DNA from: Aminomonas paucivorans DSM 12260
Lineage (GTDB): Bacteria; Synergistota; Synergistia; Synergistales; Synergistaceae
Assembly: GCF_000165795.1 (NCBI RefSeq)
Contig: NZ_CM001022.1
Location: 186,001-250,000, forward strand
Direction of reading: 5' to 3'
Length of the DNA stretch: 64,000 bases
Shown here: piece by piece, positions 1 to 64,000 of the stretch
Layout of the letters: every line of letters starts with the position of its first letter
Position numbering within the stretch: the first letter of the stretch is position 1
The notes under the pieces: generated by a model
The model's input: the letters and a program-made list of their open reading frames with translations, nothing else
Databases searched by the model: none
Told to the model about the DNA's origin: nothing
Made by a program: the position numbers and the translations under genes

Positions 1-384
1 CGGCCGGGCATTCGGATCTACGGGGTGCACGCGGCCACCAACCCCAGCTGGGAGGAAGCCTGGCGCCGGGGTCGGGTGGTGCCCGTGGAGGAAGGGGCCA
101 CCCTGGCGGACGCCCTCTCCGGGGCGGCGTCCCAGCCCCTCTTCGAGTTCCTGCGCCCCCGCCTGGCGGGGCTGGTGGCGGTGACGGAGGAGGAGATCGG
201 ACGCGCCATGGCCTGGCTGCATCGCCACCACCACCAGGTGGTGGAGGGGGGCGGCGCCGTGGGGGTGGCGGCCCTGCTGGCGGAGCGGCTGGACGTGGCG
301 GGGCGTCGGGTGGGGGTGGTGGTGTCCGGAGGCAACGTGGACGACCGCCGCCTGGTCCCCCTGCTGAATCCGGAAGGAGACTGA
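1..384 (+). CDS. Threonine/serine dehydratase, C-terminal fragment
   Basis: The reading frame is open from the first base, so this is the 3' end of a gene that begins outside the window. The 127 visible residues match the C-terminal part of fold-type II PLP enzymes that deaminate threonine or serine to 2-oxobutyrate or pyruvate. The pattern is VTEEEIGRAM, then VVEGGGAVGVAALL, then the closing VVVSGGNVD. Translation stops shortly after this core, so there is no C-terminal ACT regulatory domain; that would fit a catabolic (TdcB-like) rather than a biosynthetic IlvA enzyme. The PLP lysine lies upstream and cannot be checked. A hairpin terminator follows directly, so the gene ends its transcription unit. 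Confidence 0.8.
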   Translation, partial: RPGIRIYGVHAATNPSWEEAWRRGRVVPVEEGATLADALSGAASQPLFEFLRPRLAGLVAVTEEEIGRAMAWLHRHHHQVVEGGGAVGVAALLAERLDVAGRRVGVVVSGGNVDDRRLVPLLNPEGD

Positions 385-391
385 ACGACCC

Positions 392-422
392 GGGAGGCCG
401 CCGGAAGGGGGCCTCCCCTTTT
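392..422 (+). terminator. Hairpin terminator after the dehydratase
   Basis: An 8-bp perfect stem (GGGAGGCC at 392-399 with GGCCTCCC at 410-417) encloses a 10-nt loop and is followed by CTTTT, as in a rho-independent terminator. Confidence 0.7.
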
Positions 423-496
423 CGATCCCTGCCCGAGGCGTACGTCCTGGGTGTCCCGTCCTGTCGCCGGATCAACAATCTCTCGTTTCGGGGAAG

Positions 497-1606
497 GTGG
501 ATCGGTTCGTGAAACCGAAAATCCTCTTGGCCTTGTTCGGGTTGCTCCTGCTGGGCTTCATCGCCGTGGCCCTTCGCCCCGCCCCCGTGGTGGTGGCCCT
601 GTGGTTCGAGGGCTCCGGGAGCGGTGCCGGACTGGGGAGCAAGGTGCAGCATGCGGTGCTCCAGGCGCTGGACTACCGCAACCAGACGGCCCGTCGGCTG
701 GTCCCCTATCGATACGTTCCCGTGGTGCTCACGGGACTACCGGAGGAGGCGGCCTTGGAACGCATCCGTTCCTCCGGGGCGGTGGTGGTCCTCGGAGGGG
801 CCACCTCCAGCTTCACGGGGCGCATCTCCGGTCTCCTGGAGCGGCGGGGCATTCCCTGTATCTCCCCTACCGCCAACTCCCCCATCCTGGCTCGAAGCGG
901 AGACCTGCTCTTCCGCTACACCGGACCCTCCGGGGGGGAGGCGGCAGGAGCCCTGGCCCGCCTGCGGGGGGACTTCTCCCGGTACGTGGCGGTCCTGGAT
1001 CGGAGCAACCCGGTCTACGGGGTGCCCCAGCTTGCGGGGTTCGCCACGGGGTTGGGGATCTCCCCCCAGCGGGTCCTGGAGGTGGAGGGGACGCAGGACC
1101 TGGAGTCGGTGCTGGGGGTCCTGGCCTCGGGGCTATACGACGGGGCGGTGTTCTTCCTCCCCGCCTTTCTCACGGGGGTCTACGCCCAGCGCATCGCCGA
1201 GGCCCACCCGAAGATGACCCTCTGGACCTCCGACTGGGGGGTCACGGAGCGCTCCGCCGCCCTGGCGGGACCGGGGGTCCGCAACCTGATCTCCGCGGTG
1301 TTCTTCCCCCCCCGCTTTCCCGACCCGAACCACCCCTTCCTGGTCTTCCTGGGTCGGCGCTACAGCGCCGTCCTGGACCCCTCGGTGCTGGACCCGGGGT
1401 ACGGAGCCGTGGCCATGCTGGACGGGGCGGTGCAGCTGGGGGGCTCCACCTCCAAGGGGGTGCTTCGGGGGTTGCAGGCCCTGCAGTACGTGGAGGGCCT
1501 CACGGGGACCTTCCCGGTGGACGCGGCGGGGGACGTGCAGCTTCCCCTGGTGCCCGTGACGCTTCGGGACGGTCACTGGGCCCCCCTGGAGGGGCAACGA
1601 CGATGA
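497..1606 (+). CDS. Membrane-anchored periplasmic-binding-protein-like sensor component
   Basis: The 369-residue product starts with a hydrophobic segment (about residues 9-28, LLALFGLLLLGFIAVAL) that looks like an uncleaved anchor or signal sequence. A region like the two-lobed type I periplasmic binding fold (Peripla_BP_6, branched-chain amino-acid receptors) follows. Supporting stretches are VVVLGGATSSFT, PCISPTANSP and the ABC-receptor-like LWTSDWG. No permease or ATPase genes are adjacent. The stop overlaps the start of the next gene, an HD-GYP sensor, by ATGA, so the two are translationally coupled. A likely role is ligand capture for that sensor rather than transport (inference). The chosen start is GTG at 497; a second in-frame GTG at 509 would shorten it by four residues. 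Confidence 0.6.
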   Translation: MDRFVKPKILLALFGLLLLGFIAVALRPAPVVVALWFEGSGSGAGLGSKVQHAVLQALDYRNQTARRLVPYRYVPVVLTGLPEEAALERIRSSGAVVVLGGATSSFTGRISGLLERRGIPCISPTANSPILARSGDLLFRYTGPSGGEAAGALARLRGDFSRYVAVLDRSNPVYGVPQLAGFATGLGISPQRVLEVEGTQDLESVLGVLASGLYDGAVFFLPAFLTGVYAQRIAEAHPKMTLWTSDWGVTERSAALAGPGVRNLISAVFFPPRFPDPNHPFLVFLGRRYSAVLDPSVLDPGYGAVAMLDGAVQLGGSTSKGVLRGLQALQYVEGLTGTFPVDAAGDVQLPLVPVTLRDGHWAPLEGQRR

Positions 1607-3777
1607 AGCGGGAGTCCTTCCATCGGATCTCCCGGCGCTGGGCCCTCCTCTTCGGGGGGGTGGGGTTCCTCCTCTTCCTCCTGCAGGGGGGGCTTCTCTT
1701 CCACAACGGTCTGGAGGAGCGAACCAAGGACGGGGACGCCCTGCTGCTGGCGGCCACCCATTCCTTCTCCCTGACCCTGGAAGGGGAGCTGGACCGGGCC
1801 TCCTTCCTGGCGGCGGCCCCGGAGCGCTTCGCCTCCCTGGCGGGGGAACTGTCTCTCTTCGCCCGCCTGGAGGGGGACCGGCTGGTGCAGGTGATCCGGG
1901 GACACCTGCCCCGGGGTTTCCGCCTGCCAGGGCGGGCGGGCATGACGGATCGCTGGGTCATCTCGGACCTCCTCAACCCCGACGGGGTCCCCCAGTTCGT
2001 CACCGTCCGCACCTTCCAGGGGAACGACTACCTCCTGGGGGTGCGCCTCAACACCTCCGGGCTGGAACCCTTCGCGGACGAGAACGTGGCCCCCTTCCTG
2101 ACGGACCCCCGGGGAGCCCTCCTGTGGCACGACCCCCGGGACCCCTCGGGCCTCGGCGTTCCCCTGGACCACCGGGGCTGGCTGGACCGGGAGGTGCTGG
2201 AGGCCCGGACGTGGAAGGAGATTCCCCTCTCCACGGGGCGATCCGTCTGGGCCCGCACCCAGGGGGTGGAGGGCGCCCGTATTTCCGTGCTCATCCCCGT
2301 GGCCTCCGTCCTGGGGGAGGCGATGCGGTTCGTCTATCCCGCCCTGCTGCTCCTCGCCCTCATGGGGGGGCTCCTGCTGGCCTTTCGGCGGCTCTGGAAC
2401 CGCCAGGTCCTCCCGGAATTCCGCGGACTGCTGGATCTCTCCCAGGTCCTGGAATCCCGCCTGGCGGTGGCCCGGGACCCCGAGGAGGTCTCCGCCTCCA
2501 TCGACGACCTCTCCAAGGACGTGCAGGAACGCCTGGACGCCTGCCGCATGGAGGAGGCCCACTCCGTGCTGGCCAGCCTCCTGCGGGCCCTGCGGGTGCT
2601 GTGGCGGCAGCAGGAGGAGATCAACGCCTTCGGGGAGGAGGTGTCCGCCATGAACGCCTCCCTGGAGGAGTCCAACGAGTTCCTGCGGAAGCGGGAGCAG
2701 ATCTGGGGGCAGACCCTCCGGGTGGCCCGGCTGGTGAAGGGGACCCACCAGGCCCGGGAGGAGGTGGCCCACATCGCCGAGACCATCAAGGACATGCTGG
2801 GAGCCTTCGGGGTGGTGGTGGACCGGCTGGAGGGGGACAAGCTGGTTCCCCAGGCCTGGAGCGGCTACGAGGAGGGCCTTCCCCCGGAGCCCGTGAAGGT
2901 GGCGGACTCCCTCATCGGTCGGGCGGTGCGGGAGGGACTGGTGTGGGCGGAGGACGTGCGCCAGACCCCAGGGTACCTGACCCTGCACGATTCCGTCGCC
3001 AGCGAGGTGGCCCTGGGTCTGGTGCACATGGGGCGGGCGGTGGGGGGGCTCACGGTGAGCTTCCAGGAACGCCGCCCCCGGGACGAGGCTCTGCTGGAGA
3101 CCCTCACCCCCGTGGCGTCGGTGCTGGCGGGGTATCTGGACGCCAGCCGGGCCCAGCAGGAGGTGCGAGATTCCTACGACTACCTGGCCCGGAAGCTCCA
3201 GGAGATCACGGGGATCTACCACAACGAGACGGAGCAGCACCTGGAGCGCATCGGAGCCTACTGCTCCCGCATCGCCCGGGACCTGGGGCGGGAGCAGCGG
3301 GACGTGGAGGATCTGGCCCTCTTCGCCCGGCTCCACGACATGGGCAAGCTCAAGGTCCCTCAGGAGATCCTCACCAAGCCCGGAGCCCTCTCGGAGGAGG
3401 AGTTCCGGACCATCCAACGGCACACCCTCTGGGGGGCGGAGATCATCGGGGACGCGGCGTGGCTTGCCATGGCCCGGCGCATCTGCCTCACCCACCACGA
3501 GAAATGGGACGGCACGGGATACCCCTTCGGCCTTTCGGGGGAGCAGATCCCCTGGGAGGGGCGCATCGTGGCCCTGGCGGACGTGTACGACGCCCTGCGC
3601 TCTCCCCGGTCCTACAAGCCCGGCCTGCCCCACGACGAGGTGGTGCGGACGATCCTCCGGGGCAACGACCGCACGAGGCCGGACCACTTCGCCCCGGAGG
3701 TGCTCCAGTGGTTCCAGGAAAACCACGACGTGATGGACGCCCTGTACGACCGCTACCAGGACCTGCCCCTCGGGTAG
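1603..3777 (+). CDS. HD-GYP domain cyclic-di-GMP phosphodiesterase with extracytoplasmic sensor and GAF-like domain
   Basis: The 724-residue membrane protein has a TM helix at about 14-34, an extracytoplasmic sensor region to about 240, a second TM near 242-262, a coiled-coil linker, a GAF-like region (about 380-520) and a C-terminal HD-GYP domain. The HD pair lies in LHDMGKLKVP (about residue 577). The GYP motif is in HHEKWDGTGYP (about 630), and the later RTRPDHFAPEVL is also typical. HD-GYP proteins hydrolyse c-di-GMP, usually affecting motility and surface behaviour. The start ATG at 1603 overlaps the upstream binding protein gene, and an earlier open stretch in this frame has no coding character. 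The adjacent motility gene and the chemoreceptor at 8346 fit a flagellated cell. Confidence 0.87.
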   Translation: MKRESFHRISRRWALLFGGVGFLLFLLQGGLLFHNGLEERTKDGDALLLAATHSFSLTLEGELDRASFLAAAPERFASLAGELSLFARLEGDRLVQVIRGHLPRGFRLPGRAGMTDRWVISDLLNPDGVPQFVTVRTFQGNDYLLGVRLNTSGLEPFADENVAPFLTDPRGALLWHDPRDPSGLGVPLDHRGWLDREVLEARTWKEIPLSTGRSVWARTQGVEGARISVLIPVASVLGEAMRFVYPALLLLALMGGLLLAFRRLWNRQVLPEFRGLLDLSQVLESRLAVARDPEEVSASIDDLSKDVQERLDACRMEEAHSVLASLLRALRVLWRQQEEINAFGEEVSAMNASLEESNEFLRKREQIWGQTLRVARLVKGTHQAREEVAHIAETIKDMLGAFGVVVDRLEGDKLVPQAWSGYEEGLPPEPVKVADSLIGRAVREGLVWAEDVRQTPGYLTLHDSVASEVALGLVHMGRAVGGLTVSFQERRPRDEALLETLTPVASVLAGYLDASRAQQEVRDSYDYLARKLQEITGIYHNETEQHLERIGAYCSRIARDLGREQRDVEDLALFARLHDMGKLKVPQEILTKPGALSEEEFRTIQRHTLWGAEIIGDAAWLAMARRICLTHHEKWDGTGYPFGLSGEQIPWEGRIVALADVYDALRSPRSYKPGLPHDEVVRTILRGNDRTRPDHFAPEVLQWFQENHDVMDALYDRYQDLPLG

Positions 3778-3803
3778 GGGCGAATCAGGGGGGAAGAAAC
3801 GAA

Positions 3804-3837
3804 GGCGGGAGCCTCGGAGCGATCCGGGGCTCCCGCC
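3804..3837. terminator. Bidirectional hairpin between convergent genes
   Basis: A perfect 10-bp inverted repeat (GGCGGGAGCC and GGCTCCCGCC) with a 14-nt loop separates the HD-GYP gene from the convergent YjfB-like gene. There is no strong U tract on either strand. Confidence 0.55.
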
Positions 3838-3855
3838 GCAAGGGCTGGGGGTGCG

Positions 3856-4026
3856 TCAGCCCTCGACGTTGAGGTTGTTGCCGATGCCCATGCTTCCCAG
3901 GAGCTGGCCGAGCATGTCCTTTTGGAGATCCGCGCTGGTCTTGAGGATCTTGGAAGCCACGGCGTACTGGATGTTCACCTGCTGCGCCGCAGCCACGGAC
4001 TGTTGCACTCCCGCCACAAGGTCCAC
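3856..4026 (-). CDS. YjfB-family putative motility protein
   Basis: The 56-residue product has the composition of the YjfB family of small putative motility proteins: a start like MDLVAGVQQSVAAAQQ, an amphipathic helix with VASKILKTSADLQKDML, and a C-terminal GIGNNLNVEG. The GTG at 4026 is preferred because the ideal Shine-Dalgarno AAGGAGGTG lies at proper spacing before it. The upstream ATG codons at 4050 and 4032 lie before or almost inside that site. A GCCGATAC box upstream matches seven of eight positions of the flagellar sigma-28 -10 element, which supports co-regulation with flagella. Molecular function in this family is unknown. Confidence 0.65.
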   Translation of the reverse strand: MDLVAGVQQSVAAAQQVNIQYAVASKILKTSADLQKDMLGQLLGSMGIGNNLNVEG

Positions 4027-4059
4027 GAGCATCACCTCCTTGCACCCCACGTCCCTTGG

Positions 4060-4067
4060 GTATCGGC
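4060..4067 (-). promoter_or_regulatory. Candidate flagellar sigma-28 -10 box
   Basis: On the minus strand this reads GCCGATAC, one base from the consensus GCCGATAA, about 33 bases before the GTG start of the YjfB-like gene. A clear TAAA-type -35 was not found at the expected spacing, so this is tentative. Confidence 0.4.
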
Positions 4068-4175
4068 TCTCTTGCAGCGTTTCGGGATGACCTCCTCCGC
4101 CATTTGACGGATCGGGCGCAAACCCGGAGAATGGCCCTGGGCCCGGCTACGAAGCGGCCCCGAGGAGGTTTTTTC

Positions 4176-5417
4176 ATGAAGACCCTTCCGGCGCGACTGC
4201 GCGCCCTGACCTGTGCCGCCGCCCTTCTTGCGGCGGGGGTCGTTCCCGCCCAGGGGGCGGTGCTTTCCGTCACCAGCCCCGGGGACTCGGGCCCCGGCAC
4301 CCTCCGCCAGGCCCTGGCGGACGCGGACGGGGACGCGCAGCTCGACACGGTGCGTTTCCAGCTTTCCGACAAGGCCACTCTCACCCTCACCTCCGGACAG
4401 ATCCGGGTGAAGTACCCCGTGCAGATCGAGGGCCCCGGCGCGGAGCGCCTGACCCTCTCCGCCGGAAACCGTTCCCGCATCCTGGCCTTCGACGCCACCG
4501 CGGCGGGCTCCTCCCTCTCCGGACTCACCCTCCGGGAGGGGAAGACCTCCGGTTTCGACTACGGCGGGGCGGTGATGGCGGAGGGAGCCATCACCGTGAC
4601 GGACTGCGTGCTGCGCAACAACAGCGCCTTCGCCGGGGGCGCCCTTTCGGGGCGGGACCGGGTGACGGCCCTGGGGTGCGTCTTCCTGGCCAACCAGGCC
4701 TCCCGGGAGGGAGGCGCCCTGCTGGTGCAGGGCGGCGCGGGGGTGGACCTGCGCCGCTGCCTCTTCCTGGGGAACTCCGCCGCCACCGACGGAGGGGCGA
4801 TCTCCGCCCGCAACGTCTCCCTGGTCCAGGCCCTGGACACCGCCTTCTCGGGGAACCGGGCCACGGGCATGGGGGGCGGGGCGTACCTCTACAACGACAA
4901 CCTCGTCCGGGTGGACAACTGCACCTTCTACGACAACGGCGGCACCTCCGCCACCGGAGGGGCCTTCTTCGCCGACGCCTCCCCCTCCGTGGTGGTCAAC
5001 AGTCTCTTCTGGCAGAACCAGCGGGACGCCCTGGGGTGGAACGGCACCATCCCCTCCGTGACCTACTCCTTCCTGCCGGGGTGGCACGGGATCGGGGCGG
5101 GGAACCTCACCTCCTCGGGCCTGGAGCCGAAGCTCCGGAACCCCAAGGGGCCCGACGGCACCGCGGGCACGGCGGACGACGACCTGCGCCTGCTCTCCGG
5201 GTCCCCCTGCTTGAACGTGGGCAGCAACGTCTCGGTCACGGAGACCCTGGACCTGGGGGGAGAGGCGCGCATTCAGGAGTCGGTGGTGGACATGGGGGCC
5301 TACGAAGGGGCCCACGGCGGCTCCGGCTCCAGCGGAGGGGGCGGCTGCTCCGCCCTAGGAACCCCCTGGGGGCTGGTCCTCCTGGTTCTGCCGCTCCTCT
5401 TCCTGCGGCGGCGCTGA
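4176..5417 (+). CDS. Exported parallel beta-helix protein with Synerg-CTERM tail
   Basis: The 413-residue product has a signal peptide (MKTLPARLRALTCAAALLAAGVVPAQGA). Many short repeats follow of the kind seen in right-handed beta-helix proteins (GGAVMAEGAITVTDC, GGALSGRDRVTALGC, GGAISARNVSL, GGAFFADASPSVVVN). CSLREAL/polymorphic-outer-membrane-type elements such as GPGTLRQALADA are also present. The C terminus GGSGSSGGGGCSALG, then a hydrophobic stretch and RRR, is the Synerg-CTERM sorting signal typical of Synergistota. The protein is probably exported and surface-linked; its ligand or enzymatic role is unknown. The ATG at 4176 follows GAGGAGG, and a strong terminator follows the gene. Confidence 0.8.
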   Translation: MKTLPARLRALTCAAALLAAGVVPAQGAVLSVTSPGDSGPGTLRQALADADGDAQLDTVRFQLSDKATLTLTSGQIRVKYPVQIEGPGAERLTLSAGNRSRILAFDATAAGSSLSGLTLREGKTSGFDYGGAVMAEGAITVTDCVLRNNSAFAGGALSGRDRVTALGCVFLANQASREGGALLVQGGAGVDLRRCLFLGNSAATDGGAISARNVSLVQALDTAFSGNRATGMGGGAYLYNDNLVRVDNCTFYDNGGTSATGGAFFADASPSVVVNSLFWQNQRDALGWNGTIPSVTYSFLPGWHGIGAGNLTSSGLEPKLRNPKGPDGTAGTADDDLRLLSGSPCLNVGSNVSVTETLDLGGEARIQESVVDMGAYEGAHGGSGSSGGGGCSALGTPWGLVLLVLPLLFLRRR

Positions 5418-5445
5418 GGGAGCGCCTCTCCAAAAAGGAACGCCA

Positions 5446-5470
5446 CGGGGCCCTGGAGGGCCCCGTTTTT
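5446..5470 (+). terminator. Rho-independent terminator
   Basis: An 8-bp perfect stem (CGGGGCCC with GGGCCCCG) and a TGGA tetraloop are followed by TTTTT. Confidence 0.85.
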
Positions 5471-5501
5471 CATGGGTTCCCTCCCTGCGACGGTGCGGGG
5501 G

Positions 5502-5530
5502 TTGACAAGGGGGGGCGATTCTTGTAGTTT
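5502..5530 (+). promoter_or_regulatory. Promoter of rubrerythrin gene
   Basis: A perfect -35 TTGACA (5502-5507) is followed after 17 bases by TAGTTT (5525-5530). Transcription would start about 35 bases before the ATG. Confidence 0.6.
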
Positions 5531-5544
5531 GAAACCGTTCCAAA
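5528..5544 (+). promoter_or_regulatory. Near-palindromic candidate operator at the rubrerythrin promoter
   Basis: TTTGAAACCGTTCCAAA matches its own reverse complement at 14 of 17 positions and overlaps the -10 and start region, the position expected of a repressor site. It does not match a PerR box by eye. The regulator is unknown. Confidence 0.35.
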
Positions 5545-5574
5545 TAAAAGGATTCCGGGAGGTAGGAGAACACC

Positions 5575-6072
5575 ATGTCCAAAACCCAGCAGAACCTCGC
5601 CGCCGCTTTCGCCGGAGAGTCCCAGGCGAACCGCAAGTACCTGGCCTTCGCCGCCGTGGCGGAGAAGGAAGGGCATCGACAGGCCGCGAAGATGTTCCGG
5701 GCCGCCGCGGAGGCGGAGACCCTGCACGCCCACGCCCACCTGAAGGCCCTGGGGGGCATCGGAGACACCGCGGCGAACCTCCGTGCGGCGGTGGGAGGGG
5801 AGACCTACGAGTTCCAGGAGATGTATCCCCCCTTCATCGAGGAGGCCAAGGCGGAGGGTCGGGCCGACGCGGTGCGCACCTTTTCCCTGGCCAACGAGGC
5901 GGAGAAGGTCCACGCGGCCCTGTACCAGCAGGTCCTGGACAACCTGGGGACCGACGACGGGGAGGACTTCTTCGTCTGTACCGTCTGCGGCCACGTCCAC
6001 AAGGGGACGGAGGCTCCCGAGGAGTGCCCCATCTGCCACGCCAAGAAGCAGATCTACAGGAAGGTCGATTAG
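5575..6072 (+). CDS. rbr: Rubrerythrin
   Basis: The 165-residue protein is a short rubrerythrin: an N-terminal ferritin-like diiron domain followed by a C-terminal rubredoxin-like iron site. Diiron ligands are visible in FAGESQANRKY, EAETLHAHAH, FIEEAKAEG and ANEAEKVHA. The iron-sulfur-type [Fe(Cys)4] site is formed by CTVCG and CPIC near the C terminus. In anaerobes rubrerythrin acts as a cytoplasmic peroxidase that reduces hydrogen peroxide with electrons from rubredoxin or NADH-linked reductases. The gene stands alone between two strong terminators, with its own TTGACA promoter and a near-palindromic site over the -10, so oxidative-stress control is likely but not shown. Confidence 0.95.
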   Translation: MSKTQQNLAAAFAGESQANRKYLAFAAVAEKEGHRQAAKMFRAAAEAETLHAHAHLKALGGIGDTAANLRAAVGGETYEFQEMYPPFIEEAKAEGRADAVRTFSLANEAEKVHAALYQQVLDNLGTDDGEDFFVCTVCGHVHKGTEAPEECPICHAKKQIYRKVD

Positions 6073-6097
6073 CCGGTCCCTCCGGGGAGGGAGAACG

Positions 6098-6131
6098 GAG
6101 CGGGGGGCCCGGAGTTCCGGGCCCCCCGCTC
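6098..6131. terminator. Long hairpin terminator between convergent genes
   Basis: A perfect 15-bp stem (6098-6112 with 6117-6131) with an AGTT tetraloop lies between rubrerythrin and the convergent phosphoesterase gene. It could end transcription from both sides although U tracts are weak. Confidence 0.65.
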
Positions 6132-6181
6132 GTTGGGAGGAAGGAGAGGAGAAGTCCTCGGGCAGGAAGGCGAAGGAGGTT

Positions 6182-7012
6182 CTAGGCGTATTCCGACCAG
6201 ACCCCGGAAGGGGCGACCTGGGAGAGGGGCGTTTCGGGAAGCACCAGTTCCCCCCCGGCAGTGACCCGGGGGAGATCCTCCGGGGGGAAGGGCCAGGAGA
6301 GCACCTCCAGCCTTCCGTCGGGGTGCTCCGCCAGGGCGGTGCAGCTCTCCACCCAGTCGCCGCAGTTGGCGTACACCAGGTTTTCCGTCTCCATCAGGGC
6401 GGCGGAGTGGATGTGGCCGCAGATCACCCCGTCGGCCCCGGCGCGTCGGGCCTCCCGGGCCAGGGCGTTCTGGTAGTCCCCCATGAAGCTCACCGCGTCC
6501 TTCACGCGCCCCTTCATGTACTGGGAGAGGGACCAGTAGGGCATCCCCATGCGGCGCCGCACCGCCCAAAGCCCCTTGTTGAGCCACAAGGCCAGGTCGT
6601 AGGCCACGTCGCCGCACCGGGCCAGCCAGGCCTGGGCCTGCACCACCCCGTCGAACTCGTCCCCGTGCACCACCAGGTAGCGCCGGCCGTCCGCGCCTCG
6701 GTGGGTGGCCTGCTTCGTCAGGAGGATGTTCCCGAAGGACGTGCCGTCGAAGGCGTCCAGGAAGGCGTCGTGGTTTCCCGTGATGTAGGTGGTCCGCACC
6801 CGACGGGACAGCTTCAGGAGCTTGCGGATCACGTCGTTGTGGGACTGGGGCCAGCAGGGGTTTCGGCGGAGCTTCCACCCGTCCACGATGTCCCCCACCA
6901 GGTAGAGCTGCTGGCAGGTCACCTCTCCCAGGAAGCCCAGGAGGGCCTCCGTGTGGCACCAACGGGTTCCCAGGTGGAGGTCCGAGAGGAAGAGGGTCCG
7001 GTAGCTTCTCAT
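6182..7012 (-). CDS. LpxH-like metallophosphoesterase (UDP-2,3-diacylglucosamine diphosphatase family)
   Basis: The 276-residue protein carries the full set of calcineurin-like metallophosphoesterase motifs: FLSDLHLG, LVGDIVDGW, ITGNHDAFL, VVHGDEFD and CGHIHSA. The spacing and the DGW, GNHD and HGDEFD forms resemble COG2908 (LpxH-related) enzymes, which split UDP-2,3-diacylglucosamine to lipid X in outer-membrane lipid A synthesis. It shares an ATGA overlap with the upstream glycolipid glycosyltransferase gene, which argues for an envelope lipid role. Exact substrate is not certain, because the same family includes other phosphodiesterases. Confidence 0.75.
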   Translation of the reverse strand: MRSYRTLFLSDLHLGTRWCHTEALLGFLGEVTCQQLYLVGDIVDGWKLRRNPCWPQSHNDVIRKLLKLSRRVRTTYITGNHDAFLDAFDGTSFGNILLTKQATHRGADGRRYLVVHGDEFDGVVQAQAWLARCGDVAYDLALWLNKGLWAVRRRMGMPYWSLSQYMKGRVKDAVSFMGDYQNALAREARRAGADGVICGHIHSAALMETENLVYANCGDWVESCTALAEHPDGRLEVLSWPFPPEDLPRVTAGGELVLPETPLSQVAPSGVWSEYA

Positions 7013-8157
7013 GCCCCCACCGCCTCCGGGAGCTTCTGGGCGATACGGGGAAGGCCGGGAAGCCGGAAGTCCTCCTCCAGGGCCTGGGCGATGTTGCGGG
7101 CCGCCTCGGGCCGGGCCGCGGCCAGGGCACGCCCGGAGGCCCGGATCACCCGGCTCGGGTCCTCCCGGTACCAGGCGATCCTTCGGGCCACCCCCTTCGC
7201 CTCCGTCTCCAGGTGTCCCGCCCCGACGCTCTCCAGGTAGCGGGCGTTGAGGGTCTCCTGAAGGGGGATGGGGGAGGTGAGCACCAGGGGCAGCCCCGCG
7301 CAGAGGGCCTCGCTGGCCACCAGTCCTCCCGGCTTGGTCACCAGGAGGTCCGCCTCCCTCATCCGCTGGGGGAGGTCCGAGGCGTAGCCGATGCGGGTCA
7401 GGTCCAGGAGGGGGGAGGGGCGGTAGTCCCGGAGCTTTTCCAGGAGGCTCCGGCTTCGTCCCGCCACCAGGCAGACCCGCAGGGGGATTCCCAGGCCCCC
7501 CAGGGTTTCCAGCATCCGAAGGACCTGTCGTTCCGGGATGGAGCTGGCGCAGAAGAGGACCCGTAGGGGCGAGGCGGGGCCGGGGCGGCGCAGGTTCCGG
7601 TGGAGTTCCCGAAAGGCCCGGCGCACGGGGATGCCGGTGACGCGGATCCGCTCCGGCGGCACCCGGTGGTCCGCAAGCTGCTGGGCCACGGAGGTGCTGG
7701 CGCAGAAGTAGCGGTCCACCTCCGGGTGCACCCAGAAGCGATGGAGGCCGAAGTCGGTGACGCAGACGGAGAGGCGCCCCCGGTAGAGTCCCTCCGCCCG
7801 AAGGCGGGCCAGCAGGGGCAGGGGAAGGAAGTGGGTGCAGAGGATCTCCCGGAAGGGGTTGTCCTCCACGAAGCGGCGGAAGGGTTCCAGGACGCCGGTG
7901 GAGACCCGGTCCAGGACCCGTACCAGGGCGCTTTCCTCCCTCAGCCGATCCGTGACGCGGTACACCGCCTCGCAGGGCCGGTGGGCCCGTTCCCCCAGGG
8001 TCTCGTAGCCTCGGGAGACGAGGGCCCGAAACCAGGAAGGGGCGAACCCCAGAAGATCCACCAGAGCCGCGGGAGCCGAAAGGGCCTCCCGAATCGCCAG
8101 GGCCGCGCTGCGGTGTCCGTTTCCCGCCTGAGCGTAGAGCACCCCCAAGGGCTGCAT
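7009..8157 (-). CDS. MurG/UgtP-like glycosyltransferase (diacylglycerol glucosyltransferase family)
   Basis: The 382-residue protein fits the GT28 family of processive diacylglycerol glycosyltransferases and MGDG synthases. The N terminus has the glycine-rich YAQAGNGHRSAA that contacts the lipid acceptor. The middle has CVTDFGLHRFWVHPEVD and YFCAS, and the C-terminal half has the sugar-nucleotide binding region VTKPGGLVASEAL with the loop LVLTSPIPLQE. Such enzymes act at the inner face of the cytoplasmic membrane. Coupling to the LpxH-like gene by a four-base overlap suggests a two-gene envelope lipid operon. Donor and acceptor cannot be read from sequence. Confidence 0.75.
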   Translation of the reverse strand: MQPLGVLYAQAGNGHRSAALAIREALSAPAALVDLLGFAPSWFRALVSRGYETLGERAHRPCEAVYRVTDRLREESALVRVLDRVSTGVLEPFRRFVEDNPFREILCTHFLPLPLLARLRAEGLYRGRLSVCVTDFGLHRFWVHPEVDRYFCASTSVAQQLADHRVPPERIRVTGIPVRRAFRELHRNLRRPGPASPLRVLFCASSIPERQVLRMLETLGGLGIPLRVCLVAGRSRSLLEKLRDYRPSPLLDLTRIGYASDLPQRMREADLLVTKPGGLVASEALCAGLPLVLTSPIPLQETLNARYLESVGAGHLETEAKGVARRIAWYREDPSRVIRASGRALAAARPEAARNIAQALEEDFRLPGLPRIAQKLPEAVGA

Positions 8158-8277
8158 GGGCCTCCTCCTTTCCTCATCCTGCGGTGTCAGGGTAGCGGAG
8201 GTCCCTTACGGGGGCATCACAGCTTCCTTGCCCCCGGGGAACGATCAAAAGCTTTTTTACAGAAAAATCTTTCGTAC

Positions 8278-8307
8278 TTGTCCGCTCCCGGCCCCTCGGG
8301 CTAGGCT
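8278..8307 (+). promoter_or_regulatory. Candidate promoter of chemoreceptor gene
   Basis: TTGTCC (8278-8283) and TAGGCT (8302-8307) are 18 bases apart, about 38 bases before the ATG. The same TAGGCT hexamer occurs in the arcA promoter. No sigma-28 box was seen. Confidence 0.35.
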
Positions 8308-8345
8308 CAGGTCCGAAGACGAAGACCACGAGGAGGAACGATGTC

Positions 8346-9983
8346 ATGTCCCTGCGCGCGAAGCTCCTGGCTCCCCTTGTCCTGGCGGCGGCCCTTCCGG
8401 CCCTTTCCCTGGCCCTCTCCCTCATCCACCCGGGAGGGGGTCTTCCGAGATCCTTCCAGATGGGGCTGGCTTTCCTGGGGCTTTTGCTCCTCCCCGGGGC
8501 CTGGGTCTACTACGGGAGGACCCTGCTGTCCCCCCTGCGAGCCTTGGAGGAGGCCGCGGAGGGTCTCTCCCAGGGGGGCGGCGACCTGAACCGCCGAATC
8601 CCCGGGGCAGGGGGAGACGAGCTGGGCCGGACCGCCGGGGCCTTCAACGGCTTTCTGGAAAGCCTTCGGAGAGCCCTGAACGTCTCCACCGGGGCCTTCC
8701 GGGACGGGGCCTTCCACTCTTCCCACGTGAACCGGGAGCTGGGGGCCTTCGTGGAGTCCCTTCGAGGCATGGACGCCACCCTCCGGGAGGGGCAGGAGGG
8801 GGTGGAACGGATCACCGGGGCCATGGAGGAGCAGGCCGCGGGGATCGAGGAGCTTTCCGCCACCGGCCAGACCCTGGCGCAGATGGCGGAGGACCTGAAC
8901 CGCACCGCCGGGACCATCGCCCAGGAGGCGGAGGAGGGGCGGGCCTCCCTGTCGGGGGTGGAGGAATCCCTGGCGTCCCTTCGCGAGCGCATGGAGGAGC
9001 TGGGCTCTCTCTCCAAGGGACTTTCGGAGCGGGCCGGGGGGATCCACCAGGTGGTCCGGATGATCACGGAGATCGCGGACCAGACGAACCTGCTGGCCCT
9101 GAACGCCGCCATCGAGGCGGCCCGGGCGGGAGAGGCGGGACGGGGTTTCGCGGTGGTGGCGGACGAGGTCCGTTCCCTGGCGGAGGAGAGCCGGAAGGCC
9201 GCGGCCTCCATCGGCGAGAGCCTGCGGGACCTGGTCTCGGGGGTGGAGGATTCCTCCCGGGAGGTTCTGGCCATGGGAGGGCAGGTGGACCGCCTCTCGG
9301 AGCGGAGCTCCGTCTCCTCCCGCACCATCGGGACCATCCTGGAACAGGTGACGGGGCTTGGGGATCTCTCCCAGAACGTGGCGGCCAGCGCCCAGGAGCA
9401 GGGGGCTTCGGTGCACGAGATGGCCGAGGCCGCCCAGAGCGTGACCCAGGAGGCCACGGCCCTTTCGGAGCGCATGGCCGGCCTGGTGGAGACCATGGAA
9501 GCCATGGGGGAGGTGGCCGGGGAGCTGGGGCAGGAGATGGCGTCCCTCTCCGGCCAGTCCACCCGGGTGCTGGAGTCCCTGGGAAGTTACCGGATCCTCT
9601 CCGACGGGGAGCTGGCGGCGGTGTTCGACGGGGCGGTGGAGGCCCACGGGAAGTGGATGGAGGGGCTGGAGCGCCTCGCCCGGGGAGAGCGGGTCTCCCT
9701 GGAGACGGACGGACACCGCTGCCGGTTCGGCCTGGTGTACCACTCCACCCCCGCTCCCGGGGGTATGGATCGGGAGTGGAGGGAGATCGACGGCCTCCAT
9801 CAGGAGCTGCACCGGCTGGCCCACCGGGTGGAGCAGGCCCGGAAGGAAGGGGACGGAGGAGCCCTGGAGGAGACGCTGCGGAAGGCCCGCACCCTGAGCG
9901 GGGACCTGACCGTCCGGTTCCGGACCTTGGCGGAGGGGCTGCGGGGGGCCGGTCGGGGCGGGATTCCCGCCCTTCGCGGGTAG
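8346..9983 (+). CDS. Methyl-accepting chemotaxis protein with C-terminal CZB zinc-binding domain
   Basis: The 545-residue receptor has two close TM segments (about 8-25 and 39-55) with almost no periplasmic domain, then a HAMP-like region ([20 protein letters not shown]). A long coiled-coil signalling domain follows, whose conserved CheA/CheW-binding hairpin is [19 protein letters not shown] (about 265-285). The C terminus carries a chemoreceptor zinc-binding (CZB) domain: HGKW (about 433), CRFG (about 459) and HQELH (about 485), matching the His-Cys-His-His ligand pattern. CZB receptors are known to sense zinc or hypochlorous acid through the zinc-bound Cys. The lack of a periplasmic sensor suggests that sensing here is cytoplasmic. 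Confidence 0.9.
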
Positions 9984-10127
9984 GTCGGGTTGTGAAGGGA
10001 ACCTTGCGGGAAGCCGCCGTTCCCGGGTTCTTCCCCCAGGGTCCCTCGGGAGACCTGACGAGAGAAGATTGGAAAGTGTCCTTCTCCCTGGAACCGTAGG
10101 TTTCGGGGGCCCGGGGCGAGGGGATAA

Positions 10128-10158
10128 AAATAAACTTATTGACAAGAACGGTTTATTT
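10128..10158 (+). promoter_or_regulatory. Inverted repeat flanking the arcA -35 element
   Basis: AAATAAAC (10128-10135) and GTTTATTT (10151-10158) are exact inverted repeats 15 bases apart, bracketing the -35 box. This is a plausible operator for arginine- or energy-dependent control, but it does not look like a standard ArgR box. Confidence 0.4.
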
Positions 10159-10166
10159 GCTAGGCT
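10139..10166 (+). promoter_or_regulatory. Promoter of arcA
   Basis: A perfect TTGACA (10139-10144) is followed after 16 bases by TAGGCT (10161-10166), about 60 bases before the TTG start of arcA. The region is AT-rich against a GC-rich background. Confidence 0.55.
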
Positions 10167-10226
10167 AGGGGGTGCCCTCGTTTCGTGCATCCAGGGGCAA
10201 TCTATTCTTTCGAAGGAGGAATCCCC

Positions 10227-11450
10227 TTGAGACCCTCGCCTCTTATGGTATCGTCCGAGATCGGACGATTGAGATCGGTGCTGCTGCACCGGCCGGGGAA
10301 GGAAGTGGAGAACCTGACCCCGGACCTGATGGACCGGCTCCTCTTCGACGACATCCCCTACCTGGAGATCGCCCGGCAGGAACACGACGCCTTCGCCAAG
10401 ATCCTCACCGATCGGGGTGTGGAGGTGCTCTACCTGGAAGACCTGGCCGCGGAGGCCCTGGAGGACCGGGAGGTCCGGGGCCGCTTCGTGGAGGATTTCC
10501 TGGCGGAGGGACACATCCCCGGAGAGGGAACCAAGGCGGCCCTGCGGGAACTCTTCCTGGGCCTGCCGGTCCGGGAGATGGTGGACCGCATGATGGCGGG
10601 GGTGCGACGAACCGAGGTCCCCCAGGGACGATCCCGATCCCTGGCGGACCGACTCGACACGGACAACCCCTTCGCCGTCGACCCCCTTCCCAACCTCTAC
10701 TTCACCCGCGACCCCTTCGCCACCATCGGAACCGGCATCACCCTGAACCACATGCGCACCGAGACCCGCAACCGCGAGACCCTCTTCGCCCAATACATCT
10801 TCCGGCACCACCCCCGCTTCCGTGACTGCACCATCCCCCTCTGGTTCGACCGCCACGAGACCACCTCCCTGGAGGGAGGGGACGAGCTCATCCTGAGCCC
10901 CGAGGCCCTGGCCATCGGGATTTCCCAGAGGACCGACGCCGCCTCGGTGGAGATGCTGGCGAGGCGGATCTTCCAGGACGGCCAGACCTTCCAGACCGTG
11001 TTGGCCTTCAACATCCCCAAGAAACGGGCCTTCATGCACCTGGACACGGTGTTCACCATGGTGGACCGGGACAAGTTCACCATCCATCCGGAAATCGAAG
11101 GACCTCTTCAGGTCTTTTCTCTCACCCGCCGGGGGCAGGACGTGCACATCGAGGAAGAGCACGCCACCCTGGAGGACGTCCTCAAGCGCACCCTGGGGCT
11201 GGATCGGGTGACCCTGATCCGCTGCGCCGGGAGCGACCCCGTGGATGCGCCCCGGGAGCAGTGGAACGACGGTTCCAACACCCTGGCCATCGCCCCCGGG
11301 GAGGTGGTGGTGTACTCCCGGAACTACGTCACCAACCGGATCCTCCAGGAGAACGGGATCACCACCCACGTGATGCCCAGCTCCGAACTCTCCCGGGGTC
11401 GGGGCGGTCCCCGCTGCATGAGCATGCCCCTGGTGCGGGACGCGGTCTAG
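10227..11450 (+). CDS. arcA: Arginine deiminase
   Basis: ArcA converts arginine to citrulline and ammonia, the first step of the ATP-yielding deiminase pathway. The protein of 407 residues has the family's usual length. Motifs include [41 protein letters not shown] with the catalytic His, and [13 protein letters not shown] with the nucleophilic Cys397. The start is taken as TTG at 10227, seven bases after a strong GAAGGAGGA site; the next in-frame ATG (10245) has no such site. An arginine/ornithine-type antiporter gene follows, but no ornithine carbamoyltransferase or carbamate kinase gene is nearby, so the rest of the pathway must be encoded elsewhere. Confidence 0.95.
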
Positions 11451-11462
11451 ACAGGACGTGGC

Positions 11463-11488
11463 CCTCCCGGGGGGCCCCCGGGAGGTTT
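11463..11488 (+). terminator. Intercistronic hairpin between arcA and the antiporter gene
   Basis: A 10-bp stem (CCTCCCGGGG with CCCCGGGAGG) with a 3-nt loop is followed by TTT. It may partly terminate transcription or stabilise the arcA message. Confidence 0.5.
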
Positions 11489-11540
11489 CGGGGCGCCGGT
11501 TTCTCCGACGCCCCGGATCGGGAAAGGCAGGTCAACGGAT

Positions 11541-12962
11541 ATGTCGGAAGACAAGAAACTCGGCTTCTTCGCGTTGGTGGCGTTGGTGGTGGGGTCCATG
11601 ATCGGCGGCGGGGTCTTCAGCCTCCCCTCCGACATGGCCCAAGGGGCCCATCCCGGAGCCATCCTCCTGGGATGGCTCATCACCGGGGTGGGCATGATCA
11701 CCCTGGCCCTGGCGTACCAGAACCTGTCCCTGCGCAAGCCCGAGCTGGACGGGGGGGTGTACAGCTACGCCAAGGCGGGCTTCGGGGACTTCGTGGGCTT
11801 CAACTCCGCCTGGGGCTACTGGCTCAGCGCGTGGCTGGGCAACGTGGCCTACGTCACCCTGCTCTTCGGGGCCATCAGCTACTTCATCCCCGCCTTCGGA
11901 GACCAGAAGTTCGCCGTGGCGGGGGCCTCCGTGGTCATCTGGGGCATCCACTTCCTGGTGCTCCGGGGGGTGCGGGAGGCGGCCATCGTCAACCTGGTCA
12001 CCACGGTGGCGAAGCTGGTGCCTCTGCTGGTGTTCCTGGCCTTCATCCTCCTGGCCTTCAAGGCGGACCTCTTCCGGGCGGACTTCTGGGGAACCGGGGG
12101 CGCCTTCCAGTGGGGCCAGGTGATGGAGCAGGTGCGCAGCACCATGATGGTCACCCTGTGGGTCTTCATCGGCATCGAGGGGGCCGTGGTGGTCTCCGGC
12201 CGGGCGAAGGAGCGCCGGGACGTGGGGGCCGCCACGGTGGTGGGCCTCCTGGGCACCCTGGCCATCTACGTGCTCATCTCCGCGGTCTCCCTGGGGGTCC
12301 TGCCCCGGGAGCAGCTCACGAAGCTGGACAACCCCACCACGGCCTACATCCTGGAGGCGGTGGTGGGTCCCTGGGGGGCCACCCTGATCAACCTGGGGCT
12401 CATCGTCTCCCTCCTGGGGGCCACCCTGGGCTGGACCCTGCTGGCGGCGGAGATCCCCTTCGTGGCCGCCAAGGACGGGGTGCTCCCCAAGCTCTTCGCC
12501 GGGGAGAACGAAAAGGGATCCCCCAAGAACTCCCTGTGGATCACCAACGGGCTCATCCAGCTCTTCCTGGTGATCACCCTCTTCTCCGAGAGTACCTACC
12601 AGGCCCTCTACACCATCGCCAGCGCCGCCATCCTGGTGCCCTACCTCTTCAGCGCCCTCTACCAGCTGAAGCTGGCGGTGACCGGAGAGGCCTACGGGCC
12701 CCAGGAAAGCCGGGGCAGGGACACCTTCCTGGGCCTGGTGGCGTCGGTGTACGCCCTGTGGCTCATCTACGCCGCGGGGCTGGAGTACCTGCTCATGTGC
12801 GCCATCCTCTACGCCCCCGGGGCCTTCTTCTACTGGAAGGCGAAGAACGAGGCGGGACAGAAGGCCTTCCGCCCCTTCGAGACCCTGGTCATGGGGGGGC
12901 TCGTGGCGGCGGCGGTCGTCGCCCTGGTGCTGATGCAGCGAGGGGTCATCAGCCCCCTCTAG
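11541..12962 (+). CDS. arcD: APC-family amino-acid antiporter, probable arginine:ornithine antiporter ArcD
   Basis: The 473-residue integral membrane protein has about twelve hydrophobic segments. The consensus motif of basic amino-acid/polyamine antiporters lies in TM1 (VGSMIGGGVFSLP), and further signatures are GGVYSYAKAGFGDFVGF and WVFIGIEGAVVVSGRAK. ArcD-type members exchange external arginine for internal ornithine without net energy cost. Position directly after arcA supports this assignment over lysine, histidine or polyamine exchange. The ATG at 11541 is preceded only by a weak purine-rich site. A perfect 15-bp hairpin terminator follows. Confidence 0.85.
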   Translation: MSEDKKLGFFALVALVVGSMIGGGVFSLPSDMAQGAHPGAILLGWLITGVGMITLALAYQNLSLRKPELDGGVYSYAKAGFGDFVGFNSAWGYWLSAWLGNVAYVTLLFGAISYFIPAFGDQKFAVAGASVVIWGIHFLVLRGVREAAIVNLVTTVAKLVPLLVFLAFILLAFKADLFRADFWGTGGAFQWGQVMEQVRSTMMVTLWVFIGIEGAVVVSGRAKERRDVGAATVVGLLGTLAIYVLISAVSLGVLPREQLTKLDNPTTAYILEAVVGPWGATLINLGLIVSLLGATLGWTLLAAEIPFVAAKDGVLPKLFAGENEKGSPKNSLWITNGLIQLFLVITLFSESTYQALYTIASAAILVPYLFSALYQLKLAVTGEAYGPQESRGRDTFLGLVASVYALWLIYAAGLEYLLMCAILYAPGAFFYWKAKNEAGQKAFRPFETLVMGGLVAAAVVALVLMQRGVISPL

Positions 12963-12989
12963 GTCAGCCGGAACGGCGCTTCGCAATGC

Positions 12990-13023
12990 CGACGAGGGGG
13001 GCCCATGCGGGCCCCCCTCGTCG
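12990..13023. terminator. Hairpin terminator after the antiporter gene
   Basis: A perfect 15-bp stem (12990-13004 with 13009-13023) and ATGC loop sit between the antiporter gene and the convergent DUF1036 gene. It probably serves both. Confidence 0.75.
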
Positions 13024-13048
13024 CGCGTCTCCCCGGAGCGGATCCGGT

Positions 13049-13483
13049 CTACTTGTCGAACTGGACGTAGAAGAGTCCCTTGTCGTCCACCTCGCAGATG
13101 GAGAAGAGGACCTGCACCGGATCGGTCCCGGCGGGCTTGCGGTTTCCCAGGGTCCTGAACTTTCCGTCCACCACCCAGAGGGTGACGGCGTCCTTCTCCC
13201 CCCGGCCGTCCCAGACCGCGTCATCCGTTCCCTCGGCGTAGACGTAGAGGTAGCGGTTGGTCGTCTCGATGCCCTTCAGCGTGGAGAGTTCCCCGGGTTC
13301 GAAGACCCACCATCCCTCGGTGACCCACTGCTTCTGAGGGTTCAGGTAGTGCACCGCCACCGAGAGGGTCTGGCCGGAGCGGTTGGAGATCTGGATGGGC
13401 ACGGAGGCTCCCCATGCCGCCGTGGACAGGACGCAGAGGCAGAGGGTCAGGCAGAGGCGTTTCCAGACGTGGCGCACGGTCAT
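13049..13483 (-). CDS. Exported DUF1036 protein, copy 1 (intact)
   Basis: The 144-residue protein has a signal peptide ending near STAAWGA. A DUF1036-like domain follows: ISNRSGQTLSVAVHYL, then TEGWWVFEPGELSTL, then TNRYLYVYAEGTDD and a final VLFSICEVDDKGLFYVQF. DUF1036 proteins are small exported proteins of unknown function. This copy is complete and ends at a TAG next to the long hairpin at 12990-13023. A nearly identical second copy lies 1.9 kb away and has a frameshift near its 3' end. The pair brackets a low-GC insert, so the locus has undergone a recent duplication. Confidence 0.75.
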   Translation of the reverse strand: MTVRHVWKRLCLTLCLCVLSTAAWGASVPIQISNRSGQTLSVAVHYLNPQKQWVTEGWWVFEPGELSTLKGIETTNRYLYVYAEGTDDAVWDGRGEKDAVTLWVVDGKFRTLGNRKPAGTDPVQVLFSICEVDDKGLFYVQFDK

Positions 13484-13505
13484 TCCCCCTCGGTCTGTCT
13501 CCTCC
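13049..13505. repeat. Direct repeat copy 1 containing a DUF1036 gene
   Basis: This 457-bp segment recurs at 14921-15378 in the same orientation. Reading both copies base by base gives 7 substitutions and one single-base insertion. The repeats include the whole DUF1036 gene and about 20 bases upstream of its start, and they flank an AT-rich insert. Confidence 0.9.
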
Positions 13506-13546
13506 CCCGGGGGGTGAGGAATTTAGAAGGGGGAACATGGAGCTTG

Positions 13547-13574
13547 TTGATAGAGATAGAAAGGGTGGTATAAT
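13547..13574 (+). promoter_or_regulatory. Promoter at the left edge of the AT-rich insert
   Basis: TTGATA (13547-13552) and a perfect TATAAT (13569-13574) are 16 bases apart, about 30 bases before the first low-GC gene. It is close to the bacterial consensus. Confidence 0.65.
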
Positions 13575-13603
13575 AAGTTCATTAAATTAATAAACTTTGG
13601 GGG

Positions 13604-14233
13604 GTGGTGTGTTTGTCGAAGTGGTTGGCTGCGGTGTGTCTCGTGCTATTTCTGTCTGGAAGTGCCTTTTCTGCGGAACCGTTCCATGTCAATTACAGTT
13701 TGACTAATTGTAAGTCGTACGATGAAAAAGATGGAGCCAGAGAGGTGTCGAATGAGGGGTCAAAGATTATTGTAAAATCAAAGAATATGAGTTGGAGCGA
13801 TACTTCAACTATGCCGAAAGAGACGAGGAATTTGAATGAGTGGGAAGTCGGGGTGACCGTAGTTGACTGTAACGGTGCGTATTTTGGTTTGGAGATCGGA
13901 AATGCGGACGTGTCAATTGGTTTCGATATCAACACGGCAGGTGAGTATAGTATAACAGCGCAGCACATTGGGAGCCAGTCAAAGGTGGTCAAATGGGGGA
14001 ATTCGCAGAGCATTCACTTACCAGCGAGGCTTGTAGCTAAATATAATTTAGTTACCTCTAGGTTCGTCGGAAAAATCAATGATCTTGAGGTTGTGTCTAT
14101 TGAAGCCGCGAATTTTCCTAGTTTGCCTCGTTTTGTGACTGTTACCGAAGTGGGCATTTCAACTCGAACAATGTGGTGTGATTCACATAAGTGGGCGTTA
14201 TATAAAGATTTTACAGTGGATGCATCGCGGTAG
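13604..14233 (+). CDS. Exported protein of unknown function in AT-rich insert
   Basis: The product is up to 209 residues with a signal peptide (LAAVCLVLFLSGSAFSA) and an otherwise soluble, mixed alpha/beta sequence that contains three Cys after the signal peptide (in NCKSY, VDCNG and WCDSH). I do not recognise a family. Codon use and base composition are strikingly AT-rich compared with every neighbour, which points to transfer from a lower-GC relative. The start is unclear: GTG at 13604, GTG at 13607 or TTG at 13613 are possible, all after GGGGGG. No Synerg-CTERM tail is present, unlike the broken gene that follows. Confidence 0.6.
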   Translation: MVCLSKWLAAVCLVLFLSGSAFSAEPFHVNYSLTNCKSYDEKDGAREVSNEGSKIIVKSKNMSWSDTSTMPKETRNLNEWEVGVTVVDCNGAYFGLEIGNADVSIGFDINTAGEYSITAQHIGSQSKVVKWGNSQSIHLPARLVAKYNLVTSRFVGKINDLEVVSIEAANFPSLPRFVTVTEVGISTRTMWCDSHKWALYKDFTVDASR

Positions 14234-14282
14234 CAGCGCTTTTCGCAAAAATTGCCATTTGTATAGAAAGAGGCTGATCGAT

Positions 14283-14838
14283 ATGAAAAAAATACTTGGT
14301 GATTTCTTGTCTCTTGTCCTTGGCTTTGGTTGTGAATGTACCTTGTGTTTGTGGGGCGACGAGTTTCATTGACGGGGTTTGGGACTATTCGGGATCAGGC
14401 TCTCTTGCTGGAATTCCATGTTAAGTCAGACGGGTTTATGCTATGGCCACGGAATCCAGCGCGAATGGAGTCGTGTATATAGTTAATTATTCCGCATAAT
14501 ATGCTATTTACGACATGAACGGCAAGGAAGTTGTAACAAAAACAGAAACATACGATAAAAGGAAACTAAATGGTGGAATTCAAATAATAAACAATGAATG
14601 GCACTTGTCGAGAGACTCAATAGAAACGGATGGTCGATTTACAAGTAATACTCCGGGTGCTGTTAGAAGGCATGGTTATGCTTCGGGGTATGTTCTGGAT
14701 ATGACATACACTATGACAAAGCGAAATAGCAGTGGGGGTGAAAGCAGTGGTGGCGGCGGGTGTGGTGTTTATGGCAATTCTGGGTTTGTATCCCTGATGA
14801 TTGCGCCTGTTCTATTGATGTTAAAGCTATTTAGGTAA
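14283..14838 (+). pseudogene. Decayed Synerg-CTERM exported protein gene
   Basis: From the ATG at 14283 the frame stops early (TGA at 14370). Removing one A from the A7 run at 14286-14292 gives a good signal peptide (YLVISCLLSLALVV, ending near CVCGAT). The frame then runs into GATSFIDGVWDYSG, crosses TAA codons at 14422 and 14497, and reaches MNGKEVVTKTETYD and a terminal SSGGGGCGVYG Synerg-CTERM-like tail at 14838. One frameshift plus two nonsense codons mark a pseudogene. An intact version probably encoded an exported protein of about 180 residues of unknown function. Its AT-rich composition matches the preceding gene. Confidence 0.75.
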
Positions 14839-14840
14839 TT

Positions 14841-15356
14841 TCATGTTGTAAATGGACGATTACGGGCAAGGGGGGGGAGAGCCCCTCCTTTGCCCGTTTG
14901 TGGCAACGGAATTACCCGCTCTACTTGTTGAACTGGACGTAGAAGAGTCCCTTGTCGTCCACCATCGCAGATGGAGAAGAGGACCTGTACCGGATCGGTC
15001 CCGGCGGGCTTGCGGTTCCCCAGGGTCTTGAACTTTCCGTCCACCACCCAGAGGGTGACGGCGTCCTTTTCCCCCCGGCCGTCCCAGACCGCGTCATCCG
15101 TTCCCTCGGCGTAGACGTAGAGGTAGCGGTTGGTCGTCTCGATGCCCTTCAGCGTGGAGAGTTCCCCGGGTTCGAAGACCCACCATCCCTCGGTGACCCA
15201 CTGCTTCTGAGGGTTCAGGTAGTGCACCGCCACCGAGAGGGTCTGGCCGGAGCGGTTGGAGACCTGGATGGGCACGGAGGCTCCCCATGCCGCCGTGGAC
15301 AGGACGCAGAGGCAGAGGGTCAGGCAGAGGCGTTTCCAGACGAGGCGCACGGTCAT
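14841..15356 (-). CDS. DUF1036 protein, copy 2, with 3' frameshift
   Basis: Residues 1-131 are almost identical to copy 1 (signal peptide, TEGWWVFEPGELSTL, TNRYLYVYAEGTDD). An extra A at about 14964 then shifts the frame, so VLFSIC continues as DGGRQGTLLRPVQQ and runs on to 171 residues, past the ancestral stop at 14921-14923. The conserved C-terminal strand (GLFYVQF) is lost, so the product may be non-functional. It could equally be called a pseudogene. A sequencing error in this position cannot be excluded. Confidence 0.6.
   Translation of the reverse strand: MTVRLVWKRLCLTLCLCVLSTAAWGASVPIQVSNRSGQTLSVAVHYLNPQKQWVTEGWWVFEPGELSTLKGIETTNRYLYVYAEGTDDAVWDGRGEKDAVTLWVVDGKFKTLGNRKPAGTDPVQVLFSICDGGRQGTLLRPVQQVERVIPLPQTGKGGALPPLARNRPFTT
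14863..14899. terminator. Imperfect hairpin terminator at the right edge of the insert
   Basis: CGGGCAA (14863-14869) pairs with TTGCCCG (14890-14896), continued by a G-rich/C-rich stem with mismatches, followed by TTT on the plus strand. It lies between the decayed gene and the convergent DUF1036 copy, overlapping the extended reading frame of the latter. Confidence 0.5.
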
Positions 15357-15378
15357 TCCCCCTCGGTCTGTCTCCTCC
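14921..15378. repeat. Direct repeat copy 2 containing the frameshifted DUF1036 gene
   Basis: This 458-bp segment is the same-orientation partner of 13049-13505. It differs by 7 substitutions and one inserted A. Sequence identity ends sharply on both sides, which marks the duplication boundaries. Confidence 0.9.
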
Positions 15379-15505
15379 TTCGGAAGAGGGGAGACGGGAT
15401 GGCATCATTCTACCAGGTTTTCTCGTCTTCCCTGTCCCTCTTTACCGCTGCCCCCATGATACCGAAAGGGGTTTACTTTTCGCTTTACAGGGGGAGCCTG
15501 TTGTT

Positions 15506-15521
15506 ATACCCTTTTGGGTAT
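15506..15521 (+). promoter_or_regulatory. CstR/CsoR-like operator upstream of CoA-disulfide reductase
   Basis: ATACCC and GGGTAT form an exact inverted repeat around TTTT. G/C-tract palindromes of this shape bind CsoR-family repressors, among them the persulfide sensor CstR. It overlaps a TATACC -10-like sequence (15505-15510) that has TTTACA (15484-15489) upstream, although the 15-base spacing is short. Confidence 0.5.
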
Positions 15522-15550
15522 CAAGAGACGCATGGAGGAGGCGGTGGAGG

Positions 15551-17239
15551 ATGGGCAAGAACGTGTTGGTGGTGGGGGGCGTGGCCTGCGGGGCCAAGGT
15601 GGCGGCTCGACTTCGGCGGCTGGACCCGGAGAGGACGATCCGCATCCTGGAGAAGGGGGACACCCTGAGCTATGCCGCCTGCGGCCTGCCCTTCCTGGTG
15701 GGAGGGACGGTGCCGGAGCTGAAGGACCTGATCACCACCCCCGTGGGGGTGGTGCGGGATGCCCACTTCTTCCGGGCGGTGAAGGACGTGGAGGTGCTCA
15801 CGGGGCACCTGGCCACCCGGATCGACCGGGCCGCCAGGGTGGTGACCGCCGTGGAGACCGCCACAGGGGAGGAGAAGTCCTTCCCCTACGATCAGCTGGT
15901 CCTGGCCACCGGGGCCTCCCCGGTCCTGCCTCCCCTCCCCGGGGCGGATCTGCCCGGTGTGACCCCCCTGTGGAACCCCTCCGACGCCCTTTCCATGAAG
16001 CAGGCCCTGGACGCGGGGTCCGTGCGGGAGGCGGTGGTGGTGGGGGCCGGACTGGTGGGGCTGGAGGCGGCGGAGGCTCTGGTGGAGCGGGGGGTGAAGG
16101 TGACGGTGGTGGAGCTGCTGGGGCACCCCCTGGCGGCCCTGCTGGACCGGGACTTCGGCGCTCTCATGGCCCAGGCCCTTCGGGCGGCGGGGGTGGACTT
16201 CCGTTCCGGCACCCGGGTGACGGGCTTCGAGGGGGAGAAGGGGGTCCTCTCGGGGGTGCGCGTGGAAGGGGAGGTGATCCCCGCCCAGCTGGCCCTGGTG
16301 GCCGTGGGGGTCCGACCCAACGTGCAGCTGGCCCGGGACGCGGGGCTGGAGATCGGCGCCCTGGGGGGAATCCTGGTGGACCGCCAGGGACGTACCTCCG
16401 ACCCGGACATCTTCGCCGGGGGGGACTGCGTCCAGACCTTCCACGCCCTCACGGGGGCCACGGTGAGGCAGCCCATGGGCTCCACCGCCAACCGGCAGGG
16501 GCGGGTCATCGCGGACAACCTGGCGGGGTTGGACACGCCCTTCGGCGGGGTGCTGGGCACCGCGGTGCTGCGTTTCGGGAAGACCACCGCAGGGCGCACG
16601 GGGCTTTCGGAGGAGGCGGCCCGGGAGGCGGGCTTCGACCCCGTGGGGGTCACGGTCACCAACGCGGACATCCCCCACTTCATGCCCGGCTCCGCCCCCC
16701 TGGTGCTGCGTCTCCTGGCGGATCGGTCCACCCGCCGTCTCCTGGGGGCCCAGGTGTTCGGCCCCGGCCGGGGGGACAAGCGTCTGGACGTGCTGGCCAC
16801 GGCCTGCGCCTGCGGGGCCACGGTGGACGTGCTGGCGGACGTGGACCTGGCCTATGCTCCCCCCTTCTCCTCCGCTCTGGACGTGGTGACCCACGGGGCC
16901 AACGCCCTGCGCAACAAGCTGGACGGGCGCATGGACTCCTGTTCCCCCTCGGAGCTTCGGGAAAGGCTGGAGGAGGGGGCGGTGCTGCTGGACGTGCGTT
17001 CCCCGTCGGAACGAAAGGAGCAGGGCACGCTGCCCTACGACGGGGTGGTCTCCATCCCCCTGGGACAGCTGGCGTCGCGGGCGGAGGAGCTGCCCCGGGA
17101 TCGGGAGATCGTGGCGTTCTGCAAGATCTCCGTGCGGGGCTGGGACGCCGTGGGGATCCTGAAGGGCAAGGGGTTCCGCCGGATCTCGGTGCTGGAGGGA
17201 GGGGTGGTGGGCTGGCCCTACGGGCTGGTCCGGGAGTAG
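15551..17239 (+). CDS. CoA-disulfide/persulfide reductase with C-terminal rhodanese domain (CoADR-Rhd)
   Basis: The 562-residue flavoprotein has an N-terminal FAD motif (VLVVGGVACGAKVAARL), the redox Cys44 in SYAACGLPFLV, an NAD(P)H motif (VVVGAGLVGLEAAEAL) and a dimerisation domain. A rhodanese domain starts at about residue 464 (LLDVRSPSERKEQ) with its active Cys524 in FCKIS. Enzymes of this architecture reduce CoA disulfide, CoA persulfide or polysulfide with NAD(P)H. The start ATG at 15551 follows GGAGG. The operator-like palindrome just upstream and the downstream TauE-like exporter and thioredoxin-fold gene support a role in sulfane-sulfur homeostasis (inference). Confidence 0.9.
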   Translation: MGKNVLVVGGVACGAKVAARLRRLDPERTIRILEKGDTLSYAACGLPFLVGGTVPELKDLITTPVGVVRDAHFFRAVKDVEVLTGHLATRIDRAARVVTAVETATGEEKSFPYDQLVLATGASPVLPPLPGADLPGVTPLWNPSDALSMKQALDAGSVREAVVVGAGLVGLEAAEALVERGVKVTVVELLGHPLAALLDRDFGALMAQALRAAGVDFRSGTRVTGFEGEKGVLSGVRVEGEVIPAQLALVAVGVRPNVQLARDAGLEIGALGGILVDRQGRTSDPDIFAGGDCVQTFHALTGATVRQPMGSTANRQGRVIADNLAGLDTPFGGVLGTAVLRFGKTTAGRTGLSEEAAREAGFDPVGVTVTNADIPHFMPGSAPLVLRLLADRSTRRLLGAQVFGPGRGDKRLDVLATACACGATVDVLADVDLAYAPPFSSALDVVTHGANALRNKLDGRMDSCSPSELRERLEEGAVLLDVRSPSERKEQGTLPYDGVVSIPLGQLASRAEELPRDREIVAFCKISVRGWDAVGILKGKGFRRISVLEGGVVGWPYGLVRE

Positions 17240-17265
17240 CCCCCCCGGGCTTCGGGCGGAAGTAA

Positions 17266-17301
17266 GGAGAGGCGAGGCCTTGGGGTCCCGCCTCTCCTTT
17301 T
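17266..17301. terminator. Terminator between convergent reductase and Lrp-type genes
   Basis: A 9-bp stem (GGAGAGGCG with CGCCTCTCC, 14-nt loop) is followed by TTTT on the plus strand. Confidence 0.75.
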
Positions 17302-17304
17302 CCG

Positions 17305-17751
17305 TTAGAGCCGCAGGCCGCCCTTGCGGCTTTTGTAACGCTTGAGGATCATGTGGGTCTGGACCCGGGTGATGCCCTTGAGGGAGTAGATGCGCTCCAG
17401 GACGAACCGCTCCAGGTCCTCCATGTCCCGCAGCAGGGCGTGCATGTGGAGGGTGCTGGAGCCCGTCATGAGGTAGAGGTTCTCCACCGTGTCCTCCTGC
17501 GCCAGGGTCCGGGCGATGTTGTCCAGGTGGAAGGGTTCCACGTCGATCTCGAAGAAGGCGGAGACGTGTTTTCCCGTGGCCTCGGGGCTGATGGTGATGG
17601 TGAAGTTCTCGATGATCCCCTCGCCCCGCAGCTTGTCGATGCGCTCCTTGATGCTCACCCGGGTGAGGCCGTACTTGCGTCCCAGCTCGGCGTAGCTGAT
17701 CCGACCTTCCGAAGTCAGGTCCTCCAGCAGTTTCCTGTCCAGGGCGTCCAT
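17305..17751 (-). CDS. Lrp/AsnC-family transcriptional regulator
   Basis: The 148-residue protein has the standard layout: an N-terminal winged helix-turn-helix (LDRKLLEDLTSEGRISYAEL, then KYGLTRVSIKERIDKL) and a C-terminal RAM/ACT-like effector domain (FFEIDVEPFHLDNIARTL, LMTGSSTLHMHALLRDMEDL). Such regulators respond to amino acids and often act on transport or catabolic genes. It is transcribed from its own well-formed promoter. Its targets are not evident; adjacent divergently or convergently placed sulfur genes are candidates only by position. The terminal RKGGLRL tail is basic. Confidence 0.9.
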   Translation of the reverse strand: MDALDRKLLEDLTSEGRISYAELGRKYGLTRVSIKERIDKLRGEGIIENFTITISPEATGKHVSAFFEIDVEPFHLDNIARTLAQEDTVENLYLMTGSSTLHMHALLRDMEDLERFVLERIYSLKGITRVQTHMILKRYKSRKGGLRL

Positions 17752-17788
17752 GTTCTTCCTCCTCCTCGCGGTGCGTCGTCTGAGGGCA

Positions 17789-17817
17789 ATGATACCCGAA
17801 GGAAGGATCCCTTACAA
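17789..17817 (-). promoter_or_regulatory. Promoter of the Lrp-type regulator gene
   Basis: On the minus strand TTGTAA (17817-17812) and TATCAT (17794-17789) are exactly 17 bases apart, about 38 bases before the ATG. The -35 lies in a repeated TTGTAAGGG/TGTAAGGGA sequence. Confidence 0.6.
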
Positions 17818-17824
17818 AGGCCCC

Positions 17825-18595
17825 TTACAAACCGTTGAACCACCCGGGGGCTTGCCAGAGCATCTGCAGGGCGCTGGCCCCTGCGGCGAGCCCCAGGGCC
17901 CGGCGGATCCAGGGGTTCCCCTTGCTCACCGAGGCCCGGGCTCCCAGGACGGCCCCCACCATGCTCCCTCCCGCCAGGACCAGTCCCACAGGGAGGTTCA
18001 CCAGGTCCGCCCGGAGGAAGAGGGCCAGGCTGGCCAGGGTGTAGCACCCCACCAGGACGGTGCGGACCCCGTTGCTGCGCACCAGATCCATCCCCCCCGC
18101 CCCCACCAGGGCCCAGGAGAGGACGATCCCCACCCCCGCCTGGAGGAAGCCCCCGTAGGCCCCCGCGAGGAAGAGGGCGGCGAAGACCCCTGCGGGGGAG
18201 GCGGGGGTGTGGCGGGGGGTCTCCCAGAGGGAGGGGCGGAAGAGCAGGGAGAGGGCCAGGAGGAGGATGATCGCCCCCGCCACCGGGGACAGGGCCTCCC
18301 GGGGGAGGCGCAGCACCCCCAGGGTCCCGCAGAGGGCTCCCAGGGTGGCGGGGACGGCCAGGCGGAAGGCCCGGCGCAGGGGGAGCAGCCCTTCGCGCCG
18401 GAAGGCCCAGGCTCCGGCGACGCTCTGGAGGAGGATGGCCACCCGATTGGTGCCGTTGGCCACCGCGAGATCCAGCCCCAGCAGGGTCAGCAGGGGGAGG
18501 GTGAGCAGGGTGCCCCCGGCGGCCAGGGTGTTCAGAAACCCGGAGAGGACCCCCAGCAGGAAGATCCCCGCCAGGATCCAGGGAGAAGGGAGCAT
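17825..18595 (-). CDS. TauE/SafE (TSUP) family membrane exporter
   Basis: The 256-residue protein has about eight hydrophobic segments and the family signatures GFLNTLAAGGTLLTLPLL with NGTNRVAILLQS in the first half, and GGFLQAGVGIVLSWALV with the related SNGVRTVLV in the second half. TSUP proteins are associated with export of sulfite, sulfoacetate or related organosulfur anions, or thiosulfate/sulfane movement. The ATG at 18595 follows AAGGAGG with good spacing, so the long open frame upstream is not coding. It is placed 62 bases after the selenoprotein-like gene on the same strand, with an imperfect hairpin between them, and likely belongs to the same transcription unit. Confidence 0.85.
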   Translation of the reverse strand: MLPSPWILAGIFLLGVLSGFLNTLAAGGTLLTLPLLTLLGLDLAVANGTNRVAILLQSVAGAWAFRREGLLPLRRAFRLAVPATLGALCGTLGVLRLPREALSPVAGAIILLLALSLLFRPSLWETPRHTPASPAGVFAALFLAGAYGGFLQAGVGIVLSWALVGAGGMDLVRSNGVRTVLVGCYTLASLALFLRADLVNLPVGLVLAGGSMVGAVLGARASVSKGNPWIRRALGLAAGASALQMLWQAPGWFNGL

Positions 18596-18657
18596 GAGAG
18601 ACCTCCTTGGGGAGTCCGTGCCCCCCTCCGAAGGGCGCATCGGCCCTCCGGGGGGAG

Positions 18658-19146
18658 TCAGCGGAGGACCTTGTCCAGCTCCCGGGTCAGTTCCTCCTTG
18701 GACATGAGCCCCAGGAAGGTGCGGACCACCTTGCCCTTCCGGTCCGTCAGGACGCTGAAGGGGACCCCCTCCACGGCGAAGGCCTCGTAGAGAGCGTCCT
18801 TGGCGTCCCGGTAGCCCGGGATGGAGGGGACCTTCCACCGGGCCAGCATGGCGCGGGAGAGGACCTTGGGAGATCCCGAGGGGGTCACCCCCAGGACGGT
18901 CAGCTTCGCGGGGGGGTAGGAGGAGCGCAGGGATTCGAGCAGGACCAGCTCGTCTCGGCAGTAGGGTCAGGTGGGGGTGAAGAAGACCAGCAGGGCGGGT
19001 TTGCCCGCCAGGGAGGCCGTGGAGAGGGCCACTCCCTCTCCCAGGGGCTCCAGGGTGGCCTGAGGCAGGGTCTTGGGGGCCGCCCAGGCCAGGGAGGCCA
19101 GGGTCAGGAGCAACCATACCGCGAGGGGAAGCCTGCTTCGTTTCAT
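18658..19146 (-). CDS. Thioredoxin-fold selenoprotein (TlpA-like), UGA at codon 60 read as selenocysteine
   Basis: A signal peptide (MKRSRLPLAVWLLLTLASLAWA) leads into PALLVFFTPT. A TGA at 18967-18969 follows, and the same frame then continues without a break through PYCRDELVLLESL to GVPFSVLTDRKGKVVRTFLG and a stop at 18658. The TGA falls where the first Cys of a thioredoxin-type C-P-Y-C motif belongs, giving U-P-Y-C (Sec60, Cys63). The second half has the cis-Pro motif (EGVPFSV) of a thioredoxin fold and cannot stand alone without the active site. A SECIS-like hairpin follows the UGA. Read-through gives 162 residues, a normal length for an exported TlpA/ResA-like protein. Alternatives are a nonsense mutation of TGC/TGT or a sequencing error. 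Confidence 0.75.
18936..18952 (-). promoter_or_regulatory. Bacterial SECIS-like hairpin downstream of in-frame UGA
   Basis: In the mRNA, CGAGC and GCUCG pair (5 bp) around the loop UGGUCCU, which starts 19 nucleotides after the UGA. Bacterial SECIS elements have a short stem with a G in the first two loop positions at about this distance; the GGU here fits. The stem is short and its lower extension has mismatches. Confidence 0.6.
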
Positions 19147-19174
19147 GGGGGCCCTCCTTTCGAAACGGCGAAGG

Positions 19175-19180
19175 ATTTTA
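19175..19180 (-). promoter_or_regulatory. -10 box upstream of the selenoprotein gene
   Basis: The minus strand reads TAAAAT about 30 bases before the ATG at 19146. No convincing -35 was found. Confidence 0.4.
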
Positions 19181-19220
19181 GACACCATAGCTTGCCCCGC
19201 CGGGGTGCGCAAGGGGGAAA

Positions 19221-20006
19221 CTACCGAGGGGCCGTCCCGTGCCGGGCGAGGAACCGATCGATGAGCCTCCGGGAGAGGCTCACGGAGGGGGGGATCTCGG
19301 GCAGATCCTCCGGGGCGTACCAGCCCGCGTCGGCGATCTCCTCCTCCTGGAGGCGGATCTCCCCTCCCGTCCAGGTGGCCTCGAAGCCCACCATGAGGGA
19401 GTGGGGGAAGGGCCAGGGCTGGCTGGCCACGTAGCGCACCCCCGTCACCTCCAGGCCCACCTCCTCCCGCACCTCCCGGTGCACCGTCTCCTCCAGGCTC
19501 TCCCCGGGCTCCACGAACCCCGCCAGGACGCTGTACCGCCCCGGGGGAAAGTGGTGTCCCCGGGCCAGGAGGAGCCGACCCTCCCGCACCACCGAGACCA
19601 GGATGGCCGGACTCACCAGGGGGTAGTGCAGCTCCCCGCAGGCGGGGCAGACCCGGGCCCGCTCCGCGGGATGGTCCGCCAGGGGGGTGCCGCAGCGGCC
19701 GCAGAACCGGACGGTGCGGCTCCAGTGGCGCAGGTGGAAGGCCCGTCCCGCCCGGAAGAACGCCTCCTCCCCCAGCACCGCCCAGAGGGAGCGCAGGTCC
19801 GCGCCCCTCCACCCCTCCGGAAGGGGGGCACCGGGGTCCATCTCCCGCCACCCGTCCCGGTCCTCCTGGGGGTGGGGGTGCAGGAGCCCCCGAAGGGGCG
19901 TCAGGTCCTCCTCCCGGGGCAGCCGTTCCGTCCCGGCTCCCTCCCGCCGCAGCAGCACTTCGTCGCCCCGAAAGACCAGAGGAAGAGCTTTTTCCGTTCC
20001 TTCCAA
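19221..20006 (-). CDS. nudC: NADH pyrophosphatase, NudC family
   Basis: The 261-residue protein has the NudC order: a divergent N-terminal domain, a zinc ribbon (FCGRCG and VCPACG), then the Nudix domain with the box GFVEPGESLEETVHREVREE and the NudC-specific array SQPWPFPHSLMVGF. NudC hydrolyses NADH to NMNH and AMP and, in several bacteria, removes NAD caps from RNA. The start is taken as TTG at 20006, behind GGGAGAGGG. No ATG lies closer to the N-terminal domain; the next in-frame ATG would remove it. It is divergent from the following exported-protein gene and not obviously linked to the selenoprotein gene downstream. Confidence 0.88.
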   Translation of the reverse strand: MEGTEKALPLVFRGDEVLLRREGAGTERLPREEDLTPLRGLLHPHPQEDRDGWREMDPGAPLPEGWRGADLRSLWAVLGEEAFFRAGRAFHLRHWSRTVRFCGRCGTPLADHPAERARVCPACGELHYPLVSPAILVSVVREGRLLLARGHHFPPGRYSVLAGFVEPGESLEETVHREVREEVGLEVTGVRYVASQPWPFPHSLMVGFEATWTGGEIRLQEEEIADAGWYAPEDLPEIPPSVSLSRRLIDRFLARHGTAPR

Positions 20007-20078
20007 GACACCCTCTCCCTTCTCGTTCCTCCGAGGTATTCTTGTGCCAGGGCACCCATGACGCAAGGGGGGACGGAC

Positions 20079-20579
20079 ATGAGACGAACCGTGGGCATCC
20101 TGGCGCTGGTCGTTCTGGTGGCGGCCTGGGGGGCGGCCTGGGGCGCCCCTTCCCTGGAGAACGTCCTGGCCCTTCAGACCCTGGCCTTCCCCCTGGGGGA
20201 GACGGAGGCCCAGATCCGCCGGAACCTGGGGACTCCGGCCCGGACCCAGGTCCGGACCCTGAGCAACCCCCACGACCCTCGGTTCACCGACCGGATCACC
20301 CGGCTGGTCTACCCGAGCCTGACGGTGGAGGTCTTCCGGGCGGGGTACGACGGGCGGGAGTTCGTCACGGAACTCACCCTCACCTCCCCCAAACACCGTC
20401 TCCGGGGAGGTCTGGGGGTGGGGAGTTCCCGGACGGAGGCCCTCCGGTTCTTGGGGCCTCCCCACGCCCGGGACGGGGAGACGGACGTGTGGACCACCGA
20501 GTCGGAGTACCAGGAGCTGCGCCTGGAGTACCGCAAGGGCCGGATCTCCCAGATGCAGTTCCTCTCCTTTCCGGACTAG
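20079..20579 (+). CDS. Exported protein of unknown function
   Basis: The 166-residue product has a clear signal peptide (MRRTVGILALVVLVAAWGAAWGA). A compact domain follows with LGETEAQIRRNLGTPART, TRLVYPSLTVEVFRAG, GVGSSRTEALRFLGPP and LRLEYRKGRISQMQF. The two LG-x-P turns and the strand pattern resemble small periplasmic SmpA/OmlA-like domains, but I do not assign a family. The ATG at 20079 is preferred over 20058 because GGGGGGA is correctly spaced before it. It is followed closely by spermidine synthase, which has its own TAGAAT -10-like box (20605-20610). Confidence 0.6.
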   Translation: MRRTVGILALVVLVAAWGAAWGAPSLENVLALQTLAFPLGETEAQIRRNLGTPARTQVRTLSNPHDPRFTDRITRLVYPSLTVEVFRAGYDGREFVTELTLTSPKHRLRGGLGVGSSRTEALRFLGPPHARDGETDVWTTESEYQELRLEYRKGRISQMQFLSFPD

Positions 20580-20642
20580 GGAGGCCCGTCCCCGCCCCTC
20601 GGGGTAGAATGGGGCCAGTTTGAACCCGGAGGAGGATGCCCC

Positions 20643-21491
20643 GTGGAGACCTACCCGAAGCGGACCAACGACCTGTGGCTCACGGAAGCCCAGACGGAAA
20701 ACCTGCACCTGAGCCTGCGCGCCACCGACGTGCTGCGTCACGTCCGGACCCCCTACCAGGACCTGTTGGTGATCCGCACCCTGGAGTACGGCAACGTGAT
20801 GGTCCTGGACGGGGCCATCCAGGTGACGGAGCGGGACGAGTTCTGCTACCACGAGATGATGGCCCACGTGGCCCTCTGCGCCCACCCGGACCCGAAGCGG
20901 GTCCTCATCGTGGGGGGGGGCGACGGGGGGTCCCTGCGGGAGGTGCTGCGCCACCCGGGGGTGGAGGAGGCCTTTCTGGTGGACATCGACGAGGAGGTCA
21001 TCCGGGCCTCCCGGGACTTTTTCCCGACCCTGAGCTGCGCCATGGACGACCCTCGTGCCCGGGTGCTCCCCATGGACGCCCTGAAGTTCATCGAGGAGCA
21101 CCGGGACGAGTTCGACCTGGTGATCGTGGACAGCACCGACCCGGTGGAGTTCGCCGCGGGGCTCTTCGAGGCCCCCTTCTACGGCAACGTGGCCCGATCT
21201 CTCCGGGACCGGGGCTTCGTGGTCTGCCAGACCGAATCCCCCTTCTCGGACACGGGGGTGGTGCGGGAGGCCCTGGCGGCGCTGCGCCAGGTCTTCCCGG
21301 TGGTGCGCCTCTGCACGGGCTTCATGCCCACCTACCCCACGGGCTTCTGGACCTACGGGGTGGGCACCAAGGGGCCGGATCCCTCCCGCCCCCTGCGCCC
21401 CGCCCCGGAGGGTACCCGCTACTACTCTTCGGAGGTGCACGCCGCCGCCTTCGCCCTGCCCCCCTTCCTGAAGGAGTGGGTGGGGGCCTAG
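20643..21491 (+). CDS. speE: Spermidine synthase (polyamine aminopropyltransferase)
   Basis: SpeE moves the aminopropyl group of decarboxylated AdoMet to putrescine or a related diamine in the cytoplasm. The 282-residue protein has the family landmarks: the N-terminal beta domain with VMVLDGAIQVTERDEFCYHEMM, the AdoMet motif VLIVGGGDGGSLREVLRHP, the acidic LVDIDEEVI, DALKFIE, and the catalytic VIVDSTDPV. A late GFMPTYPTGFWTYG is also typical. The start is GTG at 20643 after GGAGGAGG. Four bases later begins the cobyrinate synthase fusion gene, so they are probably cotranscribed even though the pathways differ. Confidence 0.93.
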   Translation: METYPKRTNDLWLTEAQTENLHLSLRATDVLRHVRTPYQDLLVIRTLEYGNVMVLDGAIQVTERDEFCYHEMMAHVALCAHPDPKRVLIVGGGDGGSLREVLRHPGVEEAFLVDIDEEVIRASRDFFPTLSCAMDDPRARVLPMDALKFIEEHRDEFDLVIVDSTDPVEFAAGLFEAPFYGNVARSLRDRGFVVCQTESPFSDTGVVREALAALRQVFPVVRLCTGFMPTYPTGFWTYGVGTKGPDPSRPLRPAPEGTRYYSSEVHAAAFALPPFLKEWVGA

Positions 21492-21495
21492 ACCC

Positions 21496-24411
21496 ATGGC
21501 CCGGGGCTTCGTCCTGGCAGCCCCCGCCAGCGGGGCGGGGAAGACCACCCTGGCTTCGGCGCTGATCCTGGCGCTGCGCCGCCGGGGGCAGACGGTTCAG
21601 CCCTTCAAGGTGGGGCCGGACTACATCGATCCCTCCTTCCTCTCCCTGGCGGCGGGACGCCCCTGCGGCAACCTGGACGGTTTCCTCACCCCCCGGCTGC
21701 TCCCCTGGATCGTGGAGGAGGAGTCCCGGGGGGCGGACCTGATCGCCCTGGAGGGGGTCATGGGGCTTTACGACGGTCTGGGGCCCGAGGGGCTCTACTC
21801 CACCGCCTGGGTGGCCCGGGAGCTTGCCCTGCCGGTGGTGTTGGCCGTGGACGCCTCCGCCTCCGCCACCAGCGTGGCCGCCCTGGTGCACGGCTTTGCC
21901 TCCCTCCCCGGGGCTCCGGAGGTGGCGGGGGTGCTGGCCAACCGGGTCTCGGGACCCCGGCATGGGGACCTGGTGCGGGAGGCCCTGGCCCAGTTTTCCT
22001 GTCCCCCCCTGCTGGGGTGGGTCCCCCCCCTGGAGGAGACCCTTCCCTCCCGGCACCTGGGGTTGGTGCAGGCCTTCGAGCGCGCCGCCACGGGGGAGGT
22101 TCTGGAGCGGGTTGCCTCGGTCCTGGAGGACTCCGTGGACCTGGAGGCCCTGGTGCGCCTCTGCCGGGAGCCCCGGGGGGCGGCGGTCCCCCCTGTTTTC
22201 CCGGAGCCGGTGCGGACCCCCGACGGTTCCCCCCTGGTGCTGGCGGTGGCCCGGGACGAGGCCTTCTCCTTCCTCTACCGGGAGTCCCTGGCCTGCCTGG
22301 AGGCCCTGGGGGCCACCCTGGCCCCCTTCAGCCCCCTGCGGGACGAGGCCCTGCCCGAGGGGACCCGGGGGGTCTACCTCCCCGGGGGCTACCCGGAGGA
22401 GCACCTGGACGAGCTGGCGGCCAACGAGCCCCTTCTGGCGGCTTTGCGGACCGCCCATGCCTCGGGAGCCTCCTTCTACGGGGAGTGCGGGGGGATGATG
22501 TTCCTGGCCCGCACCCTGACGGACCGGGTGGGACGCACCGCCCCCTTGGCGGGGCTGCTGGACCTGGAGATCTCCTTCCGAAGGCGCCTCTTTCGGTTCG
22601 GCTACGTGACCTGCACCGCCCGGGAGGACACCCTGCTGTTTCCCGCCGGGGCCTCCTTCCCCGCCCACGAGTTCCACTACTCCCACGCGCAGGGGGAGGA
22701 GCCCCGGGCCTTCGACGTGCTCCGGGCCTCCGGGGGAGAGGGGTGGCGGGAGGGATACGCCCGTCCGGGCCTCCTGGCGGGGTACGGGCACGTGAACCTC
22801 CTGGCCTGTCCCGAGGCGGTGGCCCGGTGGCTTCGCGCCTCCGCCACCGCCCCCGGGGTGCATCCCCTTCCTTCCCCCCGACCCCGGAGGCGGGGCCGGG
22901 CCCTCATGGTCTGCGGCACCACCAGCGACGCGGGGAAGAGCTTCCTGGTCACGGGGCTCTGCCGCCTCTTCGCCCGGCGGGGCCTCAAGGTGGCTCCCTT
23001 CAAGGCCCAGAACATGGCCCTCAATGCCACCTCCGTCCCCGGGGGCGGGGAGATCGGCACCGCCCAGGCGGTGCAGGCGGAGGCCTGCGGCATCCCCCCG
23101 GAGGTGCGGCACAACCCGGTGCTCCTCAAGCCCCTGGGGGACTCCCGGAGCCAGGTGATCCTCCTGGGACGCCCCTGGAAGGAGGCCCCGGCCCGGGAAT
23201 ACCACCGGGACCTGAGCGGACACGCCTTCCGGGTGGCCCGGGAGGCCCTGGAGGGGCTGCTTTCGGAGAACGACCTGGTGGTGATGGAGGGGGCGGGAAG
23301 CCCCGCGGAGATGAACCTCTACCCCCACGACATCGTGAACCTCCGGGCCGCCCGGGCGGCCCGTGCCCCGGTGATCCTGGCGGGGGACATCGAGCGGGGA
23401 GGGGTGCTGGCCTCCCTGTGCGGCACCCTGGAGGTGCTGCCCCAGGAGGACCGGGGGCTCGTGGCCGCCCTGGTGGTGAACCGTTTCCGGGGGGATCCGA
23501 CCCTCTTCGACGAGGGGGTGCGGTTTCTGGAGGAGCGCACCCGGCGGCCCGTCCTGGGGGTGCTCCCCTACGACCCCTCCCTGCGCCTGCCCGCAGAGGA
23601 CAGCCTGAACCGGAAGGATCTGGGGGAGGGTCCCCTGAGGGTGGCGGTCGTGGCGCTTCCCCACCTGGCCAATTTCACGGACTTCGACGCCCTGGGGGAG
23701 GAAGGGTGCCGGGTGGTCTTCGCGGAGCGTCCCTCGGACCTGGCGGGGGCGGACCTGGTCGTCCTGCCGGGCACCAAGACCACCTTCGCGGATCTGCGCT
23801 GGCTGCGGGAGCGGGGCTTCGGCGAGGCCATCGAAGCCGCGGCGGACCGGGGAATCCCCGTGTGGGGCATCTGCGGGGGGTACCAGATGCTGGGGCGGAT
23901 CCTCCGGGATCCCGAGGGGATCGAAGAGGCCGGGGAGGTGCCCGGCCTGGGCCTTCTGCCCGTGGAGACGGTCTTCGGGGAGCCCAAGGTGGCAGATCTC
24001 GCAGAGGGCCGGATGGAGGCGGGAGCGGGCTGGTTTGGGGCGCTGCGGGGCGGAGGGGTCTCGGGCTACGAGATCCACGCGGGGCGCACCGCGCCGTTGG
24101 GTGACCTGCCGGAGGGGGCGGGCTTTCCCCTGTGGACCCTGAAAAGGGGGGGCTGGGAGATCCCCGACGGAGCCTGGGCCCGGGAGGGCCGGGTCTTCGG
24201 GGGCTACCTCCACGGAGCGGCGGACCATCCCTTCTTCCGGCGAGGGCTGCTGAACTTCCTTCGCGCCTCCAAGGGGCTGCCCCCCCTGGAAGGCTTCGCC
24301 CCCACGGGGGCGGAGCTGCGCCTCGCCCGGTACGATCGCCTGGCGGACTTCCTGGAGGCTCATCTGGACATGAAGAGGCTGGAAGGCCTGATGGAGGAGG
24401 GAGGACGATGA
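21496..24411 (+). CDS. Fused cobyrinic acid a,c-diamide synthase and cobyric acid synthase (CbiA-CbiP)
   Basis: This 971-residue protein joins two amidotransferases of corrin-ring synthesis in one chain. Residues 1 to about 455 are CbiA/CobB-like: VLAAPASGAGKTT, PFKVGPDYIDPSF, and the glutaminase Cys331 in FYGECGGMM. A short Pro/Arg-rich linker leads to a CbiP/CobQ-like half from about 470: VCGTTSDAGKSFLVTGL, APFKAQNMALNA, LKPLGDSRSQV, and Cys793 in WGICGGYQML. CbiA amidates carboxylates a and c of cobyrinate; CbiP then amidates b, d, e and g. The two are normally separate polypeptides. The frame is continuous with no stop or start-like break. The gene overlaps the next one by ATGA. Confidence 0.92.
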   Translation: MARGFVLAAPASGAGKTTLASALILALRRRGQTVQPFKVGPDYIDPSFLSLAAGRPCGNLDGFLTPRLLPWIVEEESRGADLIALEGVMGLYDGLGPEGLYSTAWVARELALPVVLAVDASASATSVAALVHGFASLPGAPEVAGVLANRVSGPRHGDLVREALAQFSCPPLLGWVPPLEETLPSRHLGLVQAFERAATGEVLERVASVLEDSVDLEALVRLCREPRGAAVPPVFPEPVRTPDGSPLVLAVARDEAFSFLYRESLACLEALGATLAPFSPLRDEALPEGTRGVYLPGGYPEEHLDELAANEPLLAALRTAHASGASFYGECGGMMFLARTLTDRVGRTAPLAGLLDLEISFRRRLFRFGYVTCTAREDTLLFPAGASFPAHEFHYSHAQGEEPRAFDVLRASGGEGWREGYARPGLLAGYGHVNLLACPEAVARWLRASATAPGVHPLPSPRPRRRGRALMVCGTTSDAGKSFLVTGLCRLFARRGLKVAPFKAQNMALNATSVPGGGEIGTAQAVQAEACGIPPEVRHNPVLLKPLGDSRSQVILLGRPWKEAPAREYHRDLSGHAFRVAREALEGLLSENDLVVMEGAGSPAEMNLYPHDIVNLRAARAARAPVILAGDIERGGVLASLCGTLEVLPQEDRGLVAALVVNRFRGDPTLFDEGVRFLEERTRRPVLGVLPYDPSLRLPAEDSLNRKDLGEGPLRVAVVALPHLANFTDFDALGEEGCRVVFAERPSDLAGADLVVLPGTKTTFADLRWLRERGFGEAIEAAADRGIPVWGICGGYQMLGRILRDPEGIEEAGEVPGLGLLPVETVFGEPKVADLAEGRMEAGAGWFGALRGGGVSGYEIHAGRTAPLGDLPEGAGFPLWTLKRGGWEIPDGAWAREGRVFGGYLHGAADHPFFRRGLLNFLRASKGLPPLEGFAPTGAELRLARYDRLADFLEAHLDMKRLEGLMEEGGR

Positions 24412-24815
24412 AGCGACCCCGAAAGGAACGGGTCCCCCTGGAGGATCCGGGGACCTTCGGTCTCTCCCTGGGGGAGATCCTGCGCGGTCCCGGGTCGGAG
24501 GCGCCTCCTCCCGCTCCGTCCGCCCCCCCGGTTCGGGAGGAATCCCCCCCCGCACCGGGGGCGTCTCGGTCGGGGTTCGGCAAGGTGACCCTCCAGCGTC
24601 AGAGCAAGGGGCGAGGGGGGCACCCCGTCACCGTGGCGGTTTTGGAACCCCCCCCGGGAAACCTGGAGGAGCTGGCGAAGCGGCTGCGCAAGGCCCTGGG
24701 GTGCGGGGCTCGGGTGGAGGAGGGGCGGCTGGTGCTGCAGGGGGATCTGGTGGACCGGGCGAAGGCCTGGTTCGAGGCCGCCGGGGCGACCCGGGTGGTG
24801 GTGTCGGGGAGGTAG
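24408..24815 (+). CDS. SUI1/eIF1-like translation factor (YciH family)
   Basis: The 135-residue product has a disordered, Pro-rich N-terminal 55 residues, then an SUI1 domain: VTLQRQSKGRGGHPVTVAVLE, LAKRLRKALGCGARVEEGR and VLQGDLVDRAKAWFEAAG. The KGRGG and CGxGG-like patterns with the QGD turn are typical of bacterial YciH, which can affect initiation fidelity at non-AUG codons and under stress. It is translationally coupled to the corrinoid gene upstream and lies just before dapF. The link between these functions is not evident. Confidence 0.85.
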   Translation: MKRPRKERVPLEDPGTFGLSLGEILRGPGSEAPPPAPSAPPVREESPPAPGASRSGFGKVTLQRQSKGRGGHPVTVAVLEPPPGNLEELAKRLRKALGCGARVEEGRLVLQGDLVDRAKAWFEAAGATRVVVSGR

Positions 24816-24820
24816 GTTTC

Positions 24821-25654
24821 GTGGCGGGACTGCATTTCTGGAAGGTCCACGGCAACGGCAACGACTTCGTGATCCTGGACGACCGCACCGGGGAAGTCTC
24901 CCGGGGACGGGACCTCCCCTCCCTGACGGTGCGGGCCTGTGCCCGCAAGACCGGCCTGGGGGCGGACGGGGTCCTGCTGATCCAGGAGGGACAGGAGGGG
25001 GACCTCTTCCGCATGAGGCTCTTCAACGCCGACGGCTCGGAGGGGGAGATGTGCGGCAACGGGGCGCGGTGTTTCGCCCGGATGCTCCACCGCCTGGGCC
25101 TGGCGGGGACGGAGCCGGTCTTCCTCACGGGTCTGGGGCCCGTGACCGCCCGGGTGGAGGGGGAGCGGGTGCGCCTGGAGATGGGGGAGATCGACCTGGA
25201 GGAGGCTTGGTTCGACGAGCCCCTGGAAGACCGGGACCTTCCTCCGGGAACGCGGTGGTCCTTCCTCCATGTGGGGGTGCCCCACGCGGTGCTGTGGGCG
25301 GACTCCTGGCAGGACGTCTCGGAGGGGACCCTGCGGTGGATCGGCAAGAAGTACCGCCACCACCCCCGTTGCCCCCAGGGGGCCAACGTGAACTTCGCCG
25401 CCCCGGAGGAGGGGGCCCTGCGGGTGCGCACCTACGAGCGGGGGGTGGAGGACTTCACCGACTCCTGCGGCACCGGGTCCTGCGCCTGCGGGGTGGTGGC
25501 GGTGCTCCGGGGAGGCCCCTCCCCGGTGGAGGTGCGCACCCCCGGAGGGATCCAACAGGTGGGGTGCCGCATCCGGGGAGACAAGGCCGTCCTCTCCCTG
25601 GCCGGGGCGGCGGTGTTCGTGGCGGAGGGGGTCTGGGAGACCGAGGGAGCCTAG
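24821..25654 (+). CDS. dapF: Diaminopimelate epimerase
   Basis: DapF interconverts LL- and meso-diaminopimelate for lysine and peptidoglycan synthesis, using two cysteines without a cofactor. Both are present: Cys78 in GEMCGNGARC and Cys216 in DSCGTGSCACG. Other family motifs are KVHGNGNDFVILDD at the N terminus, LFNADGSE, and GANVNFA. Length (277 residues) is standard. The start is GTG at 24821 after GGGGAGG, five bases after the preceding stop. Its stop codon overlaps, by four bases, the stop of the convergent potassium-channel gene. Confidence 0.95.
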   Translation: MAGLHFWKVHGNGNDFVILDDRTGEVSRGRDLPSLTVRACARKTGLGADGVLLIQEGQEGDLFRMRLFNADGSEGEMCGNGARCFARMLHRLGLAGTEPVFLTGLGPVTARVEGERVRLEMGEIDLEEAWFDEPLEDRDLPPGTRWSFLHVGVPHAVLWADSWQDVSEGTLRWIGKKYRHHPRCPQGANVNFAAPEEGALRVRTYERGVEDFTDSCGTGSCACGVVAVLRGGPSPVEVRTPGGIQQVGCRIRGDKAVLSLAGAAVFVAEGVWETEGA

Positions 25655-26616
25655 GCGGGGCCGGAGATCAGGCGCCGCAGCTCTCCCATGTGGTCCTGTT
25701 TGCAGAGGATGAAGAGCTCGTCTCCTCCCTGGAGGCGATAGTCTCCCGGGGGGTTGTAGCGGGATTGGTCGTCCCGGGCGATGGCCAGCACCAGCACGTC
25801 CAGGGTGCGACGCAGGTCCGCCTCCGCCAGGGTCTTCCCCGCCAGGGGGCTGTCCGCCGCCAGGCGCAGGGAATCGAACTCCAGGTCCAGCTTGCGGGTG
25901 GTGTCCGCAAGGGCGTGGAGGAACTCCGTCATCTTGGGCTTGGTGGCCACGGCGGCGATGGCGGTGGCTCCCGTGAGCACCGGGTTGATCACCTTGTCCG
26001 CCCCCGCCCGGTAGAGCACCGTGGCCGCGTGGGGGTCGTTGGCCCGGGCCACGATGCGCAGGTCCTTCTTCTGGGCCCGGGCGCAGAGCACCACGTACAC
26101 GTTGTCCGCGTCGTTGTCCAGGGTGGCCACCAGCCCCTGGGCCTTCTCGACGCGGGTCATCCTCAGGGTCTCTTCGTCCGTGGCGCTGCCGTGGACCACG
26201 TTCCATCCCCGATCCAGGGCGGCCTGGCAGGCCGTTTCGTCCACCTCCACCGCCACGAAGGGGACCCGGTCCTCGGTGAAATGGATCCCCACCTGGGTCC
26301 CCACACGCCCCAGCCCGCACAGCACCCAGTGTCCCGAGAGCTTGTCCAACACCCGATCCCTCCTCCGTCCCAGGGCCACCAGCACCCGGTCCACCAGAAA
26401 ATAGTGGGTCAGTTGTCCCACCGCGAACCCCATGACCCCGAAGCCCGTCAGGATCAGGGCCACCATGAAGAGCTTGCCCTCGGGGGTCAGGTTCGGGGGA
26501 GCCTCGAAGCCCACCGTGGCCAGAGTGGTGATGGTGTAGAACATCGCGTCCACCCAGGACAGCCCCAGCAGAAGCTTCATCCCCACGATGCCGCAGAGCA
26601 GCACCAGGAAGAGCAC
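25651..26616 (-). CDS. Two-TM potassium channel with cytoplasmic RCK (TrkA-N/TrkA-C) domains
   Basis: The 321 or more residues comprise one TM helix, a pore loop with the filter TTLATVGFE, a second TM (LFMVALILTGFGVMGFAVG), a Rossmann TrkA-N domain (HWVLCGLGRVGTQVG, with acidic VAVEVDE) and a TrkA-C ligand domain at the end (LDVLVLAIARDDQ, GGDELFILC). This is the MthK/KtrA-type architecture for ligand-gated potassium flux. The filter has GFE instead of GYG, as in some prokaryotic channels. GTG at 26616 is the first canonical start but has no Shine-Dalgarno. A strong AGGAGGAGGGG ends at 26670 and precedes only ACG (26664) and CTG (26655), so the true N terminus may be about 13-16 residues longer. 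Confidence 0.85.
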   Translation of the reverse strand: MLFLVLLCGIVGMKLLLGLSWVDAMFYTITTLATVGFEAPPNLTPEGKLFMVALILTGFGVMGFAVGQLTHYFLVDRVLVALGRRRDRVLDKLSGHWVLCGLGRVGTQVGIHFTEDRVPFVAVEVDETACQAALDRGWNVVHGSATDEETLRMTRVEKAQGLVATLDNDADNVYVVLCARAQKKDLRIVARANDPHAATVLYRAGADKVINPVLTGATAIAAVATKPKMTEFLHALADTTRKLDLEFDSLRLAADSPLAGKTLAEADLRRTLDVLVLAIARDDQSRYNPPGDYRLQGGDELFILCKQDHMGELRRLISGPA

Positions 26617-26715
26617 CCAGACGCAGTAGACGGTCTTTTTTCTCGCGTGGTCCAGGTCGGTCGTGGCGACCCCTCCTCCTCGTGGTCCCGCGCTTCCCCG
26701 AGGCCCCCCGGTGCC

Positions 26716-26743
26716 TTGTCAGCGATGCGGCAGCCTTTACAAT
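26716..26743 (+). promoter_or_regulatory. Promoter of exonuclease III gene
   Basis: TTGTCA (26716-26721) and TACAAT (26738-26743) are separated by 16 bases, 30 bases before the GTG start. Each hexamer matches consensus at five of six positions. Confidence 0.6.
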
Positions 26744-26772
26744 GGGTCCAGCATCCAAGGGGGCGTGAGACC

Positions 26773-27558
26773 GTGTCCATTTTCAAAGTCGCAAGCTTCA
26801 ACGTCAACTCCGTGAAAACCCGGCTGCCCATCCTGGAGCGCTGGCTGGGGGAGGACCCGGTGGACGTGCTGTGCCTTCAGGAGACTAAGGTGCAGGACCC
26901 GGACTTTCCGGTCTCCGCCTTCCGGGACCTGGGGTACCACGTGGCCTTCCGGGGCATGAAGAGCTACAACGGCGTGGCAGTGGCGAGCCGGGAGGAGCCC
27001 GACGAGGTTGCCTTCGGCTTCGGGGACGGGGAGGAGCCCGATGACGGGCCCCGGGTGGCCCGGGTCCGCTTCGGGGACCTGACGGTCCTCAACACCTACG
27101 TCCCCCAGGGGAAGGCCCTGGAGCATCCGGATTTCCTCTACAAACTGCGGTTCTTCGAGCGGGTTCTGGCCCTCCTGGAGAGGCACTGCCGGGAGGCGGA
27201 CCCGGTGCTCTGGACGGGGGACCTCAACGTGGCGCCCACGGACCGGGACGTGACCCACCCGGAGAACAAGCGGGACCACGTGTGCTTCCACCGGGACGTG
27301 CAGCGGGCCTTCCGGGACGTCCTGTCCTGGGGGCTGGAGGACGTGTACCGCAAGCATCGCCCCGGGGACGGGGAGTTCTCCTTCTGGGACTACCGGGTTC
27401 GGGACTCCCTGGCCCGAAACATCGGCTGGCGCATCGACCACCTCCTGGCCAGCCCGCCCCTGGCGGAGCGTTCCGTGGACGCCTACGCGGTGCGGGAGCT
27501 TCGGGCCCAGGAGCGCCCCTCGGACCACACCGCCGTGGTGGGGGTGTTCCGCCGATGA
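26773..27558 (+). CDS. xth: Exodeoxyribonuclease III (AP endonuclease)
   Basis: The 261-residue protein belongs to the ExoIII/APE1 family, which cuts DNA at abasic sites and removes 3'-blocking groups in base-excision repair. Active-site motifs are all present: ASFNVNSVK, LCLQETKVQD, GVAVASR, LWTGDLNVAPTDRDV, IDHLLAS and the final RPSDHTAVV. The start is GTG at 26773 behind AAGGGGG. It is the first gene of a unit whose second gene overlaps it by ATGA. Confidence 0.95.
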   Translation: MSIFKVASFNVNSVKTRLPILERWLGEDPVDVLCLQETKVQDPDFPVSAFRDLGYHVAFRGMKSYNGVAVASREEPDEVAFGFGDGEEPDDGPRVARVRFGDLTVLNTYVPQGKALEHPDFLYKLRFFERVLALLERHCREADPVLWTGDLNVAPTDRDVTHPENKRDHVCFHRDVQRAFRDVLSWGLEDVYRKHRPGDGEFSFWDYRVRDSLARNIGWRIDHLLASPPLAERSVDAYAVRELRAQERPSDHTAVVGVFRR

Positions 27559-28427
27559 ACCGGGTCGCCTGTTCCCTCCCCGGGACCGTGGGAGAATGGG
27601 TCCAGGGCTGGATCCTCCCCGAGGGGGAGGCCCTGGTGAGCCTGGTGGTGCAGTGGCGGGGGCAGGTGCGCCTCCGGTCCGGCCCGGACGGGGCCGCCAA
27701 GCTGCCCCCCAAGGCCTACCGGGCCCTGCGCCTGGCCCGGGAGCGCTTCTCCCTGGGAGGGGTTCGGGTGGAGGTGGACAACCCCCTGCGTCCCGCCCTG
27801 GGCCTGGGGACCTCCACCATGGACGTGGGGGGGATCCTGGCCGGGGCCGCCGTCCTGGCGGGACAGCCCCTGATCCCGGAGGACCTCTTCCGTCTCTGCT
27901 GCGAGATCGAACCCTCCGACGGCACCATGTTTCCCCGCCTCGCCCTGGTGGACCACCTCAAGGGGACCCTGGTGGAGACCCTCCCGGACCCCCCGGATCT
28001 GCACCTGGCGGTGCTGCTGCCCTTCCGCACCCTGGACACGGAGGCCTACCGAAAGGACCGGGCGGTGATGAACGCCGTCCGGTCCCGATCGGCCCGGCAC
28101 GTCAAGGCCTACCGCATCCTCAAGGACGGGCTCCTGGCGGGGGACGCCCGCAAGGTGGCCGCCGCCGCCACCCTCTCCGCCATCCTCCAGCAGGCGGTGA
28201 TGCCCCGGGAGGAATGGCCCCTGCTTTTGGGGGCCTGCCGGGAGTGCCGGGGCCTGGGGATCGCGGTGGCCCACTCCGGCACCGCCAGCGCCGTGCTCTT
28301 CCCCGACGCCTCGGGGGCGGAATGTGCCGCCCGCTGGTTCAGGTCCCGCTGGGACCTGGGAGAGATCGCCTGCGTGCCCGTTTCCGGTGGAGGCGTGGAG
28401 GTCCAAGAGGAACCGGATCCCGCCTAA
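27555..28427 (+). CDS. pduX: PduX-like L-threonine kinase (GHMP family)
   Basis: The 290-residue protein starts with SLPGTVGEWVQGWI, close to the CPGTCGEWIQG opening typical of PduX, and has a GHMP ATP-binding loop (PLRPALGLGTSTMDVGG) and a C-terminal GHMP motif (GIAVAHSGTASAVLF). PduX makes L-threonine phosphate, the precursor of the aminopropanol linker of the adenosylcobalamin nucleotide loop. This fits the corrinoid amidase fusion 3 kb upstream and MetH downstream. The unusual feature is its translational coupling to the DNA-repair gene xth. Another GHMP kinase activity remains possible. Confidence 0.8.
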   Translation: MNRVACSLPGTVGEWVQGWILPEGEALVSLVVQWRGQVRLRSGPDGAAKLPPKAYRALRLARERFSLGGVRVEVDNPLRPALGLGTSTMDVGGILAGAAVLAGQPLIPEDLFRLCCEIEPSDGTMFPRLALVDHLKGTLVETLPDPPDLHLAVLLPFRTLDTEAYRKDRAVMNAVRSRSARHVKAYRILKDGLLAGDARKVAAAATLSAILQQAVMPREEWPLLLGACRECRGLGIAVAHSGTASAVLFPDASGAECAARWFRSRWDLGEIACVPVSGGGVEVQEEPDPA

Positions 28428-28489
28428 ACCCCGCAAACCCTGCCCCGGGGTGCGCCCCGGGCGAGAACGCCTTCGAGGAGGTATTTCCC

Positions 28490-29101
28490 ATGAGCCGAAC
28501 CTGTCCGCGCTGCCAGGGGACGGTGGAGGATTCCGCCGTCTTCTGTCCCTCCTGCGGTTCCCCCCTGGGAACCGTCCCCCCTCCCCCTCCGGGGGAGATC
28601 CCCGCTCCACCCGTCTCCACCCCCCGGGAGGAGGCGCCTCCGGTGGAGCGGGGGGTCTTCAAGCGGGTCTCCCTGCTGGTCATGGTCCTGCTCTCCGTCG
28701 TCACCCTGGGGATCTACTCCGGGGTCTGGCTCTACCTGCGCCGGGAGGCCTTCAACCGCCTCTCCCCCACGATCCGGCTGGAAGAGCCCCTCGTCTGGGG
28801 GGTCCTGGGGCTGAGCGTCCTCAACGCCGCCTTCTCCTTTTCCGATGCGGCCTGCCGTTTCGGGGAGTCCAGCTTCCTGAGTTCCCTGCTCTCCCTGGGC
28901 AGCTTCGTCCTCATGGTGGTGGTGGCCTTCCGCCTGCGGGCCATGCTGCGGGACTACGCCCGGCGTCGGGACCCCAGCAGCCTGGCGGCGGAGCAGGTGG
29001 CCCGTTCGGGCCTGTGGACCTTCCTCTTCAGCTTCCTCTACATCCAGCACCACCTGAACCGCCTCATCGACGCGGGGTTGGTGGACACCCCCCCGAACTG
29101 A
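28490..29101 (+). CDS. Zinc-ribbon membrane protein with DUF4234-like domain
   Basis: The 203-residue protein begins with a zinc ribbon (CPRCQGTVEDSAVFCPSCG), then a Pro-rich linker, then about four hydrophobic segments with VVTLGIYSGVWLYLRREAFNRL and LYIQHHLNRLID. The GIY-x-W-LY pattern and helix layout resemble the DUF4234 membrane domain. Function is unknown. The ATG at 28490 follows GAGGAGG. It lies between the PduX-like gene and an LprI-like exported protein and is probably transcribed with both. Confidence 0.7.
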   Translation: MSRTCPRCQGTVEDSAVFCPSCGSPLGTVPPPPPGEIPAPPVSTPREEAPPVERGVFKRVSLLVMVLLSVVTLGIYSGVWLYLRREAFNRLSPTIRLEEPLVWGVLGLSVLNAAFSFSDAACRFGESSFLSSLLSLGSFVLMVVVAFRLRAMLRDYARRRDPSSLAAEQVARSGLWTFLFSFLYIQHHLNRLIDAGLVDTPPN

Positions 29102-29123
29102 CGGGAGGAAGGGAGAGGGGACC

Positions 29124-29558
29124 ATGAGACCACGCATCGCCTTCGGGGCCCTGATCCTCCTGGGTCTGCTGCTGGGCACCGCCTGGGGGGCTCCCAAGGT
29201 GCACCCCATCGACGGGGCCTACCAGAAGGATCTGGCCCGGGACAGCTCCACCGCGGGCACCGTGGAGGCGTCGAACCGGGCCGCCGCCAAGTGGGACCGG
29301 GAACTGAACCGGGTGTACAAGGCCCTGATGGCACAGATGGGCCCGGAGGCGCGACAGAAGCTCCAGGCCTCCCAGCGCCGGTGGCTGGCCTATCGGGACG
29401 CGGAGCGGACGGCGGTGGGGGCCATGGCGGGAGACCTGTACGAACAGAACGAGGGCGGCACCCTCTGGGGCATGGTCGCCGCCGTTCGGTCCATGGAGAT
29501 CCTCCGGGCCCGAGCCCTGGAGCTGACGGAGTACCTGGACCTGTACACGGGACCGTGA
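29124..29558 (+). CDS. Exported LprI-like (DUF1311) protein
   Basis: The 144-residue product has a signal peptide ending near GTAWGA. An LprI-like domain follows: WDRELNRVYKALMAQM, then KLQASQRRWLAYRDAE, then MEILRARALELTEYLD. The W-x2-x-LN..Y..L and Q..W..YRD..C patterns define this family; some members inhibit host lysozyme. The usual domain cysteines are missing here, so a structural or unrelated envelope role is possible. ATG at 29124 follows GGGAGGAAGGGAGAGG. Confidence 0.75.
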   Translation: MRPRIAFGALILLGLLLGTAWGAPKVHPIDGAYQKDLARDSSTAGTVEASNRAAAKWDRELNRVYKALMAQMGPEARQKLQASQRRWLAYRDAERTAVGAMAGDLYEQNEGGTLWGMVAAVRSMEILRARALELTEYLDLYTGP

Positions 29559-29620
29559 GGGGCACCGCGTCGAGGCGTTGCGGCTTTGTGGGACCAAGAT
29601 CTTAGGGTTTGAGGTGGGGT

Positions 29621-30150
29621 CTAGCGGTTGGAGTTGCGGGACCCTTCAGAATCGGGACGAAGGGCCTCCCAGGTGACCAGGGGCAGAAAGAGCGTCTCGG
29701 GCCGTTGGAGCAGGGGAAGAAAACCGTGATGGCGGTAAAAGCGTGCTCCCTCGCCGTCCTTTGCCTGAACCACCAGGGCATGGACGGCGATGCTCGGGGC
29801 ACAGACTCGGTCCAACGCATCCGCCTATAGGGCGGCCCCCAGGCCTTGACCCTGGAACCGGTGGTCCACCGCCAGACGACCCAGGAGAGCTGCAGGAACG
29901 AGGGGATAGAGGGGAAGTCCTCGGCGCGTCTTTTCGGGAAGGTCCGTCAGGAGGATCCCGGTGGCCGCCAGGGTGTAGAAGCCTACGATCCGATCCTCCC
30001 CCTCCAGGGCCACGTAGCAGGCGCTCCCCCGCTTCGCTGGTCCTGCGTCGCTTGGCGTTGCAGGTAACGGTCCAGAACGTCCATCCCGCAGGAAAAGGAT
30101 TTTCGGTCCTGTCCTTTTTCGAGGAGGGTCACCCGAAAGGCAGGGGTCAC
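29621..30150 (-). pseudogene. GNAT-type toxin gene (TacT-like), disrupted by frameshift and amber stop
   Basis: The GTG at 30150 overlaps the antitoxin stop (GTGA). Translation gives VTLLEKGQDRKSFSCG and MDVLDRYLQRQATQDQRSGG, typical of GNAT toxins. It then shifts out of frame at a run of five G (plus-strand C run 30026-30030). In the next frame ALEGEDRIVGFYTLAA and LAVDHRFQGQGLGAAL continue the acetyltransferase, but TAG at 29825-29827 interrupts it. After it come ADALDRV, VHALVVQAKDGEGARFYRHHGF and the end at 29621. Intact TacT-like toxins acetylate charged tRNAs. Here one missing base and one nonsense codon should abolish activity. Confidence 0.8.
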
Positions 30151-30422
30151 CCTTCCGTCAGGAGCCGCTTTCGGTGATCCCGAGCCCTTCTCAGTGCCGG
30201 CGCAGCCTGGGGAGGGGCCATCAGGGCTTCGGCGAAGCGGCGCTGATCCTCCCGGGAGAGGCGCAGAAGGGTGGCATCCTCGACGGTCTGCTGGGCCGCC
30301 ACCCTTGCGGCGGTCACCACGAAGTCCGTCACGGTGCTTCCTCGGAGGGCCGCAGCCTGCTTGATGAGGCTATGGACATCCGGGTCGATGCGAGCTTCCA
30401 GGCGTGCCCTCGTCGCCGTCAT
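30147..30422 (-). CDS. TacA-like (DUF1778) ribbon-helix-helix antitoxin
   Basis: The 91-residue protein has the DUF1778 pattern: an RHH strand and helix (ARLEARIDPDVHSLIKQAAALRG) followed by STVTDFVVTAARVAAQQ and the conserved LSREDQRRFAEALM. The C-terminal RARDHRKRLL would wrap the toxin. Such antitoxins neutralise GNAT toxins and repress their own operon. The downstream toxin frame is broken, so this is now a possible orphan antitoxin or repressor. A 31-bp near-palindrome lies just upstream. Confidence 0.85.
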   Translation of the reverse strand: MTATRARLEARIDPDVHSLIKQAAALRGSTVTDFVVTAARVAAQQTVEDATLLRLSREDQRRFAEALMAPPQAAPALRRARDHRKRLLTEG

Positions 30423-30442
30423 GGAAATCCCCTCCTTTGGAG

Positions 30443-30473
30443 GCCATCATGCGGCAGTTTGCCGTATGATGGC
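30443..30473. promoter_or_regulatory. Operator of the TacA/TacT-like locus
   Basis: Two 14-base arms (GCCATCATGCGGCA and, in reverse complement, GCCATCATACGGCA) differ at one position and are separated by GTT. The site is 20 bases before the antitoxin ATG, as expected for autoregulation by an RHH protein. Confidence 0.7.
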
Positions 30474-30495
30474 AAGGCTTGGCCTCCCGTCGGTT

Positions 30496-30831
30496 CTACC
30501 GCAGCAGCCCCCGGACCCCCTCCGGGTCGGGGATGCCCGGGGCGACGATCTCGTACCCCTCCGTGGCGGAGGCTCCCACGAGGAGGGTGCCCACCCCCAG
30601 GAGGCGGTCCACCAGGGAGCGGCGGATCTCCACGGTGCGGATGTTGCGCAGCAGCACCTCCGTGGAGGCCGTGTTCAGGATCCCCTCCTCCAGGGATACC
30701 GCGTCGTCCGTCACCACCAGGCGGAGGGAAAAGCGCCTCCACAGGAGGACGAACAGGGGGATCACCAGCCAGGACAGGAGCCAGAGCTTCCAGTAGCTTC
30801 GCCAGGCGGGGCGGATGGTTCGGACGGTCAT
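30496..30831 (-). CDS. Bacterial PH-domain membrane protein (YdbS/YdbT-like)
   Basis: The 111-residue protein has one hydrophobic hairpin (WKLWLLSWLVIPLFVLLWRRF). A bacterial pleckstrin-homology domain follows: LVVTDDAVSLEEGILN, TEVLLRNIRTVEIRRSLVDRLLGVGTL and SATEGYEIVAPGI. The RxIxTVEIxRSLxDRLLGVG segment is characteristic. Role unknown. It lies downstream of gyrB, separated by a strong hairpin, and so is probably expressed separately. Confidence 0.75.
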   Translation of the reverse strand: MTVRTIRPAWRSYWKLWLLSWLVIPLFVLLWRRFSLRLVVTDDAVSLEEGILNTASTEVLLRNIRTVEIRRSLVDRLLGVGTLLVGASATEGYEIVAPGIPDPEGVRGLLR

Positions 30832-30873
30832 GGGCGCGTTCCTCCCGGGTTCGACGATTTTCTCCAGAATACA

Positions 30874-30911
30874 CGAGGGGAGGTCCTTTTCGCGGAAAAG
30901 GCCTCCCCTCG
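30874..30911 (-). terminator. Long hairpin after gyrB
   Basis: A 17-bp stem with one bulged base (30874-30891 with 30895-30911) and a CGC-type loop lies just past the gyrB stop on the minus strand. Confidence 0.65.
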
Positions 30912-30953
30912 GTTGTTCCGTCCCGGAGCTTCGTCCCCGAGAAAACGGTTTGC

Positions 30954-32861
30954 CTAGATGTCCAGGTTCCGCACTTCCTTGGCGTGGGTCTCGATGAACT
31001 CCCGCCGGGGTTCCACCGCGTCCCCCATGAGGATGCCGAAGAGTTCGTCGGCGGTGACGGCGTCGTCCACCTCCACCCGTTTGATGATGCGGTTCGCCGG
31101 GTCCATGGTGGTCTCCCAGAGCTGTTCCGGGTTCATCTCCCCCAGCCCCTTGTACCGCTGCACGGAGACCCGCTTGGATGCCTTGTCGGTGAGGGTCTTC
31201 AGCTCCTTGTCGGAGAAGCAGTAGTGCACCGTCTTGCCCTCCTGCACCCGATAGAGGGGGGGCTGGGCCACGTAGAGGTGTCCGTTCTCGATGATCTGGG
31301 GCATGTAGCGGAAGAAGAGGGTGAGCAGCAGGGTGCGGATGTGCGCCCCGTCCACGTCCGCGTCCGCCATGAGGAAGATCTTGTGGTACCGCAGCTTGGC
31401 GTAGTCGAAGTCGTCCCCCACGCCGCAGCCCAGGGCCTGGATGATGGTGCGCACCATCTCGTTGGAGAGGATCTTGTCCAGCCGGGCCCGCTCCACGTTG
31501 AGGATCTTCCCCCGAAGGGGGAGGATGGCCTGGAAGCTCCGGTTGCGGCCCATCTTGGCGCTGCCCCCGGCGGATTCCCCCTCCACGATGTAGACTTCGC
31601 ACTCCTCGGGGTTGCGGTTGGAGCAGTCCGCCAGCTTGCCCGGCAGGTCCAGGCCGCTCATGGCGGACTTGCGGCGCACCAGGTCCCGGGCCTTCTTGGC
31701 GGCCTCCCGGGCCTGTCGGGCCCGGACGGCCTTGTCCACCACGGGCTTGAGGATGTCCGCTCGCTCCTCCAGGAGAGCCTTGAGTCCCTCGTAGACCACC
31801 GAGTCCACGATGCCCTTCACGTCCCCGTTGCCCAGCTTGGTCTTGGTCTGTCCCTCGAACTGGGGCTCCAGGAGCTTCACGGACACCACCGCCGTGAGGC
31901 CCTCCTTCAGGTCGTCCCCGGTGAAGTTGGGGTCCTTGTCCTTGAGGATCTTCTCCTTCCGGGCCTGGTCGTTCACCGCCCGGGTGAGGGCGGTGCGGAA
32001 GCCCGAGACGTGGGTGCCCCCCTCCACGGTGTTGATGAGGTTGGCGAAGGCGAAGACCCGCTCCAGGTAGGTGTCGTTGTACTGGAGGGCCACGTCCACC
32101 ACCACGTTGTCCTTTTCTCCCCGCACCACCACCGGAGGTTTGAAGAGGACCTCCTTGCCCCGGTTCAGGTACTCCGCGAAGGAGGCAATGCCCCCCTCGA
32201 AGTGGTAGTGCTTCTCCAGGATGGGGTCCTGGCGCAGGTCCTGGAAGTGGATGGTGATGCCCGGGTTGAGGAAGGCCAGCTCCCGCAGACGTCCCAGGAG
32301 GGTCTCGGAGGAGAAGTCCAGGGTGGAGAAGATCTCCTCGTCCGGCATGAACTGGACCTTGGTGCCCCGGCGGTCCGTGTCCTCCCCCGTCTGGAGTTCC
32401 GTCACCGCAGCGCCCCGCTCGAAGCGCTGCCGGTGCTCCCGGCCATTGCGCCAGATGGTGACCTCCAGCCATTCCGAGAGGGCGTTGACCACCGAGACCC
32501 CCACGCCGTGGAGGCCTCCGGAGACCTGGTAGGCCTTCTTGTCGAACTTGGCCCCCGCATGGAGCACCGTGAGGACCACCTCTGCGGCGGACTTGCCCGT
32601 GGCGGCGTGGATCTCCGTGGGGATGCCCCGGCCGTTGTCCACCACGGACACGCTGCCTTCGGGGTGGATGGTGACGTACACGGTGTCGCAGACTCCCGCC
32701 ATGGCCTCGTCGATGGCGTTGTCCACCACTTCGTAGACCAGGTGGTGCAGGCCCCGGGGACCCTGGTCCCCGATGTACATGCCCGGGCGTTTGCGTACCG
32801 CCTCCAGGCCTTCGAGGACCTGGATGTCCTTTGCTGTGTATTGGGATGCCGGTGCTTCCAT
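30954..32861 (-). CDS. gyrB: DNA gyrase subunit B
   Basis: The 635-residue protein is the ATPase subunit of DNA gyrase. GHKL ATPase motifs are visible (EVVDNAIDEA, VVDNGRGIPTEIH, GGLHGVGVSVVNALS). The transducer domain carries RRGTKVQFMPDEEIF and GGTHVSGFRTALTRA, the Toprim motifs are YIVEGESAGGSAK and FLMADADVDGAHIRTL, and the end is QRYKGLGEMNPEQLWETTM. It lacks the extra C-terminal insert of some proteobacterial enzymes, as is usual outside that group. The ATG at 32861 follows AAGGAGAG. A RemB-like gene lies immediately upstream, as in Firmicutes. Confidence 0.98.
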   Translation of the reverse strand: MEAPASQYTAKDIQVLEGLEAVRKRPGMYIGDQGPRGLHHLVYEVVDNAIDEAMAGVCDTVYVTIHPEGSVSVVDNGRGIPTEIHAATGKSAAEVVLTVLHAGAKFDKKAYQVSGGLHGVGVSVVNALSEWLEVTIWRNGREHRQRFERGAAVTELQTGEDTDRRGTKVQFMPDEEIFSTLDFSSETLLGRLRELAFLNPGITIHFQDLRQDPILEKHYHFEGGIASFAEYLNRGKEVLFKPPVVVRGEKDNVVVDVALQYNDTYLERVFAFANLINTVEGGTHVSGFRTALTRAVNDQARKEKILKDKDPNFTGDDLKEGLTAVVSVKLLEPQFEGQTKTKLGNGDVKGIVDSVVYEGLKALLEERADILKPVVDKAVRARQAREAAKKARDLVRRKSAMSGLDLPGKLADCSNRNPEECEVYIVEGESAGGSAKMGRNRSFQAILPLRGKILNVERARLDKILSNEMVRTIIQALGCGVGDDFDYAKLRYHKIFLMADADVDGAHIRTLLLTLFFRYMPQIIENGHLYVAQPPLYRVQEGKTVHYCFSDKELKTLTDKASKRVSVQRYKGLGEMNPEQLWETTMDPANRIIKRVEVDDAVTADELFGILMGDAVEPRREFIETHAKEVRNLDI

Positions 32862-32935
32862 AGGGGTCTCTCCTTCGGTTCCGGTTTGCCCCGGTCCCTG
32901 GGGGCCGGGCTTGAAGGTCCCGCTTCGGGGCGGGA

Positions 32936-33169
32936 TCAGGGGGACGAAAGGGGGTGGGAGGTTTCCCGGAGCCGCTCCATCAGGGCGTCCCTCTCCCGGC
33001 GGCCCTCCTCCCACAGGGCCCGGGATCGACGGGCCAGGGTGAGGGGGGTGAGGCCGGAGACCACCGAGGTGCGGTCCCGCAGCAGGATCTCCGTCCGGTT
33101 GCCCGATCGGACCAGGGCCACGATCTGGTTCAGGGAGACCAGGTCCTCCGTCCCAAGGGGTAGGAACAT
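32936..33169 (-). CDS. RemB-like (DUF370) small regulator
   Basis: The 77-residue protein starts MFLPLGTEDLVSLNQIVALV and has a TSVVSGLTPLTLARRSRALW segment. This matches the RemB/YaaB pattern of a leading LG-x-D-x-VV-S and a later VV..L-x-PL-TL-x-R. In Bacillus remB sits next to gyrB, and the Rem proteins bind DNA to control matrix genes. Gene position here, directly before gyrB, supports the call. ATG at 33169 follows GGGAGGCGG. It probably leads the gyrB transcript. Confidence 0.7.
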   Translation of the reverse strand: MFLPLGTEDLVSLNQIVALVRSGNRTEILLRDRTSVVSGLTPLTLARRSRALWEEGRRERDALMERLRETSHPLSSP

Positions 33170-33227
33170 GGTCCCGCCTCCCTTCGTGCTTTGCTTTCCT
33201 TTGCGCGTCCACCAGCCAAACCTCCCA

Positions 33228-33236
33228 ATTATAACA
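33228..33236 (-). promoter_or_regulatory. Extended -10 promoter for the RemB-like gene and gyrB
   Basis: The minus strand reads TGTTATAAT, a perfect -10 with the extended TG motif, about 59 bases before the ATG at 33169. The -35 is weak. Confidence 0.5.
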
Positions 33237-33246
33237 TTCCCCCTCG

Positions 33247-33255
33247 TGTTATGAT
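33247..33255 (+). promoter_or_regulatory. Extended -10 promoter for the LpxB-like gene
   Basis: TGTTATGAT is an extended -10. Transcription from about 33262 would leave a 26-base leader to the CTG start at 33288. It is divergent from the gyrB-side promoter. Confidence 0.45.
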
Positions 33256-33287
33256 CCGAAGGATTCGCAAGGAAGGGGGGCAAGGCC

Positions 33288-34532
33288 CTGAGCGCTTTCC
33301 TGGATCTGTACATCACCGCCAATTCCCCCGGGGAGCTGGCGGGCTGGGCGGCCCCGGTGGCCGCGGCGCTGCGGCGGCTTTCGGAGAACCTGCGGGTGAC
33401 CCTGGTCCTCCTGCCCTGCCAGTACGCCAGCGGGGGAGAGGTCCGGTTCGGCAGGACCCTTCCGGGGGTGGACCGGGTGCAGGGCTTCAAGTCCCTGATG
33501 TCCGAGCGTCCCTGGAAGGCCCTGGGGGAGGAGGTGGCGGGGGCTCCCGTGCGCCGGTCGGTGCTCCACCTGGGAGGGGACCTGGCCCTGTCCCTGCTGC
33601 TGGGGCGCGCCCTGGGAGCCCCGGTGGACGCCTTCGCCCTGCGGCCCCGTTGGCCGAAGCGGGTGCGGCGCTACTTCGTCCCGGACGAGCGCACCCTGGA
33701 GCGGTTCCTCAAGAAGGGAGTCCCCCCGGAAAAGCTGCGCCTGGTGGGACATCCCGCCTTCGACAGCGTGGAGGAACTGGATCCGGAGCCGGAGGTGCGC
33801 CGTCGCCTGGGCTTCTGGGTGGACGAGCCGGTGGCGGCGTTTCTGTGCGGCAGCCGCCCCTTCGAGGCGCTGCACGCCTTTCCCTTCTTCGTGGAGGCCG
33901 CCCGGCTGTTGGTGGGGCGGTTCCCGGAGCTTCAGATCCTCTTCCCCATGGCCCCCACCCTGGACCCGGAGCAGATCCTGGAGGCTCTGGAAAAGGCGGA
34001 CATCTCCTGGCGGGGGCGGGTCCGTCCCCAGGAGGTGGAGCTGGACCCGGACCACTGGGCCCGGGTGGTGTGGGACAAGCCCCAGGAGGCCCTCTCCTGC
34101 TGCGACCTGGCGGTGGCGTTGCCGGGGACGAACAACCTTCAGGCGGTGGCCCTTCGGGTGCCCCTGCTGGTGGCGGTTCCCCTGAACCGGGCCTGGGAGA
34201 TCCCCCTGGACGGGATGGCGGGGCACCTGCCCCTGTGGATCCCGGGCATGAAGACCCTGAAGAAGAAGCTCATCCTCCGCCGGAGCCGCAAGGTGGGCAC
34301 CGTGAGCCTCCCCAACCGCCTGGCGGGTCTGCCGGTGGTGCCGGAACTCATCGGGGAGCTGACCCCGGAGCTGGTGGCCCAAGGGGCGGGGGAGCTGTAC
34401 CAGGACCGGGAGGCCCAGCGGGAGATGATGGTCCGCTTCGCGGAGCTGGACCGGCGTTACCGGGGGGCTTCGTCCCTCATGGCCCGAGCGGTGCTGGAGG
34501 CGGGGGCGGAGGAAGAGGGGGAGGACGCATGA
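33288..34532 (+). CDS. LpxB-like glycosyltransferase family protein, apparent CTG start
   Basis: The 414-residue protein starts LSAFLDLYITANSPGELAGW and contains VDAFALRPRWPKRVRRYFVPDE, LVGHPAFDSVEEL, LCGSRPFEALHAFPFFVEA, ILFPMAPTLDPEQI and AVALPGTNNLQAVALRVPLLV. The SPGE opening and the late PGTNN-x-Q loop resemble lipid-A-disaccharide synthase (LpxB) relatives. The frame has no ATG, GTG or TTG between a stop at 33252 and codon 33357, which is inside the conserved N-terminal strand-helix. CTG at 33288 lies seven bases after AAGGAAGGGGGG, so a non-AUG start is likely. A frameshift in the G6 run that hides the ATG at 33251 is the alternative. Confidence 0.7.
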   Translation: MSAFLDLYITANSPGELAGWAAPVAAALRRLSENLRVTLVLLPCQYASGGEVRFGRTLPGVDRVQGFKSLMSERPWKALGEEVAGAPVRRSVLHLGGDLALSLLLGRALGAPVDAFALRPRWPKRVRRYFVPDERTLERFLKKGVPPEKLRLVGHPAFDSVEELDPEPEVRRRLGFWVDEPVAAFLCGSRPFEALHAFPFFVEAARLLVGRFPELQILFPMAPTLDPEQILEALEKADISWRGRVRPQEVELDPDHWARVVWDKPQEALSCCDLAVALPGTNNLQAVALRVPLLVAVPLNRAWEIPLDGMAGHLPLWIPGMKTLKKKLILRRSRKVGTVSLPNRLAGLPVVPELIGELTPELVAQGAGELYQDREAQREMMVRFAELDRRYRGASSLMARAVLEAGAEEEGEDA

Positions 34533-34981
34533 TCCACGACCGGGTGGAGGGGTTCCGGTTCTACGGGGGGTTGGGACGCGGGCTCTTCCGGGCCCTGTCC
34601 CTGCTGGCCTCGGGGGAGGCGGCGGCTTTCCCGGAGGGGCGGCACGACCTGGGAGAGGGGCTTCTTGCGATTCACTCCCGTTACGTCCCCCGGGAGGCCG
34701 ACGCGGAGCCCTACGAGACCCACCGGCGATACCTGGACGTGCAGGCGGTGCTGGCGGGAGGGGAGCGCATGGGGTATGCCCCCGCCTCCTCCCTGACGCC
34801 CCTCGGCCCCTACGACGAAGGGGAGGACTGCGTCCTCTACCGGGGAGAGGGCGCCTGGCTGCCCCTTCTGCCCGGTTGGTTCGCCGTCCTGGGGGTGCAG
34901 GACGCCCACCAGCCGGGGGTGTGCCTGCCCGGCTTCGGGGGAGAGGTGTGCAAGGTGGTGTTCAAGGTCCCCCTGACGTAG
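34529..34981 (+). CDS. YhcH/YjgK/YiaL (DUF386) family protein
   Basis: The 150-residue protein has the family layout. An opening IHDRVEGFRFYGGL is followed by EGRHDLGEGLLAIHSRYVPREADAEPYETHRRYLDVQAVLAGGERMG, shown here by its key E, H and Y positions at about 38-80. The end carries FAVLGVQDAHQPG and VCKVVFKV, with a metal-type His. Members are cupin-like sugar-metabolism proteins, for example linked to sialic acid or anhydro-sugar use; exact activity is not settled. It overlaps the LpxB-like gene by ATGA, so it is likely cotranscribed and perhaps concerned with envelope sugars. Confidence 0.75.
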   Translation: MIHDRVEGFRFYGGLGRGLFRALSLLASGEAAAFPEGRHDLGEGLLAIHSRYVPREADAEPYETHRRYLDVQAVLAGGERMGYAPASSLTPLGPYDEGEDCVLYRGEGAWLPLLPGWFAVLGVQDAHQPGVCLPGFGGEVCKVVFKVPLT

Positions 34982-34991
34982 GGCCGAGGCC

Positions 34992-35543
34992 CTACGCGGG
35001 GGTCTTCTCGGCCTGCACCGTCTCCATGCCCGGGATGGGGCGGATGGACACCAGCACCACCCGGGGGTCCCGGTCCAACACCTCCAGAGCCTCGGCGATG
35101 TCGTCCGCCTCCAGGCCTCCGTCCCCCACTCCCGGGACGGGGAGGTACACCCGCTCCAACTTCTCCCGGTCCAGCAGTTTCAGGAGCTGTCGGGCGCTTC
35201 GGGCCACCATCACCGGGTCCGCCCGGCAGTGGTTCCCCGGCACCTCACTGTCCCAGGAGTACAGGTGCACCACGTCCGGGAGGGTCAGCTCGAAGGAGCA
35301 GGTCTTGGGCTTGGTGAAGAAGGCGATGATCCGGGGGGCCAGGAAGGCCACCTCCCCCCGCCCCTTCTGGATGCACTGCCCCAGCTTCTGGGGCAGATCC
35401 GGGCAGGTTCGGGCCATGGCCAAGGCGTTTCCTCGGTCCATCACCCCCGAACCGTCCTTGCGCTGAAACACCAGGCTCACGGTGACGCACACCGTCTCTC
35501 CCTGCTGCCAGAGTTCCACGATGTCCCGCTGCTCGATCTTCAC
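34992..35543 (-). CDS. Macro-domain-like protein
   Basis: The 183-residue protein shows FQRKDGSGVMDRGNALAMART, then FLAPRIIAFFTKPK, then VYLPVPGVGDGGLEADDIAEAL. The last resembles the P-x-G-x-GxGGL loop of macro domains, which bind or remove ADP-ribose. The middle region is less typical, so the assignment is tentative. The start is taken as GTG at 35543, seven bases after GGGAGGTG; earlier ATG codons have no site. A 7-bp hairpin and an AT-rich region lie upstream. Confidence 0.5.
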   Translation of the reverse strand: MKIEQRDIVELWQQGETVCVTVSLVFQRKDGSGVMDRGNALAMARTCPDLPQKLGQCIQKGRGEVAFLAPRIIAFFTKPKTCSFELTLPDVVHLYSWDSEVPGNHCRADPVMVARSARQLLKLLDREKLERVYLPVPGVGDGGLEADDIAEALEVLDRDPRVVLVSIRPIPGMETVQAEKTPA

Positions 35544-35570
35544 GGGCTTCACCTCCCGACGTGGGGATCC

Positions 35571-35615
35571 GCGCCACCGGCTGTGGCGCATGATAGATTT
35601 GTATATATCGTATCA
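35571..35615. promoter_or_regulatory. Divergent control region with hairpin and AT-rich palindrome
   Basis: GCGCCAC and GTGGCGC (35571-35577, 35583-35589) form a hairpin in the leader of the macro-like gene. Next to it an AT-rich stretch has TGATA and TATCA (35591-35595, 35611-35615) as inverted repeats with TATATA between. It serves the two divergent genes; exact -10/-35 boxes are unclear. Confidence 0.4.
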
Positions 35616-35707
35616 CTTGCGGTCCGAAAAGAAAGAGGCGCAAGACGGTATCCTTAGGATCGGGTCCGAAGCTGGATTGTGGAAAGAGAGTGAAAGGAGG
35701 CGGTGTC

Positions 35708-36436
35708 GTGGGGATCCTGGAGGAACGGCTGTGGGGCCTTGCCCGAAAGCATGCGGAAGGTCGTCGGGTCCTGGAGGTGGTGCGCGGGGTGCGCTACACC
35801 GCCGCCCTGCTGGAGGGGGGGCGGCTGGGGCTGTCCTACAGCTACGCCCGGGCGGCGGCCCGGGGGGAGCGCTGCATGCCCCTGCTGATGGGGTTGCCCG
35901 TGGAGGCGGAAGCCCTGCTGGACCTGTCCACCTCGGAACACCTGGGGGACCGGGCGGTGGCGTTGGCGGTGGCCAACGGGGTGCTCCCCGTGGAGGGGGA
36001 ACTCTCCGACGCCATGCCCCCGGTGGAGTCGGGGGAAGAGGTCCTGCTGGTGGGGTTCATGGAACCCCTGGCCCGGAGGCTGCGGGAGAAGGGGGTCCGA
36101 GTCTTCACCCTGGACGACCAGGAGAAGCAGGGCATCCCCCTGGATCGGGGGCTGGAGCTGGCGGTTCGGGTGGACCGGGTGGTCCTCACCGCGAGCGCCA
36201 TCGCCAACCGCACCTGGGAGCGCTTCGTGGAGCGGGCCAAGGACTGCTGGGTGGTGGGACCCTCCACGCCCCTGTGTTGGGAGGTCTTCGCGGACACGTC
36301 GGTCTCCGCGGTGATGGGGCGCAGCGTCAAGCACGCCCCGGAGCTGCTCAAGGCGGTGTCCCGGGGGGCGGGGACCCGGCTCTTCGACCCCTTCACGGAC
36401 CGGGTGCTCCTGTGCGCCAAGCGTCTGTGCGTCTGA
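35708..36436 (+). CDS. DUF364/DUF4213-type protein (putative heavy-metal chelation family)
   Basis: The 242-residue protein has VRGVRYTAALLEGGRLGLSYSYA at the N terminus (DUF4213-like) and a DUF364-like half. The latter has EVLLVGFMEPLARRLREKGVRVFTLDD, VVLTASAIANRTWERFVERAK, VVGPSTPLCWEVFAD and VMGRSV. The TASAxxNxTxE..L and GPSxPL elements are the family's fingerprint. The family is thought to bind metals or metal cofactors, but no reaction is proven. The start is GTG at 35708 behind AAAGGAGG. It is divergent from the macro-like gene. Confidence 0.75.
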   Translation: MGILEERLWGLARKHAEGRRVLEVVRGVRYTAALLEGGRLGLSYSYARAAARGERCMPLLMGLPVEAEALLDLSTSEHLGDRAVALAVANGVLPVEGELSDAMPPVESGEEVLLVGFMEPLARRLREKGVRVFTLDDQEKQGIPLDRGLELAVRVDRVVLTASAIANRTWERFVERAKDCWVVGPSTPLCWEVFADTSVSAVMGRSVKHAPELLKAVSRGAGTRLFDPFTDRVLLCAKRLCV

Positions 36437-36449
36437 GTCCTTCCCGCCG

Positions 36450-36469
36450 CCCGAGGGTCTGACCTCGGG
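36450..36469 (+). terminator. Short hairpin after the DUF364 gene
   Basis: A 7-bp stem (CCCGAGG with CCTCGGG) and 6-nt loop; no U tract follows, so termination is uncertain. Confidence 0.35.
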
Positions 36470-36558
36470 GAGAACAAAGGGAACAAATCTGGCCCGCCCT
36501 TTCCGCCGCCTCTAGTCTTGGGAGGAACGATCATCCCTGGACAGGAGGCGGTTTTTTC

Positions 36559-37110
36559 ATGCGAGGGTTCAAGAAGGTGTTCCTGGGGGCGGTTCTGGCT
36601 GCGGCCCTGGCGCTGCCCGCTCAGGCGGCGGAGGTGGCCCTCACCACCGTGGGGCAGAGCCCCGACGGCATGATGGTGAAGGTGATCCTCAAGAAGATGA
36701 AGGTGGACAACGACTACGACGCCATGATGAAGCCCGAAGCCCTGAAGGGACAGAAGGTGCTTCTGGCGGTGGTGGGGGGCAGCATGAAGGGGCTGGGGGC
36801 CGCGGGGATCGACAAGGAGCAGGAGAAGGCCCGGGGTGCCGCCCTGGTGGACGCCGCCCGCGCCAAGGGCATGAAGGTCCTGGTGCTGCACGTGGGGGGC
36901 AAGGGGCGTCGGGGGGAACTCTCGGACTTTCTGGCCACGGCGGTGACCCCCAAGGGGGACGCGGTGCTGGTGGTCAAGGGGGGCAACGACGACGGGTTCT
37001 TCACCAAGCTCAAGGGGAAGAACGCTCCCCTGACGACGGCCGATTCGGTGCAGAAGCTCCAGGCCCCTCTGGCGGAGATCCTCGCGGGCTGGGGCGTGGG
37101 GAAGCCCTAG
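36559..37110 (+). CDS. Exported DUF6305-like protein
   Basis: The 183-residue product has a signal peptide (MRGFKKVFLGAVLAAALALPAQA). A flavodoxin- or receiver-like alpha/beta domain follows: VALTTVGQSPDGMMVKVILKKM, GQKVLLAVVGGSMKGLGAAGID, GMKVLVLHVGGKGRRGELSDFL and DAVLVVKGGNDDGFFTKL. The TxGQSPD and VVGxSxKGLGAAGI patterns recall DUF6305, a family of unknown function found beside transporter genes. It is the first gene of a five-gene cluster with a DctM-type permease. A solute-capture or accessory role is plausible but unproven. ATG at 36559 follows CAGGAGGCGG. Confidence 0.6.
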   Translation: MRGFKKVFLGAVLAAALALPAQAAEVALTTVGQSPDGMMVKVILKKMKVDNDYDAMMKPEALKGQKVLLAVVGGSMKGLGAAGIDKEQEKARGAALVDAARAKGMKVLVLHVGGKGRRGELSDFLATAVTPKGDAVLVVKGGNDDGFFTKLKGKNAPLTTADSVQKLQAPLAEILAGWGVGKP

Positions 37111-37119
37111 GGCGGAGCC

Positions 37120-38418
37120 ATGGACGCAAGCTGGTTCTGGCCCGAAGGGGCCCTGGCCCTGCTCATGGTGGGGGCCTTCGCCTTCGGGGCCTTCAGGCTC
37201 AAGCTGCCCATCGCCATCGCCATGTCCCTGGCGGCGGTGCTGGGCGCCCTGGCGGGGGGCTTCGGGGTACCCCTGCGGCACCTGGTGGAGGGGATGTTCG
37301 GCTACATCGACACCATCCTCATCATCGCCTGCGCCATGATCTTCATGAAGACGGTGCAGCACATCGGCCTGCTGGATGCCCTGGCGGCCTGGGGGATCCG
37401 GCGCTTTCGGGCCGTTCCCCTGATGCTGTGCGTCCTGGTGACTTTCCTGGTGATGCTTCCGGGGATGCTCACCGGGTCCTCCACCGCCGGGTGCCTCACC
37501 ACGGGGGCCCTGGTGGCCCCGGTGCTCCTGCGCCTGGGGGTCTCCAAGACCCGGGCCGCCGCGGCCATCGCCATGGCGGCCATCTACGGGATGATCGCCC
37601 CTCCCATCGACATCCCGGTCATGATCATCGGCGGGGGCATCGACATGCCCTACGTGGGCTTCGCCCTGCCCCTGCTGCTGGCCACGATCCCCCTGGCCCT
37701 CTTCTCCTCCCTGTGGCTTCTCTACCCCGTCCTGCGCAAGGACGGGGATGTGGACGCGGCGGGGCTGGAGGCCGAACTGAGGCGGATGGAACGGACCCCC
37801 CTTTCCCCCAGGCTCTTCCTGCCCTTCGGGGTCCTGCTGGTCCTCATGGGAGGGGAACAGCTCTTCCCGGGGCGGTTCCCCAGCCTGGGGATGCCCCTCC
37901 AGTTTCTCCTGGCCTCGGCGGCGGGGCTGCTTCCCGGGGTGCGCTGCAACCCCCTGGAGGTGGCCACGGAGGCGGTGCGGGACGCCCTGCCGGTGCTGGG
38001 GATCCTCATGGGGGTGGGCATGTTCATCCAGGTGATGACCCTCACGGGGGTGCGGGGCTTCGTGGTGGTCTCCGCCCTGGCCATCCCGGCGTGGCTGCTC
38101 TACGCCAGCATCGCCACCACCATCCCCCTCTTCGGGGCGGTGTCCGCCTTCGGGGCCGCGTCGGTGCTGGGGGTGCCCTTCGTCCTGGCCCTGCTGGGAA
38201 AGGACCAGATCCTGGTGGCCTCCGCCCTGGCCCTCATCTCCGGCCTGGGGGACCTGATGCCCCCCACGGCCCTGGCGGGGATCTTCGCCGCCCAGGTGAC
38301 GGGAGAGGAGGACTATTTCGCGGTGCTGCGGCACTGCGTGGTCCCCGGGGTCGCCACGGCGCTCTGGGGCATCGGCATGATCGTCTGGGCCAACCCGTTG
38401 GCGGCCCTGCTGCGCTAG
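37120..38418 (+). CDS. TRAP-type (DctM-like) large permease
   Basis: The 432-residue protein has about twelve hydrophobic segments and features of the DctM/DedA-superfamily permeases: a tight LPIAIAMSLAAVLGALAGG, a helix hairpin with GMLTGSSTAGCLTTGALVAPVL, and the conserved PPIDIPVMIIGGGIDMPYVGF. The late PPTALAGIFAAQVTGEEDYF is also typical. DctM subunits carry out sodium-driven uptake of organic acids with a DctP receptor and a DctQ subunit. Neither is adjacent. Instead a DUF6305-like exported protein precedes it and a 48-residue membrane protein follows. The substrate is unknown; nearby deacylase and GGT genes suggest glutamyl or acyl-amino-acid compounds. Confidence 0.8.
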   Translation: MDASWFWPEGALALLMVGAFAFGAFRLKLPIAIAMSLAAVLGALAGGFGVPLRHLVEGMFGYIDTILIIACAMIFMKTVQHIGLLDALAAWGIRRFRAVPLMLCVLVTFLVMLPGMLTGSSTAGCLTTGALVAPVLLRLGVSKTRAAAAIAMAAIYGMIAPPIDIPVMIIGGGIDMPYVGFALPLLLATIPLALFSSLWLLYPVLRKDGDVDAAGLEAELRRMERTPLSPRLFLPFGVLLVLMGGEQLFPGRFPSLGMPLQFLLASAAGLLPGVRCNPLEVATEAVRDALPVLGILMGVGMFIQVMTLTGVRGFVVVSALAIPAWLLYASIATTIPLFGAVSAFGAASVLGVPFVLALLGKDQILVASALALISGLGDLMPPTALAGIFAAQVTGEEDYFAVLRHCVVPGVATALWGIGMIVWANPLAALLR

Positions 38419-38432
38419 GAGGAGCTTGTTCG

Positions 38433-38579
38433 ATGATGACGTGGATCTACCTTGCCATCGTGGCGCTGGTCCTGATCCTTTCGGTCCGGTGCTGTCTCGC
38501 GGAGCGGGATTTCTGGAAGCAGGCCACCGCGGCGCTGGTGGTGGTGCCCCTGATCCTGCGGCTGCTGCTGCAGAAGTAG
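38433..38579 (+). CDS. Small membrane protein (48 residues)
   Basis: The product has two hydrophobic helices: MMTWIYLAIVALVLILSVRC, then after a short charged turn (AERDFWKQ) ALVVVPLILRLLLQK. A strong AGGAGGAG lies ten bases before the ATG at 38433, and the gene fits tightly between the permease and the deacylase genes, so it is very likely real. No family is recognised. It may act as a minimal small subunit of the permease, in place of DctQ (inference). Confidence 0.6.
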   Translation: MMTWIYLAIVALVLILSVRCCLAERDFWKQATAALVVVPLILRLLLQK

Positions 38580-38589
38580 GGGGATCGCC

Positions 38590-39738
38590 ATGACCTTCCC
38601 CCTGAAAGGAAGCCGCACCACCGCGCTGGCTCTTCTGCTGCTCTCCTGCGTCGTCTGCGTCCTGGCGGCCCGGGACTTCCGGAGCCTCTGGACCCCCGAC
38701 CGGGTGGTCTCCGCCCCGGGGTTCCGGCAGGAGATGCTGTCCCGCTACTTCGAAGCCCTCAAGGGCACCCCCCTGGACACGCCGGTGTTCGTCCAGGAGG
38801 GAGCGGAGCCCGGGGGCACCCTCTTCGTCCTGGGGGGGACCCACCCCAACGAGCCCGCAGGGTACCTCACCGCGGTGACCCTGCTGGAGAACGTCCGGGT
38901 GACCAAGGGGCGGCTCCTGGTGGTGCCCTTCGGCAACGCCTCGGGGTTCACCCACAACCAGCCCCAGGAGGCGTCCCCCCAGCGGATCTCCTTTCCCCTG
39001 CCCGGCGGCGGGGTGCGGACCTTCCGCTACGGCTCCCGGGACATCAACAACATCGTCATGTGGCCCATCCCGGACATCTACATCCACAAAGCCTCGGGGC
39101 AGGCCCTGGCGGGGAACGAGAGCAAGAACCTGAACCGGGCCTATCCGGGGGACCCCGAGGGGACCCCCGCGGAAAAGCTGGCCTTCGGGATCATGGAGCT
39201 GCTGCGGAAGGAGAAGGTGGACCTGGCCTTCGACCTCCACGAGGCTTCCCCGGAGTACCCCGTGGTGGACGCCATCGTGGCCCACGAGAAGAGCATGGAG
39301 CTGGCGGCGGCTGCGGCCATGGACCTGAAGGAGCAGGGCATCGAGGTGCGCCTGGAGCCCTCCCCCAAGAACCTCCGGGGGCTGAGCCACCGGGAGTGGG
39401 GGGATGGGACCGACGCCCTGCCCATCCTGGTGGAGGTGGCCAACCCCAGCCAGGGACGCCTTCGGGGGCGCACCGACGAGGCCCTGGTGCTTACGGGAAA
39501 AGACAAGGCCTATCTGTTGGCCAGCCGCCTGGGGCGCCTCTTCGTGCCCTACGACGAGAAGGGCAAGCCCATCGAGGAGCGGGTGGGGCGGGACCTGGCC
39601 ACCCTGAAGGCCTTCCTGGACGCCCAGGAACTCTTCGACGAGGAGAAGGCCGTGCGGCTGGAGGGCATCCCGGGATATCGGGAGGTTCAGGAAAAGGGGC
39701 TGGGGGCCTTCCTGAAGCCCCTGCCCGCGGGACGGTAA
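38590..39738 (+). CDS. M14-like succinylglutamate desuccinylase/aspartoacylase family deacylase
   Basis: The 382-residue protein has an N-terminal signal anchor (ALALLLLSCVVCVLAA). A zinc carboxypeptidase-like domain of the AstE/AspA family follows: FVLGGTHPNEPAGYLTA (zinc His and Glu), VPFGNASGF, NLNRAYPGDPEGTPAE and FDLHEASPEYP with the third zinc ligand. Family enzymes remove acyl groups from N-acyl amino acids such as succinylglutamate or N-acetylaspartate. Membrane or exported placement is unusual for AstE and suggests action outside the cytoplasm. The next gene encodes gamma-glutamyltransferase, so the pair may process external glutamyl or acyl-amino acid compounds. Confidence 0.75.
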   Translation: MTFPLKGSRTTALALLLLSCVVCVLAARDFRSLWTPDRVVSAPGFRQEMLSRYFEALKGTPLDTPVFVQEGAEPGGTLFVLGGTHPNEPAGYLTAVTLLENVRVTKGRLLVVPFGNASGFTHNQPQEASPQRISFPLPGGGVRTFRYGSRDINNIVMWPIPDIYIHKASGQALAGNESKNLNRAYPGDPEGTPAEKLAFGIMELLRKEKVDLAFDLHEASPEYPVVDAIVAHEKSMELAAAAAMDLKEQGIEVRLEPSPKNLRGLSHREWGDGTDALPILVEVANPSQGRLRGRTDEALVLTGKDKAYLLASRLGRLFVPYDEKGKPIEERVGRDLATLKAFLDAQELFDEEKAVRLEGIPGYREVQEKGLGAFLKPLPAGR

Positions 39739-39817
39739 ACGAGCCCTCCGGATGGTCCGGAGGGGGGAGAAGGCCCGGCCCTCAAGGCCGGGGCGAAGGA
39801 GCGAGGGAGGGAACGGG

Positions 39818-41542
39818 ATGAGGAAGAGTCGGTTGGGTCTGTGGACAAGGGGTTTCCTGGTCGCCGCGGCGTTGGCGGCCCTGGCGGGGGTCGCCGCGGC
39901 GGCTCCGGCGCAGGATGTGTACGCCAAGAAGGGCATGGTCTCCAGCGCCCACGAGCTGGCCTCCAAGGCGGGGGTGGAGATCATGCGCCGGGGGGGGAAC
40001 GCGGTGGATGCCGCGGTGGCCACCGCCCTGGCGCTGAACGTGGTGGAGCCCAATGCCTCGGGCATCGGAGGGGGAGGCTTCATGACCCTGCGGACCCGGG
40101 ACGGCAAGGTGGTGGTGCTGGACTACCGGGAGACCGCTCCTCGGTCCGCCGGCAAGGAAATGTTCGCCTCCGAGCAGGCGAAAAAGGAAAAGTGGTCCAT
40201 CCAGGGAGGCCGGTCCGTGGGGGTCCCGGGATGGCTCGCGGGGATGATCTACGCCCTGGAGCACTATGGCACCATGACCTTCGGCCAGGTGGCGGAGCCC
40301 GCCATCCGTCTGGCGGAGAAGGGCTTCCCGATCCACCCCATGCAGAACCAGGTCATCACCGATGAGTTCGACAAGCTCACCCGGTACAACGATCCTGCCA
40401 AGGTGGCCTTCCTGAAGGAGGGGCTTCCCCTGGCGGCGGGAGAGCTTTGTGTGCAACCCGAGCTGGCCAAGACCTACCGCCTCGTCGCCAAGGAGGGGTC
40501 GAAGGCCTTCTATCAGGGGGAGATCGCCAAGGCCATCGTGGAGGCGGTGAACAAGTCCGGCGGGAACATGACCCTCCAGGACCTGAAGGACTACAAGGTG
40601 CTGGTTCGGGAACCCGTCTTCGGGACCTACCGGGGCTACAAGATCTACTCCACCCCTCCCGCCTCCAGCGGAGGGACCCACATCGTGGAGCTTCTGAACA
40701 TCCTGGAGAACTTCCCCATCGCCAAAATGGGGCACAACACCCCCGGAACGGTGAACGTCCTGGCGGAGGCTATGAAACTGATCTACGCGGATCGGGCGGC
40801 CTACATGGCCGACACGGCCTTCGTGAAGGTTCCTCTGAAGGGGCTTGCCAGCAAGGAGTACGCCAAGGCTCAGGCCGAGCGGATCCGGGAAGGAAAGGTC
40901 GCCTCGGAGGTGCCGGCGGGGGATCCCTGGAAGTACGAGGGGGGCAAGACGGCCTACCTGGGCGGGGGTATCGACGAACGGGTGAGCACCAGTTCCTTCT
41001 CCGTGGTGGATGCGGCGGGGAACATCGTGGCCAGCACCAACACGGTGAACTACTTCTTCGGGTCCGGGGTCATCGTTCCCGGTTACGGCATCGTGCTCAA
41101 CGACGAGATGGACGACTTCTCCTCCGATCCGAAGAGCGTCAACGCCCCGGAACCGGGCAAGCGTCCCCTCTCCTCCATGTCTCCCACGGTGGTGCTGGAT
41201 CCCAAGGGGAACCCCTACATGACCGTGGGCGCCGCAGGAGCTACCCGGATCATCACCTCGGTGGCGCAGATCCTGATGAACTGCATCGATTTCGGCATGA
41301 CCATGGACCAGGCCATCGAACAGCCCCGGGTGAGCAACGGGGTCTTTGGGGGCAAGGCGGGCAAGCTGGAACTGGAGAAGGGCTTCGACCCGAAGACCGC
41401 GGAGGTTCTTCAGGCCATGGGGTATGTCCTGGACAAGGACAAGCACATCGGCACCGCCCAGGGCATTCTGTTCGATTTCCAGAAGGAGACCCTGAACGGG
41501 GGGGCGGACTCCCGGCGGCTGGGCGTCCCCGTGGGCTTCTAG
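39818..41542 (+). CDS. ggt: Gamma-glutamyltransferase (exported)
   Basis: The 574-residue precursor has a signal peptide ending near AGVAAAAPA and the standard GGT fold. The large-subunit motifs are GMVSSAHELASKAGVEIMRRGGNAVDAAVA, given here by its key GGNAVDAA, and GIGGGGFM. The autoprocessing site is S-Thr391 in STSSFSVVD, giving the small subunit with the N-terminal Thr nucleophile. NDEMDDFS and PLSSMSPTVV follow. GGT hydrolyses glutathione and other gamma-glutamyl bonds in the periplasm. The enzyme closes the DUF6305-DctM cluster and could release amino acids for uptake. A GC-rich hairpin follows. Confidence 0.95.
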   Translation: MRKSRLGLWTRGFLVAAALAALAGVAAAAPAQDVYAKKGMVSSAHELASKAGVEIMRRGGNAVDAAVATALALNVVEPNASGIGGGGFMTLRTRDGKVVVLDYRETAPRSAGKEMFASEQAKKEKWSIQGGRSVGVPGWLAGMIYALEHYGTMTFGQVAEPAIRLAEKGFPIHPMQNQVITDEFDKLTRYNDPAKVAFLKEGLPLAAGELCVQPELAKTYRLVAKEGSKAFYQGEIAKAIVEAVNKSGGNMTLQDLKDYKVLVREPVFGTYRGYKIYSTPPASSGGTHIVELLNILENFPIAKMGHNTPGTVNVLAEAMKLIYADRAAYMADTAFVKVPLKGLASKEYAKAQAERIREGKVASEVPAGDPWKYEGGKTAYLGGGIDERVSTSSFSVVDAAGNIVASTNTVNYFFGSGVIVPGYGIVLNDEMDDFSSDPKSVNAPEPGKRPLSSMSPTVVLDPKGNPYMTVGAAGATRIITSVAQILMNCIDFGMTMDQAIEQPRVSNGVFGGKAGKLELEKGFDPKTAEVLQAMGYVLDKDKHIGTAQGILFDFQKETLNGGADSRRLGVPVGF

Positions 41543-41558
41543 AACAGCGGACGTGAAG

Positions 41559-41585
41559 GGGGCCCCGCCGGTTCGGCGGGGCCCC
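41559..41585 (+). terminator. Hairpin terminator after ggt
   Basis: An 11-bp perfect stem (GGGGCCCCGCC with GGCGGGGCCCC) and 5-nt loop; only a short pyrimidine run follows. Confidence 0.6.
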
Positions 41586-41587
41586 TG

Positions 41588-41593
41588 TACAAT
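41588..41593 (+). promoter_or_regulatory. -10 box immediately before the histidine kinase gene
   Basis: TACAAT ends seven bases before the ATG at 41600. A start at about +7 would give a nearly leaderless message. No -35 can be seen because the GC hairpin precedes it. Confidence 0.4.
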
Positions 41594-41599
41594 GGCCCC

Positions 41600-42982
41600 A
41601 TGAAGGTCCCCTCGATCCTCCCTCGAACCCTTCGCCCACGCCTCGTCTCCCCCCTCTCCCTGGGGGGAGCCCTCTGCCTCGTCCTGTGGGTCGCTACCCT
41701 GCGCTTTCGGCAGAACTACGTCCTGGCCTCCCTGGACCGGGCGGTGGTGTCCGACGGCAGCGGCCCCCTGGTTCTGGCGGCCATGGAGCTGGTGCTCCTC
41801 AACGCCCTGCGGGCCACCTTCCTCTACCAGGGTTGGTTCTTCCTGGGGGCGGCCCTGGACCGGAAGGGGGGACGGGGGCTTCCCTCCCTCCTCCTGCCCC
41901 TGACGGCCATCCCCCTCTGCTACGTGGTGCCCCTGCTCCTGGGCGGGGGGCTGCGGCTGCATTTCGGCACCTCCGCCGTCCTGGGGGTGGTGTCCGTCGC
42001 CCTGGTGCACCGCCTCACCCGAGGCCTGCGGGGCTGGGGAAACCGGACGGTGGTGCTGGCCCTGCTGGTCTTCTCCTTCCAGTGGCTGGATGTGGCCCCC
42101 TCCCTCACCCGGTGGGGCTTCGGTCAGGGGGAGCTGTCCCTGGCGGTGAAGGGCATCGGGGTCCTCATGGCGGACGGGGAGCTGCTGGACGGGGTCGGGC
42201 TGGGGGGCTTCGCCCTGGCCTTTCTGGGAGCCCTGGGGACGGTGCAGATCCTGGTGGGACAGATCCTCCAGGCCCGACAGTTCCAGCGTCTTCGGACCCA
42301 GGACCGCAAGCTGGAGCTGCTGCGCCGGGAGGCGGAGCGCAACTGGGTCTTCCGGGAGCTGCAGCATCTGGTGCACGACCTGCGCCGCCCCCTGACCACC
42401 ATCCTGGGGCTGGCGGACGTGCTCCTCTCCTCCCTGCCCGGGCATCGGGAGGAGCTGACCCGGATGATCCGGGCGGGGGAGGGGATGGACCGGATGATCG
42501 GGGAGATTCTGCGGGACGACGCCCTCTCCCGGACCTCCGCCGGGGAGGTGCTGGACCTGGCCCTCTCCCAGGTGAGCCCCCTGCCCTGGCGGGCCCGGGT
42601 GAGGGAGCGCATCGACCCGGAGGCCGAAGCGGCCCCGGTGCGGGCCAATCGGGTGCGCCTCTCCCGGGCCCTGGTGAACCTCCTGGACAACGCCGCCCGG
42701 GCGGGGGAGGCGGCGGAGGCGGGCGGGGAGGTGGAGCTGACCTGCTCCTTGGAGAGCCGGAACGAGTCCCCGGGGGTGGTCTTCGCGGTGAAGGACCGGG
42801 GCCCCGGATGGAGGGAGACTCGCCCGGGGGAGTCGGGGTTCGGCTCCACGGGCATGGGGCTTGCCTTCGTCCGGGAGACGGCGCGGCGTCACGAGGGCCT
42901 CCTGGAGTTCCGGGACCGCCCGGGCGGGGGGTGCGAGGTCCGGCTCTGGCTGCCCCGGGCGGAGGAGGAGGGTGAGGCATGA
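41600..42982 (+). CDS. Membrane sensor histidine kinase
   Basis: The 460-residue protein has an N-terminal region of about five to seven hydrophobic helices (residues 15-220) without a large periplasmic domain. A HisKA helix follows with the phospho-acceptor His in QHLVHDLRRPLTTI (about 259). The HATPase domain has the N box VNLLDNAARAGEAAE, the G1 box VKDRGPGWRE and the G2 box GSTGMGLAFVRE. It phosphorylates the response regulator whose gene overlaps its stop by ATGA. The signal is unknown; its position after the GGT/DctM cluster makes regulation of that cluster plausible. Confidence 0.88.
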   Translation: MKVPSILPRTLRPRLVSPLSLGGALCLVLWVATLRFRQNYVLASLDRAVVSDGSGPLVLAAMELVLLNALRATFLYQGWFFLGAALDRKGGRGLPSLLLPLTAIPLCYVVPLLLGGGLRLHFGTSAVLGVVSVALVHRLTRGLRGWGNRTVVLALLVFSFQWLDVAPSLTRWGFGQGELSLAVKGIGVLMADGELLDGVGLGGFALAFLGALGTVQILVGQILQARQFQRLRTQDRKLELLRREAERNWVFRELQHLVHDLRRPLTTILGLADVLLSSLPGHREELTRMIRAGEGMDRMIGEILRDDALSRTSAGEVLDLALSQVSPLPWRARVRERIDPEAEAAPVRANRVRLSRALVNLLDNAARAGEAAEAGGEVELTCSLESRNESPGVVFAVKDRGPGWRETRPGESGFGSTGMGLAFVRETARRHEGLLEFRDRPGGGCEVRLWLPRAEEEGEA

Positions 42983-43602
42983 GCCTGGTGCTGGCGGCGC
43001 TGGACGACGACGAGGGGATCCTCTTCACCCTGGAGGCCATGGCCCGCACCCAGGGCTGGACCATGCGCACCACCACCCGATACGAGGAGTTCCTGGACTG
43101 GGTCCGGGGAGGCGAGGCGGACCTCTTTCTGCTGGACTACCACCTTCCCCGCATGGGAGGCAGGGCGGTGCTGCAGGAGGCCAAGGTCATCCGTCCGGAG
43201 GCCCCGGTGCTGATCCTCACGGTGGAGCAGAGCCCGGAGGTGGCGGAGACCCTTCTCCTGGAGGGGGCGGAGGACTTCATCGCCAAGCCCCTGCGCCTGA
43301 CGGACTTTGCCGCCCGGATCCGCCTCCACGAACGCCTGATCCGCTCCCGGGATCGGGACTGGCGGGAGCGGCGCAAAGGCATCGCCCCGCCCACCCTGAG
43401 GCGGGTCCTGGAGGCCCTGCGGGGGTTCCCGGGGGAGGCGGGGATCGACGAGGTCGCCTCCGCCTGCGCCCTGGCCTACACCACCGCCCACCGGTACCTG
43501 GAGCATCTGGTGGACCGAGGCTTCGCGGTGCGCTCCGAGAAGAGCGTGGACGGCCGCCCGGGGCGGCCCGCGGTGCGCTATCGGGCGATGAGGGGTGCGT
43601 GA
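42979..43602 (+). CDS. Response regulator with DcuR/CitB-like output domain
   Basis: The 207-residue regulator has a receiver domain with acidic pocket LDDDEG, phospho-acceptor Asp53 in LFLLDYHLPRMGG, the switch Thr in LILTVEQ and the Lys in IAKPL. The output domain carries PTLRRVLEALRGFPGEAGI and ACALAYTTAHRYLEHLVDRG, a winged helix similar to CitB/DcuR-type regulators of organic acid use. It is cotranscribed with the membrane kinase. The match to dicarboxylate regulators fits the nearby DctM-type permease, but direct targets are not shown. Confidence 0.88.
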   Translation: MSLVLAALDDDEGILFTLEAMARTQGWTMRTTTRYEEFLDWVRGGEADLFLLDYHLPRMGGRAVLQEAKVIRPEAPVLILTVEQSPEVAETLLLEGAEDFIAKPLRLTDFAARIRLHERLIRSRDRDWRERRKGIAPPTLRRVLEALRGFPGEAGIDEVASACALAYTTAHRYLEHLVDRGFAVRSEKSVDGRPGRPAVRYRAMRGA

Positions 43603-43671
43603 TGCCCCTTGCGGGGGACCCGGAGGGGGGAGTATGGTGAATACATAATCGCGTTTCGGAGGTGTTCTCCC

Positions 43672-44238
43672 TTGAGTTTCTGGACGTTGCTGGTTTCCTT
43701 CGCCCCCTGGTTTTCCCTCAAGATCATCTCGGACCTGCCCTTCGGCAACCCCCTGACCATGCTCAAGATCTCCATCGTGGTGGCCTTCGTTCTGTGCGCC
43801 TATCAGGGCTGGAAGGACAAGACCCGAAGCTCCATCTTCTGGGGGAGCATCTCCTTCTTTTCCTTCTGCATGGTCGCGGTGGTCCTGACCACCAACATGT
43901 GGGTGATCCGGCACATGGGGGTGCTCTCCCAGATCCAGCTGGTGGCCATCGCCTTCGGCTCCATGGCGGCGAAGCGTCCCTTCACCCTGGCCTACGCCAA
44001 GCAGCATGTCCCTCAGGAGCTGTGGAACCACCCCCGCTTCCTGCGGAAGAACTACCTCATCACCGGAGCCTGGGGGGTTTCCTTCCTCTTCTGCCTGGCC
44101 CTGGCGGTGCTGGAGCTGAACGGTCACGGCCCGGGCAAGCTCCTGGTGGAGATCCTGGACGACGGCTCCATGCTGGCGGCCATGGTCTTCACCAAGTTCC
44201 TCACCCGGCACCCCACCACCGCGGAGACCCCCGCCTAG
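43672..44238 (+). CDS. Membrane protein of unknown function
   Basis: The 188-residue protein has about five hydrophobic segments: FWTLLVSFAPWFSLKII, MLKISIVVAFVLCAY, SIFWGSISFFSFCMVAVVL, then a basic-rich turn (AKQHVPQELWNHPRFLRKNY), and AWGVSFLFCLALAVLEL. It resembles no family I can name with confidence; intracellular septation proteins (YciB-like) have a similar pattern. The start is TTG at 43672 after CGGAGGTG with good spacing; the preceding ATG codon lies in a poor context. A classic terminator with a TTCG loop follows. Confidence 0.6.
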   Translation: MSFWTLLVSFAPWFSLKIISDLPFGNPLTMLKISIVVAFVLCAYQGWKDKTRSSIFWGSISFFSFCMVAVVLTTNMWVIRHMGVLSQIQLVAIAFGSMAAKRPFTLAYAKQHVPQELWNHPRFLRKNYLITGAWGVSFLFCLALAVLELNGHGPGKLLVEILDDGSMLAAMVFTKFLTRHPTTAETPA

Positions 44239-44275
44239 GGTTTCTTCGCCGGTTCCCCGCCTTCGGAACGATCCA

Positions 44276-44300
44276 GGGGGCTCCTTCGGGAGCCCCCTTT
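44276..44300 (+). terminator. Rho-independent terminator
   Basis: A 9-bp perfect stem (GGGGGCTCC with GGAGCCCCC) capped by TTCG, followed by TTT. Confidence 0.85.
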
Positions 44301-44349
44301 CGCTTCCCTTCACGGGGAGTTGACCGGCCTGTATCCAAGTGGTATTTTT

Positions 44350-44360
44350 CTGGTATCCAG
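44350..44360 (+). promoter_or_regulatory. Candidate GntR operator upstream of the regulator gene
   Basis: CTGGTATCCAG is a perfect palindrome around TAT. A related TGTATCCA lies about 20 bases upstream, and TATTTTT stands between. It is 16 bases from the gntR start, as in autoregulation. Confidence 0.4.
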
Positions 44361-44375
44361 ACAGGAGGCGTGACC

Positions 44376-45041
44376 ATGGGGCGCAACCCGCAGGACAACC
44401 GGCTGTCCATGAAGGCCTACGAGTGGATTCGGGACGAGATCCTGGCCAATCGGCTCCACGAGGGGGAGCCCCTGAGCGAGAACCGCCTGGCCCAGGAGCT
44501 GGCCATCAGCCGGACCCCCATCCGGGAGGCCCTGCGCAACCTGGAGCAGGACGGTTTCGTGAAGTCCGTCCCCGGCAAGGGGGCCTTCGTGGCGGAGGTG
44601 TCCCGGGAGGACGTGGTGGAGATCTACGAACTCCGCCTTCTCCTGGAGCCCCTGGCGGCCCGCACCGCCGTGGGTCGGGTGCCTGAGGAGGCGATCGACG
44701 CCCTGGAGGCGGACTGGCGGGATCTCCGGGATCGGGCCGCCCGCGGGGAGGCGGTGGAGTACGAGGAGGTGCACCTCCTGGACCGGCGCTCCCACGGCCT
44801 GCTGAACGAACACTCCTCGAACCGCAAGCTCCGGCAGATCCTCTCTCTCCTGCACTCCCAGATCGAGCGGTTTCAGTTCCTCTCCGCCCGGTCCCTGGCG
44901 GACGTGCGGGACACGGCGGCCCAGCACCTGGAGATCTGCGCGGTGCTGCGCCGACGGGATCCGGAAGCCCTGGCGAGGCTTTTGGAGGAGCATATCCGGC
45001 GCAGCGAGGACTACATCCTGTCCCGCTATCTGCGTCGGTAA
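44376..45041 (+). CDS. FadR/GntR-family transcriptional regulator
   Basis: The 221-residue protein has a GntR winged helix (AYEWIRDEILANRLHEGEPL, then ENRLAQELAISRTPIREALRNLEQDGFV) and an FCD effector domain (IYELRLLLEPLAARTAV, HLLDRRSHGLLNEHSSN, LEEHIRRSEDYIL) with the metal- or ligand-binding His and Asp positions. Such regulators usually repress catabolic genes until an organic acid or amino acid binds. It stands directly before the hydroxyacid dehydrogenase-AcnX-TRAP island and is probably its specific regulator. Palindromic GTATCC-containing sites precede both this gene and the island. Confidence 0.9.
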   Translation: MGRNPQDNRLSMKAYEWIRDEILANRLHEGEPLSENRLAQELAISRTPIREALRNLEQDGFVKSVPGKGAFVAEVSREDVVEIYELRLLLEPLAARTAVGRVPEEAIDALEADWRDLRDRAARGEAVEYEEVHLLDRRSHGLLNEHSSNRKLRQILSLLHSQIERFQFLSARSLADVRDTAAQHLEICAVLRRRDPEALARLLEEHIRRSEDYILSRYLRR

Positions 45042-45068
45042 TTTTTTTATCATCTATCGGTATACTGA

Positions 45069-45089
45069 CGGGATTTTTATTGTATCCCG
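45069..45089 (+). promoter_or_regulatory. Candidate operator of the catabolic island
   Basis: CGGGAT (45069-45074) and ATCCCG (45084-45089) form an inverted repeat with 9 bases between. A TATACT -10-like box (45061-45066) is adjacent. It shares GTATCC with the gntR upstream site. Confidence 0.4.
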
Positions 45090-45120
45090 ATCGGGGGCGG
45101 ACAGGGAAGGAGACGGAAGG

Positions 45121-46101
45121 ATGGGCTGGAAACCGCTTGTTTGGATCATCGACGAGGAGTGGCCGGACTACTCCGTGGAGACGGGACTGCTGGAAGAGGC
45201 TTTTCCGGGGTGCGACATCCGTTTTTCCGGGAACGACTACGCCGCGGACCTGGAGGCCTTCGGCGCGGAAGCCGACGCGGTGCTCTGCCAGATCTACGTG
45301 GAGATGCCCCGGGCGACCCTGGAGCGGATGGGGCGCTGCCGGGTGGTGTCGGTCTTCGGCGGGGGCTTCGACCGGGTGGACACGGAGGCGGCTCGGGAGC
45401 GGGGCATCCAGGTGACCTTCGTGCCGGGGTACTGTGTGGAGGACGTGTCGGACCACGTCCTCGCCTCCCTCTACCACGCCAACAAACGCATCACCGCCTA
45501 CGGGGAGGCCCTTCGGCGGGGCATCTGGGGCGCCCAGGCGGTGGAGAGGCCGGCGCGCCGGATCTGCGGGTCCACCCTCACCGTGGTGGGACTGGGGCGC
45601 ATCGGCAGCGCCACCGCCCGCAAGGCCGCCGCCCTGGGGATGCGGGTGCTGGCCTTCGATCCCTACGTGTCCGACGAGGCCTTCGCGGCGGCGGGGGCGG
45701 AGCGGGTCTCCTGGGAGCAGGGCTTCCGGGAGGCGGACTTCCTGAGCATCCACGCCAAGCTGACCCCGGAGACGGAGGGGCTGGTGGGGGCCCGGGAGCT
45801 GGGGTGGATGAAGCCCTCGGCGACCGTGGTCAACACCGCTCGGGGGCCCATCCTGGACGAGGACGCCCTGGTGGCGGCGGTGCGGGACGGGCGTCTCGCC
45901 GGGGCCTATCTGGACGTGATCCGCACCGAACCCCCGGTGTTGTCGGACCCGGTGTTCCACTGTCCCGGCATCCTGGTGACCCCTCACATCTCCTACCTCT
46001 CGGAGCAGTCCTTCCTGGAGCTGCGCACCCGGGCGACGACCAATGCCGTCCGGGTGCTCCAGGGGCTGCCGGTGGAAGATTCGGTGGAGGCCGTGGGTTG
46101 A
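45121..46101 (+). CDS. D-2-hydroxyacid dehydrogenase, NAD(P)-dependent
   Basis: The 326-residue protein has the full dehydrogenase signature. The NAD motif is VVGLGRIGSATARKAAALGMRVLAFDP. GGGFDRVDTEAARERGI, DFLSIHAKLTPETEGL and VNTARGPILDEDAL follow, with the catalytic Glu in VIRTEPPV and His in VTPHISYL. These enzymes reduce 2-oxo acids or oxidise D-2-hydroxy acids. Context with AcnX suggests it acts on a keto acid or cyclic imino/hydroxy intermediate from the same pathway. It is the first structural gene of the island. Confidence 0.88.
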   Translation: MGWKPLVWIIDEEWPDYSVETGLLEEAFPGCDIRFSGNDYAADLEAFGAEADAVLCQIYVEMPRATLERMGRCRVVSVFGGGFDRVDTEAARERGIQVTFVPGYCVEDVSDHVLASLYHANKRITAYGEALRRGIWGAQAVERPARRICGSTLTVVGLGRIGSATARKAAALGMRVLAFDPYVSDEAFAAAGAERVSWEQGFREADFLSIHAKLTPETEGLVGARELGWMKPSATVVNTARGPILDEDALVAAVRDGRLAGAYLDVIRTEPPVLSDPVFHCPGILVTPHISYLSEQSFLELRTRATTNAVRVLQGLPVEDSVEAVG

Positions 46102-46147
46102 AGACAAGACACAAAGGGGGCGCAAAGGCCCCGAGGAGGCGTGACGG

Positions 46148-47356
46148 GTGAGACTCAGCGACGAACAGAAACGGATGTACGACGGTTCCCGGGGGCCGGG
46201 GGTCCAGAAGGCCATGGAGCTGCTGGTGGCCCTGGGGAAGGCTTTCGATGCGGAGGAGATGATCCCCGTGAGCCGGACCCACGTGGCCCTGAGCGGCCAG
46301 GAGGGGGACACCTACTGGTGCGAACTCCTGGTGAACGGCGGGGCTCGCGCGGTGGTCCCCCCCACCACCAACCCCGCCTGGGACACCCAGACCCTGACGC
46401 GGCACTACGACGTGACCCCCGGGGAGCTGGACCTGGCCCTGCGCACCGTGGACGTGTACCGCCGCATCGGGGCGGTGCTCACCTTCTGCTGCACCCCCGA
46501 GCTGGCGGGGAACGTGCCCACCTTCGGGGAGCACGTGGCCTTCTCCGAGTCCAGCGCCACCCCCTACGTGAACTCCGTCCTGGGGGCCCGTTCCAACCGG
46601 GAGTCCTCCGTGAGCGCCCTGGCCTCCGCCGTCACCGGGATCACCCCCCTCTACGGCCTGCACTTCCGGGAGAACCGGCTGGGGACGTTCCTGGTGGACG
46701 TGGAGGCTGCGCCGAAGGAGCCCTACGACTGGGGCCTGTTGGGCTGGTACGTGGGCAAGCGGGTGGGGGCCCAGGTGCCGGTGTTCCGGTTCCGAAACCT
46801 TCAGGGACGTCCCTCCCCGGAGGCGCTGCTCTACCTGGGGGCGGAGCTGAACACCAGCGGGGCGGTCCCCCTGTACCACATCCTGGGGGTTACCCCGGAG
46901 GCTCCGGACGAGGCCGTCGCCTTCGGGGGGCACAGACCCGCCGGGAGCCTCTCCGTGACGGACCGCAACCTGGAGGAACAGGAGGCGGAGCTTTCGGAGA
47001 AGGGCGGGAAGATCAACCTGGTGATGCTGGGGTGTCCTCACTATTCCTACGCCCAGCTTCGGGAGCTGGATCGCCTCCTGGCGGGGCGCACCGTCTCCGT
47101 GCCCTTCTGGGTGCTCACCTCCGGGGATGCCATGGAGCTGGCCCGGCGAAGCGGCGAACTGGCCCGCATCGAGGCCTCCGGGGCCCGGCTGGTGCCGGAT
47201 ACCTGCATCGACGAGCCCTGTTGGAAGTCCTTCGAGGGGGGGCTGGGGGTCACGGACTCCCCCAAGTGCATGTACTACCGGGAGAGGCGGGGGCAGCCCT
47301 TCGTGATCCGGCGCCTCGGGGAGTGCGTGGAAGCCGCCGTGAAGGGAGAGATCTAG
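46148..47356 (+). CDS. Aconitase X, catalytic (large) subunit
   Basis: The 402-residue protein matches the AcnX catalytic domain: PVSRTHVALSGQEGDTYW, PPTTNPAWDTQT, LTFCCTPELAGNVP, VAFSESSATPYVNSVLGARSNRES, LVMLGCPHYSYAQLREL and a C-terminal YRERRG region. The Cys residues in FCCTPEL, GCPHYS, DTCIDEPCW and KCMYY could ligate an iron-sulfur cluster as in the family. Known AcnX enzymes dehydrate cis- or trans-3-hydroxy-L-proline, or mevalonate 5-phosphate in archaea. The start is GTG at 46148 after GAGG. The separate small subunit gene follows, so this is the split (two-subunit) form. Substrate is inferred only from context. Confidence 0.88.
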   Translation: MRLSDEQKRMYDGSRGPGVQKAMELLVALGKAFDAEEMIPVSRTHVALSGQEGDTYWCELLVNGGARAVVPPTTNPAWDTQTLTRHYDVTPGELDLALRTVDVYRRIGAVLTFCCTPELAGNVPTFGEHVAFSESSATPYVNSVLGARSNRESSVSALASAVTGITPLYGLHFRENRLGTFLVDVEAAPKEPYDWGLLGWYVGKRVGAQVPVFRFRNLQGRPSPEALLYLGAELNTSGAVPLYHILGVTPEAPDEAVAFGGHRPAGSLSVTDRNLEEQEAELSEKGGKINLVMLGCPHYSYAQLRELDRLLAGRTVSVPFWVLTSGDAMELARRSGELARIEASGARLVPDTCIDEPCWKSFEGGLGVTDSPKCMYYRERRGQPFVIRRLGECVEAAVKGEI

Positions 47357-47358
47357 CC

Positions 47359-47784
47359 TTGGAGTACGAGGAAAAGCGCTATCGCTGCCGCAGCATCGTC
47401 AAGGGATCCGGGGAGGGGGAGGCCATCGTCTCCCGGGAGGCCATGTGCTTCTACCTCTGCGATCCCGAGACGGGGACGGTGATCGAGAAGAACCACCCCC
47501 TCCAGGGGCGGAGCATTGCCGGGAAGGTGCTGGTGCTCCAGTCCGGCAAGGGCAGCTCGGTGGTGCAGGTGGACGGGTTCTACCAGCTCTCGGTGAAGGA
47601 GACCCTCCCCGCCGCCATCGTGGTGCGGGAGACGGAGCCCGTGCTGGTCTCCTCCGCCGTGGTGGTGGGGGAGCCCATGGTGGATCGGGTGGAGGCGGAC
47701 CCCTTCGAGATCATCCGGGACGGGGACTGGGTCCGGGTGGACGGGGAGGCCCAGGAGATCCTGGTCCGGCGTCCCCGGGTCTGA
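47359..47784 (+). CDS. Aconitase X, swivel-domain (small) subunit
   Basis: The 141-residue protein is the DUF126/AcnX small subunit: RCRSIVKGSGEGEAIVSREAMCFY, LCDPETGTVIEKNHPLQGRSIAGKVLVLQSGKGSS and RETEPVLVSSAVVVGEPMVDR, represented by their SGEGEA, GKGSS and PLQGRS key positions. It docks to the large subunit to close the active site. The start is TTG at 47359, eight bases after GGGAGAG and two bases after the large subunit stop. No ATG is present near the N terminus. Confidence 0.85.
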   Translation: MEYEEKRYRCRSIVKGSGEGEAIVSREAMCFYLCDPETGTVIEKNHPLQGRSIAGKVLVLQSGKGSSVVQVDGFYQLSVKETLPAAIVVRETEPVLVSSAVVVGEPMVDRVEADPFEIIRDGDWVRVDGEAQEILVRRPRV

Positions 47785-47922
47785 GGAAGAGCAGGAGAAG
47801 GCCGTCGCCTTCGCGGAGGGAGGAGATCCCGGAAAGCCGCGCACCGTGAAAGCTCCACGCGCCCGGAACCTGGCGTCCAGCCGCCCCTCGGGGCGGGAGA
47901 TGGAAAAACGGGAGGGATTGGG

Positions 47923-48933
47923 ATGTTGAAGAACCGCGTGTTCGTCGCACTGGCCCTGGTGGCCGCCCTGCTCTGCTTCGCCGCCGTTCCGTGCTTCGCC
48001 GCCAAGGCGGAGGTCACCATCAAGGTAGGCTACATCCTGCCGGAGACCCAGTCGGACCACATCATCATGCGGGACGTGTTCAAGAAGGACGTGGAGTCCA
48101 AGTCCGGCGGCCGGATCAAGGTGGAGCTGTACCCCAACGCCCAGCTCGGGGGAGACCGGGAACTCATCGAGTCGGTGCAGCTGGGGACCATCCAGATGGC
48201 CATCCCCGCCACCTCCGCCCTGGCGGGCTTCGAGAAGCGCTTCCAGGTCTTCGACCTGCCCTTCCTCTTCAAGTCCAAGAAGGCGGCCTACAAGGCCCTG
48301 GACGGGGAACTGGGCAAGAAGATCGACGCCCTCCTGCCCCCCCTGCGGATGGTCAACCTGGGCTACGGGGAGAACGGCTACCGCCACGTCACCAACAACC
48401 GGGGTCCCGTCACCAAGCCCGCGGATCTGAAGGGCCTGAAGCTCCGCACCATGGAGAACCCCATGCACATCGCCTTCTTCAAGCTCCTGGGCGCCAACCC
48501 CACCCCCATGAACTTCGGGGAACTCTACACGGCGCTGCAGCAGAAGACCGTGGACGGGGAGGAGAACCCCATCTCCCTGGTCTACACCTCCAAGTTCTAC
48601 GAAGTGCAGAAGTTCTACTCCCTCACCGGGCACGTCTACAGCGCCACCATGCTCCTCACCAACAAGGCCTTCTTCGAGAAGCTCCCCAAGGATCTCCAGA
48701 AGGTGGTGGCCGACGCGGCCCGGCGCTACGTGACGGAGCAGCGGAAGCTGTCGGACAAGCAGGAGCAGAAGTTCCTGGCGGACCTGAAGAAGGCGGGGAT
48801 GCAGATCAACGACCTCACGCCGGAGCAGAAGGCCGCCTTCGTGAAGGTCACCCAGCCCGTGTACGATCAGTTCAAGGACCAGCTCGGCGCGGACCTGGTG
48901 GAGGCGGCGAAGAAGGTCGCCAACGAGAAGTAG
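47923..48933 (+). CDS. TRAP transporter solute-binding protein, DctP family
   Basis: The 336-residue precursor has a signal peptide (VALALVAALLCFAAVPCFA). A DctP domain follows: VGYILPETQSDHIIMRDVFKKD, KVELYPNAQLGGDRELIESVQLG, LKGLKLRTMENPMHI and PTPMNFGELYTALQQKTVDGEENP. The conserved Arg in KLRTMENP would contact a substrate carboxylate. The GTVDGEE-type region is typical of receptors for small carboxylates or cyclic imino acids. It is followed by the DctQ and DctM genes, forming a complete tripartite system within the AcnX island. Confidence 0.93.
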   Translation: MLKNRVFVALALVAALLCFAAVPCFAAKAEVTIKVGYILPETQSDHIIMRDVFKKDVESKSGGRIKVELYPNAQLGGDRELIESVQLGTIQMAIPATSALAGFEKRFQVFDLPFLFKSKKAAYKALDGELGKKIDALLPPLRMVNLGYGENGYRHVTNNRGPVTKPADLKGLKLRTMENPMHIAFFKLLGANPTPMNFGELYTALQQKTVDGEENPISLVYTSKFYEVQKFYSLTGHVYSATMLLTNKAFFEKLPKDLQKVVADAARRYVTEQRKLSDKQEQKFLADLKKAGMQINDLTPEQKAAFVKVTQPVYDQFKDQLGADLVEAAKKVANEK

Positions 48934-49018
48934 TTCCTGAGCCACCCTCCGCCCCCTGCCCCCGCGGCGGGGGGCGGATCACCGGGGCCTCCGGGCCCCT
49001 CAAGGAAGGGATCCCGTG

Positions 49019-49504
49019 ATGCTCAAAAAATGGTTCGACAACGCCGAGGAGTACCTCCTGGTGGGGAGCCTGGCGTTCAACGTGGTCCTGGTGTTCTTCC
49101 AGGTGGTCATGCGGTACGTGTTCCAGAACTCCCTCTCCTGGAGCGAGGAGCTGGCCCGGTACATCTTCCTCTGGCAGACCTGGCTGGGGGCGAGCTACGC
49201 CGTGAAGGAGCACCGGCACCTGCGGGTGGAGATGCTGGCGGACCGCTTCAAGGGGCGGGCCCGGCTGGTCTTCGAACTTTTCGTGCTGGTGGTCTGGTTC
49301 GGCTTCAGCGGCTTTCTCGCCTACCAGGGATACCAGATGACCTCGTTCCTCGCCCAGAGCGGCCAGACCTCCGCGGCCATGCAGATCCCCATCTCCTGGG
49401 CCTACGCCTCCGTCCCCGTGGGCTGCGGCCTCATGGCCCTTCGTCTGGTGGGGGAGATTCGGCGGGTCTTGGCCGAGGCCCTCGCCACCCCCAAGGAGGT
49501 CTGA
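49019..49504 (+). CDS. TRAP transporter small permease, DctQ family
   Basis: The 161-residue membrane protein has four TM segments with DctQ hallmarks: FFQVVMRYVFQNSLSWSEELARYIFLWQTWLGASYAV, with key motifs RYVF, SWSEE and WQTWLGA, and later EHRHLRVEML. GTG at 49016 would add one residue. DctQ holds the receptor-permease complex together. It sits between dctP and dctM with five bases to the latter. Confidence 0.92.
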   Translation: MLKKWFDNAEEYLLVGSLAFNVVLVFFQVVMRYVFQNSLSWSEELARYIFLWQTWLGASYAVKEHRHLRVEMLADRFKGRARLVFELFVLVVWFGFSGFLAYQGYQMTSFLAQSGQTSAAMQIPISWAYASVPVGCGLMALRLVGEIRRVLAEALATPKEV

Positions 49505-49508
49505 TCCC

Positions 49509-50795
49509 GTGGAAGCCCTCATCCTCTTCGGACTGCTCATCGTCCTCATCGCCCTGTCCATCCCCATCGGCATCACCCTGGGGCTGGCCACCGCCGTCAG
49601 CTTCGCCCTCACCAGCGACATCCCCCTGGTGATCCTGGCGCAGAAGTCCTTCTCCGCCCTGGACTCCTTCCCCCTCCTGGCCATCCCCTTCTTCATCCTG
49701 GCGGGGGCCCTCATGAGCTACGGGGGAATCTCCAAACGCCTGGTGGCCCTGGCGGAGGCCCTGGTGGGCTTCATCGTGGGCGGCCTGGCCATGGTCACCG
49801 TCCTGGCCTGCATGTTCTTCGCCGCCATCTCCGGCTCCGGCCCCGCCACCGTGTCCGCCATCGGATCCTTCATGATCCCCGCCATGCGGGAGAGGAAGTA
49901 CGCGGGGGCCTTCGCCACCGCCGTCACCGCTGCCGCGGGGACCATCGGGGTCATCATCCCCCCCTCCATCCCCTTCGTCATCTACGCCGTGGTGTCCGGC
50001 GCCTCCGTGGGGGAGCTGTTCATCGCCGGGGTCGTGCCGGGGGTGCTCATCGGCATTGCTCTCATGGTGGTGTGCTACTTCACCGCCCGAAAGCGGGGTT
50101 ACCAAAGCTCCGCCGAGCCCCCCTCCTTCGCCCGGGTGGGCAAGGCCTTCCGGGAGGCGGTGTGGGCCCTCATCGTCCCCATCATCATCCTGGGGGGCAT
50201 CTACGGGGGGATCTTCACTCCCACGGAGGCGGCGGTGGTGGCGGTGGTCTACTCCGTGTTCATCGGCAAGTTCGTCTACCGGGAGCTGGACTTCAAGACC
50301 CTCTACGACGCCCTGAAGGACGCGGTGCTGGTGAACGGAGCCACGTCCTTCATGATCGGCCTCTCCATGGCCTTCGCCGCGTACCTCTCCATGGCCCAGA
50401 TCCCTGCCATGATGGGGGAATGGCTTCTGTCCGTCTCCTCCAGTCCCGTCACCACCCTGATGATCATCAACGTGTTCCTGCTCATCATCGGGTGTTTCGT
50501 GGACAACATCGCCGCGGTGATCATCCTCACCCCCATCCTGCTGCCCGTGGTGACCCAGCTGGGCATCGACCCGGTGCACTTCGGGCTCATCATGACGGTG
50601 AACCTGGCGGTGGGGTTCATCACCCCGCCCTACGGCATCAACCTCTTCGTGGGGTCCGCCGTTTCGGGGGAGTCCATCGAGGACATCTCCCGGGAGGTGA
50701 TGCCCCTCATCGCGGTGATGATCCTGTGCCTGCTCCTCTTCACCTACGTGCCCCAGACCAGCATGGCCCTGGTGGAGCTGTTTCGGCACCACTAG
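49509..50795 (+). CDS. TRAP transporter large permease, DctM family
   Basis: The 428-residue protein has about twelve TM segments and DctM motifs: SFPLLAIPFFILAGALMSYGGI, FFAAISGSGPATVSAIGSFM, IIPPSIPFVIYAVVSG, GIFTPTEAAVVAVVYS and GFITPPYGINLFVGSAVSG. It is the transport subunit for sodium-coupled uptake with DctP and DctQ. The start is GTG at 49509. A textbook terminator follows, so the dehydrogenase-AcnX-TRAP genes form one transcription unit ending here. Confidence 0.94.
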   Translation: MEALILFGLLIVLIALSIPIGITLGLATAVSFALTSDIPLVILAQKSFSALDSFPLLAIPFFILAGALMSYGGISKRLVALAEALVGFIVGGLAMVTVLACMFFAAISGSGPATVSAIGSFMIPAMRERKYAGAFATAVTAAAGTIGVIIPPSIPFVIYAVVSGASVGELFIAGVVPGVLIGIALMVVCYFTARKRGYQSSAEPPSFARVGKAFREAVWALIVPIIILGGIYGGIFTPTEAAVVAVVYSVFIGKFVYRELDFKTLYDALKDAVLVNGATSFMIGLSMAFAAYLSMAQIPAMMGEWLLSVSSSPVTTLMIINVFLLIIGCFVDNIAAVIILTPILLPVVTQLGIDPVHFGLIMTVNLAVGFITPPYGINLFVGSAVSGESIEDISREVMPLIAVMILCLLLFTYVPQTSMALVELFRHH

Positions 50796-50816
50796 GGGGT
50801 TCCGCGTCCCTTCCCG

Positions 50817-50846
50817 GCGGCCCTTCGGGGCCGCCTTTTTTTTTCG
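50817..50846 (+). terminator. Rho-independent terminator after the TRAP genes
   Basis: An 8-bp stem (GGCGGCCC with GGGCCGCC) with a TTCG loop is followed by ten T. Confidence 0.95.
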
Positions 50847-50912
50847 GGTCGAAGACAGAAGAATCGGAGGGTTACGAAACAACGGTTGAATTATTGTGAA
50901 TTAGACAAACTA

Positions 50913-50941
50913 TTGAATGCCCGACTTGTATGGAGTAAGAT
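50913..50941 (+). promoter_or_regulatory. Promoter of the dehydrogenase cluster
   Basis: TTGAAT (50913-50918) and TAAGAT (50936-50941) are exactly 17 bases apart in an AT-rich island. A second TTGAAT lies at 50885, and TTGT/ACAA arms (within 50894-50908) could form an operator. Confidence 0.5.
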
Positions 50942-50946
50942 CAAAT

Positions 50947-51330
50947 CCCCGGTGTTCCCCAGAGCCGAGGGAAGGGGGTGCGGGCATGGAACGGGTTTTT
51001 TCCTTTCTGTCCACCCAAAGGGGGACCGAATCTCCCCTGGGTCGCGCCGTCCGCCCGTGCTGCCCCATCCTTCCCGCCGGTCTGGGGTGCCTGAACCACG
51101 CCCGGGGCCTTTCCCGGGGCTGTCAGGTCCGCCCCCCCGCCCTTTTCTTCCCCTTCTGAAAACCAGCCATGCACCACGGTCCCGTCCGCCCCGTCCCGAA
51201 GCGGGTGACTTGCGCGTCCGCAGGCTCCCTGCCCTTGGGGTGCTGCATGGGATCGGCACGCGGGGGCTCGAGGGTGCCCCGGCGTCATGAGGGTTGGACC
51301 CGTCTGGTCGTCCAAAGGGAGGTAGAGAAG
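50947..51330 (+). other. Long leader/intergenic region without a recognised gene
   Basis: About 380 bases separate the promoter from the first ATG of the oxidoreductase genes. The region contains a hairpin at 51014-51041 (CCCA/TGGG plus GGGG/CCCC arms). A spurious-looking open frame with Pro/Cys-rich translation begins at 50986. No known riboswitch consensus was recognised. It may hold a regulatory RNA structure. Confidence 0.4.
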
Positions 51331-52476
51331 ATGCATCAACGAACCGCCGACGTGATCATCGTAGGGGGAGGCGTGCACGGCTGCGCCGGAGCCTACGAAC
51401 TTGCCAAGGCCGGCGTCAAGGTGGCCCTCTTCGAGGCGAACTATCTGTCCTCGGGGGGGTCGGGGCGTTCCGCCGCGGGGATCCGGCAGCACTTCGGCAC
51501 CGAGGTGAACTGCCGCCTGGCCCAGTACAACGTGCAGTGCTTCACCCATCTGGAGGAGGAGCTGGGGGCGGAGCTTCCCCTGGACTACGCCCAGTGGGGC
51601 TACATGTGGGTGGCCTACACCGATTCCTGTCTGGACCAGCTGAAGAAGAACGTGGATCTCCAGAACAGCCTGGGGACCCCTTCGGTCATCATGACCCCCG
51701 GCGAGGTGAAGGCCAAGTGGCCCTATCTGCGCCTGGACGGGATCATCGGGGCGGCCTTCTGCCATCAGGACGGGCACATCAACCCCCAGACCATGACCAT
51801 CGCCTACGGCCGTCAGGCGGAGCGCCTGGGAGCCACCGTGAAGACCCACAGCCCCGTGGAGCGCCTCCTGGCCTCGGGGGACAAGATCACCGGGGTGGTG
51901 GTGAACGGGGAGGAGTGGCACGCCGACAAGGTGGTGCTCACCGCCGGTCCCTGGTCCACCCCTCTGGCCGCCACGGTGGGGGTGGAGCTTCCCGTGTCCC
52001 CGGAGCGGCACAACCTGCTGGTGACGGAGCAGGTGGAGCCCTTCCAGTGTCCCATGGTGCTCTGTTTGGACGACGGGGCCTACTTCAAGCAGTGCCCCAA
52101 CGGGTCCTTCTTCCTGGGTCGGGACGACGCGGGGGAGCCCAAGACCACCGAGAGCGGCAACTCCTGGAAGTTCCTGGAGGGGGTCACCAAGAGCGTCCTC
52201 TCCCGCATCCCCGTCCTGTCGGGGGTCCGGGTGGTGCGCCAGTGGTCCGGACCTTACGACAACACCCCGGACCACCAGGCCATCATCGACTGGGCGCCCG
52301 TGGAGGGGCTTCTCATCAACTGCGGGTGGAGCGGCCACGGACTGCAGTTCGGTCCCAGCGGCGGCCGGCTCATCCGGGAGATGGTCACCGGCCAGCCCAC
52401 CTTCGTGGACATCCGCCGGTTCCGTCTGGCCCGGTTCGCGGAGAACGACCTGTTCTTCGAACCCGCCTACATCTAG
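51331..52476 (+). CDS. DAAO-family FAD-dependent oxidoreductase (HcnC/sarcosine-oxidase-beta-like)
   Basis: The 381-residue protein begins with an FAD motif (VIIVGGGVHGCAGAYELAKAG, acidic FEANYL) and SGGSGRSAAGIRQHF. It ends with IIDWAPVEGLLINCGWSGHGLQFGPSGG, the DAAO signature. Family members oxidise secondary or primary amines (sarcosine, glycine, proline, D-hydroxyproline). ATG at 51331 is chosen because GGGAGG stands nine bases before it and the FAD motif follows directly. The four downstream genes encode partner subunits, so the enzyme is a membrane- or electron-carrier-linked dehydrogenase rather than an oxygen-using oxidase, as fits an anaerobe. Confidence 0.85.
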   Translation: MHQRTADVIIVGGGVHGCAGAYELAKAGVKVALFEANYLSSGGSGRSAAGIRQHFGTEVNCRLAQYNVQCFTHLEEELGAELPLDYAQWGYMWVAYTDSCLDQLKKNVDLQNSLGTPSVIMTPGEVKAKWPYLRLDGIIGAAFCHQDGHINPQTMTIAYGRQAERLGATVKTHSPVERLLASGDKITGVVVNGEEWHADKVVLTAGPWSTPLAATVGVELPVSPERHNLLVTEQVEPFQCPMVLCLDDGAYFKQCPNGSFFLGRDDAGEPKTTESGNSWKFLEGVTKSVLSRIPVLSGVRVVRQWSGPYDNTPDHQAIIDWAPVEGLLINCGWSGHGLQFGPSGGRLIREMVTGQPTFVDIRRFRLARFAENDLFFEPAYI

Positions 52477-52501
52477 GACCTGAGGGAAGGAGGTTCCGTC
52501 C

Positions 52502-52822
52502 ATGCGCATGATCGACGAACATCCGATCTTGGAGTACCGCCACGGGCAGCGGGTGAAGTTTTCGTTTGACGGCCGGGAGATGGAGGGGTACGAAGGGGAG
52601 CCCATCGCCATGGCCCTTCACGCCAACGGAGTGCGGATCTACCGGGAGACGCCGGAGATGAAGCGTCCTCGTGGGTTCTTCTGCGCCATCGGGAAGTGCA
52701 GCAGCTGTTTCATGGTGGTGGACGGGGTTCCGAACGTGCGGACCTGCGTGACCCCCCTGACGGCGGGGATGAACGTCCAGACCCAGCGGGGCAAGGGCAC
52801 CGTGGCCCTGGAAGAAGCCTAG
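52502..52822 (+). CDS. HcnA-like [2Fe-2S] subunit
   Basis: The 106-residue protein has a ferredoxin-like beta-grasp domain: HGQRVKFSFDGREMEGYEGEPIAMAL, then RPRGFFCAIGKCSSCFMVVDG and VRTCVTP. The Cys spacing C-x4-C-x2-C...C fits a plant-type [2Fe-2S] centre as in HcnA and the alpha-N-terminal domain of sarcosine oxidase. It would carry electrons from the flavoprotein subunits. ATG at 52502 follows AAGGAGG. Confidence 0.85.
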   Translation: MRMIDEHPILEYRHGQRVKFSFDGREMEGYEGEPIAMALHANGVRIYRETPEMKRPRGFFCAIGKCSSCFMVVDGVPNVRTCVTPLTAGMNVQTQRGKGTVALEEA

Positions 52823-52836
52823 GGGGGCAGGGGAGA

Positions 52837-53931
52837 ATGAAGACCACCGACATCCTGGTCATCGGCGGCGGGGCCGCAGGGCTTTCCGCCGCGGCGGAGG
52901 CGGCCTCCGCGGGCGCGAAGGTCACCATCCTGGAAAGCGACCTCCAGCTGGGAGGCCAGCTCATCAAGCAGACCCATAAGTTCTTCGGGAGCAAGGACGA
53001 GTACGCCGGCACCCGGGGCTACAAGATCGCGGACATCCTCCTGGAGGAGATCCGGTCGGCGGGGGATCGGGTGGAAGTGCACACCAACACCACCGTCACG
53101 GGGTACTACCGGGAAGACGGCACCATCACCGCCATGCGGGGAGAAGAGGAGTACTTCCGGGTCCAGGCCAAGAAGGTCGTGGTGGCCACGGGGGCCCAGG
53201 AACGCCTCATCCCCTTCCCCAACAACGACCTTCCGGGGGTGTACGGCGCGGGAGCCGTGCAGACCCTCATGAACGTCTACGGCGTCCTGCCGGGCAAGCG
53301 GGTCCTCATGGTGGGGGCGGGGAACATCGGCCTCATCGTCAGCTACCAGCTCATGCAGGCGGGAGTGGACGTGGTGGCGGTGGTGGAAGCCATGCCCAAG
53401 ATCGGCGGCTACTGGGTGCACGCCGCCAAGATCCGCCGCCTGGGGGTTCCCATCTACCTCCAGCACAGCATCAAGGAAGCCTACGGCAAGGACGTCATCG
53501 AAGGGGCCACCATCCAGGAAGTGGACAACACCTGCAGCGGCATCGGGAACGAAAAGCGCATCGACTGCGACATCATCTGCATGGCCGTGGGCCTGTCGCC
53601 CACCACGGAACTCTGCTGGCAGGCGGGATGCGCCATGCAGTACGTCCCCCAGCTTTGCGGATACGTCCCCAAGCGGGACCGGACCATGCGGACCAGCCAC
53701 CCGGACCTGTGGATCGCCGGAGACGCCTCGGGGATCGAAGAAGCCAGTGCGGCCATGGTGGAAGGTCGCATCGCGGGCCTGAACGCCGCCGCGAGCCTGG
53801 GCCTTCCCGTGAAGGCGGAGGGCATGAAGGAATACTGGCAGCGCCTGGACCACCTCCGGGCGGGAGAAGTGGGAGAGAAGATCCGCTCCGGCATCGGCCA
53901 GGTACTCGTGGACACCTGGGAGGGCAAATGA
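52837..53931 (+). CDS. HcnB-like FAD/NAD-linked oxidoreductase subunit
   Basis: The 364-residue protein has an FAD site (ILVIGGGAAGLSAAAEAASAG), the ATG motif VVVATGAQERLIPFP, NNDLPGVYGAGAVQTLMN, an NAD-type site (VLMVGAGNIGLIVSYQL) and a final LWIAGDASGIEEASAAMVEGRIAG. This is the HcnB/opine-oxidase A/proline dehydrogenase alpha arrangement. It probably passes electrons between the DAAO-type subunit, the iron-sulfur proteins and NAD or ferredoxin. It lies two bases upstream of the ferredoxin subunit gene. Confidence 0.87.
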   Translation: MKTTDILVIGGGAAGLSAAAEAASAGAKVTILESDLQLGGQLIKQTHKFFGSKDEYAGTRGYKIADILLEEIRSAGDRVEVHTNTTVTGYYREDGTITAMRGEEEYFRVQAKKVVVATGAQERLIPFPNNDLPGVYGAGAVQTLMNVYGVLPGKRVLMVGAGNIGLIVSYQLMQAGVDVVAVVEAMPKIGGYWVHAAKIRRLGVPIYLQHSIKEAYGKDVIEGATIQEVDNTCSGIGNEKRIDCDIICMAVGLSPTTELCWQAGCAMQYVPQLCGYVPKRDRTMRTSHPDLWIAGDASGIEEASAAMVEGRIAGLNAAASLGLPVKAEGMKEYWQRLDHLRAGEVGEKIRSGIGQVLVDTWEGK

Positions 53932-53932
53932 C

Positions 53933-54442
53933 ATGACGGACAACGAAAAACTCTTCAACAGCGGCGTCCTCACCGACACCCGCCCCGGGGCGGTGCTGCC
54001 CCCGCAGGACCTCTGGGAGACCAAGAAGAACGGCCTGGTGGTCATCGAATGCCCCCAGCGGATCCCCTGCAACCCCTGTCACACCAGCTGCCCCACAGGG
54101 GCGGTGGTCCCCTTCGAGGACATCAACGACGTGCCTCGGATCGACTACGCCAAGTGCACCGGCTGCGGCATGTGCGTGGCCAAGTGCCCGGGGCTGGCGT
54201 GCTTCGTGGTGGACCTCACCTGGGGAGGCCCGGACCAGGCCCTCATGAAGCTCCCCCACGAAATGCTCCCCCGCCCGGAGAAGGGGCAGAAGGTGCACTG
54301 CCTGGACCGGACCGGCGCCACGGTGTGCGAAAGCACCGTGGAGGCGGTGACGGAACCGTGGAAGGACCGGACCCTGGTGGTGCACGTGGGCGTTCCGAAA
54401 GACCAGATCGGCCAAGTCCGCGCCGTAAGGGTGGTGAAGTAG
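53933..54442 (+). CDS. Ferredoxin-type iron-sulfur subunit with two [4Fe-4S] motifs
   Basis: The 169-residue protein has IECPQRIPCNPCHTSCPTGAV and IDYAKCTGCGMCVAKCPGLACF, which give two cubane cluster sites (motifs CNPCHTSCP and CTGCGMCVAKCP). A C-terminal domain of about 70 residues is not recognised. Such subunits occur in multi-subunit proline/hydroxyproline dehydrogenases, where they link flavin centres to ferredoxin. It is tightly packed between the HcnB-like and BFD-like genes. Confidence 0.85.
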   Translation: MTDNEKLFNSGVLTDTRPGAVLPPQDLWETKKNGLVVIECPQRIPCNPCHTSCPTGAVVPFEDINDVPRIDYAKCTGCGMCVAKCPGLACFVVDLTWGGPDQALMKLPHEMLPRPEKGQKVHCLDRTGATVCESTVEAVTEPWKDRTLVVHVGVPKDQIGQVRAVRVVK

Positions 54443-54443
54443 C

Positions 54444-54773
54444 ATGAGCCAGGTCATCCAGAAGGGCCCGGTGTGCGACAACGAAGAGGTCAAGCAGAAG
54501 CAGCGGGACATCGTCATCTGCCGCTGCGAGGAGATCACCCTGGGGGAGATCCAGGACTGGATCGCCAAGGGTTACGACACCTTCGACGAACTGAAGCGGG
54601 TGCTCCGGGTGGGCATGGGCCCGTGCCAGGGCCGAGGCTGCCAGGACATCATCCTCCGGGAGGTGGCCCGCATGACCGGACGTCCCGTGGCTCAGGTCCC
54701 CTCCGGCACCGTCCGGCCACCCGTCAAACCCATCAAGCTCGGCATCCTCGCCGCGAACCAGGGCAAGGAGTAG
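54444..54773 (+). CDS. BFD-like [2Fe-2S] protein
   Basis: The 109-residue protein has the bacterioferritin-associated-ferredoxin-like motif VICRCEEITLGEIQDWI and MGPCQGRGCQD, giving four Cys for a [2Fe-2S] cluster (C-x-C...C-x4-C). In HcnB and related enzymes this domain is fused to the C terminus. Here it is a separate polypeptide, which completes the five-part complex. A hairpin follows. Confidence 0.87.
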   Translation: MSQVIQKGPVCDNEEVKQKQRDIVICRCEEITLGEIQDWIAKGYDTFDELKRVLRVGMGPCQGRGCQDIILREVARMTGRPVAQVPSGTVRPPVKPIKLGILAANQGKE

Positions 54774-54877
54774 ACCCTCCGGCCGTCCCGGTCTCCCTCG
54801 CCCTCGGGGGAAGGACGGGGCGGATCGGAAGCGAAGCATTCCCGGCCCCTTCCCCCAAGGGGCCCGAAGGTACGAAG

Positions 54878-54910
54878 CGGCCCCGGCGTCTCCTGCGCGC
54901 CGGGGCCGTT
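54878..54910. terminator. Terminator between convergent dehydrogenase and transporter genes
   Basis: An 11-bp perfect stem (CGGCCCCGGCG with CGCCGGGGCCG) and 9-nt loop, then TT. Confidence 0.7.
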
Positions 54911-54930
54911 CCTTCCTCGTCGAAGGCCTG

Positions 54931-55797
54931 CTAGAGGAACAGTCCCCAGGCCCCCAGGAGCATGAGGCAGGAGCCCAGGAGGCGCCCCTTCAGGGGTTCG
55001 TGGAAGACGAAGTGGGCCAGCACCACCGAGAGCAGGATCCCCAGCATGGACAGGGGTTCCGCCAGGCTCACCTCCAGCCCCCGCAGGGCCAGAAGGAGAA
55101 GCAGGTAGGCGTAGATGTTGCAGGCCCCCGCCACCAGGCAGGCCCGGGGGCGGGATCGGAGTAGCCTCCAGGGAAGGCTGGTCCGTCGCCGGACCGCCAG
55201 AAACGCCAGGGCGTAGAGCCCCGAGAAGGCCGCCTGGACCAGGGCGTAGGGCACCGTGGGGGGGTGTTCCGCCAGAAGCCCCACGACCCGGGCGTCCACC
55301 ACCCGTCCCGCGGCGATGAACAGGGAGGCCACCATCATGGTGCGGCAGGGCCGGTTCGCCGCCAGGGCCCGCAGGGAGGCTCCCAGGCTGACCCCCGGGT
55401 TCAGGAAGGTGCTGCCCCAGACCATGAGGGCCATGCCTCCCACCTTCCAGGGGGAGAGGGATTCCCCCAGGAAGAGCACCGAGAGGAGCAGGAGGAAGAA
55501 GACGTTGAAGTTGTACACCGGCCCCACCAGGGAGACCTGCCCCTCCGAGAGGGCCCGCACGTAGAGCAGGATCCCCGCGAGGTACACCCCCGCCGCCGCG
55601 GCGGCCGCGGGGACGAAGCTCCAGGAGGCCAGGGGTTCGAAGAAGGCGAAGGGGAGCAGCAGCAACGCCCCCGTCCACCCCAGGAGGACCACCACCGCCA
55701 GGGAGTCCTCCCCTTCCCCCATCTGCTTGAAGGCGATCTTCTCCCACCCCAGCAGGAGGATGCGTCCCCCCATGGCCGCAAGGGCCAGGGCGGTCAC
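54931..55797 (-). CDS. EamA/DMT-family membrane transporter
   Basis: The 288-residue protein has about ten hydrophobic helices in two EamA halves: ILLGWEKIAFKQMGEGED, SEGQVSLVGPVYNFNVFFLLLLSVLFLGE, SLFIAAGRVVDARVV and SLAEPLSMLGILLSVVLAHFVFHEPLKGRLLGS. The duplicated VG/AEP..PL..LG..FL.E pattern is typical of drug/metabolite transporters. Substrate is unknown. No canonical partner is adjacent. Confidence 0.8.
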   Translation of the reverse strand: MTALALAAMGGRILLLGWEKIAFKQMGEGEDSLAVVVLLGWTGALLLLPFAFFEPLASWSFVPAAAAAAGVYLAGILLYVRALSEGQVSLVGPVYNFNVFFLLLLSVLFLGESLSPWKVGGMALMVWGSTFLNPGVSLGASLRALAANRPCRTMMVASLFIAAGRVVDARVVGLLAEHPPTVPYALVQAAFSGLYALAFLAVRRRTSLPWRLLRSRPRACLVAGACNIYAYLLLLLALRGLEVSLAEPLSMLGILLSVVLAHFVFHEPLKGRLLGSCLMLLGAWGLFL

Positions 55798-55909
55798 AGG
55801 GTCCCCCTCCTCCGGGGGGGAAGGGACAGGGGGTGCCTAGGGGATACGCTCAAGGGGATGCCTCCTCCGGTTCCGTGGATCCCCGCAGTCTAGGGGAAAC
55901 GGGACGAAC

Positions 55910-55944
55910 GCGCATCCCCCGTTCTGCGGGGACGGGGGATGCGC
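55910..55944. repeat. Perfect inverted repeat in the divergent region before metH
   Basis: Twelve-base arms (GCGCATCCCCCG and CGGGGGATGCGC) with an 11-base loop lie between two divergent genes. A terminator is unexpected there, so a regulatory or attenuating hairpin, or the end of an unseen small transcript, is possible. Confidence 0.6.
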
Positions 55945-55958
55945 AGCCCCGGTGCGGC

Positions 55959-55987
55959 TTGTTTCCCCCCGTTCCATCCGGTAACAT
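55959..55987 (+). promoter_or_regulatory. Candidate promoter of metH
   Basis: TTGTTT (55959-55964) and TAACAT (55982-55987) are separated by 17 bases, about 57 bases before the ATG. Confidence 0.4.
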
Positions 55988-56043
55988 CCCAAGACAACAC
56001 GGACTTTTTGGAGTGCTCGTGGGGAAACGGAAGGGGTGTCGCC

Positions 56044-58464
56044 ATGGAGGCGCGGGATGTGAAGCGACTGTTCGCGGGGCAGGTCTCTCCGGTGATCCTG
56101 GACGGGGGCATGGGTACCCAGTTGGCCCTTGCGGGATGGCGCCCCCCCCTGTTGCCGGAGGAGATGGTCCTGGAGAATCCCGATTCGGTGACGGCGATCC
56201 ATCGGGCCTACGTCGAGGCGGGGGCTCGGATCGTGGAGACCGACACCTTCGGCGGGTCCGCCCTCAAGCTGGCCCATCGGGGCCTGGAGGGGCGAACCGA
56301 GGAGATCAACCGCCGGGCGGCGGAGCTGGCCCGGCAGGCCGTGGGAGATCGGGCCTTCGTGGCGGGCTCCATGGGCCCCATCGGGCGGCTGGTGGATCCC
56401 CTGGGAGACCTGACCTTCGACGAGGCGGTGGAGGCCTTCCGGCCCCAGGCGGCGGGCCTGGCCCGGGGAGGGGCGGACTTCCTCCTGGTGGAGACCATGC
56501 TGGATCTCAAGGAGGCCCAGGCGGCGGCGGTGGCCTGCCGGGAGGCGGCCCCGGGACTGCCCTTCGCGGTGAGCTTCACCTTCGACAAGGACGGATCCAC
56601 CGTCACCGGGACCCCCCCGGAGGCGGCGGCGGTCTGGGCGGAGGCCGTGGGGGCCTTCGCCGTGGGGGCCAACTGCGGTGTGGGGCCGGAGGAGTACGTG
56701 GACACGGTGCATCGCCTGGCGGCCTCCACGGACCTTCCCGTGTTCGTCTACCCCAACGCGGGGGTCCCCTCCTCCCGGGATTACCTGGGGCCGGAGGCCT
56801 TCGCCGGGGCCTGTGAGGCCCTGGTCCGGGCGGGGGCGGCGGTGGTGGGGGGCTGCTGCGGCACCACCCCGGAGCACACCGCCGCCCTGGTCCGCCGCCT
56901 GGGGGGCATGGCCATCCCCCCCTCCCTGCGGCGGGAGCGGGGGGTGCTGCGCTTCGCCAGCCGCTCCCGGGTGGTGGAGGCGGGGCAGGGGCGCCCCCTC
57001 CTGCTCATCGGGGAGCGGATCAACGTGTCCCGCAAGTCCCCCCTGCGGGAGGAACTGCGGGTGCAGGACTACACCACCGTGCGGGCGGAGGCCCGGGACC
57101 AGACCGCCGCGGGGGCGGGGCTGCTGGACGTGAACGTGGGGCTGCCGGAGATCGACCGGATCCGCGCCATGGGGAAGGCGATCCACGTGGCCGAGGCGGC
57201 GTCGTCCCTGCCCCTTTCCGTGGACAGCGACGACCCGACGGTGCTGGAGCGGGGGCTGCGGGAGGCGGTGGGGGTGCCCCTGCTGAACTCCGTCACCGCC
57301 AAGGCGGAGGCCCTGGAGCGGGGTATCGACCTGGCCTGGAAGTACGGGGCGGTGCTGGCGGTGCTCACCATCGACGAGTCGGGCATCCCCGAGCGGGCCT
57401 ACGACCGGGTGGCCATCGCCCAGCGGGTGCTCCTTCGAGCTTCCGAACGGGGCCTGGGGCCGGAGCGGATCCTCCTGGACCCCCTCACCCTGGCCCTGGG
57501 AGCGGATCCTCGCAACGCCCTGGCCACCTGCGAGGCCCTGCGGTGCATCCGGGAGCTGGGGGGGCACACCATGCTGGGGATCAGCAACATCTCCCACGGC
57601 CTCCCCGCCCGGGGTCTGCTGAACCGCACCTTCCTGGTGATGGCCATGGAGGCGGGGTTGGACGCGGTGCTCTGCAACCCCCTGGACGAGCGGCTCCTCG
57701 CCACCGTGGCCGCCGCGGATGCCCTGAGGGGGCGGGACGAGGGGCTGCGGCGCTATCTGGCCTTCGCTCCGGGCTGGTCCGAGGGAGTTCCCGCATCGGG
57801 GGGCGCCTCCCGGGGCGAACCCGCCAAGGGGGGGGAGCAGCCCCTGACCCGCTGCATCCTGGAGGGGGACCCGGCGGGGGCGGAGGCCTCCGCCCGGGCC
57901 CTGGTGGACCGGGGCACCTCCCCCCTGGACCTGGTGTCCTCCTGGGTGGTCCCCGCCCTGGAGGAGGTGGGGCGGCTCTACGAGTGCGGCGACACCTTCC
58001 TCCCCCAGCTTCTGGCCTCCGCCCAGGCCGCCGGGGGGGTGTGCCGCCTGGCGGAGGAGCTTCTCGCCCGACAGGGGGTGAAGCAGGAGCCCAAGGGAAC
58101 GGTGGTCCTGGCCACGGTGGAGGGGGACCTGCACGACCTGGGGAAGAACGTGGTGGGCATGGTGCTGGCCAGCCACGGCTACCGGGTGGTGGACCTGGGC
58201 AAGGACGTCCCGGCGGAGCGCATCCTGGAGGCGGCGGAGGCGGAGAGGGCGGACGTGGTGGGCCTTTCGGCCCTCATGACCAGCACGGTGCCCCAGATGG
58301 AGGCGGTGATCCGGGGCGCCCGGGAGCGGGGGGCCGCCTACCGCATCATCGTGGGGGGGGCGGCGGTGAGCCCCCAGTACGCCGAGTCCATCGGCGCCGA
58401 CGGCACCTCCTCCGACGCCGTGGGGGCCGCCCGCCTGGTGGAGCAGCTTCTGGCCCGCCGCTGA
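56044..58464 (+). CDS. metH: Cobalamin-dependent methionine synthase lacking the reactivation domain
   Basis: The 806-residue protein transfers a methyl group from methyltetrahydrofolate to homocysteine by B12. The homocysteine domain has ILDGGMGTQL, VGANCGVGPEEY and VVGGCCGTTPEH (zinc Cys). The pterin domain has LIGERINVSRK, GLLDVNVG and ISNISHGLP. The B12 cap and Rossmann domain has DLHDLGKN with the cobalt-ligand His697 and the VGLSALMTSTVP region. The chain ends there, so the AdoMet-binding reactivation domain of the long enzyme is missing, as in some anaerobes. ATG at 56044 is chosen by Shine-Dalgarno and domain start. MetF follows. Confidence 0.93.
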   Translation: MEARDVKRLFAGQVSPVILDGGMGTQLALAGWRPPLLPEEMVLENPDSVTAIHRAYVEAGARIVETDTFGGSALKLAHRGLEGRTEEINRRAAELARQAVGDRAFVAGSMGPIGRLVDPLGDLTFDEAVEAFRPQAAGLARGGADFLLVETMLDLKEAQAAAVACREAAPGLPFAVSFTFDKDGSTVTGTPPEAAAVWAEAVGAFAVGANCGVGPEEYVDTVHRLAASTDLPVFVYPNAGVPSSRDYLGPEAFAGACEALVRAGAAVVGGCCGTTPEHTAALVRRLGGMAIPPSLRRERGVLRFASRSRVVEAGQGRPLLLIGERINVSRKSPLREELRVQDYTTVRAEARDQTAAGAGLLDVNVGLPEIDRIRAMGKAIHVAEAASSLPLSVDSDDPTVLERGLREAVGVPLLNSVTAKAEALERGIDLAWKYGAVLAVLTIDESGIPERAYDRVAIAQRVLLRASERGLGPERILLDPLTLALGADPRNALATCEALRCIRELGGHTMLGISNISHGLPARGLLNRTFLVMAMEAGLDAVLCNPLDERLLATVAAADALRGRDEGLRRYLAFAPGWSEGVPASGGASRGEPAKGGEQPLTRCILEGDPAGAEASARALVDRGTSPLDLVSSWVVPALEEVGRLYECGDTFLPQLLASAQAAGGVCRLAEELLARQGVKQEPKGTVVLATVEGDLHDLGKNVVGMVLASHGYRVVDLGKDVPAERILEAAEAERADVVGLSALMTSTVPQMEAVIRGARERGAAYRIIVGGAAVSPQYAESIGADGTSSDAVGAARLVEQLLARR

Positions 58465-58525
58465 TCCCTTCTGAAAGCACCCCTTCCCCGGGCATCGGCC
58501 CGGGGCAAACCCTGCGGAGGAGGCG

Positions 58526-59437
58526 TTGCCGGTGCACCTGCGCGACCTGTTCCGGGCGAAGAAGCCCGTGGTTTCCTTCGAGATCTTCCCCCCCAAGGCG
58601 GGAACCCCGGTGGAGGGGATCTACGCCACCCTGGGGGCCATCCGGGACCTGAACCCGGACTTCGTCAGCGTCACCTACGGCGCCGGGGGTAGCACCAAGG
58701 ACCTGACCCGGGACATCGCCTCCACGGTGAAGAACCGCTTCGGTCTGGAAGTGATGGCCCACTTCACCGGCCTGGCCCACACCCCCGCGGAGGTGGACGA
58801 GATGGCGGAGGACCTGATGGACGAAGGGGTGTGCAACGTCCTGGCCATGAGGGGGGATCCCCCCCTGGACGGAGTCCTGCCCCCGAACCCCGCCTTCCCC
58901 CACGCGGCGGACCTGATCCGGCACCTGCGCCGAGGGTTCGGGGACGACCTCTCCATCGCCGCAGCGGCCTACCCGGAGGGGCACCTGGAGTGCCCCGACC
59001 CGGAGCAGGACCTGCTCCACCTGAAGGCCAAGGTGGACGAGGGGGTGGACTTCCTGGTGACCCAGCTCTTCTTCGACAACGAGCTGTTCTACCGGTTCGT
59101 GGAGAAGGTCCGGGCCCTGGGGGTGACCGTGCCCATCTGCGCGGGGGTCTTCCCGGTGCTGAACCCCAAGCAGGTGCAGCGCATCCTCTCCCTCTGCGGC
59201 GTGGCCTTTCCCCCCCGGTTCGCCCGCATCCTGGCCCGCTACGCCGACGACCCCGCCGCCTTGGCGGAGGCGGGGATCGCCTACGCCACGGACCAGATCA
59301 TCGACCTCCTCTCCTGGGGGGTCGAGGGGATCCACCTGTACACCATGAACCGTCCCGAGACCACGCGGCGCATCATGGACAACATCGGCCTGGTGCGCCG
59401 CAGTCTGGTGGACCGGAACGAAGGAGAGGCGTCCTAG
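58526..59437 (+). CDS. metF: Methylenetetrahydrofolate reductase
   Basis: The 303-residue flavoprotein reduces 5,10-methylene- to 5-methyltetrahydrofolate, the methyl donor for MetH just upstream. Motifs are VSFEIFPPKAG, VSVTYGAGGSTKDLTRDIAS, MAHFTGLAHTPAEV, NVLAMRGDPPL, YPEGHLECPD, VDFLVTQLFFDN, and PICAGVFPVLNPKQV. Start is TTG at 58526 after GGAGGAGG; GTG at 58532 would give a two-residue shorter product. It is separated from metH by 61 bases and probably cotranscribed. Confidence 0.95.
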   Translation: MPVHLRDLFRAKKPVVSFEIFPPKAGTPVEGIYATLGAIRDLNPDFVSVTYGAGGSTKDLTRDIASTVKNRFGLEVMAHFTGLAHTPAEVDEMAEDLMDEGVCNVLAMRGDPPLDGVLPPNPAFPHAADLIRHLRRGFGDDLSIAAAAYPEGHLECPDPEQDLLHLKAKVDEGVDFLVTQLFFDNELFYRFVEKVRALGVTVPICAGVFPVLNPKQVQRILSLCGVAFPPRFARILARYADDPAALAEAGIAYATDQIIDLLSWGVEGIHLYTMNRPETTRRIMDNIGLVRRSLVDRNEGEAS

Positions 59438-59547
59438 AGAAAAAGGAGCGGCAAGGGACCAGGGAGGGCGCAGCGGGACGGGGACTGGGGATCCGAGGAG
59501 CGATGGATGGCCTGGATCCGGGAAGAGGGGAAGGGAGTGTCGTTGGG

Positions 59548-61164
59548 ATGGTGCGACGTAGACGCGGGTTTTGGGGGGTCGGGCTTCTGGGGGCGTGTCT
59601 TGTTTTCTGGGCGTCCTGCGCCTTCGGGGCTCCCACCACGGGAGAACAGGCACTGAAGGCGGCCCGGAACTGGGCCGCTGCGGGGGCGCGTCTGGGGGAG
59701 AAGACCTCCTCCGGGGCCGGAACGGTGGCTTCCTACCGGGACGGAAAGGGGCAGGTCCTGTTCCACGTCGTCCGCCTGGGGGCGGGGACGGTGATCCTTC
59801 CCGGGGACGACCGGGTGGAGCCCATCCTGGCGTTCCTTCCCGAAGGGAGCTACGACGACCGCACGGATAACCCCCTCCGTGCCCTGGTGAGGCGGGACCT
59901 GAAGGGACGCTTCGCTGTCCTGACCTCGGGTGGGGCCTCGGAGAAGGGGGCGGGGGAGGGCAACGAGACGAAATGGCGTCGCCTGGAGTTGGGACGGCAG
60001 GCCGAGGGCGGCGTCGGCGGCGTCTCGGACGTGCGGGTGGCTCCCCTGGTGGCGGCCCGGTGGAATCAGGCGGAGGCCTACAGCGGCGGCCCCCTCTGCT
60101 ACAACCTCTATACCCCGGAGAACCTGGTCTGCGGCTGCGTGGCCACCGCCATGGCCCAGGTGATGTACACCCACCGCCATCCCGCGGCGGGGGTGGGCAC
60201 CCCCTCCTTCCCCATCCGGGTGAACGGGGTGGACCAGACCCGGGCCCTGCGGGGGGGCGACGGGGCCGGAGGCCCCTATGTCTGGGATGCCATGATCGCG
60301 GTTCCGGGGCCGGGGATCACCTCCGCGTCCTGTCAGGCCATCGGCGCCCTCACCCACGATGCGGGGGTGGCGGCGAAGATGCGTTACAGCAGCGCGGAAT
60401 CCGGCACGGGCACGGAGGACGCCCGGGACGCCCTGGTGGGGGCCTTCGGCTACGGCAACGCGGTGCTGGGTTTCAGCGGCGCCTACGGGACCAACGTCCC
60501 GGGCAGCGTCCTCCGGGCCATGGTGAACCCCAATCTGGACGCGGGGTACCCGGTCCTCCTGGGGCTCACCCAGACCAGCGACGGCAGCGGCCACGAGATC
60601 GTCTGCGACGGCTACGGCTACGAGGCGGGGACGGGTTACCACCACCTGAACCTGGGGTGGAGCGGCGCCAGCGACGCCTGGTACAACCTGCCGAACATCG
60701 ACGCGGCCATCCCCTTCGATGTGGTGGACGACCTCTGCTACAACATCTTCGTCTCCGGGACCGGGGAGATCGTCAGCGGCCGGGTCCTGGACGGGGCGGG
60801 CAATCCCGTGGCGGGGGCCACGGTGACCGCCGCGGGGGGCGGCCGGACCTTCACGGATCTCACCGACTCCAAGGGGGTCTTCGCCCTGCCCCAGGTCCCC
60901 TCGGGGGTCACCTACACCCTCACCTCCTCTGCCGGGGGGACCCGGACGGTGACGGTGGGGGTCTCGCAAAACGGCGCCGCCTCCACGGGGAACGTGTGGA
61001 ACGTCCTCCTGGGGACGGCCCCGGACCCGAACCCCACCCTCACGGTCACGCCTCTTCCCACCCGGCGTCCCTCCAGCGGCGGGGGCGGGTGTGCCGCCCT
61101 GGGGTTCCTGCCCTTGCTGGCCCTGGTGGTCCTTCCCCTGGCCGCTCTGCGCCGGAGGGGCTGA
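59548..61164 (+). CDS. Exported C10-family (streptopain-like) cysteine peptidase with Synerg-CTERM tail
   Basis: The 538-residue precursor has a signal peptide ending near WASCAFGA, an N-terminal propeptide-like region (AARNWAAAGARLGE, HVVRLGAGTVILPGDDRVEPILAFLPEG) and a C10 peptidase domain. Catalytic Cys197 is in VCGCVATAMAQVMYTHRHP, His349 in GHEIVCDGYGY, and HHLNLGWSGASDAWYNL follows. A carboxypeptidase-regulatory-like Ig domain follows (GRVLDGAGNPVAGATVTA, DSKGVFALPQVPSG), then a Pro/Thr linker and SSGGGGCAALG with a hydrophobic end and RRRG (Synerg-CTERM). It is probably secreted and surface-linked. ATG at 59548 is weakly supported by AAGGGAG. Confidence 0.85.
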   Translation: MVRRRRGFWGVGLLGACLVFWASCAFGAPTTGEQALKAARNWAAAGARLGEKTSSGAGTVASYRDGKGQVLFHVVRLGAGTVILPGDDRVEPILAFLPEGSYDDRTDNPLRALVRRDLKGRFAVLTSGGASEKGAGEGNETKWRRLELGRQAEGGVGGVSDVRVAPLVAARWNQAEAYSGGPLCYNLYTPENLVCGCVATAMAQVMYTHRHPAAGVGTPSFPIRVNGVDQTRALRGGDGAGGPYVWDAMIAVPGPGITSASCQAIGALTHDAGVAAKMRYSSAESGTGTEDARDALVGAFGYGNAVLGFSGAYGTNVPGSVLRAMVNPNLDAGYPVLLGLTQTSDGSGHEIVCDGYGYEAGTGYHHLNLGWSGASDAWYNLPNIDAAIPFDVVDDLCYNIFVSGTGEIVSGRVLDGAGNPVAGATVTAAGGGRTFTDLTDSKGVFALPQVPSGVTYTLTSSAGGTRTVTVGVSQNGAASTGNVWNVLLGTAPDPNPTLTVTPLPTRRPSSGGGGCAALGFLPLLALVVLPLAALRRRG

Positions 61165-61264
61165 GGGAGAGGGGGAAGGTCCCGTGCCTTTCGTCCGCCC
61201 GTCGGACACCTGCCCGGCGGGGGGACTCCGAGAGACTGCAAGGGGTGAAGAAGGAGGGATTTCG

Positions 61265-62155
61265 TTGCTCCGAGGAAAGGTGTGGGGCGCGGCGTTTCTG
61301 GGGCTGCTCTGCCTGAGCGGGGTCGCATGGGGGGAGCAGTGCCCGGGAGGGGTGCTGCGTCATTACGGCGTCCCGGGGGCCAACTTCGTCCGGGACGACG
61401 GGACGGGGCTGGAGGTGGCGCTGCTCTCCCGCTTCGCCGAGTCCCTGGGGGTGCGGTACGAGCTGGTCCCGGTGTCCCCGGAGGAGGCTCGGGCCCTTCT
61501 GGGGAAGGGACGGCTTCCCGGGGGTTTCGGCCGGGGGTGCGTCCTTTCCGGCGGCCTTGCCGCCGGGGTCCCCGAAGGGACCCGGGCCTCGATCCCCCTC
61601 TTCCCCTTCCAGTTCTGGCTTCTCGCCCCGGGGGATTCCCCGCTGCGGGGGGAGACCAGCCTGGGGCGGACGGATTGGGACATCCGCGTCGCCAAGGGGA
61701 AGATGAAGGGACGGAAGGTCTTCGCCCTCCGGGACGAGGTCTCCGCCCCCTTGGTCGAATCCCTGCGCCGGGAGGGGTTCCGGGTGGAGTTCGCCGGAGA
61801 GGAAACCGCCGACCTGCTTTCCCGGCTGCGGAAGGACCCGGAGGCCCTGGCCGTTCTGGACGCCCCCCGGGCCCTCCTGGCCCTCTCCACCTGGCGGGAC
61901 GAGGTGAAACGACTGGGGGTCCTGACCCCGGAGACGGGGACCCGGGTGCTCTTCCCATTCCAGGACGAGGGGCTTCGGGGGGCCTTCGACGCCTTCGCTC
62001 AGGGGCTCTGGCGGGACTGGAGCTGGGCCCGCATGGCCCGAGACTCCTTCCCCCCGGTGTTCAACTACTACACCCCCTTCTTTCGCCGGGGCAATCCGGA
62101 ACCGGCCCCCCTGTGGCTGCGCCCGGACCCGGCCTACTACCCCAAGAAACCCTGA
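61265..62155 (+). CDS. Exported amino-acid-binding-protein-like protein
   Basis: The 296-residue product has a signal peptide (VWGAAFLGLLCLSGVAWGE) and a periplasmic solute-binding-like domain: GLEVALLSRFAESLGVRYELVPV, IPLFPFQFWLLAPGDSPLRG, FALRDEVSAPLVESLRREGFRVEF and a C-terminal NYYTPFFRRGNPEP. It resembles family 3 receptors only loosely. The start is TTG at 61265 behind GAAGGAGGG. It lies between the two C10 peptidase genes and may bind a product or modulate a peptidase (speculation). A hairpin follows. Confidence 0.6.
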   Translation: MLRGKVWGAAFLGLLCLSGVAWGEQCPGGVLRHYGVPGANFVRDDGTGLEVALLSRFAESLGVRYELVPVSPEEARALLGKGRLPGGFGRGCVLSGGLAAGVPEGTRASIPLFPFQFWLLAPGDSPLRGETSLGRTDWDIRVAKGKMKGRKVFALRDEVSAPLVESLRREGFRVEFAGEETADLLSRLRKDPEALAVLDAPRALLALSTWRDEVKRLGVLTPETGTRVLFPFQDEGLRGAFDAFAQGLWRDWSWARMARDSFPPVFNYYTPFFRRGNPEPAPLWLRPDPAYYPKKP

Positions 62156-62163
62156 CCTGTCCG

Positions 62164-62189
62164 CCCGCCTCCCCCGAGGGGGAGGCGGG
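62164..62189 (+). terminator. Hairpin between the binding-protein and second peptidase genes
   Basis: An 11-bp stem (CCCGCCTCCCC with GGGGAGGCGGG) with a CGAG loop. No U tract, so attenuation or RNA stability is also possible. Confidence 0.55.
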
Positions 62190-62218
62190 CCATTACCTCG
62201 AAGGAGAGGAACCCAATC

Positions 62219-63844
62219 ATGACGACGAAGCATCGCGGAGGGACGGGAATCGGGCTGCTTGCGGCGGCCCTGTTGCTGTGGACAACCGCGGCCTTCGGGG
62301 CCCCCACCACGGCGGATCAGGCCCTCTCGGTCGCCCGGAACTGGGCCGCCGGAGGAGAGCGCCTGGGGGAGAAGACCTTTCCCGGGACCGGGACGGTGGT
62401 CTCCTACGGGGACGGCAAGGGGCGGACCCTGTTCCACGTCGTCCGCCTGGGAGCGGGGACGGTGATCCTCCCCGGGGACGACCGGATGGAGCCGATCCTG
62501 GCGTTCCTTCCCGAAGGGAGCTACGACGACCGCACGGACAACCCCCTTCGGGCCCTGGTGCGTCGGGACCTGGAGGGGCGATTCGCCGCCCTGGCCGCCG
62601 CGCCCGTTTCCCTGAAGGCCTCGGGGGAGGGGCACACGACGAGGTGGCGTCGCCTGGAGTCGGGAGGGCAGGCCAAGGGCGGGGTCGGCGGCGTCTCGGA
62701 CGTGCGGGTGGCCCCCCTGGTGGCGGCCCGGTGGAACCAGGAAGGGGCCTTCGACGGCGGCCCCCTCTGCTACAACCTCTACACCCCCGAAAACCTTCCC
62801 TGCGGCTGCGTGGCCACCGCCCTGGCCCAGGTGATGTACACCCACCGGCACCCCGCCGAAGGGGTGGGGGCCCGATCCTTCCCCATCTCCGTCCGGGGAG
62901 CCGCCCAGACCCGGACCCTTCGGGGAGGGGACGGGTCCGGGGGACCCTACGCCTGGGACGCCATGGTCCCTGTCCCGGGGCAGGGGGTCTTTGAGGCGGC
63001 CTGCCAAGCCATCGGCGCCCTTGTCCACGACGCGGGGGTGGCGTCGAACATGAACTACAACACCCAATCCGAGGGCGGGTCCAACGCCATCGCGATCCAG
63101 GGGGTGGAGCGCCTCGTGGAGGTGTTCCACTTCTCCCAGGTCCGGACGGCCTACTCCGGCGCAAGCCTCACCTCCCTTGCCCCGGAGGCCCGGACCCGCA
63201 TGATCAACCCGAACCTGGACGCCTCCCTCCCCGTGGTGCTGGGCATCTCCGGGAAGTGGCTCTTCTCCGACCGGTACGGACACGCGGTGGTGTGCGACGG
63301 CTACGGCTACGACGGGGGAACCCCCTACCACCACCTGAACCTGGGCTGGGGGGGCAAGGACGACGCCTGGTACAACCTCCCCGACGTGGACCTGACCGTC
63401 TACCCCTACTCCGCCTTGGAGAGCTGCGGCTACAACATCTACCCCCAGGGGACCGGGGAGATCGTGAGCGGCCGGGTCCTGGACGGGGCGGGCAACCCCG
63501 TGGCGGGGGCCACCGTGACCGCTTCGGGGGGAGGCGAGACCTTCACGGACGTCACCGACCCCAAGGGCATCTTCGCCCTGGCCCGGATCCCCTCGGGGGT
63601 CACCTACACCCTCACCTCCTCCGCCGGGGGGGCCCGCACCGTGACGGTGGGGGTCTCCGACAGCGCCACCTCCGTCACCGGGAACGTCTGGGGGGTCACC
63701 CTGGGGACGGGGCCCACCGCCTCCCCGGACCCCACGGGGGGAAACACCAAGAGCAGCGGAGGGGGCGGCTGTTCCGGCCTGGACCTCCCGACTCTGGCTG
63801 CGCTGGCGCTGGCGCCCCTGGTGGCCCTGCGGGGGCGGGCCTAA
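62219..63844 (+). CDS. Second exported C10-family peptidase paralogue with Synerg-CTERM tail
   Basis: The 541-residue protein is a close paralogue of 59548-61164, with the same order. A signal peptide (LLAAALLLWTTAAFGA) and propeptide-like region lead to the catalytic domain (Cys197 in CGCVATALAQVMYTHRHP, His355 in YGHAVVCDGYGY, HHLNLGWGGKDDAWYNL). A regulatory-like Ig domain and SSGGGGCSGLD, hydrophobic stretch and RGRA end follow. Divergence is highest in the middle (YNTQSEGGSNAIAIQG region) and in the linker. It arose by tandem duplication, and the pair probably target different peptides. ATG at 62219 follows GAAGGAGAGG. Confidence 0.87.
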   Translation: MTTKHRGGTGIGLLAAALLLWTTAAFGAPTTADQALSVARNWAAGGERLGEKTFPGTGTVVSYGDGKGRTLFHVVRLGAGTVILPGDDRMEPILAFLPEGSYDDRTDNPLRALVRRDLEGRFAALAAAPVSLKASGEGHTTRWRRLESGGQAKGGVGGVSDVRVAPLVAARWNQEGAFDGGPLCYNLYTPENLPCGCVATALAQVMYTHRHPAEGVGARSFPISVRGAAQTRTLRGGDGSGGPYAWDAMVPVPGQGVFEAACQAIGALVHDAGVASNMNYNTQSEGGSNAIAIQGVERLVEVFHFSQVRTAYSGASLTSLAPEARTRMINPNLDASLPVVLGISGKWLFSDRYGHAVVCDGYGYDGGTPYHHLNLGWGGKDDAWYNLPDVDLTVYPYSALESCGYNIYPQGTGEIVSGRVLDGAGNPVAGATVTASGGGETFTDVTDPKGIFALARIPSGVTYTLTSSAGGARTVTVGVSDSATSVTGNVWGVTLGTGPTASPDPTGGNTKSSGGGGCSGLDLPTLAALALAPLVALRGRA

Positions 63845-63960
63845 GGGGGACGCATCGGCGCCATTGATCCGTGGTCTAGCCTGAAGGATGTTTTTGTCCT
63901 CTGTGTCGTGGTGACGTGGCGTGGTATCTGCTATAGTGATCTCGCTGCAAGGCTAAGGCG
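63845..63960 (+). other. Intergenic region with a possible promoter at the window end
   Basis: TATAGT at 63932-63937 is a -10-like box; no clear -35 is present. No gene or terminator with a strong stem was seen. Confidence 0.3.
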
Positions 63961-64000
63961 ATGTCCCGTTGGGAAGGAATGTCGACGCATCGGTGCTTCG
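63961..64000 (+). CDS. Possible start of a gene running out of the window
   Basis: ATG at 63961 (and in-frame ATG at 63979) opens a frame to the end of the window, 24 bases after a TATAGT box and near AAGG. Thirteen codons are too few to identify anything. Confidence 0.2.
   Translation, partial: MSRWEGMSTHRCF

Follow-up and report, generated by a model that had tools for sequence, protein, structure and literature searches.

A predicted exported thioredoxin-like protein of Aminomonas paucivorans with a very probable selenocysteine as its first catalytic residue

The locus

The window analysed here is a stretch of 64,000 nucleotides from Aminomonas paucivorans DSM 12260 (contig NZ_CM001022.1, positions 186,001 to 250,000 of the forward strand), and all positions below refer to it unless another genome is named. 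On its minus strand lies a frame of 162 codons that contains a single in-frame TGA and no further stop or frameshift (Table 1). Translated from 19146 to 18658 with TGA as U, the frame reads MKRSRLPLAVWLLLTLASLAWAAPKTL...LVFFTPT-U-PYCRDEL...GVPF...DKVLR-stop; the terminal stop is itself a TGA (18660-18658, minus strand), and a Shine-Dalgarno sequence, AAAGGAGG, can be read upstream of the ATG.

The preliminary description of this DNA had claimed that the frame is continuous across the TGA, that the 162 codons show no other sign of decay and that the UGA takes the place of the first redox Cys (U-P-Y-C), and our analysis bears out all three; it also supplies the strand, which that description did not give. 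A Pfam Redoxin match spans the TGA (residues 25-159, 41.1 bits with a cut-off of 26.6), an AhpC-TSA match also runs across it above its cut-off (38.0 bits), and homologues have TGA or Cys at the site. The protein has, in other words, a Redoxin (PF08534) or AhpC-TSA (PF00578) domain above the gathering score together with a UxxC motif (UPYC). The coding signal agrees: of the 209 TGAs in the window with 40 open codons both before and after them, this one ranks first by the codon usage of those flanks, its lower score being 0.22 and that of the runner-up 0.01.

Table 1. Features of the locus, with positions in the window
Feature	Position	Strand	Remarks
Predicted selenoprotein gene, 162 codons + TGA stop	18658..19146	-	signal peptide + ResA/TlpA-like thioredoxin domain with UxxC
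In-frame TGA (putative Sec-UGA), codon 60	18967..18969	-	replaces first active-site Cys
bSECIS-like hairpin CGAGCUGGUCCUGCUCG	18936..18952	-	five outer pairs, U.U mismatch, G-C closing pair, loop GUC, conserved G-U
Probable signal peptide MKRSRLPLAVWLLLTLASLAWAA, residues 1 to about 23	19078..19146	-	read by eye; model helix 6-17
Second active-site Cys of UPYC, codon 63	18958..18960	-	invariant in 18 homologues
cis-Pro candidate, Pro129 of GVPF	18760..18762	-	invariant in 18 homologues
TauE/SafE-family permease gene	17825..18595	-	downstream, 62 nt gap; PF01925, 133 bits

The permease gene downstream may be cotranscribed with the predicted selenoprotein gene, as its operon partner. Among the relatives compared we saw no conservation of the gene neighbourhood, the TauE linkage included: the host has TauE and NudC as neighbours, one relative (G016) has a rubrerythrin gene nearby, and another (G059) has a tandem paralogue and DUF1847. 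Scanning the surroundings of the gene for promoters and terminators found nothing, and an Rfam scan of the whole window gave no match.

Elsewhere in this part of the window, a flavoprotein resembling CoA-disulfide reductase, with a C-terminal rhodanese domain, is encoded near the predicted selenoprotein gene, at 15608-17236. A DUF1036 gene is duplicated (13044-13391 and 14916-15264; 98% over 300 nt, spacing 1873), and its copies flank an island of 43-46% G+C within a region of 65-75% G+C, an arrangement that looks like an insertion with duplication.

Fold and predicted chemistry

In the AlphaFold2 model of the protein (mean pLDDT 91.2) the UPYC site opens a helix, residues 61-72. The best match of the model in the PDB is ResA (E 2.1e-12, TM 0.89 by target length), and it is followed by other ResA, DsbF and CcmG entries; a sequence profile search agrees. 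Structure match and profile search together support a ResA/TlpA fold, as the preliminary description had supposed in calling the protein a TlpA-like thioredoxin. Three residues past the second Cys stands a glutamate, E66, that does not vary among the five closest sequences. On this model the protein likely carries out thiol-disulfide oxidoreductase chemistry, with a selenol nucleophile at position 60 and Cys63 as the resolving thiol; it may act on disulfides, peroxides or another substrate.

Homologues and selection

We surveyed 188 Synergistota genomes for homologues, among which a small orthologous set stands out. Within this set the codon equivalent to codon 60 is TGA in four genomes, the host G000 and its relatives G016, G059 and G067, with no TGA elsewhere in the gene; it encodes Cys (TGT or TGC) in G041, in G058 and in a tandem second copy of G059. 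These four TGA-bearing sequences are the only ones known, and two of them come from one genus. Outside the orthologous set the survey returned ResA/TlpA-like proteins with CPxC, at lower scores. Across 18 homologues G48, C/U60, P61, C63 and P129 are invariant, and a tRNA-Sec was detected in all of the TGA-bearing genomes. The pattern by which bacterial selenoproteins are recognised, a conserved in-frame UGA aligned with Cys in homologues, is what we find here.

The two TGA-bearing species of one genus, G059 and G067, allow selection to be compared on either side of the TGA. Over the 64 codons before it dN/dS is 0.193/1.02, and over the 103 codons after it 0.139/0.72, a ratio of about 0.19 both times. 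Since the ratio in this pair is so low, the part after the TGA is under purifying selection as protein, unlike a pseudogene. In a tree of the Sec and Cys forms the branching was not resolved, so that single and multiple origins of Sec cannot be told apart from it. In the same genus a second copy, free of internal stops, lies immediately behind the Sec form, giving a tandem Sec/Cys thioredoxin pair (L005 1420-2662 in G059, G067:C2:334761-336135); the Cys of the second copy is confirmed in G059.

The hairpin after the UGA

The UGA is followed by a SECIS-like hairpin, C-GAGC-U-G-GUC-C-U-GCUC-G, which starts 14 nt after it and carries the GU of its loop at 21 nt. In the published bSECIS model a stem of 4-16 bp carries an apical loop of 3-9 nt with a G within the first two positions, the loop lies 16-37 nt from the UGA, and the energy is at most -7.5 kcal/mol (PMC13188914). 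All four TGA genes satisfy this model, and they do so in the same register, in which columns 18-24 pair with columns 28-34 and enclose a GU(U/C) loop at 21 nt from the UGA. The TGA forms make 6-7 of the 7 pairs, with 92.9% of cells paired, a share that sliding the partner lowers to 39% or less, and double changes are seen at two of the seven pairs (C-G/G-C at 18-34 and 24-28). The Cys forms make 4-5 of the 7 pairs in this register and have loops ACG or AAA instead of GU.

Taken alone, the hairpin is weak evidence for Sec. The window is rich in G+C, and 48% of its TGAs satisfy the loose bSECIS model, 27% a stricter one; of the synonymous recodings of the gene, 77% fold at least as stably. Because the folding-energy recoding test is not significant, we used instead the register shared across the four genes. 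A synonymous recoding reaches the same number of register pairs with a probability of 0.125 for the present gene, 0.009 for G016, 0.026 for G059 and 0.18 for G067, and a Fisher combination over the three independent lineages gives, by our own arithmetic, p of about 0.002 to 0.01. This result is suggestive, while not being decisive alone; the shuffle control (63 of 500) is also a weak one with four sequences.

Selenocysteine machinery

The host genome, a single contig of 2.63 Mb, contains all four of selA, selB, selC and selD, the genes for which the preliminary description had proposed to look. selC scores 82 bits with a cut-off of 47, and ARAGORN calls it tRNA-SeC; selA (545 bits) adjoins selB (350 bits); and selD (328 bits) has an in-frame TGA of its own, in the context TSG-U-AAK. 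The glycine reductase gene grdA has one too, in the context CFV-U. The in-frame TGAs of selD and grdA are strong indirect evidence that the organism decodes UGA as Sec. The Synergistetes have been described as a selenoprotein-rich phylum, in which 13 of 14 organisms use Sec (PMC5029168).

Discussion

Our analysis indicates that the UGA is very probably decoded as Sec, and that the gene encodes a presumably exported oxidoreductase of ResA/TlpA type with Sec as its first catalytic residue. The case rests mainly on the alternation of TGA and Cys among homologues, on selection on both sides of the TGA and on the Sec machinery of the genome. One could suppose instead that a nonsense mutation has recently made a pseudogene of a Cys-thioredoxin, and a single substitution, from TGC or TGT to TGA, would suffice. 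However, four genomes have TGA at this codon and no other one interrupts the gene, dN/dS between two TGA-bearing relatives is equally low before and after it, no other decay is seen, and the host decodes Sec. Given these comparative data a pseudogene is strongly disfavoured, and we consider it very improbable.

An error of sequencing or assembly at the TGA also turns on one base, but the same TGA stands in four separately assembled genomes, each time beside a SECIS-like hairpin, which leaves such an error with a negligible probability. Finally, some amino acid other than Sec (near-cognate Trp or Cys) might be inserted at the UGA, or the UGA might act as a regulated stop. That the hairpin is individually weak speaks for this possibility, whereas the homologues have Cys, not Trp, at the site, the gene's own terminator is TGA, so that UGA is not a general sense codon, and the genome has a complete Sec system; we give it next to no weight.

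How would a protein decoded with Sec work? The hairpin would bring SelB and Sec-tRNA to the UGA, the Sec-tRNA being formed by SelA and SelD from the selC tRNA, and Sec insertion would yield a protein of 162 residues rather than a fragment of 59. Once exported, the protein would use the selenol of residue 60 to attack its substrate, a disulfide or some other oxidised compound; Cys63 would resolve the selenyl-sulfide, and an electron donor would then regenerate the enzyme. What the sequences show is the continuous frame, the conserved TGA/Cys site, the Sec machinery, the purifying selection around the TGA in two relatives and, by prediction, the fold; Sec insertion, export, the redox direction, the substrate and the donor are inferred.

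As to the donor, neither DsbD_TM/CcdA (PF02683) nor VKOR was detected in the genome. Two ArsG-type permeases (DsbD_2, PF13386), with Cys-Pro motifs in both halves, are encoded at G000:C1:103482-104033 and 917056-917610, one of them reaching the ArsG cut-off and the other falling just short, and they are possible electron donors. A further step would be to place the protein in a subfamily of its own, made up of exported Sec-thioredoxins of the Synergistota that are fed by an ArsG-type (DsbD_2) permease or work together with the adjacent TauE/SafE permease; we think this unlikely. To our knowledge, such a permease-linked redox route has not been described for selenoproteins.

Standard callers would split this gene or label it a pseudogene, which the reading as a selenoprotein corrects; the same reading gives a selenoprotein-rich phylum one more enzyme of UxxC type, predicted to be exported. 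Moreover, it provides a small set of Sec/Cys pairs, including the tandem pair in one genus, with which the contribution of selenium to an extracytoplasmic thioredoxin could be probed.

Catalogues of selenoproteins already list UxxC proteins of Redoxin and Prx-like thiol:disulfide oxidoreductase kinds, and of thiol:disulfide interchange and thiol-disulfide isomerase-like kinds (PMC13188914, PMC9312934). By their naming rule, domain plus Sec motif, the predicted protein falls under Redoxin/UxxC. Where the preliminary description spoke of a probable new selenoprotein, the reading as a selenoprotein is supported and the word 'new' has to be taken more narrowly, since UxxC selenoproteins of redoxin/TlpA-like kind are catalogued (PMC13188914, PMC9312934). 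None of the NCBIfam selenoprotein models reaches its cut-off on this protein, which for that reason would be a subfamily without an NCBIfam model of its own, and it is credible that we are dealing with an unnamed member of this known UxxC kind. We also considered NF053656, the 'TUGYCR motif thioredoxin fold (seleno)protein', whose T-U-x-Y-C-R string resembles the TUPYCR found here; membership was rejected at 12.6 bits with a cut-off of 100.

Matched on domain and motif, the catalogued Redoxin (PF08534) and Prx-like (PF00578) UxxC selenoproteins share with our protein the same Pfam families and the UxxC. The thiol-disulfide isomerase-like selenoprotein (cd02966, UxxC; PMC13188914), compared by its description, likewise has a TlpA/ResA-like domain with Sec first in the motif. 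Among the Cys enzymes, ResA, TlpA and CcmG (DsbE) have in common with the protein the fold, the position of the CxxC and the cis-Pro, but they carry a first Cys where it has Sec; identity to ResA is about 20-23%, and the NCBIfam cut-offs for ResA, TlpA and DsbE are missed (35.8 vs 170, 26.1 vs 230 and 23.4 vs 123 bits). Judged by spacing only, the C74-C77-E80 of ResA corresponds to U60-C63-E66 of the protein described here.
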